Shown piece after piece: positions 1-33,498 of a stretch of DNA of 33,498 bases. The stretch comes from Pseudomonadota bacterium (GTDB taxonomy: Bacteria; CALINM01): assembly GCA_026418415.1 (NCBI GenBank), contig JAOABK010000004.1, positions 58,529 to 92,026 of the forward strand, in the 5' to 3' direction. Both the position numbers and the translations under genes were made by a program. Positions within the stretch are counted from its first letter, which is position 1, and the number at the start of each line of letters is the position of its first letter. Below the pieces are notes generated by a model. The model ran no database searches, was not told the origin of the DNA, and was given only the letters and a program-made list of their open reading frames with translations.

Positions 1-154
1 CTTCTGCATAAATTGTATCAAAGGCAAGAGATGACTTGCCTGAACCTGATACACCAGTAATTACAACCATTGATTCTTTTGGAATTTTAACATCAATGTT
101 TTTTAAATTATGTTGTCTTGCACCTTTTACAACTATAAACTTCTTATTTTCCAT
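1..154 (-). CDS. uvrA: UvrA, excinuclease ABC subunit A (N-terminal fragment, cut by window edge)
   Basis: Only the first 51 codons are inside the window; the gene runs off at base 1. The start ATG is at 152-154 and translation opens [20 protein letters not shown], the usual UvrA N-terminus. The first ATP-binding P-loop GVSGSGKSS follows at about residues 36-44, then LAFDTIYAE. UvrA is the damage-recognition ATPase of nucleotide excision repair and works with UvrB and UvrC in the cytoplasm. It starts 12 nt after the stop of the phosphohexomutase, in the same direction, so it is probably the distal gene of the run that begins with mfd, another excision-repair gene. No strong Shine-Dalgarno (SD) is visible ahead of the ATG. 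The identification is firm; everything beyond residue 51 is unseen. Confidence 0.95.
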
Positions 155-166
155 AATAATTAGCCA

Positions 167-1528
167 TCAAACTTTAATACATTTTTCTATAAAAGCAAAA
201 ATTTCTTCTACTTTAAATTCTGAACTTGATTCAACGTAAACTCTTAAAACTGGCTCTGTACCTGAAAGTCTTATTAGCAAAAATCCATCTTGAAAGATAA
301 ACTTTTTACCATCATGAAAATTTTTAGAAATCACTTTATTACCCGCTATACTTTTAAAATCAATGTTTTTTATCACCCTTTTTAATTTTTTTAAATCTTC
401 AAAATGCAAATCTTTTCTTTTATAAACATGAGTACCAAATCTGTCTTCTATTTCATGCCAGATATCGATAATATTTTTTCTATAATGGTTTATCAAATTT
501 AACATAAATATGGAACAATAGACCCCATCCCTTTCTGGAATGTATCCTTTTATATAAATACCTCCACTCTCTTCACCTCCAACAAGCACATCTTCATCCA
601 GGATATAGGGAACAATATTTTTAAAACCTATGGGTACTTCATAAAGCTTTAAATTATTTTGTATCGCAATTTTATCAACCATTGAACTTACTGAGACTGT
701 TTTTACAATGCAACCTTTGAATTTACAATCAATTAAATATTTTAGAATAATTGGGATTATTTTTTGTGATGAATAGAAACAGCCTTGATTATCAATACAT
801 GCTATTCTATCTCCATCGCCATCATAAGCAAAGGCTATGTCAAATTTTTCCTTTCTAACCTTTTTTATTGTATCTTTGAGATTTTCTTCAGTTGGTTCAG
901 GATTAATATTACAAAAGGCAGGATTTCTAACATTATTAATTTCTTTAACCTGTATTGAAGTACCAAAAAGTATTTTTTCTAATACTCCTTGGGCAGAACC
1001 AAACATAGGATCCACAAGAATTTTAAAATCCATTTTTTTTGTATAGTTAATCAATCCTTGCTTTTTTATATAATCAAAATATGTATCATAGAAATCCACT
1101 TCTCTTATTTTACCTTTACAAATAGAACTCTTAATAGATTCTGTCATTGATATTTTTTTTACTGTATCTGGAAGAGCTGAACCGCCAAATTTTTCTTTAA
1201 TTTTTACTCCATTGTAAATTGGTGGATTGTGACTAGCAGTAATCATAATCCCAAAATCTGCCTTTAATTTTGTAAAAAGAGATAGAGCAGGTGTATGGCA
1301 AAAATTTTTTGAAATAAATACTTCAAATCCAGCATCCTTCGCACATTCGGCTATTTCAAAAGCAATTTCAGGTGACAAAAATCTTGTATCATATCCTATA
1401 GCTACACTCTTAGCATTCTTTTCCTTGAAATATTTCATAGCCTTAGCAGAAGCAGTAATAGCACTTTTAAAAGTAAAATCTTTTCCAATAACACCTCTAA
1501 AACCATCTGTCCCAAACTTTATTTTCAT
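167..1528 (-). CDS. Phosphoglucomutase/phosphomannomutase-family phosphohexomutase
   Basis: This 453-residue protein is a complete alpha-D-phosphohexomutase, which moves phosphate between C1 and C6 of a hexose (or hexosamine) through a phosphoserine. All four landmarks are present: the catalytic serine loop TASHNP (Ser99), the Mg-binding loop DGDGDR (residues 236-241), the sugar-binding loop GEESGG (318-323) and the phosphate-binding loop RLSGTEP (about 420-426). The N-terminus [12 protein letters not shown] differs from the usual GlmM opening (FGTDGIRG with a following ANxxPMT), so I do not assign GlmM; glucose-, mannose- or glucosamine-phosphate could be the substrate. The start ATG (1526-1528) overlaps the pdxA stop by an ATGA junction, so translation is probably coupled to pdxA. 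Family call is strong, substrate unresolved. Confidence 0.9.
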
Positions 1529-2520
1529 CTTTTATCCTTTTTCATAGAATCAACCATTTTTAATGCCAATTCTATAGCTCTTACCATGCTTGTTGGATTA
1601 GCCTTACCCTGTCCCGCGATATCAAAGCCTGTGCCATGATCTGGTGAGGTCCTTACAAAAGGAAGCCCCATAGTTACATTCACACCACTTTCAAAAAATA
1701 ACATTTTAAAAGGAGCAAGAACTTGATCATGGTACATTCCTAATATAAAATTATATTTTCCATTGATTGCTTCATAGAAAGCTACATCAGCAGAAATAGG
1801 TCCAATTACATTTTTATTTTTCTTTTTATACTCTTCACATACGGGCTTAATAATTTTTATTTCCTCATTTCCAAGTGCTCCTTCTTCTCCAGCATGGGGA
1901 TTTAACCCTAAAACTGCAATAGATGGGTTTTTGATATTGAAATACCTCTCAAAAAATAAAAAAATTATTTGAAGTTTTCTTTTTAATATATTCCTATTTA
2001 TTTGAGTCAAAACCTGTGAAAGAGGTAAATGAGTTGTAATAGTTCCTACAAAAAGCTTTGTACTATAAAAGCTCATTAAAACATCACTCACATTGAATCT
2101 TTCCTGAAAAAACTCTGTATGACCAACAAATTTTATACCAGCAGAAATTATGCCCTTTTTATAAATTGGTGCTGTAACTACAACTTTTGAAATTCCCTTT
2201 TTAATAAGTTCTTCAGCTTTTTCTAAAGACTTATAAGCTGAAATGGCTGTGGATTTCGTTGGAACACCTGGTATAATTTTTTTTAGTTTCGTTACTGGTA
2301 TAAGATTTAATTTTTCAGTTTTGTAGTTGTCTAAACTTTTAATAATATTTATCTCAAAATCACTATAATTTCTATAAACCGTCTCATCACCTATAACATA
2401 AAAGTTAGCATTTTTATGTAATTTCTCAATTTTTAATGAATTGACTATTATTTCAGGACCAATGCCTGCAGGATCTCCAGTAGTTATTAAAACTACAGGT
2501 CTATAACCTTTTTTCGACAT
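1525..2520 (-). CDS. pdxA: PdxA, 4-hydroxythreonine-4-phosphate dehydrogenase
   Basis: PdxA oxidises 4-phosphohydroxy-L-threonine with NAD(P) in the DXP-dependent route to pyridoxal phosphate. The protein has 331 residues, the family's usual length. It opens with the TTGDPAGIGPE motif (13-23), carries the substrate-binding GHTEFF (133-138) and has three metal-ligand histidines in conserved surroundings: His164, His209 (GLNPHAGEEG) and His264 (MYHDQ). These lie within two residues of the E. coli numbering known for this family. The C-terminal SPDHGTGFDIAGQG signature is also intact. It overlaps the upstream SurA-like gene by 20 nt and the downstream phosphohexomutase by 4 nt. The pairing of surA-type genes with pdxA is also seen in enterobacteria. 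No other pyridoxine gene is in the window. Confidence 0.96.
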   Translation of the reverse strand: MSKKGYRPVVLITTGDPAGIGPEIIVNSLKIEKLHKNANFYVIGDETVYRNYSDFEINIIKSLDNYKTEKLNLIPVTKLKKIIPGVPTKSTAISAYKSLEKAEELIKKGISKVVVTAPIYKKGIISAGIKFVGHTEFFQERFNVSDVLMSFYSTKLFVGTITTHLPLSQVLTQINRNILKRKLQIIFLFFERYFNIKNPSIAVLGLNPHAGEEGALGNEEIKIIKPVCEEYKKKNKNVIGPISADVAFYEAINGKYNFILGMYHDQVLAPFKMLFFESGVNVTMGLPFVRTSPDHGTGFDIAGQGKANPTSMVRAIELALKMVDSMKKDKR

Positions 2521-3424
2521 ATATTTCTTTTTTCAGATCTTCCAACCATTTTTTATAGATCTGTTCCATCTTATCTTTTTGATACTGTTTTTTTAGGTCT
2601 TCTTTTATCTCTTCGAAAGGCTTTAGTCCCTCATGCTTAAGTGAATTTAATTTAAAAATTTGAAACCCCATATCAAACTTTACCAGAGGTCCAAGTTGAG
2701 GTGGTTTCATATTTCCAATTGCTTCCTGTAGTTCAATAGAAAGGGTTTTTAATTTTACATTTTCAGAAGTTGTATCTGTTACATTATATTTTTCAGATGC
2801 CTTTTTAACTATCTCCTCAAAAGAAACTCCCTTTTGCGCCATATTATAATAATCTTTTATATCTCTCTCTAACTTATTTTTCTGGTTTTCATAAAAAGTT
2901 AAAACTCTAAAACTAACAACCTTTTCAAGTCCTGAAGCAATTTCAGTCTGATAATAGTTCATTAATATTTCATCAGTAACAACAACAAAAGGTCTAACCT
3001 CTCTATTAACAACTTTTGCTTTTAAGATCTGAAATCTCACTATTTCCTTATATTCTGAGAGGGTCATTCCTTCTTTTTGAAGAGCCAATTCAAGTATCTC
3101 TGTTGTTATGTTATTGATTTTTTTTACATTTTCTATTTCTTCATCTATTTCCTTATCCGACACACCAATCCCAAGCTTTTTTGCTTTCTGCTCTATAAGC
3201 TCTTTTTCTATAAGCATATCCAACGCCCTGTCCTTCTCAATGTTAGGTAACTTCACTAATTCATTATTGCTTTTTAACTTAAGAAACTTCCTCAGGTTTG
3301 TTAATGTAATGGGAGTGTCACCAACAATTGCTACAATCTTATCAATTGTTTCTCCCATTACTAATGAAGGTAAAAAGACAAAAAGAAAAATATAAATTAG
3401 TTTATTTTTTCTACCAGTTCCCAT
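2501..3424 (-). CDS. SurA-like periplasmic chaperone with degenerate parvulin domain
   Basis: The 307-residue protein begins with a signal peptide (hydrophobic core about residues 9-22, likely cleavage after VMG). A SurA-type N-terminal chaperone module follows (about 25-150), opening DKIVAIVGDTPIT. The segment 168-262 has the outline of a parvulin domain, including FDMGFQIFKL near its end, but the first strand reads VVSFRVLTF, so the histidines expected there (compare RIHAKHILV in the gene at 4223) are replaced. I infer a chaperone for outer-membrane or secreted proteins with little or no prolyl isomerase activity. An SD (GGAG) lies about 10 nt before the ATG. It is the third of three tandem family members and sits directly upstream of pdxA. 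SurA orthology is plausible; only the family is certain. Confidence 0.85.
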   Translation of the reverse strand: MGTGRKNKLIYIFLFVFLPSLVMGETIDKIVAIVGDTPITLTNLRKFLKLKSNNELVKLPNIEKDRALDMLIEKELIEQKAKKLGIGVSDKEIDEEIENVKKINNITTEILELALQKEGMTLSEYKEIVRFQILKAKVVNREVRPFVVVTDEILMNYYQTEIASGLEKVVSFRVLTFYENQKNKLERDIKDYYNMAQKGVSFEEIVKKASEKYNVTDTTSENVKLKTLSIELQEAIGNMKPPQLGPLVKFDMGFQIFKLNSLKHEGLKPFEEIKEDLKKQYQKDKMEQIYKKWLEDLKKEIYVEKRL

Positions 3425-4239
3425 TTAATATTTACTCCATATTCTTTCTTTTTCTTCGCAATCCAATCTGCATAAACATTTCCCTGCATAACTTTTTTAG
3501 CTTCTTCTATTGCTCTCTTTCTTTTATCGCCTTTATCGATTTGTCCTTTGGGAATGTATTCTTTTAGTTTGATAATATGAAAACCAAAAGGTGAACTTAT
3601 TATAGAAGAAATTTCTCCTTTCTTCATCTTTCTTAGCTGATTTAATAATTCAACAGGAAGTTCATCAGCATTTAAATAATCAACAATCCCACCTCTTGTT
3701 TTTTCAGGCAATGTGGAATATTTTTCCACAGCTTTATTAAAATCAAGACCTCCACGTATCTCTTCAAGGGCTTTTATAGCTTCTTCTTTACTATTTAATA
3801 CTATTTGATAAAAGATGTATTTTTCTGGTTGTACATCTAATAAATTTCTTTCAATTTCATTGATTAGGGCTTCATCAATTTTAATATCTTCAACAAGTTT
3901 ATGAGAAATCTTATCTCTTAACAAATAATGCTTAACCATGTCTTTCTTTTTTTCATCAATGTTGTTTTCTTTCAAAAAGGCATTTATCTCATCTTCAGTA
4001 ATGACTATGCCCATTTTTTTAGCTTCTTCTTCTAATATAAGCCTTTCAATAAGCTGAGATATAAAACTTGCTTTAGATATAGTCTTAATATCAACTGATT
4101 CTTTATATTTTGCATACAAATTCAAGAGTTCTTTATCTGTAACAGTTTTTTTGCCTACAGTAATTATAGTTTCACCACCATTACTGCAGGCAAAAAAGCA
4201 AAATACTAAAAAAATTAAAAACCTATTTTTTATTTGCAT
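3397..4239 (-). CDS. SurA/PpiC-family periplasmic protein, possible lipoprotein, degenerate parvulin
   Basis: This 280-residue protein has a short hydrophobic leader ending FFACS, with Cys18 as a possible lipidation site. The lipobox is atypical because Phe, not Leu or Val, is at -3, so a plain signal peptide is possible. A SurA_N-like helical region covers about 25-135, and a parvulin domain covers about 139-229 with the typical closing FGFHIIKL. The first strand reads KYIFYQIVL, so both positions that are histidine in the neighbouring paralogue (4223-5119) are Ile and Gln. This argues for chaperone rather than isomerase function. The gene overlaps the one upstream by 17 nt and the one downstream by 28 nt, and no good SD is seen at its ATG, so it probably depends on translational coupling. 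Confidence 0.82.
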   Translation of the reverse strand: MQIKNRFLIFLVFCFFACSNGGETIITVGKKTVTDKELLNLYAKYKESVDIKTISKASFISQLIERLILEEEAKKMGIVITEDEINAFLKENNIDEKKKDMVKHYLLRDKISHKLVEDIKIDEALINEIERNLLDVQPEKYIFYQIVLNSKEEAIKALEEIRGGLDFNKAVEKYSTLPEKTRGGIVDYLNADELPVELLNQLRKMKKGEISSIISSPFGFHIIKLKEYIPKGQIDKGDKRKRAIEEAKKVMQGNVYADWIAKKKKEYGVNIKWELVEKIN

Positions 4240-5119
4240 TAAATAGGGCGTTAAGATCTTCTTCTTTAAATTCTATTTTATATTTATTTTTCAATTCGCC
4301 AACTACTTTATCAAAAATTGCCCTCTGATTTTCTTTTAAGTACATCTCCTTAACTTCTTCTTTTACCTCTTCGAAATTTGGCACATTTCCCTTTTCTCTT
4401 TTTATGAATTTAATTATATGATAACCATAGTCAGTTTTAATAACAGGACTAATTTCATTTTCCTTTTTCATTTTATCAAGGGCTTCTTCAAACTCTGGAA
4501 CAAGAGTTCCCTTTTCTAAAAATCCTAAATCTCCACCATTCTTTCCAGAAGAATCTATTGAATGCTCCTGTGCCAACTTTTCAAACATTCCTGGGTCCTT
4601 CTTCAGTTTTTCCAATATCTCATCAGCTAATTTTTTATCTTTTACAAGTATATGTTTGGCATGTATTCTTTCAGGTCCTACGAACTCTTTTTCATGTTTT
4701 TTATAAAAATCTTTTAAGACCTTATCTTCAACTTTTTCGTCAAATTTTATTGCTTCCCTTAAATAAGCCTCAATTATCAACCTTTTCTTTAATTTTTCTA
4801 GATCCTGAAGAACCTTCTCATTTTTGTCAAATCCCTTAGATTTTGCTTCATGATATATTATCTCACGGGTTACCAAACTATCTATGAACTGTTTTTTACC
4901 TTCCTTAGTATTAACAAGAGCCTTCAACTGATCGGGTAATAACTCAAACTCTTCTTTTATTTCTTTGTCTGTAATACCACCATCACCAATCTTAATTACA
5001 ACCTTACCCTCTTTCTGTGCTGTATTTTCAGTTGCCTCTTTAGATGTGGCTTTATTGCTACACCCAAAAACCATACTAAAAAACACCAAAACACATAATA
5101 TTTTTTTCGATTTTTTCAT
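4223..5119 (-). CDS. PrsA/PpiC-type parvulin peptidyl-prolyl isomerase lipoprotein
   Basis: The 298-residue protein has a lipoprotein leader ending MVFGC, with Cys20 as the probable lipidated residue, then a charged linker and a SurA_N-like helical region (about 40-145). A well-kept parvulin domain follows (151-241): RIHAKHILV with His153 and His156, the GGDLGF loop (195-200) and YGYHIIKF at the end. It should catalyse cis-trans prolyl isomerisation and assist folding of exported proteins. I chose the ATG at 5117-5119 over a GTG one codon earlier, because the SD AAAGGAG is six bases from the ATG but only three from the GTG. It follows mfd by 22 nt. Of the three tandem family members this is the only one with an intact active-site pattern. 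Confidence 0.9.
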   Translation of the reverse strand: MKKSKKILCVLVFFSMVFGCSNKATSKEATENTAQKEGKVVIKIGDGGITDKEIKEEFELLPDQLKALVNTKEGKKQFIDSLVTREIIYHEAKSKGFDKNEKVLQDLEKLKKRLIIEAYLREAIKFDEKVEDKVLKDFYKKHEKEFVGPERIHAKHILVKDKKLADEILEKLKKDPGMFEKLAQEHSIDSSGKNGGDLGFLEKGTLVPEFEEALDKMKKENEISPVIKTDYGYHIIKFIKREKGNVPNFEEVKEEVKEMYLKENQRAIFDKVVGELKNKYKIEFKEEDLNALFNANKK

Positions 5120-5141
5120 CACTTACTCCTTTAAATTTTTA

Positions 5142-8100
5142 TCATTTAATTTTAACACGTTCTAAAAAGGCTTGTAAAATCTTTTTAACTACTTCTATAT
5201 TTTTATCTTTGAAAGCATGAAGAGAAAAATAAAATTTATTTGGTACCACAAATCTACTACCACTAATATCTTTAAGAATTCTATTTATTATATTTTTTGG
5301 TGGTATGTACTCAAAATCAAAGGTAATCACAATCTTATCTTCATGATAATAACACTCAACACACCCAATGGTTGAAAGATCTAATTCAAGCTCTTTAAGG
5401 TAAAGAAAGGCTTCCAACTCTTGTGGTATTTTGCCATACCTATCATCTAACTCTTCTTTTATTGTAAAAACTTCTTGAATTGATTTTGAATTCAAAATTC
5501 TTCTATAGAACTCCATTCTCTCTCTAGAAGATTCCATGTACCATTCAGGTATATAAGCAGGAAAGGGTAGTTTTACCTCTGTTAGTATCTTTTTCTTTTC
5601 CTCAACTAATTCACCTCTTTCAAATTTAACCTCTCTTACCGCTTCTTCAAGTAACTGGGTGTATAGCTCTAAACCTACTTCATTTATATGCCCAGATTGT
5701 TTTTTCCCCAATAAATCGCCTGCACCCCTAATTTCTAAATCATGTATTGCTAATCTAAAACCAGAACCTAATTCTTCCATTTCCTGAAGTATTTTGAGCC
5801 TTTTTAAAGCATCTTTAGTTATACTTTCAAAAGAGGGAATTAAAAAATAAGCATAAGCTTTTCTATTGGATCTACCTACCCTTCCTCTTAACTGATATAA
5901 ATCTGCTAAACCAAATTTATCTGCTCTATTTACAATAATCGTATTTACGTTTGGTAAATCGAGACCTGATTCTACTATCGCAGTCGAAAGAAGTATATCT
6001 GCTCTACCTGCACTAAATAATTCCATAACACTTTTTAAATCCTGTTCATCCATCTGACCATGGCCTATCATTATCCTCACATCGGGTAAAATCCTCTCTA
6101 AATATTTCTTCATTGAACCAATTCCCCTTACCCTGTTATGAATAAAAAAAACCTGCCCTCCTCTTTGCAACTCCCTTTCCACTGCATCCCTAATTATTGA
6201 CTCTGAAAATTTAGTAACAAATGTCTTTATAGCTTGCCTACCCTTTGGTGGAGACACAATAATACTTATATCTTTTAATCCCGAGATAGACATATACATC
6301 GTTCTTGGAATTGGTGTTGCTGTAAGGGTCAATATATCTACAGTTGCTTTAAAGGATTTTATTTTCTCTTTATGGGTTACACCAAATTTATGTTCCTCAT
6401 CAATAATAAGTAACCCCAAATCACTAAACTGAACATCCTTTCCAAGCAACCTGTGAGTTCCAATAATTATATCTATTTCGCCTTTTTTTAATTCTTCCAA
6501 AATCTTTTTCTGTTCCCCCTTATCAACAAATCTACTAATCAAAGCAACTTGAAATCCAAAGGGGGCAACCCTTCTTTTAAAAACTTTGAAATGTTGTTCG
6601 GCTAAAATTGTAGTTGGCGCAATCAGACAAACCTGCTTTCCATTACTGACAGCAACAAATGCAGCCCTTAAGGCTACTTCAGTTTTCCCAAAACCTACAT
6701 CGCCACAGATAAGTCTATCCATTGGCTTTTCGCTTTCCATATCTTTTAAGGTTTCTTCTATAGCTCTTAATTGGTCTTCAGTCTCTTCAAACTCAAATGA
6801 GGCTTCAAACTCCTCTAAAGCTATTGGATCAACTTTAAAAGAAAAACCCTTTTGAGATTTCCTCAATGCCTCTACCTTAATAATTTCTTCCGCCCAGTTT
6901 TTTAAATCTTCTTTGATTTTCTTCTTTGTTTTCTGCCACCTTTTATCACCTAACTTATCAATTTTTGCTGTATAATCCTCAGAAGCTATATATTTTTGAA
7001 GGAGTCCAATTTTTTCAACAGGAACAAATAGTTTATCATTATCTGCATACTCGATTTCTATATACTCCCCTTTTTTACCCAAAACCTCTACCTGTTTTAG
7101 CCCTTTATAAATACCGATACCATATTCAATATGAACAATTAAATCACCAACATTTAGTTCATAGAGATCCGAAATTATAGAAGATAAATCTTTTTTTTCT
7201 TTTTTAGGTTTTCTATCTCCTTCTGTTTTCCCGAAAATCTCTTCTTCAGTAATTATCCAGACAGCGTCTGAAAAATTTCTAAATCCTCTTTTTATAGGAC
7301 CACTTATCACATAAATCTTCCCTTTTACTCCCTTCTCTTTAAATTCTTTAAAACCATTTAAAATTTCTGGTGTGTTTAAATAATAATGGGCAATTAAATC
7401 TGCAATTTTTTTTGCTTGCTGTTGATGGGCAGTAACTATTAAGATTTTAAAATTATCTTTATCATTTTCGATAAAATTTAAAAAATTTTCTATGGGATGG
7501 TTAGTTCTGTCCTTTTCATTTCCTAACTCTCTTGCGTAATTTAGCAAAGGAAAGTTATCTTCAAAATCGAGAACGATTTCTTCACTATGTGAAACACTAC
7601 CTAATACTATTTTCGAATCTACTATCAATTTTTCTAGCTTATCTAAATTATATATATCCTTGGGAGCTAAAACAAACATTCTATTTTTTACTGATTCATG
7701 CTGTTTCTCAAGATTCTTAATATGACCCTTTAAATTACTTATTATCTCTTCTGGATTTAAACAAATTATATCAAGGTTATCTAAATAACTTAAAATACCT
7801 GTCTCATCATCATAGAGGAAATTAACAAAAAAATTTTCAGCGGGTATAATTTTTTTACTAACTAATTTTTCATAAAATTCGTCTCTAATTTTCTTAGGGA
7901 TTTCCCTTTGATCTGAATAATCTTTTATTTTCTCATGGATATTAGATATATCTCCTTCCAATAATATATTTCTAACAGGTAAAATAAATCCTTCATCTAA
8001 TTCTCCAATGGATCTTTGTGTTACTATATCAAACATTCTAATTGATTCTATTTGGTCACCAAAAAATTCAATTCTCAAAGGATTTTCATGATAGGGAGAA

Positions 8101-8615
8101 AACACATCTATAATTCCACCTTTTACGTTATAATCTCCTATTAACTCAACATGTTCTACTCTTTCATAACCGAGCCCAGCTAAACTTTTTTTTAATTCCT
8201 CAAATTCTAAAAATTCATCTTTTAAAAGGTAAATATAATTTTTCTTTAAAATGTTTCTTGGGATTACAGGTTCAACTATTGATTTACCAGAAGCAACATA
8301 AATAGCAACTTCTTTATTTAATAACCTAAATAGTGATGCATTCCTTTCACCTATTATTTCTTTATTATGAAATAATTCACTATAGGGTGGAACATCAAGA
8401 GATGGAATTTTATAAACATCTTTTCCAAAAAATCTCAATTCTTCACAAAAATCATCTATTGTCCTGTCTTCTGGAACTATTACAAGCAAGGATTTACCTA
8501 ATTTTTCAAAAACTTTACTTAAAATATATGGAGAGCTTGACCCTTTCTTACTTGAAACATACAGGGTTCTATTGGTATCCTTTATTAAACTTAAAAAATC
8601 AGATAGGGAAATCAT
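5142..8615 (-). CDS. mfd: Mfd, transcription-repair coupling factor
   Basis: Mfd removes RNA polymerase stalled at DNA lesions and recruits UvrA. The 1157 residues are full length. A UvrB-like N-terminal region is followed by the RNA-polymerase-interacting module around 490-545 (GDLIVHIEYGIGIYKG). The RecG-like translocase motor comes next: Walker A GDVGFGKT (about 638-645), DEEH box (740-743), TATPIPRTMY (from about 765) and motif VI QLRGRVGR (908-915). The C-terminal regulatory TRCF domain ends the protein. The ATG at 8613-8615 has no SD and directly follows TATATA, so its start is less certain than its identity; no other plausible start is visible. It heads the run that ends in uvrA, so two partner proteins of excision repair may share a transcript. 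Confidence 0.97.
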   Translation of the reverse strand: MISLSDFLSLIKDTNRTLYVSSKKGSSSPYILSKVFEKLGKSLLVIVPEDRTIDDFCEELRFFGKDVYKIPSLDVPPYSELFHNKEIIGERNASLFRLLNKEVAIYVASGKSIVEPVIPRNILKKNYIYLLKDEFLEFEELKKSLAGLGYERVEHVELIGDYNVKGGIIDVFSPYHENPLRIEFFGDQIESIRMFDIVTQRSIGELDEGFILPVRNILLEGDISNIHEKIKDYSDQREIPKKIRDEFYEKLVSKKIIPAENFFVNFLYDDETGILSYLDNLDIICLNPEEIISNLKGHIKNLEKQHESVKNRMFVLAPKDIYNLDKLEKLIVDSKIVLGSVSHSEEIVLDFEDNFPLLNYARELGNEKDRTNHPIENFLNFIENDKDNFKILIVTAHQQQAKKIADLIAHYYLNTPEILNGFKEFKEKGVKGKIYVISGPIKRGFRNFSDAVWIITEEEIFGKTEGDRKPKKEKKDLSSIISDLYELNVGDLIVHIEYGIGIYKGLKQVEVLGKKGEYIEIEYADNDKLFVPVEKIGLLQKYIASEDYTAKIDKLGDKRWQKTKKKIKEDLKNWAEEIIKVEALRKSQKGFSFKVDPIALEEFEASFEFEETEDQLRAIEETLKDMESEKPMDRLICGDVGFGKTEVALRAAFVAVSNGKQVCLIAPTTILAEQHFKVFKRRVAPFGFQVALISRFVDKGEQKKILEELKKGEIDIIIGTHRLLGKDVQFSDLGLLIIDEEHKFGVTHKEKIKSFKATVDILTLTATPIPRTMYMSISGLKDISIIVSPPKGRQAIKTFVTKFSESIIRDAVERELQRGGQVFFIHNRVRGIGSMKKYLERILPDVRIMIGHGQMDEQDLKSVMELFSAGRADILLSTAIVESGLDLPNVNTIIVNRADKFGLADLYQLRGRVGRSNRKAYAYFLIPSFESITKDALKRLKILQEMEELGSGFRLAIHDLEIRGAGDLLGKKQSGHINEVGLELYTQLLEEAVREVKFERGELVEEKKKILTEVKLPFPAYIPEWYMESSRERMEFYRRILNSKSIQEVFTIKEELDDRYGKIPQELEAFLYLKELELDLSTIGCVECYYHEDKIVITFDFEYIPPKNIINRILKDISGSRFVVPNKFYFSLHAFKDKNIEVVKKILQAFLERVKIK

Positions 8616-8631
8616 TATATAAGAATTAGTT

Positions 8632-8660
8632 AAAGAAAGCAGGGGAAATTAATCCCCTGC
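8632..8660 (-). terminator. Rho-independent terminator after the bacterioferritin gene
   Basis: An 8-bp perfect stem, GCAGGGGA paired with TCCCCTGC on the plus strand (8639-8646 with 8653-8660), closes a 6-nt AATTAA loop. Read on the minus strand it is followed by TTTCTTT, a usable U-tract. It lies just after the stop codon of the bacterioferritin gene and before mfd, so it should separate the two. On the plus strand the stem is not followed by T, so it acts in one direction. Confidence 0.75.
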
Positions 8661-8667
8661 ATTGGAC

Positions 8668-9102
8668 TTATTTACTTAAAAAACTCTCAAATATAGCTGC
8701 ATGTTCTTCTTCGTCTGCAAGTATCTCAATAAAAAGTTTTGCAGTTGTATAATCCCCTTCACATTGAGCAACGCTTATAATTTCTTTATACATTGCTATA
8801 GCTTCGTCTTCAGCTTTTTTATCGATTTTTAGCATTTCATCCACATTATTACCAACAGTAATTGTAGTTGGTTTTGTTGTTGGGATTCCACCTAACATTA
8901 CTAATCTCTCAGCTATCGCCTCTGCATGCTTCATCTCAGTAATAGCAATTTTTTTAAATGCTCCTTTAACAACCTCACCTTTAAGTCCAACACTCTGAAC
9001 ATGCTGCCACATGTATTGAATAGAAACCTGGATCTCCCTCGCAATAGCATCATTTAAAATTTCCTTCAAACTCTTACTATTCTTTTTTTTCGAACAAGCC
9101 AT
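8668..9102 (-). CDS. Bacterioferritin-type ferritin-like diiron protein
   Basis: The 144-residue four-helix protein carries the full diiron set seen in bacterioferritin: Glu23, Glu56 and His59 (EMKHAE), Glu98, Glu131 and His134 (DEEEHA). Met57 corresponds to the haem-ligand methionine of bacterioferritin, so haem binding at a dimer interface is possible. It is about 14 residues shorter than E. coli Bfr. The N-terminus MACSKKKNSK is a lysine-rich extension with a cysteine, which I cannot explain. The likely role is iron oxidation and storage, or peroxide consumption, in the cytoplasm. It has its own consensus promoter (9124-9152), a strong SD (AAAGGAGG) and its own terminator, so it is a single-gene transcription unit. 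No bacterioferritin-associated ferredoxin is nearby. Confidence 0.88.
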   Translation of the reverse strand: MACSKKKNSKSLKEILNDAIAREIQVSIQYMWQHVQSVGLKGEVVKGAFKKIAITEMKHAEAIAERLVMLGGIPTTKPTTITVGNNVDEMLKIDKKAEDEAIAMYKEIISVAQCEGDYTTAKLFIEILADEEEHAAIFESFLSK

Positions 9103-9123
9103 AAAATCCTCCTTTTTTAGGTA

Positions 9124-9152
9124 ATTTTAGTCTATATTAAAGTTCTTGTCAA
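9124..9152 (-). promoter_or_regulatory. Sigma70-type promoter of the bacterioferritin gene
   Basis: On the minus strand TTGACA (9152-9147) is separated by exactly 17 nt from TAAAAT (9129-9124), a near-consensus sigma70 promoter. The predicted start lies about 15 nt before the SD. The -35 box overlaps the stop codon of the upstream DUF2520 gene, so the ferritin gene can be expressed separately from it. I see no clear Fur or PerR palindrome. Confidence 0.75.
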
Positions 9153-10024
9153 TTTTCTCTAAGAATTTCTAAAATTTTTTTCCCCTTACTTTCAGACAAT
9201 GTGCCCTTCTCTTTGGCAATATCAACGGTCATCTTACCTAAAATTTTATATAATTCAATTAACTCTGGCATATATTTTTTCATCGCTACAATGTGCCCTT
9301 CAATAGTATGAATGTCTCCCCTTGCAATTGGACCTGTTAATGCCTGCTTTGGTCCCACCTTTTCAATATTATTAATTGTACCTCTTACTAATTTCAAAAG
9401 ACCAACTAAACCCTTCTCAGTATCGATGTTCACATTTTCAAAAATTTTCATGCTTGTATTTATCAAAGTAACAAAATAATTACAGGCTATAACTGCTGCT
9501 AAATGATACAATGGCTTTTTTTCACTATCTATAAAAAAAGGCTGACCATCTAATGCTCTAACTAATTCAAGAGCTGTGTCATAAGCTTTCAAATTTCCTT
9601 CTATAGCAAATAAACTTCCTATTAAATTATTTACACCTTCAGATGGTGATGCTACCGTTTGAAGAGGGTGTATAGAAATCCCGAAAGCCCCTTTTTTCTC
9701 TAATGGTCCAAAAACACTTGCTGGTAAACTTCCACTTGTATGAATAAAAATTTGTCCTTCGAATATTTCACATCTATTTGCTATGTCTTGTACTACAAAA
9801 GGTATAGCATCATCATTTGTAGTTATAAAAACTATATCCGCTTCTTCAACAAAAACCAAAATATCGTTAGTTGCAGTGATATTATTACCCACGAAATTAG
9901 CAGATGCTTCAGCAGATTTTAGATTTCTACTCCCAATTCCTATTATTTCATATCCCTTTTGATTAAAAAGATATGCTAAAGAAGTCCCTACTTTACCAGC
10001 ACCAATAAAGTATATTTTTTTCAT
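9149..10024 (-). CDS. Rossmann-fold/DUF2520 family protein, putative NAD(P)-dependent dehydrogenase
   Basis: The 291-residue protein opens MKKIYFIGAGKVGTSLAYLF, a Rossmann nucleotide-binding loop GAGKVG at residues 8-13. A DUF2520-type all-helical C-terminal half follows (about 130-285), with the family segments SIHPLQTVASP and GPIARGD. The architecture resembles F420/NADP-dependent reductases and 6-phosphogluconate-dehydrogenase-like enzymes. The physiological substrate of this widespread family is not established to my knowledge, so I give none. The ATG lacks an obvious SD. It is divergent from the small coiled-coil gene at 10076, with about 50 nt between, and stops just inside the promoter of the bacterioferritin gene. 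Confidence 0.8.
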   Translation of the reverse strand: MKKIYFIGAGKVGTSLAYLFNQKGYEIIGIGSRNLKSAEASANFVGNNITATNDILVFVEEADIVFITTNDDAIPFVVQDIANRCEIFEGQIFIHTSGSLPASVFGPLEKKGAFGISIHPLQTVASPSEGVNNLIGSLFAIEGNLKAYDTALELVRALDGQPFFIDSEKKPLYHLAAVIACNYFVTLINTSMKIFENVNIDTEKGLVGLLKLVRGTINNIEKVGPKQALTGPIARGDIHTIEGHIVAMKKYMPELIELYKILGKMTVDIAKEKGTLSESKGKKILEILREN

Positions 10025-10075
10025 TTTTTTAAGAAGTCTTTACTTTTTTTATAAATCATGATACTAATTTTAATC

Positions 10076-10636
10076 ATGGCTGACAATGAAATCAAGCAAG
10101 ATATTGATGAATTAGAAAGAAAAATCGAAAGATTAAAGCACGAATATGAGAAATTTTTCCTTGGAATTATTAATGTTGAACCCCTTCAATTAAAAAACGA
10201 AGTAGTAAGATTAATTAGAAAATATGCGACAAAACAGATCAATAACGTGATGCTTAATTTCAAATATAAAAATCTTACTTCAAGATTTTTGCTCTATCAA
10301 GAATATTGGAATCGAAACCTAAGGCTTATTGAAGAGGGAAAAAACCCCAAGGAAATTATTAGATATCAGGCAAAAACTACTGCAACACCATCGATAACTA
10401 AGGAAGAAAAAGTAGAAAAAAGGGCTGATTATAAGGATCTTTACCAAGAGTACTCAAACGTATTAACAAAAAAAGGGCAAAATCCCCCTTCTGAAGAAGC
10501 CTTCATAAAAAAGATGGAAGAATTAAAAAGCAGTGTAAAATCTAAATATGGCGACAATGTTGAAACTGATTTTAAAATAGAAGAAACAGATAAAGGCGTT
10601 AAGATTAAAACCACTGTAAGGAAAAAAAGCTCATAA
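10076..10636 (+). CDS. Uncharacterised coiled-coil protein resembling the MXAN_5187 C-terminal domain
   Basis: The 186-residue, highly charged, cytoplasmic-looking protein has no signal peptide or membrane segment. The N-terminal ~40 residues (DIDELERKIERLKHEYEKFF) form a predicted coiled coil. Next is EPLQLKNEVVRLIRKY and a RFLLYQEYWNRNLRLIEEG segment that I recall from the C-terminal domain of Myxococcus MXAN_5187-like proteins in deltaproteobacteria; this is memory-based. The C-terminal third is lysine-rich, joined by a low-complexity linker (TTATPSITKEEK). I chose the ATG at 10076 (MADNEIKQ) over the one at 10058, because the first gives a normal hydrophilic start and the extra MILILI looks like upstream DNA; neither has an SD. 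It ends three bases before the atp terminator hairpin. Function is unknown. Confidence 0.7.
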   Translation: MADNEIKQDIDELERKIERLKHEYEKFFLGIINVEPLQLKNEVVRLIRKYATKQINNVMLNFKYKNLTSRFLLYQEYWNRNLRLIEEGKNPKEIIRYQAKTTATPSITKEEKVEKRADYKDLYQEYSNVLTKKGQNPPSEEAFIKKMEELKSSVKSKYGDNVETDFKIEETDKGVKIKTTVRKKSS

Positions 10637-10669
10637 AAAAGCCTTTGCTTTATCATAAAGCAAAGGCTT
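10635..10669 (-). terminator. Strong intrinsic terminator of the ATP synthase operon
   Basis: A perfect 14-bp inverted repeat (10639-10652 with 10656-10669; arm AAGCCTTTGCTTTA) closes a 3-nt loop. On the minus strand it is followed by a run of T, four beyond the stem, so it terminates transcription coming from atpC, whose stop is 27 nt upstream. On the plus strand the hairpin is followed by AAAAGAAAATA, not T, so termination of the convergent small gene there is doubtful. Confidence 0.9.
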
Positions 10670-10695
10670 AAAAGAAAATAGATTTATCTAAAATA

Positions 10696-11112
10696 TTAAG
10701 AACCCTTTACTTTCTTGGCTACCTCAATTCTTACAAGGGCTTTTTCATATGAAGTTTTAGCTGTGAAATAATCTGCATCATCTTCAGTCAATGACTTAAG
10801 TCTTTCCTCTGCTCTCTTGATAGCTGCTTCTGCCCTTGTTAAATCGATATCTATTGCCTTCTCAGCAGTTTCAACTAAAATTGTAACTCTATCAAAAGTG
10901 ACTTCAGCAAATCCCCAGCTTACCGCTAAATATTCTGTCTTACCTTTATATTTGTAACTTAATTCACCAATTGTTAAAGCAGTTAGAAGCGGATGGTGCC
11001 CAGGTAGTATTGTAATTTGCCCAATTATACTTGGAGCAGTTAGTTCTTCCGCTTCTCCACTCATAACCAACCCATAGGGGGTTACTATTTCTAACTTAAA
11101 GGTATCTGCCAT
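10696..11112 (-). CDS. atpC: ATP synthase F1 epsilon subunit
   Basis: The 138-residue epsilon subunit sits in the central stalk, joins gamma to the c-ring and can inhibit ATP hydrolysis. The N-terminal beta-sandwich (1-86) contains the family marks LEIVTPYGLVMSGEAEELTA and the turn ILPGHHPLLTAL. The C-terminal two-helix part (about 90-135) is DIDLTRAEAAIKRAEERL followed by a second charged helix. It starts 9 nt after the atpD stop and is the last gene of the operon, directly before a strong terminator. The length matches full-size bacterial epsilon, so both regulatory helices are present. Confidence 0.97.
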   Translation of the reverse strand: MADTFKLEIVTPYGLVMSGEAEELTAPSIIGQITILPGHHPLLTALTIGELSYKYKGKTEYLAVSWGFAEVTFDRVTILVETAEKAIDIDLTRAEAAIKRAEERLKSLTEDDADYFTAKTSYEKALVRIEVAKKVKGS

Positions 11113-11121
11113 TTTTTATCC

Positions 11122-12546
<1,425 letters not shown>

Positions 12547-13419
12547 TTATTTTTTAATTGCTTCAGCCCCACCAATTATTTCCATCAACTCTTTAGTAAT
12601 AGCGGCTTGTCTTGTCTTATTAAAAAGTAAAGTGAGCCTATCAACCATCTCTATTGCATTATTTGTTGCATTATCCATAGCAGTCATTCTTGCTCCCAAC
12701 TCACTTGCTATGGATTCTAAAATTGCTCTATGAATCTGAGTAAAAACGTTACGAGGCAGTAATTCATTAAGAAGAGTCTGTTTATCTGGTTCGTATATAT
12801 ACTCTGTTAACGGCATTTCTGGATTCTCAACAATTGGTTCCAAAGGCAGTAAAGTTGTAAAAGTGGGAACCTGAGAAATTGCTGATCTAAATTTATTATA
12901 TACTACCACAACTTCATCACATTGATGATTAATAAAACTATCTATAATTTTCTCACCTATAGTTCTAGCGGTTTCATACTGTTCTTTTTGGTAAATATTT
13001 GTCCAACTATCAATTACGTTATAATTTCTTTTTTTAAGATATTCAACCCCTTTTCTACCAACCACCATCAAACAGATGTTCTCACCATAAGCTTCTCTCT
13101 TTTCAGCAACATAGGCTTCAACTTGCTTTAAAAGGGCTGAATTAAAAGTACCGCATAAACCCCTATCAGAGGTGAAAACAAGCATTAGCAAGCTTTTCTT
13201 TTCTTCTCTATCCTCTAAAAGTGGATGGGTTTTCGTTTCAATTCTTGCAGCAAGAGAGGAAATAACCATTTGCAACCTCTCTGCATATGCCCTTGCCATT
13301 AGAATATTATCTTGTGCCCTTTTGAGTCTCGCTGCAGCAACCATCTTCATGGCTTTAGTAATTTTTTGAGTGCTTTTTACACTATTAATTCTTTTCCTAA
13401 TATCTCTTAAGCTCGCCAT
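12547..13419 (-). CDS. atpG: ATP synthase F1 gamma subunit
   Basis: The 290-residue gamma subunit is the central rotor shaft. The N-terminal helix MASLRDIRKRINSVKSTQKI and the following TKAMKMVAAARLKRAQ are the standard start of the long coiled coil. The C-terminal helix carries SELGARMTAMDNATNNA and LFNKTRQAAITKEL, which return through the alpha3beta3 core. A Rossmann-like globular part (about 75-205) lies between. It follows atpA by 14 nt and precedes atpD by 15 nt. Full length, no oddities. Confidence 0.97.
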   Translation of the reverse strand: MASLRDIRKRINSVKSTQKITKAMKMVAAARLKRAQDNILMARAYAERLQMVISSLAARIETKTHPLLEDREEKKSLLMLVFTSDRGLCGTFNSALLKQVEAYVAEKREAYGENICLMVVGRKGVEYLKKRNYNVIDSWTNIYQKEQYETARTIGEKIIDSFINHQCDEVVVVYNKFRSAISQVPTFTTLLPLEPIVENPEMPLTEYIYEPDKQTLLNELLPRNVFTQIHRAILESIASELGARMTAMDNATNNAIEMVDRLTLLFNKTRQAAITKELMEIIGGAEAIKK

Positions 13420-13433
13420 TTAAATTTCCACCC

Positions 13434-14942
13434 CTATGGTTTAAAAACTTCTTTAAGTTCATTTAACATTGCTTCAATACGAGCACGTAAGTCATCGTCT
13501 ATTTGTTTCTTTTCTTCTATTGTTTTCTCTATATCTGTATATTTTGAATCCATAAGCTGATATAACTCTTTCTCATATTTACCTATAGCTTCAACTGGAT
13601 AGGCATCTAAATAACCCTTAGTACCTGCATAAATAGCTACAATTTGTTTACCAACTGAGAGAGGGCTATATTGGGGCTGTTTCAAAAGTTCAACAAGCCT
13701 TGCTCCCCTTGCTAACTGCTGTTGTGTTGCCTTATCTAAGTCACTACCAAACTGAGCAAATGCTGCAAGTTCACGATACTGAGCTAAATCAAGCCTTAGA
13801 GAACCAGCAACTTGTTTCATTGCCTTAATCTGAGCATTACCACCAACCCTTGATACCGATAAGCCGACATTTACTGCTGGTCTTATACCAGAATAGAAAA
13901 GGTCGGTTTCCAAATAAATCTGTCCATCTGTGATAGAAATAACATTTGTAGGAATATATGCAGAAACGTCTCCTGCCTGAGTTTCGATTACTGGCAATGC
14001 TGTTAATGATCCTCCACCCAAGTTATCATTCATTTTTGCTGCTCTTTCAAGCAAACGAGAATGTAAATAAAATACATCACCTGGATAAGCTTCACGTCCT
14101 GGCGGTCTTCTTAAAAGCAAGGAAAGCTGTCTGTAAGCAACCGCATGTTTTGACAAGTCATCGTATATTGCAACCGCATGTTTTGCATTATCTCTAAAAT
14201 ACTCACCCATTGTACAACCTGAATAGGGTGCTAAAAATTGCATTGGAGCAGGATCGTTTGCTGTAGCTGAAACCACTATTGTGTAATCCATAGCCCCAAA
14301 ACTTTTCAATTTTTCAACCACTTGAGCAACTGTTGACTGTTTCTGACCTATTGCTACATAGATACAAATCATACCTTTGCCTTTCTGGTTAATGATTGTA
14401 TCTATTGCTATTGCAGTTTTACCAGTCTGTCTATCGCCTATTATCAACTCACGCTGGCCTCTTCCAATAGGTATCATAGAGTCAATTGCCTTTAAGCCAG
14501 TCTGAAGAGGCTCTTTAACTGGCTGTCTTGCAACAATACCAGGTGCTTTTACTTCAACCCTTCTATACTCTTTAGCATCAATTGGACCTTTACCATCTAT
14601 TGGCTGACCTAATGGGTTAACAACCCTACCTAAAAGTGCTTCACCAACAGGAACCTCAACTATCCTTCCTGTGCGCTTTACCATGTCACCTTCTTTAATA
14701 TACTTATCTTCACCGAAGATTGCGCAACCAACATTATCCTCTTCTAAATTCAATGCCATCCCGAAAATATTATGGGGAAATTCGATAAGCTCTCCTGCCA
14801 TAGCCTTTTCAAGGCCATAAACCCTCGCTATTCCATCACCTACACTAAGAACAACCCCAGTTTCAGCAACATCAATTTTCTTTTCAAAACCACCTATACG
14901 CTCTTTAATAATTCGGCTAATTTCATCTGCTTTGATTTCCAT
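13434..14942 (-). CDS. atpA: ATP synthase F1 alpha subunit
   Basis: This non-catalytic nucleotide-binding subunit alternates with beta. I chose the ATG at 14940-14942 rather than the in-frame GTG at 14951. A good SD (AAGGGG) is correctly spaced from the ATG and overlaps the GTG, and the protein then opens [16 protein letters not shown] like other alpha subunits. With this start (502 residues) the Walker A loop GDRQTGKT falls at 169-176, the same position as in E. coli. Later landmarks are [16 protein letters not shown] and [21 protein letters not shown] (quoted in two parts of the nucleotide-binding core). It follows atpH by 5 nt. Full length and intact. Confidence 0.97.
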
Positions 14943-14947
14943 TCTTG

Positions 14948-15490
14948 TCACCCCTTAATTAAATTCTCTTTTAATATTTCAAGTTGTCTACGTACTGTTC
15001 CATCGAAAATCAAATCTCCCACTTTCACCCATATTCCACCAATCAAAGACGGTTCAATTTCTGTTGTGAGTATTACCTTTTTATTTAACTTTTCTTCTAA
15101 TTTCTGTTTTATTAAGTCAAGATCTTCGTTACTTATAGATATAGGCACTCTAACTAATCCTCTTACCCTTCCTAAATAAAAATCTTCGAGCTCCTGATAT
15201 AACTTGCAAATATAAGGTAATAACTTAGCTTTTCCTGAGTCTAAAACCAATAAAACCAAATTTATTATTAAATCATTAATATTATGTTTTTTCAAAATAT
15301 CTTTTACTGTTTCTTTTCTCACATTAATGTCAATTGTAGGTGAAATTATAAACTGCATAAACTCAGGTATATTATCAATTATCTGTCTTAAAATGTTCAT
15401 ATCTGCAGAAAATTTTTCCATCTGTCCAGTTTCCTGCGCTATTTCAATAAGTGTTTTTGCATATCTTCTTGCGGATGATAATTTAATCAA
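14948..15490 (-). CDS. atpH: ATP synthase F1 delta subunit (TTG start)
   Basis: The 180-residue delta subunit caps the F1 hexamer and ties it to the peripheral stalk. It is recognised by [14 protein letters not shown] at the N-terminus and the C-terminal [20 protein letters not shown] motif. The start codon is TTG (15488-15490). It overlaps the atpF stop as TTGA and is preceded by a strong SD, GGAGAGG, five bases away, so the non-ATG start is well supported and no ATG alternative is visible. The weak start codon with a strong SD may set the low stoichiometry (one delta per enzyme), which is an inference. Confidence 0.95.
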
Positions 15491-16056
15491 TTTACCCTCT
15501 CCATCATTGTAATATATTCTTTAACAAGCCTGCTTTGATCAGCAGATGTAAAATTCTTTTTTACTAAGTCCTCTGCTACTTCAAAAGCCATATTCCCCAA
15601 GTCAAGCAACAACTCTTCTCTAATTTTCAATTTCTCCTGTTCAAGAGATTTGATCATCCTCTCTTTAAATTTTTCTATTTGTTCCTGATATTCTTTGGAA
15701 ATCCTTTCTTTTTCTTCCTCTGCTTCTCTCTTAAACTGCTCTTTTAGTGCTTCAATTTCATTCTGTAAGTTTCTTAGCTTCTCTTCATAATAACGTGCTT
15801 TTGCCTCTGCATCTTCCTTCGCTTTTTTGGCTTCTAATATTTGGTTCCTTATATTCTCACTTCTTTGTTTAAGATAACTTTTCATCGGTTTTGAAATTGC
15901 ATAACCTATGCCACCAAATAGAATAATAAAATTGATTACCCTAAAAAGAAAATCTAAACTAAAAAAGGACGCCTGATGCCCACCTCCATGCCCACTAGCG
16001 GCATAGACTACTGTAGCAAAAACTAAATTAAACAGAATTATAAATGTTTTCTTCAC
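15487..16056 (-). CDS. atpF: ATP synthase Fo subunit b, with N-terminal signal-like segment (GTG start)
   Basis: The 189-residue protein is a peripheral-stalk subunit. It has two N-terminal hydrophobic stretches: a signal-peptide-like one (residues 1-19, ending VVYA) and, after a His/Gly-rich spacer (SGHGGGHQ), the membrane anchor (about 33-52). A long charged coiled coil (about 60-170) follows. The extra leader ahead of the anchor is found in b subunits of several deltaproteobacterial and related lineages. The start codon is GTG (16054-16056), overlapping the b' stop as GTGA, with SD GGGAGG. It pairs with the adjacent b' gene, so the stalk should be a b/b' heterodimer. Confidence 0.93.
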   Translation of the reverse strand: MKKTFIILFNLVFATVVYAASGHGGGHQASFFSLDFLFRVINFIILFGGIGYAISKPMKSYLKQRSENIRNQILEAKKAKEDAEAKARYYEEKLRNLQNEIEALKEQFKREAEEEKERISKEYQEQIEKFKERMIKSLEQEKLKIREELLLDLGNMAFEVAEDLVKKNFTSADQSRLVKEYITMMERVN

Positions 16057-16481
16057 TGCAAATCCCTCCCGATAACCTTCTTAGCCATAGTTTTTCCAAG
16101 GTCATCGGCTATCTTTGGCATTTCTTTTTTTACTGCTTCCATTTCACCAAGAATTAGGTTTTTTTGTCTCAAAAACTCTTCTTCTATCTCCCTTTGTTTT
16201 GCATCACTCATAGATTTCTGTTCTTTTATTATCTGCTCTCTAATTGCTTTTTTATACTCCATGCCCTCTTCTTTTGCTGACCTTATGGTGTCATTATAAT
16301 ATTTTTCTTTATCAACTATATCTGCCAAAATTTTCTCCGCCTCTTCTTTGCGACCTACTATTAGATTTCTTCTATAATCTAAATATTTTAGCATGGGATT
16401 AAAAAATAGGGTGTTTAATAAGATAATAACTAACCAGAAAAGGCCTAATTGAAACAAAAAACTGACATTTATATCTATCAT
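16053..16481 (-). CDS. ATP synthase Fo subunit b' (second b-type stalk subunit)
   Basis: The 142-residue b-type subunit has one N-terminal transmembrane helix (about 7-28, SFLFQLGLFWLVIILLNTLF) followed by NPMLKYLDYRR and a charged coiled coil. It lacks the signal-like leader of the next gene. It is the first gene of the cluster, with an ATG preceded by the strong SD GGTGGGGAGAGG and a promoter about 50 nt upstream. The a and c subunits (atpB, atpE) are not in this window and must be encoded elsewhere, a split arrangement known in several bacterial phyla. Confidence 0.92.
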   Translation of the reverse strand: MIDINVSFLFQLGLFWLVIILLNTLFFNPMLKYLDYRRNLIVGRKEEAEKILADIVDKEKYYNDTIRSAKEEGMEYKKAIREQIIKEQKSMSDAKQREIEEEFLRQKNLILGEMEAVKKEMPKIADDLGKTMAKKVIGRDLQ

Positions 16482-16517
16482 CCTCTCCCCACCTAACAGA
16501 AAAATTTAAACGAGAAA

Positions 16518-16547
16518 TTACTAACATAAAACTAAACCTAATGTCAA
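16518..16547 (-). promoter_or_regulatory. Probable sigma70 promoter of the ATP synthase operon
   Basis: On the minus strand a consensus -35, TTGACA (16547-16542), is followed after 18 nt by TAGTAA (16523-16518). A TG one base upstream of the -10 gives an extended -10 element. The predicted start is about 30 nt before the b' ATG. It lies in the 180-nt AT-rich region (16482-16661) shared with the divergent rarA. The rarA side has several AT-rich -10-like stretches, for example TATAAA near 16610, and a small hairpin at 16618-16633, but I cannot single out its promoter. Confidence 0.6.
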
Positions 16548-16661
16548 GGATAAATTAATTTACTTTTAACATTTTTTTAAGACATTATCACATAACTAAA
16601 TAGATTATTTATAAAAATAAAGATTTATCTTTAAACTCTATTTGTGGAATAATAAATAGTT

Positions 16662-17921
16662 ATGGAGCCACTGTCATATAGAATAAGACCAAAAGATTTT
16701 AGTGAATTTGTGGGACAAGAACATATTGTAAATGCCAAGTGGTTTAAAAGTGCGATTGATAAAAAAAACCCACCTTCAATGATTTTATTTGGACCACCAG
16801 GCATTGGAAAAACAACCTTAGCTTTACTTATTGCTGAAAAAACTGGCATTACCTACAAAACCTTTTCAGCTGTCACATCTACAATAAAAGAGGTCAGAGA
16901 ATTTATTGAATCCGTTTATGAATCTTATAAAAATACAGGAAAAAAAACTATTGTTTTTATAGATGAAATACATAGGTTTAACAAAGCACAGCAAGATGCA
17001 TTTCTGCCTTGGATAGAAAAAGGAGTAATTATTCTCATAGGCACAACCACAGAAAACCCATCTTTTTACATTAATCCTCCCCTTCTTTCAAGGGTTAAAG
17101 TCATTAACCTAAATCCCCTATCTAATATGGACATTGAAAAGATTTTGCTACAAGCAATAAAAAAAGACAGATTATTGCAAAATCTTGGTGTTGAGATAAG
17201 AAAAGATATTATTGAAATGATAATTGATTACGCTAAAGGAGACGCCCGTGTTGCATTAAATGTTTTGGAATTAATAGCCGAAAACTTCTATAATGAAATT
17301 AGTTTAGATGAAATAGAAAAAATAATAACTGATTACCATCAACCCTATGATAAAAAGGGTGATTTTCATTATAATCTAATATCAGCTTTTATAAAAAGTA
17401 TGAGAGGCTCAGATCCAGATGCAGCAATATATTATTTAGCAAGGATGCTTGAATCAGGAGAAGACCCCTATTTTATTTTAAGAAGAATGGTGATTTTTGC
17501 ATCAGAAGATATAGGCAATGCTGATCCTCATGCTTTAATGGTTGCTACCTCTGCTCATTATGCTTTTACTATTATGGGAATGCCGGAAGGGTTTATACCA
17601 ATATCTCAAGCTGTTACTTATTTGTCTTTGGCTCCAAAAAGTAATGCTTCTTATAAAGCCTATCTTGAAGCAAAAGAGGACGTAAAAAAATATGGCGCAC
17701 TCATGCCTCCATTATCAATTTTAAATCCTGCCACAAAAATTATGAAAGATTTAGGATTTGGAAAGGGTTATAAGTATCCCCATGATTACATAAATGGTTT
17801 AGTCAAAGGATTCCAGTATTTGCCTGATGCAATTAAAGAAAAAAGATACTATAAACCCAAACAAATTGGCTATGAAAAAACTCTTCTTGAAAGACTACAA
17901 AAAATAAAGGGAGAAAGATGA
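16662..17921 (+). CDS. rarA: RarA/MgsA, replication-associated recombination protein (AAA+ ATPase)
   Basis: RarA is a clamp-loader-like AAA+ ATPase acting at stalled replication forks. The 419-residue protein opens with the family's RPKDFSEFVGQEHIV. It carries Walker A GPPGIGKT (44-51), Walker B VFIDEIHRF (98-106), sensor 1 GTTTENPSF (127-135) and the arginine finger in LLSRVKV (Arg144). The C-terminal tetramerisation part includes MRGSDPDAAIYYLARMLESG (about 247-266) and IFASEDIGNADP. It is the first gene of the plus-strand island and overlaps the next by 4 nt (ATGA). The ATG has only a weak SD (GTGGA). Length and motifs are normal. Confidence 0.96.
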   Translation: MEPLSYRIRPKDFSEFVGQEHIVNAKWFKSAIDKKNPPSMILFGPPGIGKTTLALLIAEKTGITYKTFSAVTSTIKEVREFIESVYESYKNTGKKTIVFIDEIHRFNKAQQDAFLPWIEKGVIILIGTTTENPSFYINPPLLSRVKVINLNPLSNMDIEKILLQAIKKDRLLQNLGVEIRKDIIEMIIDYAKGDARVALNVLELIAENFYNEISLDEIEKIITDYHQPYDKKGDFHYNLISAFIKSMRGSDPDAAIYYLARMLESGEDPYFILRRMVIFASEDIGNADPHALMVATSAHYAFTIMGMPEGFIPISQAVTYLSLAPKSNASYKAYLEAKEDVKKYGALMPPLSILNPATKIMKDLGFGKGYKYPHDYINGLVKGFQYLPDAIKEKRYYKPKQIGYEKTLLERLQKIKGER

Positions 17922-19147
17922 AAAATAAAATTTTCAAACTAACTTTTTATATTATTTTTATTAAATTACTTGTTAGTTCAAACCCAGTCTACGGTTTAGA
18001 CATTAATCAAATCCTTGAGGACATAAAGGAACTGCCAATTGAGAAAATACAGTTTAATCAAGAAGAAAAAGAAAAACTTAAAGCAATTCAGCTTTTTGTT
18101 CTTCCAAAGACAATAAAAGAGCTTGAAGATTCAATGGACGCATGGAAAGAAATGGGTATAAACACGCTAATTTTAAGAGTATTCCATAATGAAAAAGATA
18201 GATACCATTATTTCAAAGAGAGCCCTATAAATAAAGGGGTTTACTTCAAAACAAATCATGCGCCTGTAATATCAGACACTTTAGGAGATTTCATTCCCCT
18301 TGCAAAATCAAGGGGATTTAAAGTCTATGCTTGGATGACTACAAGATATGCAGATTATAACCACAATGATTTAGATAAAGTGATCTCCTATTCCCCTTTT
18401 AAAAACACCTTTTCTACTTCAAAGGGGTTAAATATTCTATCTGAAAGTGTTCAAAAATATCTGTTTTCTCTGTTTTCAGATTTGGCAAGCTATCCAATAG
18501 ATGGTATTCTTCTTCAGGATGACCTTTTTTTAAGATACAATGAGGGTTTTGATAATAACACCCTAAACAAATTCAAAAACGAAACTGGAATAAATATAAA
18601 TCCTAAAAAATTATACATTGTAAATGATAATGAAAATCACGTTAAATACACAGATGAATTCTGGATTTTAAGAGATTGGAAAAGCAGGAAAATTGCAGAA
18701 TTTGTTGGAAATTTAAGAAACCATATTAAAAAGATAAACCCCAATGTGAATATCGCAGTGAATCTAACTTATGAAGCGATATCTCATCCTAAAGGAGCCT
18801 TAGCATGGTTAGCCCATGACTTGGAACATTTGAAAAATGTTTCCGATTACTTTTCTCTTATGGCCTATCACAGACAGATAATGGATGAACTAAAGATTGA
18901 CAAAAAATCTTCTTATATATATCTTGCTGATATGATAGAAAAATGTTTACAAAAATTCCCTGAAGAACCTCAGAGAGTGCTTTTTAAACTCCAAATTAAG
19001 GACTGGAAAACGGGCGAAAAAATACCTGATGATGAAATTATTGAACTCATTAAACATACTAAAGATATTAATAAACTTAGTATAGCAATTGTTCCTTATC
19101 CACCAGAACCTACTTTTGAGATTTTAAAGCTTGTTACTGGTAGTTAA
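17918..19147 (+). CDS. Secreted PgaB C-terminal-like (GH153-type) putative glycoside hydrolase
   Basis: The 409-residue protein has a signal peptide (hydrophobic core about 8-20, ending PVYG) and one domain resembling the hydrolase half of PgaB. Seen motifs are a strand with VYAWMTTRYAD (136-146), then DGILLQDDLFL (195-205) with the acidic pair Asp201/Asp202 where PgaB has its catalytic DD, and WKSRKIAEF and VNLTYEA further on. In PgaB this domain cleaves de-N-acetylated poly-beta-1,6-GlcNAc; here there is no deacetylase domain and no pga operon nearby, so the substrate is open. It overlaps rarA by ATGA, with SD GGGAGAAAG inside the rarA end. The family placement is from motif recall. Confidence 0.7.
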   Translation: MKNKIFKLTFYIIFIKLLVSSNPVYGLDINQILEDIKELPIEKIQFNQEEKEKLKAIQLFVLPKTIKELEDSMDAWKEMGINTLILRVFHNEKDRYHYFKESPINKGVYFKTNHAPVISDTLGDFIPLAKSRGFKVYAWMTTRYADYNHNDLDKVISYSPFKNTFSTSKGLNILSESVQKYLFSLFSDLASYPIDGILLQDDLFLRYNEGFDNNTLNKFKNETGININPKKLYIVNDNENHVKYTDEFWILRDWKSRKIAEFVGNLRNHIKKINPNVNIAVNLTYEAISHPKGALAWLAHDLEHLKNVSDYFSLMAYHRQIMDELKIDKKSSYIYLADMIEKCLQKFPEEPQRVLFKLQIKDWKTGEKIPDDEIIELIKHTKDINKLSIAIVPYPPEPTFEILKLVTGS

Positions 19148-19169
19148 ATTTAAATATTAGGAGGAGATA

Positions 19170-19793
19170 ATGAAAAAACTGTATAAAGGCATACACAAAT
19201 TTTCAGAAAGTTATTATAAAAAGAAAAAAAAGCTATTCGAAAAATTAGAGAAAGGTCAAAATCCGACCGTTCTTTTTATCACTTGCTCAGACTCAAGAAT
19301 AGACCCCAACCTTGTTACAAACTCAAAACCTGGAGAGTTGTTCATATTGAGAAACGTGGGAAATATAATACCCCCCTTTGATGCCGTAAGTGATAAAAAT
19401 AGTATAGCCGCAGCAGTTGAATTTGCCATAGAATCATTAAAAATTAGAGATATTATTGTTTGTGGACACTCTAACTGTGGTGCAATGAAAGCTATATATG
19501 CAAATGACGATTTTTTTGAAAAAATGCCCCATCTTAAAAACTGGCTCCAATTCGCATCACCTTTAAAAGATATTATAAATAATTTAGGCAAGGATGATAT
19601 TCAGAGAAATACTGAACAACAAAATATTATATTGCAGTTAAAAAACCTAATCACCTATCCATCAGTAGCTGAACTTTTTGAAAAAGAAGAGATTAGGCTT
19701 TACGGCTGGTATTATGAGATAGGGACCGGCAAAATATATGAACTTGATCGAGAAAGTGGAAAATTTAAATTAATTGAACCTCTTTTACCATAA
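19170..19793 (+). CDS. Beta-class carbonic anhydrase
   Basis: The 207-residue enzyme interconverts CO2 and bicarbonate. It shows all beta-class landmarks: the zinc ligands Cys39 (in CSDSR), His100 and Cys103 (GHSNCG), and the Asp41-Arg43 pair that gates the zinc. ILRNVGNIIPP (59-69) follows the family pattern. There is no signal peptide, so it is cytoplasmic. A strong SD, AGGAGG, lies at 19159-19164. It is 22 nt downstream of the glycosidase-like gene and probably in the same transcript as rarA. A role in supplying bicarbonate for carboxylation is likely but not shown by the context. Confidence 0.93.
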   Translation: MKKLYKGIHKFSESYYKKKKKLFEKLEKGQNPTVLFITCSDSRIDPNLVTNSKPGELFILRNVGNIIPPFDAVSDKNSIAAAVEFAIESLKIRDIIVCGHSNCGAMKAIYANDDFFEKMPHLKNWLQFASPLKDIINNLGKDDIQRNTEQQNIILQLKNLITYPSVAELFEKEEIRLYGWYYEIGTGKIYELDRESGKFKLIEPLLP

Positions 19794-19810
19794 CTTTTTT
19801 TAATGGAGAG

Positions 19811-19840
19811 TTTTCGTCTAATAAAAAAATAAGATATAAT
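19811..19840 (+). promoter_or_regulatory. Possible promoter with perfect -10 for the PhnD-like gene
   Basis: A perfect TATAAT (19835-19840) lies seven bases before the ATG at 19847. A weak -35, TTTTCG (3 of 6 bases), is 18 nt upstream. Transcription would start at or next to the A of the ATG, and no SD precedes the gene, so the mRNA may be leaderless. The region 19794-19846 has no convincing terminator for the carbonic anhydrase gene. Confidence 0.45.
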
Positions 19841-19846
19841 TATTAT

Positions 19847-20701
19847 ATGAAATTAAGAAAAAAATTAATTTTAATTTTATTTATAGTTTTTAATTTTCCC
19901 TTAGAACTAAAAGCTCAACAAAAAATATTATACCAAATATTTTTACATGGCGAGGACTCAATCGCTATATATAGTGAACTCACAAGATATATAAGCCAGA
20001 AAACTAAAAAAAACTATATTTCAGTATTTGAAGAAAACTCAAAAAGCGCTGCTCAAAAGATTTTTAACAAAGAGACATCTTTGGGATTTTTATGCTCTGG
20101 ACCCTATGTAATTTATAGAAAAGATTTTTATTTGGAACCCCTTGTAACAATCAAGCCAATACAAGACAGAAGTTACAGAAGTTATATATTTGTAAGAAAA
20201 GAAAAACCCTATAAAGATTTAAAAGATCTAAAAGGAAAATCCTTTTCCTATGCTTATTTAGAATCTTTTACTGGAAGATTAATACCAATTAGTATGATAA
20301 AAGACCTAAAAGAAGACCCTCAAAAATTTTTCTCAGAGATTACTTATTCAAAAAATCATCATCAAAGTATTATTAATGTTCTTGAAGGTAAAGCTGAAGG
20401 CGGAGCAGCTATGAGTTTTGTCTATGAACATATATCGGATATAAATCCTGAAATTAAAACTAAACTCAAAGTAATAGAAAAAAGTAAAATCTATTCTCCC
20501 CCCCTTTTTGTCACAAGCAAATACACTTCACAAAAAGTTAAAAGGAAACTCAAGGACATATTACTCAATATGCATAAAGATCCTAAGGGTAAAGAAGTAT
20601 TAAAGAAAATGGAAATTGAAAAATTTGTCGAAATAAAAGATATAAAAGCCTATGATGAAATAGAAAGTGTTATAAATTCAGTAAAAGAGTTTTTGCCTTA
20701 A
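19847..20701 (+). CDS. PhnD-like periplasmic substrate-binding protein (orphan)
   Basis: The 284-residue protein has a signal peptide (hydrophobic core about 7-19, ending LKAQ) and the two-lobed fold expected of phosphate/phosphite/phosphonate-type binding proteins: an early IYSELTRYISQKTKK segment, LGFLCSGPYVIYR, then PYKDLKDLKGKSFSYAYLES, a hinge pattern common to this family. No permease or ATPase gene is near, so it is an orphan; such proteins also serve as sensors for histidine kinases or bind oxyanions. I cannot name the ligand. There is no SD, and a -10 box lies just upstream. Its stop is 4 nt from the stop of the convergent UPF0284 gene, with no terminator between. Confidence 0.8.
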   Translation: MKLRKKLILILFIVFNFPLELKAQQKILYQIFLHGEDSIAIYSELTRYISQKTKKNYISVFEENSKSAAQKIFNKETSLGFLCSGPYVIYRKDFYLEPLVTIKPIQDRSYRSYIFVRKEKPYKDLKDLKGKSFSYAYLESFTGRLIPISMIKDLKEDPQKFFSEITYSKNHHQSIINVLEGKAEGGAAMSFVYEHISDINPEIKTKLKVIEKSKIYSPPLFVTSKYTSQKVKRKLKDILLNMHKDPKGKEVLKKMEIEKFVEIKDIKAYDEIESVINSVKEFLP

Positions 20702-20705
20702 CGCT

Positions 20706-21803
20706 CTATTTAGACATTTTTTCAAAAAGTCTTTCGATTTCATTGAGAATCTTTTTATGGGAAAAGCATTTTTTGATAAAGCCAACAGTTATAACACCAC
20801 CTGCACCAACACCCTCTTTAACAAGTCCTTTTTCATATCCCCTTAAACCTTCCATTTTACTTTCAGAAAAATTTAAATCACAGGCAAATACATACTTTAG
20901 TTTTCCCATCTCCCTTGCAAGTCCAACAAAATCAGCCTTATTATCACAAGCAACCCATCTTGTTGTTGCAACAGCAATATTATCCCAATTTGCTTTTACT
21001 CCAATATATTTCTCTAAAACTTCTATAAAAGCGGTTACTGCAAGCATCTGGGTCCCTCCAGCAAGAATAACTGGAACCTTTTTGCTAAGATAAATTGTCA
21101 ATATGGCATTAACAAGTTGCATGCTATCACCGATGCTTTCTACAATTTTTACAGGATTCTTTAAAATCATTTCTTTAGAAAGCTTTGAATTTTTATGGGC
21201 CCTAATTACAACATCTTCTTTTAAATTATGGGCATTATCACTCATGCTACTACTTACTTTACCGAAAGCATTTATACCCAAAAAGGAAAGTAAGGAAAGA
21301 GCTGTAGTTGTTCCACCTGGGACACTCTCACCCAAAATAACAAATCTGTCAAATTTTAAAAATTCCTTTGCTAAAACTTCTGACTTTTTAATAAGTTCAA
21401 CACCACCATCTTTGAAGGCCTGTCCAGTGGTTATGCATTTAAGCCCCCTTTCCCTTAAAACAATAGATGGGACATAAGGCTTAATTTCACAACCAGCATC
21501 AATTATGAAAATAGGTAAACCCATAAGATCTATACCTGCTTTTGTTATTATTACAGGCGAAGGCGGACCTAAGGGATTTTTTGGAATTTCTCTTATTGTA
21601 AAGGGTTTCCCATAATATAGATATTCTACATCTGCTTGTGCAGTGTATTTCCTTAACTCAGGTGTAGCACCAGCAGCAGATATGCCTGGTATCTGTGCAG
21701 TTTCAGTGGTTGCTATAGTACAAATAAAAATGCCATCTTTTTCAATTATTTTTTTAAAAAAGTCTTTACAATCCTTCTCTTTTAAAATCAATAGGTTTTT
21801 CAT
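20706..21803 (-). CDS. UPF0284/archaeal CobT-type nicotinate-nucleotide phosphoribosyltransferase-like protein
   Basis: The 365-residue protein belongs to the UPF0284 (TIGR00303) family related to CobT and typified by archaeal and cyanobacterial members. Recognisable parts are ATTETAQIPGISAAGATPEL near the N-terminus, NPLGPPSPVIITKAG, the glycine-rich GESVPGGTTTA and KVSSSMSDNAHN. An archaeal member has been described as activating lower-ligand bases for cobamide synthesis (from memory). The gene is the last in the cob run and overlaps the cobC-like gene by ATGA, so a cobamide role is strongly implied. A canonical cobT is three genes upstream, so the two may use different bases or one may have another task. 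Substrate unknown. Confidence 0.83.
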   Translation of the reverse strand: MKNLLILKEKDCKDFFKKIIEKDGIFICTIATTETAQIPGISAAGATPELRKYTAQADVEYLYYGKPFTIREIPKNPLGPPSPVIITKAGIDLMGLPIFIIDAGCEIKPYVPSIVLRERGLKCITTGQAFKDGGVELIKKSEVLAKEFLKFDRFVILGESVPGGTTTALSLLSFLGINAFGKVSSSMSDNAHNLKEDVVIRAHKNSKLSKEMILKNPVKIVESIGDSMQLVNAILTIYLSKKVPVILAGGTQMLAVTAFIEVLEKYIGVKANWDNIAVATTRWVACDNKADFVGLAREMGKLKYVFACDLNFSESKMEGLRGYEKGLVKEGVGAGGVITVGFIKKCFSHKKILNEIERLFEKMSK

Positions 21804-22423
21804 TTTATAATCTCACTGTTATTTCTTGTATTTAAAACCTTTAAAGTTACATTACCGTCCTCAAAAAATCTTAAAATTGTAAGGGATCCATAATCAATTT
21901 CAAATTTGAAAAAACTTTTTAAAGATATACCAAGATATGTCAATATAAGAACTTTTATTACTCCTCCATGTCCTATATACAAAATTTTGTTCCATTTTTT
22001 ATCTTTTAAAAAACCATCTATTAGTTTTTTTGCTCTTTTTTTTAATTGTAAAAGATTCTCTCCCTCGGGGAAGGGAATTCTTACTGGATCTTGAGCCCTT
22101 TTAAGAAACGCTTCTTTTTGACTCACTAATAAATCTGATACCCTTTTCAATTCCCATTTACCAGCATTAATCTCTCTAAGTTCTTCAAAAGCCATATGGG
22201 GACATTTTAGGATTTCTCTGTATTTTGATGCGGGCAAAAAAGTTCTACTTAAATCAGATGAGAGAATTAAATCAATGCCAACTTCTTGTAGCATATCCTT
22301 CCAAGCTATAGTCTCTTCAAAACCAATTTCTGAAAGGGGTGTATCATTTTGCCCATTCAAAACTCCTTCATGGCTATTTATTAATCTTCCATGTCTTATC
22401 ATAAAGAGTAATTTCTCATTCAT
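21800..22423 (-). CDS. cobC: CobC-like alpha-ribazole phosphatase (histidine phosphatase family)
   Basis: The 207-residue protein is a histidine-phosphatase with the RHG box FMIRHGRLINSHEG (catalytic His11), the SSDLSRT segment and the second active-site histidine in YIGHGGVIKV. In the cobamide pathway CobC removes the 5' phosphate from alpha-ribazole phosphate or AdoCbl phosphate; its place directly after cobS supports this over a general phosphoglycerate-mutase-like role. I chose the ATG at 22421-22423, which overlaps the cobS stop as ATGA and has SD GGAGAG at the right distance. A longer TTG start (22441) would absorb that SD and is rejected. Confidence 0.85.
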   Translation of the reverse strand: MNEKLLFMIRHGRLINSHEGVLNGQNDTPLSEIGFEETIAWKDMLQEVGIDLILSSDLSRTFLPASKYREILKCPHMAFEELREINAGKWELKRVSDLLVSQKEAFLKRAQDPVRIPFPEGENLLQLKKRAKKLIDGFLKDKKWNKILYIGHGGVIKVLILTYLGISLKSFFKFEIDYGSLTILRFFEDGNVTLKVLNTRNNSEIIK

Positions 22424-23142
22424 GGCAAAAAGGCTCTCCAACCAATAACATATATTAATTCAGTTAAAATACATCCCGCACCCATTATGTCCCCAGAAAC
22501 CCCTCCTAAGTACTGATTTGAAAATACTCTAAACAAATAGGACCATAAAATAGAAACAAAGAGAAAAAAAACAAATAGCTTTCCAAGAAACAAAACAAGA
22601 ATAAAGGATGTAATAATAGCAATAAAAAGCTCATATTTTGTTAAATTTTTTATAAAATAGCTCCCCAACCCTTCTTCAAACAGGGGTTGTGAGAGAAAAC
22701 CTATTATTACAATCGCCAATCTACCATATATACCAAGAGCAACAAAAAAGGTTAGATCTAATTTAATATTTAGAAGGGCAAAAAAGATGGTTGAAAAATA
22801 AAAGATTAAACCAAACACCCCCATTACACCTACTCGACTATCTTTTAGAATTTCTTTAAATCTTTCTTTATTTTTTTTGGCGCCAAAGTAGGCATCAAAT
22901 AGATCAGCAAAACCATCTAAATGTAGACCACCATTTATTATGTGATATACAAAAACAGAGATAACAGTCGCTAAAGAGGTTGGCAAAAAAAGCGCTAATT
23001 GGTGATATATAAGATATGTAACTACACCAATTAAGGCTCCAACGATTGGAAAAAACCTAAAGGCTCTATATAATTTATCATCCCCATCTTGATAAACAGG
23101 TAGAATAGTTAAAAAAGAAAGGGCATTTAGAAAATCTTTCAT
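22420..23142 (-). CDS. cobS: CobS, adenosylcobinamide-GDP ribazoletransferase (cobalamin-5'-phosphate synthase)
   Basis: This 240-residue integral membrane protein joins adenosylcobinamide-GDP to alpha-ribazole (phosphate), the step that attaches the lower ligand. It begins MKDFLNALSFLTILPV as CobS proteins do, and carries the conserved acidic motif GGLHLDGFADLFDAYFGA followed by LKDSRVGVMGVFGL. Several hydrophobic segments follow, consistent with multiple transmembrane helices, with SGDIMGAGCILTELIY near the C-terminus. It overlaps cobT upstream and cobC downstream by ATGA junctions. Confidence 0.95.
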   Translation of the reverse strand: MKDFLNALSFLTILPVYQDGDDKLYRAFRFFPIVGALIGVVTYLIYHQLALFLPTSLATVISVFVYHIINGGLHLDGFADLFDAYFGAKKNKERFKEILKDSRVGVMGVFGLIFYFSTIFFALLNIKLDLTFFVALGIYGRLAIVIIGFLSQPLFEEGLGSYFIKNLTKYELFIAIITSFILVLFLGKLFVFFLFVSILWSYLFRVFSNQYLGGVSGDIMGAGCILTELIYVIGWRAFLP

Positions 23143-24203
23143 TTTAATTCTCTTGAGACACTTGCTTCTTCAAAAGTTGCCATTTCATTAAACATTCTCA
23201 AAGAGGCTTCTATAATATTCGATGCTAAAACAGCACCTGTACCTTCTCCCAATCTCATATTAAGGTCTAAAAGAGGCTTTTCATTGAAATATTCAAGAAT
23301 CTTTTTGTGGCCAGGTTCTACAGATTGATGGGAGAAAAAAACAAAGTCTTTGATATAGGGACATAAAAGATAGGCCAATACAAAACCAGCAGAACAGATA
23401 AATCCATCTATAATAACAGGAACTCTGTTTACTGCACCGCTCAATATAAAGCCACAAATGGCACCTATCTCCAGTCCTCCAACCTTTTCAAGTATATCTA
23501 AAGCATTTTTCATGTCTGGATTATTTATTTCTATAGCCCTTTCTACAATTTTAATTTTATTTTCATAAGTTTTATCATCTATACCAGTACCCCTACCAAC
23601 TACATTTATTGTATCTTCACCAGTAAAAACCTTTATTATTGCACTACTTGCTGTTGTGTTACCAATTCCCATATCACCTGGAATTAAAAGATTATATCCC
23701 CTTTTTATAGCGTCCTCTCCACACTCAATTCCCACAAAAACTGAATTAATAGCATCATCAAAACTCATTGCTGGACCTTCAGTAAAGTCTCTTGTCCCCT
23801 TTCTTATTTTCCTATGAATAATTTTTTCATCTTTTGGAAAATCATAATCCACACCCACGTCTACAACAAATACATCAGCCCCTACCAACCTTGAAAAGAC
23901 ACAAATACCTGCACCTCCTCTAAGGAAATTATAAACCATCTGATAGGTTACATCTTTCGGATAAGCACTTACACCCCTTTGTGTAACACCGTGGTCGCCA
24001 GAAAAAACATATACAGCTTTATTCAATCTCTCTGGCATATTTCCGTTATATATTGAATAAAGTTTTGCAGAAATCTCTTCAAGCCTTCCCAAGCTACCAA
24101 CAGGCTTTGTTAAATTATCAATTCTTTCAAAGGCTTTTTTTTCCAGTCCTTTATCTGTAGGGGCTATCCTTTTAATATATTCGATTAGTTTTATCATTCT
24201 CAT
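23139..24203 (-). CDS. cobT: CobT, nicotinate-nucleotide-dimethylbenzimidazole phosphoribosyltransferase
   Basis: The 354-residue enzyme makes alpha-ribazole phosphate from NaMN and a benzimidazole. It shows the N-terminal LTKPVGSLGRLEEIS, the FSGDHGVTQRGVSAYP segment, IPGDMGIGNTTASSAI, and MRLGEGTGAVLA with the catalytic base Glu320 (Glu317 in Salmonella CobT). It lies between cobU and cobS with ATGA overlaps on both sides. The ATG at 24201-24203 is used; a second Met at residue 3 is an alternative. It differs clearly from the UPF0284 protein at the end of the same operon. Confidence 0.96.
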   Translation of the reverse strand: MRMIKLIEYIKRIAPTDKGLEKKAFERIDNLTKPVGSLGRLEEISAKLYSIYNGNMPERLNKAVYVFSGDHGVTQRGVSAYPKDVTYQMVYNFLRGGAGICVFSRLVGADVFVVDVGVDYDFPKDEKIIHRKIRKGTRDFTEGPAMSFDDAINSVFVGIECGEDAIKRGYNLLIPGDMGIGNTTASSAIIKVFTGEDTINVVGRGTGIDDKTYENKIKIVERAIEINNPDMKNALDILEKVGGLEIGAICGFILSGAVNRVPVIIDGFICSAGFVLAYLLCPYIKDFVFFSHQSVEPGHKKILEYFNEKPLLDLNMRLGEGTGAVLASNIIEASLRMFNEMATFEEASVSRELK

Positions 24204-24706
24204 TTCAAGCGCACCTCTAATCCTGATACTACTAAATACGTTTCATGACAAACTTCTTGTATTCTCTGGTTAGCCATACCAGAAAAATCAATAAACTGCC
24301 TTGCTAAGGGATTAACAGGGATCACTCCCCAGCCAACTTCATTTGTTACAAGAATAATATTTTTGTCAAAGTTTTTTAAAGCATCAACAAATTGTGTTAA
24401 TTCTTTTTCTCTCTCCTCATCCCTTTCATAATAGAAAAGCAGATTGTTATACCAGAAGGTTAGACAATCTATCATGATTAAATCATATTCTTTTTTCAAA
24501 GTATCCTTTAATTTTAATGGCTCTTCTAATGTATCAAATAAGTCCTTTCTTCTTTCTCTGTGTTTTTTTACCCTTTCTTCCATTTCTTTGTCAATTATTT
24601 GGGCAGTCGCTACATACAATCTTTTGCCTTTATACTTCAATGCCCTTTCTTCAGCACACCTGCTTTTACCAGATTTCATTCCACCAGTGTATAAAATTAT
24701 CGACAT
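24200..24706 (-). CDS. cobU: CobU, adenosylcobinamide kinase/GTP:adenosylcobinamide-phosphate guanylyltransferase
   Basis: The 168-residue bifunctional enzyme phosphorylates adenosylcobinamide and then activates it with GMP. The P-loop TGGMKSGKS is at 7-15. His49, in RVKKHRERR, corresponds to the guanylylated histidine of Salmonella CobU. LIMIDCLTFWYNNLL gives the Walker B region, and VTNEVGWGVIPVNPLAR is the family's nucleotide-binding segment. The ATG overlaps the cobO stop by one base (TAATG), and the stop overlaps cobT by ATGA. Length and motifs are normal. Confidence 0.96.
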   Translation of the reverse strand: MSIILYTGGMKSGKSRCAEERALKYKGKRLYVATAQIIDKEMEERVKKHRERRKDLFDTLEEPLKLKDTLKKEYDLIMIDCLTFWYNNLLFYYERDEEREKELTQFVDALKNFDKNIILVTNEVGWGVIPVNPLARQFIDFSGMANQRIQEVCHETYLVVSGLEVRLK

Positions 24707-25239
24707 TAGAACTCAATACCCTTCCTTGCCTTAATACCACGATTATAGGGATGTTTGATCATCCTCATTTCTGTAACATAATCTGCTATATTAATTAATT
24801 CCTCTACCGCATCTCTCCCAGTTATAACAACTTCTAATTCCTCGGGCTTATTTTTTAAGAAATCAAGAACCTTATTATTATCAATATATCCATATTTCAT
24901 ACAAATATTTAACTCATCAAATACAGCTAACTCTATATTTTTCTCTTTTATTATTTCAAGAGCCTTTTCAAAAGATTCATCTACAGACTTTTTCAAGCCT
25001 TCCATTGTCACATTTTTATCAAAGAGGGGAGATGCATTTTCAAATCTTATGTAAATTAATTCTGGAAAAAGCCTTGCAAAGGCTTCCATTTCGCCATATT
25101 TTGTTTTACTATCCTTTAAAAAGGAGAAAATAGCCACTTTCTTTTTATGTCCCAAGGCCCTTATTACAAGACCAAAAGCTGCAGTAGATTTACCTTTGCC
25201 CTCACCTGTATAAACATGAATCAATCCTTTTGCACTCAT
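24706..25239 (-). CDS. cobO: Corrinoid adenosyltransferase, CobA/CobO/BtuR type
   Basis: The 177-residue enzyme adds the 5'-deoxyadenosyl group of ATP to cob(I)alamin or another corrinoid. The P-loop is unusual in the way typical for this family (TGEGKGKST, residues 11-19), followed by AAFGLVIRALGHKKKVAIF. The middle carries AVFDELNICMKYGYI and the C-terminal part VVITGRDAVEELINIADYVTEM, both family hallmarks. It starts with an ATGA overlap at the M16 peptidase stop and is followed by cobU. The product AdoCbl is the cofactor of NrdJ, encoded about 4 kb upstream in this window. Confidence 0.95.
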   Translation of the reverse strand: MSAKGLIHVYTGEGKGKSTAAFGLVIRALGHKKKVAIFSFLKDSKTKYGEMEAFARLFPELIYIRFENASPLFDKNVTMEGLKKSVDESFEKALEIIKEKNIELAVFDELNICMKYGYIDNNKVLDFLKNKPEELEVVITGRDAVEELINIADYVTEMRMIKHPYNRGIKARKGIEF

Positions 25240-27815
25240 TTTGTATCCCCTTTATTTTTTCCATAAATAATTACTTTGACTAATTTATCTACCAATATAT
25301 ATTTTTTTGCAATTTCTATTAGTTCACTTTTGTCAACCTTCTTAAGAATATCTTCATAAGTTTTATGATACATAACATCGTTATGGATTAAAGCATTTTG
25401 TGATAGCAAGGAAGCATAATCAAGGTTGCCCTGGCTCGCTTCTATTAAATCTGTTAAAAGTTTTCTCTTGGCCTTTTCTAATTCTTCATCAGTAAAGCCT
25501 TCTTCGATTATACTTTTCAACTCCTTTATCATTGCACTAATTGCCCTTTCTGTATTTTGAGGAGAAGTCCCCATATAAAGTGTAAAAAGAGATTTCTCAG
25601 GAAAATCATATAAAAAAGCCCCAAGGGCATAAGCAAGTCCCTGTTTATCCCTTAAATTTACAAATAATCTTCCACTCTGGTTTGATAAAATTGTAGCTAA
25701 TAATTGAAAATAAACGTTCTCTTTCGAAACCATGCCTGGCACTGGAATGCCAATCATGATATGAGATTGGTTAAAATCATAATCTTCTAAGACATAATAT
25801 TTTTCAGGTCTTGGCTTAAAAATTAAACAATATTGTCTATCTATTACTTCAATATCACTAAAATTCTTTTCTATATAAGATATTGCATCATTTGGGATGT
25901 CACCTGTTAAAACCATAACAAGGCTCTGAGGTGAAAATATTTTTTTGAAATGTCTAATTATCTCTTCCCTCTTAAATTTAGTAACTGTATCCTCAACTCC
26001 TTCTGTTGGAAGTCCTGGTGGCATATCACCAAAAATACTTTTAAAATAAAGATCCCTTAGTAGCCTATTTGGATTTTCACTTTTCCTCTTAATGTCAGCA
26101 ATTATAAGTTTCCTTGTCTTTTCTATCTCATCAGCTGGAGGGTCAAAATTCTTTATGATTTCAGAAACTAAATATAGGGCATCATAGAAATCCTTAGTAA
26201 GGAATTTACCTTTAATACCAGAAATGTTTTTAGTAGAGATACCAGTCAATGAGCCACCCATATTTTCAATTTTTTCAATTATTTCTGTGTATTTATAGTT
26301 TTTTGTACCCCTGAGCAGGTTGGCAATTGTGAAATTTGAAAGTCCTGAAGTATCTTTAGTTTCTAATCTTGTTCCAGCTAAATTTATTATAGATATGCCA
26401 AAGGTAGGAACGTTGCTTCTTCTATTAATAAAAACTTGAAGACCATTTTTAAGCTTAAAGCTTTCTATTTCATTCTTTGAATGTTTTTGGCTCTTAATTA
26501 TTTCAGAAATTTTATTAACTCTATCTTTCTCACTATCTGGAATTATAAATGAAGAAATTAATTTTTCGGGAACAAAAAATAGGCTTCTTACATTGTTTAA
26601 ATCATCTAATGTTACCTTATTTATTAGCTCCATATACTTCTTCGAATATTCGGGATCGCCAAAATAATAAAAAGAGCTTCCTATGTCAGACGCTCTTTCA
26701 CTTAATTTTTCTTTTGAGAAGTAATAATTGCTCTCATAGTTTCTTAATACCTTTTTAAGTTTTGATGTGTCTAAATTAAGAACATCTGTAAATAGAACTT
26801 TCATTATTTCTTTTACTGCCTCATCTAAATTCTCACAAGCCATATTAGCCTGTACAACGAAGAAACCAAAATCTTTAGTGTTCATTTGATATGAATATAT
26901 AGAGTTGACCAATTGCTTTTCTTCCTTAAGTCTTATATTTAATATAGAATTCTGAGACTCACCCATCAAATAGGATAAAACATCATTAGGGGCTACATAG
27001 GGGCTATAAATATCGGTTACTGGTAAACCAATCATGGCATAACAGGAATTTATAGGCATAACCTTATAAGAAAACTTTGGAGAGATATAAGTTTCTTCGA
27101 TTTTTTCTATTTTTTGTTCTAAATTGCCAATATTAACCTTTGAACCAAAGAGTTTTTTTATCTTCTCCTCTATTTTCTCTTCTTGAAAATCTCCAACAAC
27201 TATAAGAAAACTGCTTTTAGGAGTATAATTTTTCTCATAAAAGTTTTTTACTTTTCCAATCGTTGCATTTTTTATTGTTTCCTCATATCCTATAACTGGT
27301 CTTCTGGCTGGATGTCTCTCAAAAGCAGTTTCAAAAAATTTCTGATATAACATCCTTTGAGGATTATCATATCCCCTTTTCATCTCTTCTAAGATTACCT
27401 TCTTTTCTTCTTCAAAGCTTTTTTCATCAAAGCTTGTATTGGCAAAGATATCGTATAAAACACTTAAACCAACATCATAATATTCTTTAGGTATTGTTAG
27501 ATAATAAACAGTTCTATCAAGAGAAGTATAAGCATTTATATCTCCACCTAAATCTTCAATTCTCTTTGCAATATCTTTGCTTCTAAAGGTTAAGTGTTCA
27601 AGGAAATGAGCATATCCCGCTTCATCATCAGTCTCATCACTGCTTCCATGTTTTACCCATAATTGCATAACTATTAATGGGACTGAAGACTCTTTTTTTA
27701 ATATATATTGAAATCCATTTTCAAGTTGATTAATTTTACAATGGGCATTTTTTGGTTTAATATAAATTACAGATAGAAATAACAAAAATAAAACGATTGT
27801 TTTTTTTACAAACAT
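25236..27815 (-). CDS. M16-family zinc metallopeptidase, two tandem M16 units
   Basis: The 859-residue protein begins with a hydrophobic leader (about 5-20), so it is probably exported to the periplasm. The N-terminal M16 unit has the inverted zinc motif HFLEH (His70, Glu73, His74) and a downstream EEEKKVILEE stretch (about 136-144) carrying the expected third zinc ligand. The typical NAYTSLDRTVYYLTIP strand lies between. The second half repeats the M16 fold (LKNGLQVFINRRS onward) without a zinc motif, as usual for the partner half. Its TSPQNTERAISAMIKELKSI region is normal. It starts one base after the ispB-type gene and overlaps cobO. Substrate unknown; a link to cobamides is not evident. 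Confidence 0.9.
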   Translation of the reverse strand: MFVKKTIVLFLLFLSVIYIKPKNAHCKINQLENGFQYILKKESSVPLIVMQLWVKHGSSDETDDEAGYAHFLEHLTFRSKDIAKRIEDLGGDINAYTSLDRTVYYLTIPKEYYDVGLSVLYDIFANTSFDEKSFEEEKKVILEEMKRGYDNPQRMLYQKFFETAFERHPARRPVIGYEETIKNATIGKVKNFYEKNYTPKSSFLIVVGDFQEEKIEEKIKKLFGSKVNIGNLEQKIEKIEETYISPKFSYKVMPINSCYAMIGLPVTDIYSPYVAPNDVLSYLMGESQNSILNIRLKEEKQLVNSIYSYQMNTKDFGFFVVQANMACENLDEAVKEIMKVLFTDVLNLDTSKLKKVLRNYESNYYFSKEKLSERASDIGSSFYYFGDPEYSKKYMELINKVTLDDLNNVRSLFFVPEKLISSFIIPDSEKDRVNKISEIIKSQKHSKNEIESFKLKNGLQVFINRRSNVPTFGISIINLAGTRLETKDTSGLSNFTIANLLRGTKNYKYTEIIEKIENMGGSLTGISTKNISGIKGKFLTKDFYDALYLVSEIIKNFDPPADEIEKTRKLIIADIKRKSENPNRLLRDLYFKSIFGDMPPGLPTEGVEDTVTKFKREEIIRHFKKIFSPQSLVMVLTGDIPNDAISYIEKNFSDIEVIDRQYCLIFKPRPEKYYVLEDYDFNQSHIMIGIPVPGMVSKENVYFQLLATILSNQSGRLFVNLRDKQGLAYALGAFLYDFPEKSLFTLYMGTSPQNTERAISAMIKELKSIIEEGFTDEELEKAKRKLLTDLIEASQGNLDYASLLSQNALIHNDVMYHKTYEDILKKVDKSELIEIAKKYILVDKLVKVIIYGKNKGDTK

Positions 27816-27816
27816 G

Positions 27817-28788
27817 TTAATATTTGCGTTCTAAAATATAGTCAGCAATAATTTCAAGATAATCTCTATAAGAAGATTCCAAAAAAGATATCTCTTCTTT
27901 TGCTTCTTCTACATACCTACTTGCATGTTGAAAAGACTCATTAAAAGCATTTTTGCTCTCAAGAATATTGTATATCTTATCAAAATCCCTTTGATCCTTT
28001 TCTTCTTTAAGAAAAAGGGATTTCAATACCTCTCTTTCTCTTTCTTCTGATTTTTCATAGGCAAGAATGAAGGGAAGGGTAACCTTACCATCTAAAAAAT
28101 CCTGCCCCCTCGTTTTGCCGAGAGTTTTATCTTCAATTATATAATCGAGGGTGTCATCTGTAATTTGAAAGGCTATACCTATTTTCATCCCAAAGTTATG
28201 CATTCTCTGTCTGATTTGACTATCTTTTTTGCCAAGAATCGCCCCACACTCAGAAGCTGCAGCAATCAAAACCGCAGTTTTACACTTTATAATTTCAAGG
28301 TATTCATTGAAGGTTATTTCAGGATTATTGGTTTGAAGGAGTTGTAATATTTCTCCTTCAGCCATCCTTGTTGTAGCGTTAGAAACACACTTAAGGACAT
28401 CTAAATCACCATCTCCTACAAGGGCATAAAAAGACCTTGCTAATAGAAAATCACCCACAAGAACTGTAGCTTCATTACCCCACAAAATATTAGCAGTTGG
28501 CTGTCCCCTTCTTAATTCAGCATAATCAACTACATCGTCATGAAGCAATGTTGCAGTATGAATAAACTCAAGGGTGCTTGCAATTGTGTACATTCTTTCG
28601 CCTTCATATCCACAGGCTCTAGCAGAGAGTATATGAACAGTAGGTCTAAACCTTTTCCCCCCACTTTCTATGAGATAAGACGCAACCTGTCCAATAAATG
28701 ATATTTTAGAATCTAAAAAGGACCTAATAGTATCGCTTACCTTTTTTAGGTCGCTATCTATTATCTGTTGAACTTCTTTGAAATTCAT
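27817..28788 (-). CDS. ispB: Long-chain polyprenyl diphosphate synthase (IspB type)
   Basis: The 323-residue trans-prenyltransferase extends allylic diphosphates with IPP to make the quinone side chain. The first Asp-rich motif is DDVVD (84-88), followed by RRGQPTAN. The second is DDTLD (211-215), in GIAFQITDD. KRFRP (45-49) binds pyrophosphate. The residue five places before the first motif is Ala79, small, which fits a long-chain product; heptaprenyl or octaprenyl cannot be decided. It is the first gene of the run that includes the cob genes. The ATG lies only about 10 nt from a consensus -10 box and has no SD. Confidence 0.92.
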   Translation of the reverse strand: MNFKEVQQIIDSDLKKVSDTIRSFLDSKISFIGQVASYLIESGGKRFRPTVHILSARACGYEGERMYTIASTLEFIHTATLLHDDVVDYAELRRGQPTANILWGNEATVLVGDFLLARSFYALVGDGDLDVLKCVSNATTRMAEGEILQLLQTNNPEITFNEYLEIIKCKTAVLIAAASECGAILGKKDSQIRQRMHNFGMKIGIAFQITDDTLDYIIEDKTLGKTRGQDFLDGKVTLPFILAYEKSEEREREVLKSLFLKEEKDQRDFDKIYNILESKNAFNESFQHASRYVEEAKEEISFLESSYRDYLEIIADYILERKY

Positions 28789-28797
28789 ACTTTGATT

Positions 28798-28826
28798 ATC
28801 ATATAAGAATTTATTAGGTGTGTCAA
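28798..28826 (-). promoter_or_regulatory. Sigma70 promoter of the ispB-M16-cob operon
   Basis: On the minus strand TTGACA (28826-28821) is followed after exactly 17 nt by TATGAT (28803-28798), five of six bases of the -10 consensus. Only nine bases separate the -10 from the ATG (28788), so the transcript would start about 0-4 nt before the start codon. This is the only good promoter I see for the eight-gene run ending at 20706. There is no room for a cobalamin riboswitch. Confidence 0.72.
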
Positions 28827-28854
28827 AAATAAAAAGTCTATGCCCTTTTATAAC

Positions 28855-29439
28855 TTAAGAATTGAGCCATCTATGAAGGCTTTCACTATTATCTACATCA
28901 TACCATAAAGGCAAAATTTTAACGGATTTTTTTAATATAACCAGATTATTTAAAAGGTTATCAAAAACAAAGTTACTACCCCATTCTATATTATTGAAAA
29001 CATCTTCATTAATATCATTTTTACAACCTAACATATAAAAACCACCATCTTCTGTAGGTCCAATTACATAATCATAATCTTCAAGGCAATCAAAAGTTTC
29101 ATAAAAAAACCTTTCAGGTATGTTTGGAGAATCGCTACCGATAATTATTATTTTTGTATAGCCCTTTTTTTTCAACTCCTTTGTAGCATTAATTATAATT
29201 TCTCCTAAATTGTTCCCCTTTTGCTTTATTAAAGGAAACTCGGAATAAAAATTTCTATTATCTCCCCTGTAAAATCCAATTAGTTCTGAATTTTTTATAT
29301 TTTTAGAGATCTTTATCACTTCTTTGAGCATCAAAGAGTAGTAATAAAGCGCACCTTCTTCTCCTATTTCCTTAGCAAGCCTTGTTTTAACCTTTCCTTT
29401 TTCTGGAATTCTAAATATTAAACCTATAGCATTTTTCAT
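28855..29439 (-). CDS. DUF2064/TIGR04282-family glycosyltransferase-like protein
   Basis: The 194-residue protein has a nucleotide-diphospho-sugar transferase-like fold. It opens MKNAIGLIFRIPEKGKVKTRL, where the PxxGxVKTRL pattern is the family signature, and carries IIIGSDSPNIP and IGPTEDGGFYMLG further on. In some genomes the family accompanies arsenosugar synthesis genes, but none (arsM- or radical-SAM-type) is visible here, so I do not assign that function. It starts 27 nt after the nrdJ stop, without a good SD, and may be co-transcribed with nrdJ. No clear terminator follows it. Confidence 0.8.
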   Translation of the reverse strand: MKNAIGLIFRIPEKGKVKTRLAKEIGEEGALYYYSLMLKEVIKISKNIKNSELIGFYRGDNRNFYSEFPLIKQKGNNLGEIIINATKELKKKGYTKIIIIGSDSPNIPERFFYETFDCLEDYDYVIGPTEDGGFYMLGCKNDINEDVFNNIEWGSNFVFDNLLNNLVILKKSVKILPLWYDVDNSESLHRWLNS

Positions 29440-29466
29440 TGATTATTGAATTATTAAAAACCCCTT

Positions 29467-31719
29467 TTATCCGCACTCACTATAACTGCATATCCTGCAA
29501 ACAACACAACCACCTTCATGTTCCAATGGCCCACCACAGTCTGGGCATGCCCCACTTGTAAAAGTTTCTTTTTCTATACTTACATTATGTCCATTGTTTT
29601 TTAAATGTAACTCTATCGCTTTTGCAACCGCATCTGCGCATGAAAGTATCTTATTTTCACCAAAACCGGAAGGCTTATGACAAGAGATACCAACCAATTG
29701 CTTGATTACTTGTTTTGCAGGCACACCAGAACGCCAAGCTAAAGAAACCATTCTGCCTATCGCCTCACATTGAGATGCTGCACATCCACCTGCTTTGCCC
29801 ATGGTTGTAAATAACTCAAACAAACCAACATTATCTTCATTAATAGTAATATAAATAGGACCACAGCCTGTCTGCATTTGATAAGTCCATCCCTTTAAAG
29901 CCTTTGGTCTATCTCTTTTCACTACTTTATTTTCTTCACCCTTGCTCGTTATCTTTTTCTCTGTTTTACCAGACATCAAAACCTGACTTTCCCTTGAACC
30001 ATCCCTATAGATTGTTATGCCCTTACATCCTAACTTATAGGCTAAAAGGTATGCCCTTTCAACATCTTCAATAGTTGCATCATGGGGGAAGTTAATTGTC
30101 TTACTTACTGCATTATCTGTATGCTTCTGAAATACCGCTTGCATTCTAACATGGGCTTCTGCTGGGATATCATGTGCAGTAACAAATACCCTCCTAATCT
30201 CTTGTGGTATTTCTTCCATATCCTTTATTGTCCCATGCTCAGCGATTTTTTTCATTAATTCTTCAGAATAAAATCCCTTCTCTTTTGCAATCCTTTCGAA
30301 ATAGGGATTTACCTCAACCAATCTTGTTCCATCCATAACATTTCTAAAATAACAAACAGCAAAAAGTGGTTCTACTCCAGATGAAGTATTGGCTATAATC
30401 GAGATTGTGCCTGTCGGAGCAATTGTAGTTACAGTGGCATTTCTCATTGGCTCTAAATTAGGCCTATCATAAATAGATCCTTTAAAGTTTGGAAAAGGAC
30501 CTCTCAATTTTGCCAGCTCTCTTGATGCTTTATGCCCTTCATTTCTTATGAAAGCCATTACCTTATCTGCTAACTCAAGAGCTTCTTCTGAATCGTATGG
30601 TATCCCTAATTGAACAAGCATATCAGCCCAACCCATTACTCCAAGCCCAATCTTTCTATTTGCCTTGGTCATTTCATCTATTTTTTGCAGTGGATATTTA
30701 TTAACTTCTATGACATTATCAAGAAAGTGTACCGCTAAATGAACAGTTTCTCTAAGTTTTTCCCAATCTATATCTTTTCCTTTAACCATCTTAGCCAAAT
30801 TTATTGAGCCCAGATTACAGGATTCATAAGGAAGAAGGGGTTGTTCACCACAAGGGTTTGTGGCCTCAATCTCCCCAATGTGGGGAGTTGGATTATCCTT
30901 ATTCAATCTATCAAGAAAAACTATACCAGGTTCACCATTTTTCCATGCCTGCTTTACAAGTCTTTTAAAGACTTTTCGAGCATTTAGTTTACCAACTACC
31001 TCTTTAGTTCTTGGATTAATCAAATCATAATCCCTATCTGCTTCTACCGCTTTCATGAACTCTTCAGTCACACCTACTGAAATATTAAAATTATTTAGAG
31101 CATTGTTGTCATCCTTGCACATTATGAAATCCATAATATCAGGATGATCAACTCTTAAAATCCCCATATTCGCGCCTCTGCGAGTTCCTCCTTGCTTTAT
31201 TGTCTCCGTGGCTACATCAAAAACCCTCATAAATGATATGGGGCCACTTGATATCCCAGTTGTTGACTTTACTACATCATTAGCAGGTCTCAGTCTTGAA
31301 AAAGAAAAGCCAGTACCTCCCCCAGATTTATGAATTAAAGCAGTATATTTAACTGCTTCAAATATCTCTTCCATAGAATCACCAACAGGGAGAACAAAAC
31401 AAGCTGAAAGCTGTCCTAACTCCCTTCCAGCATTCATTAAAGTTGGAGAGTTAGGCAGGAATTCAAGATTAACCATCATATTATAAAACCTATTTTCAAG
31501 ATCTGTAGTATCATCTATACCAAACTTTTTGTCTGCTTCTGCTATTGCCTTAGCAACTCTAAGAAAAAGTTCTTCAGGGGTTTCAATTGGATTTCCATCT
31601 GGACCTTTTTTTAAATATCTTTTTTGCAAAACAGTAAGCGCATTTTTGGAAAGATTTATTTTTTGTAGTTTATTGCTTTTATCTTCATTTAATTTAATTA
31701 TTTTAGTTGTTTCCTGCAT
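29467..31719 (-). CDS. nrdJ: Adenosylcobalamin-dependent (class II) ribonucleotide reductase
   Basis: NrdJ reduces ribonucleotides to deoxyribonucleotides using AdoCbl and works with or without oxygen. The 750-residue protein contains the thiyl-radical motif NPCGE (288-292, Cys290), the redox pair Cys107 (LSACF) and Cys301 (SCNLGSINL), and the phosphate-binding region [21 protein letters not shown]-type C-terminal region ([11 protein letters not shown]) leads to a zinc-ribbon tail with CPDC and CVVC, then a terminal CSYSEC. I placed the start at the ATG 31717-31719 with SD GGGAG; a 37-codon longer frame runs back through the promoter and is rejected. The upstream region carries two NrdR-like boxes. 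The window also encodes late AdoCbl synthesis. Confidence 0.96.
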
Positions 31720-31732
31720 ATTATCTCCCAAG

Positions 31733-31748
31733 ATACAATATTTAGTGG
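31733..31748 (-). promoter_or_regulatory. NrdR-like box 2, downstream of the nrdJ -10
   Basis: The plus-strand 16-mer ATACAATATTTAGTGG also matches 13 of 16 positions of the recalled NrdR consensus and ends in the same TAGTGG as box 1. It starts exactly 32 bp from box 1 in the same register, three helical turns, the spacing usual for paired NrdR boxes. It lies in the 5' untranslated region, ahead of the SD. Confidence 0.75.
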
Positions 31749-31759
31749 TTTTGAAAATA

Positions 31760-31788
31760 TTTTTACCCCATATATAGTGGTATGTCAA
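31760..31788 (-). promoter_or_regulatory. Sigma70 promoter of nrdJ
   Basis: On the minus strand TTGACA (31788-31783) and TAAAAA (31765-31760) are separated by 17 nt. The -35 is perfect and the -10 matches four of six bases. The predicted start is about 35 nt before the nrdJ ATG. The spacer is filled by the first NrdR-like box, so a bound repressor would block polymerase directly. Confidence 0.7.
31765..31780 (-). promoter_or_regulatory. NrdR-like box 1, between the -35 and -10 of nrdJ
   Basis: The plus-strand 16-mer ACCCCATATATAGTGG matches 13 of 16 positions of the NrdR box consensus aCaCwAtATaTwGtgt as I recall it, with the core ATATATAG intact. NrdR is a dATP/ATP-sensing repressor of ribonucleotide reductase genes in most bacteria. 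The element fills the promoter spacer of nrdJ. Confidence 0.75.
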
Positions 31789-31843
31789 GAGAAATAAATT
31801 TTGTCGGATTTGTAAAGATTTATTGACCAATTAAATTTGTTTA

Positions 31844-32971
<1,128 letters not shown>

Positions 32972-32984
32972 TTAAAAATAATAC

Positions 32985-33009
32985 AGGGGCATCAAAAATG
33001 AATGCCCCT
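32985..33009 (-). terminator. Intergenic hairpin between dnaK and dnaJ, possible partial terminator
   Basis: An 8-bp perfect stem (32985-32992, AGGGGCAT, with 33002-33009, ATGCCCCT) closes a 9-nt loop. On the minus strand the stem is followed by GTATTATTTTT, a broken U-tract beginning several bases later. It could attenuate dnaJ relative to dnaK or stabilise the dnaK 3' end. Because dnaJ has no evident promoter of its own, full termination is unlikely. Confidence 0.55.
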
Positions 33010-33040
33010 ATGCATTTTAGATTTTAATTTTTTTTAGATT

Positions 33041-33498
33041 TTATTTATTATCCTTTACCTCTTCATAAGTAGCATCTACAACATCTTCCTTTTTGCTTTC
33101 CCCTGTTCCTGTTGAGCCTCCAGTCTGAGCACCACCGCTTGCATGTCTATACATGTATTCACCAAGCTTTAGTGAGCTATTTGTAAGTTCTTCCGTCGCT
33201 CTTTTAATATCGTTGATGTTATTGCCTTGCAAAGCAGTCTTTGCTTTTTGAATAGCTTCCTCTATTGATTTTCTTGTTGCTTCATCGACCTTATCTCCAT
33301 AGTCTTTAAGACTCTTTTCAACGGTGTAGACAAGTCCATCTAAATGGTTTCTGGCTTCAATAAGCTCTTTTTTCTTTCTATCCTCTTCTGCATGCATCTC
33401 TGCATCTTTAATCATTTTTTCAATTTCTTCTTTGCTAAGTCCGCTACTAGGTGTAATTCTTATTGATTGTTCTTTTTGAGTAGCCATATCCTTAGCAC
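33041..33498 (-). CDS. dnaK: DnaK, Hsp70 chaperone (C-terminal 152 residues, cut by window edge)
   Basis: Only the 3' end of the gene is present. The frame is open to the window end and reads AKDMATQKEQSIRITPSSGL, the end of the DnaK substrate-binding beta domain. The helical lid follows (SKEEIEKMIKDAEMHAEEDR, then LVYTVEKSLKDYGDKVD). A Gly/Thr/Ser-rich tail ends in EEVKDNK, close to the conserved DnaK C-terminus. The ATG at 33485-33487 is an internal methionine, not a start, so this is not a separate small protein. DnaK works with the downstream dnaJ; grpE is not in view. Confidence 0.95.
   Translation of the reverse strand, partial: AKDMATQKEQSIRITPSSGLSKEEIEKMIKDAEMHAEEDRKKKELIEARNHLDGLVYTVEKSLKDYGDKVDEATRKSIEEAIQKAKTALQGNNINDIKRATEELTNSSLKLGEYMYRHASGGAQTGGSTGTGESKKEDVVDATYEEVKDNK

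Follow-up and report, generated by a model that had tools for sequence, protein, structure and literature searches.

How is transcription of nrdJ, the gene of an adenosylcobalamin-dependent class II ribonucleotide reductase, controlled in this bacterium? The first-pass annotation of the window, by which the whole stretch of 33,498 nucleotides analysed here is meant, had recognized two NrdR-box-like 16-mers at the nrdJ promoter and had predicted control through the dATP/ATP-sensing repressor NrdR rather than through a cobalamin riboswitch. Rescoring against the consensus acaCwAtATaTwGtgt (16 positions) recovers both 16-mers where they had been placed, each being three positions off the consensus (Table 1). 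The boxes start 32 bp apart, as claimed, with a spacer of 16 bp between them, whereas the claim that they share the same orientation is weakly informative because both are near-palindromes. Direct reading also agrees with the described arrangement, in which one box lies in the spacer of the promoter and the other past the -10 element. On the minus strand the leader reads TTGACA-TACCACTATATATGGGG-TAAAAA-TATTTTCAAAACCACTAAATATTGTATCTTGGGAGATAAT-ATG, box 1 and the -10 element sharing one base, the last of the former and the first of the latter, and 13 bp separating box 2 from the nrdJ ATG (31719). The two boxes thus straddle TTGACA-N17-TAAAAA in front of a ribonucleotide reductase gene, and, judged from the sequence, they most probably constitute one predicted NrdR operator on the nrdJ promoter (probability roughly 0.93).

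Table 1. Features of the nrdJ control region and flanking genes (positions in the window; elements read on the minus strand are given from their 5' end)
Feature	Position	Strand	Remarks
-35 element TTGACA	31788-31783	minus	read directly; kept in the same-genus relative
-35/-10 spacer, 17 bp	31782-31766	minus	read directly
NrdR box 1, CCACTATATATGGGGT	31780-31765	minus	13/16 to consensus; inside the -35/-10 spacer
-10 element TAAAAA	31765-31760	minus	TATAAA at the same place in the same-genus relative
NrdR box 2, CCACTAAATATTGTAT	31748-31733	minus	13/16 to consensus; just downstream of the -10 element
nrdJ	29467..31719	minus	NCBIfam NF006417, 1287 bits versus cut-off 961
dnaJ	31844..32959	minus	NF008035/TIGR02349 over cut-off

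The promoter itself was read from the sequence; a simple promoter scan was by itself not significant (2 sites versus 1.7 expected) and favoured an 18-bp spacer with AAAAAT over N17-TAAAAA. The upstream neighbour of nrdJ on the same strand is dnaJ, and the order dnaJ-nrdJ is also found in a same-genus relative (G001), which together with a family-level relative (G002) was compared with this draft genome (G000). A TTG start upstream of nrdJ would open a reading frame of 787 amino acids and make the boxes part of the coding sequence. This start was rejected because the alignment with G001 contains single-base insertions or deletions both in box 2 and in the DNA that separates the two boxes; in the same alignment the reading of the leader diverges between the window and G001, which likewise counts against the longer frame. 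The NrdJ protein comprises 750 amino acids and ends in a C-terminal TSCPD domain (Pfam). Since Pfam finds no ATP-cone in it, control of its activity by dATP through an ATP-cone is not expected, suggesting that transcriptional control of nrdJ carries more weight. As to its origin, the window NrdJ (29467-31719) shares about 74% of its residues with Geobacter-type NrdJ and about 60% with that of most other phyla, in a comparison listing no same-phylum genomes outside its own family, and, as far as such identities go, nrdJ may possibly have been acquired by horizontal transfer.

Could two such boxes have come together by chance in AT-rich intergenic DNA? Lone boxes matching 11-13 of 16 positions are indeed common in the AT-rich window, as exemplified by a 13/16 match at 19962 in a coding region, and taken singly they would leave room for this explanation. 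The signal, in consequence, rests on pairing, spacing and placement rather than on single boxes. When the window was scanned with the NrdR motif, the nrdJ pair with a score of 26 surpassed every other pair in the 33.5 kb, and it also exceeded all randomized sequences: when the entire window was shuffled 60 times with dinucleotides preserved, the best pair scored 24; 20,000 shuffles of the same kind, confined to the intergenic region of 124 bp, likewise gave a maximum of 24 and never 26; and an order-1 Markov model of window composition, run out to 16 Mb, produced no pair of at least 26 at a spacing of 31-33 bp. The next-best pair of the window, 19930/19962 with a score of 23, was dismissed as a candidate; it lies inside a phosphonate-binding-protein gene, and in Markov sequence a score of 23 should turn up several times in every 2 Mb. 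As the nrdJ pair is moreover kept in G001, an origin by chance can be regarded as negligibly probable.

Alignment of the nrdJ upstream regions, which the first-pass annotation had suggested as a check, reveals that both boxes are retained in G001. There the boxes CCACTACATATGGTAT (box 1) and CCACTAAATATTGATA (box 2) sit on TTGACA-N17-TATAAA at a distance of 31 bp, corresponding to a 15-bp spacer, and box 2 is identical apart from one inserted base. The spacers of 16 bp in the window and 15 bp in G001 both fall into the range of 15-17 bp that was best for four tested NrdRs (PMC12051234). This conservation amounts to weak footprinting because the two genomes are close, NrdJ being 90% and the upstream DNA 87% identical. 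In G002, which has nrdR, neither a long nrdJ nor an nrdD was found for comparison. Box pairs are seen over a wider range when nrdJ genes of other bacterial and archaeal assemblies are considered: upstream pairs scoring at least 24 at a spacing of 31-33 bp were present at 24 of 80 nrdJ genes drawn from other phyla, as compared to 0 of 320 equally long coding control stretches.

Furthermore, the class III reductase gene nrdD carries a box pair on a TTGACT-N17-TTTAAT promoter in G000 as well as in G001, where the first box again falls in the spacer and the second just downstream, at a distance of 32 bp. In genome-wide scans of the draft, which were made by patterns only, CWAHATATKG-N20-24-CWAHATATKG matched the 2.03 Mb exactly twice, at nrdJ and at nrdD. 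A looser core-pair pattern returned nrdJ, nrdD and one coding-region site from the whole draft, and a more symmetric pattern returned nrdJ and nrdD (one mismatch each), a third pair on contig C106 and one weak site. The boxes of G001, the nrdD pair and the pairs in other phyla together support the view that the nrdJ boxes have the textbook layout of an NrdR operator. It could be imagined that a different regulator recognizing a similar AT-rich palindrome owns the paired boxes, as the matches to the consensus are partial and NrdR binding is a prediction. Against this speak the pair spacing of 31-33 bp, the concentration of pairs on ribonucleotide reductase promoters in G000 and their recurrence at nrdJ across phyla, which together are a signature of NrdR and make ownership by another regulator very unlikely.

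Does the bacterium possess the repressor for which these boxes would be made? A search for nrdR, also proposed in the first-pass annotation, had a mixed outcome: the NrdR zinc-ribbon family was not found in the G000 draft (92% complete, 161 contigs), but both relatives encode NrdR, and they do so at the very place where contigs of the draft break off. The zinc ribbon and the ATP-cone are recognized in the G001 protein, encoded at L040:8569-9033, and the zinc ribbon in that of G002, and both proteins contain D15, R17, R26-29 and R37, through which NrdR of Streptomyces coelicolor contacts DNA (PMC9110341). In both relatives nrdR is located between the dCMP deaminase gene and ribD in the order fabF-rpiB/glyA-dCMP deaminase-nrdR-ribD-ribE-ribBA-ribH-nusB, where all names except that of nrdR were taken from reading the translations. 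Contig C76 of G000 can be aligned with G001 as far as fabF, where the contig ends; contig C44 takes the alignment up again with its first base, which lies within ribBA, so that about 5.5 kb between these contig ends, including nrdR, are missing from the assembly. An assembly gap is the most plausible reason for the absence of nrdR, since fabF and ribBA, in which the contigs break off, flank the nrdR interval of the relatives. For the same reason, namely that this interval coincides with a contig break in G000, the missing gene was rejected as a refutation of the NrdR operator. We infer that the strain probably has NrdR, its absence from the draft being uninformative on account of the gap.

One could nevertheless suppose that the strain has lost nrdR and that the boxes are the decaying relic of an operator, which would agree with the failure to find the gene in the assembly and with boxes that, at 13/16, fall short of perfect. 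Such a loss is highly improbable, as the assembly breaks off on either side of the nrdR interval, the neighbours of nrdR are missing as well (neither a dCMP deaminase nor the G001 rpiB/glyA-ribD-ribE DNA had a match in the draft) and the boxes are still conserved at nrdJ and nrdD within the genus. The locus offers a clean case of a regulator whose apparent loss can be put down to an interrupted draft assembly.

Is nrdJ instead, or in addition, controlled by cobalamin? No Rfam family was detected in the window at the gathering threshold, and the cobalamin aptamer (RF00174) was not detected near nrdJ even at a lax threshold admitting E values up to 5, for which reason a riboswitch in the nrdJ leader was rejected. 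The single cobalamin riboswitch detected in the genome (G000:C22:51567-51785, minus strand) is found upstream of genes that, by reading of their translations rather than by family search, appear to serve B12 biosynthesis and cobalt transport, and not upstream of nrdJ. The earlier statement that nrdJ is not under a cobalamin riboswitch hence holds. It looks as if the supply of B12 is controlled by a riboswitch and nrdJ by NrdR, and in principle the two kinds of control are compatible.

How would NrdR act on this promoter? NrdR loaded with dATP and ATP forms a tetramer on paired boxes and represses, and does not bind with ATP alone (PMC9110341). When dATP is plentiful, NrdR carrying dATP and ATP would accordingly bind the nrdJ box pair as a tetramer, with one dimer per box and the two dimers three helical turns apart. 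The tetramer would bend the DNA and cover the promoter from the -35 element to the start region, and the class II ribonucleotide reductase would be repressed. When ATP predominates, NrdR would be released and nrdJ transcribed. The class III gene nrdD would be subject to the same repressor. Binding of NrdR at nrdJ and repression by it are thus predictions drawn from the boxes and their setting.

The predicted operator has close counterparts in known systems. In the nrdRJ operator of S. coelicolor, two 16-bp boxes likewise lie on a class II reductase promoter, about three helical turns apart as here, and the DNA-contacting residues of its NrdR are those shared by the proteins of the two relatives; in Streptomyces, however, nrdR is co-transcribed with nrdJ, whereas in the relatives it belongs to the dCMP deaminase-nrdR-ribD cluster and nrdJ in the window follows dnaJ (PMC9110341). 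In Pseudomonas aeruginosa nrdJ, nrdA and nrdD each have two NrdR boxes, the class II gene being included as here, and NrdR represses all three genes aerobically, in agreement with box mutations; the anaerobic response differs, nrdJa being down in the mutant. P. aeruginosa also has a class I enzyme, whereas the box-bearing genes here are of class II and class III (PMC4409342). The nrdDG operator of Listeria monocytogenes shares with the nrdJ operator the 16-bp spacer and boxes that overlap the RNA polymerase site, albeit nrdDG is a class III operon and nrdJ here a class II gene (PMC12051234). The operator is ordinary and of low surprise; it would extend the NrdR-box rule to class II and class III reductase genes of a sparsely sampled lineage and leaves the understanding of ribonucleotide reductase control unchanged.

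Two further loci outside the window touch on the extent of the regulon. The third box pair (G000:C106:25310-25351; L152 5308-5355) matches the consensus at 14/16 and 12/16 positions, scores 26 and has a spacing of 32 bp, a 16-bp spacer and TTGACA just upstream. It precedes an open reading frame for a Lys/Ala-rich, histone-H1-like protein of 47 amino acids; the region had no match in G001, and the corresponding place in G002 holds other genes and no boxes. In addition, a second, shorter nrdJ of 547 amino acids, 57% identical to the window NrdJ, is found in the draft (G000:C126; L052 1465-3108), where nothing comparable to the NrdR boxes was detected. It also occurs in G001 (C130) and in G002 (C150), in the latter as the only nrdJ found; in G000 and G002 it is arranged divergently to a neighbouring sigma-70-like gene. 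It might be speculated that the NrdR regulon reaches the Lys/Ala-rich protein and that the short, boxless nrdJ escapes the repressor, an idea we consider rather doubtful; if it were true, nucleoid packaging would be tied to the sensing of dNTPs.
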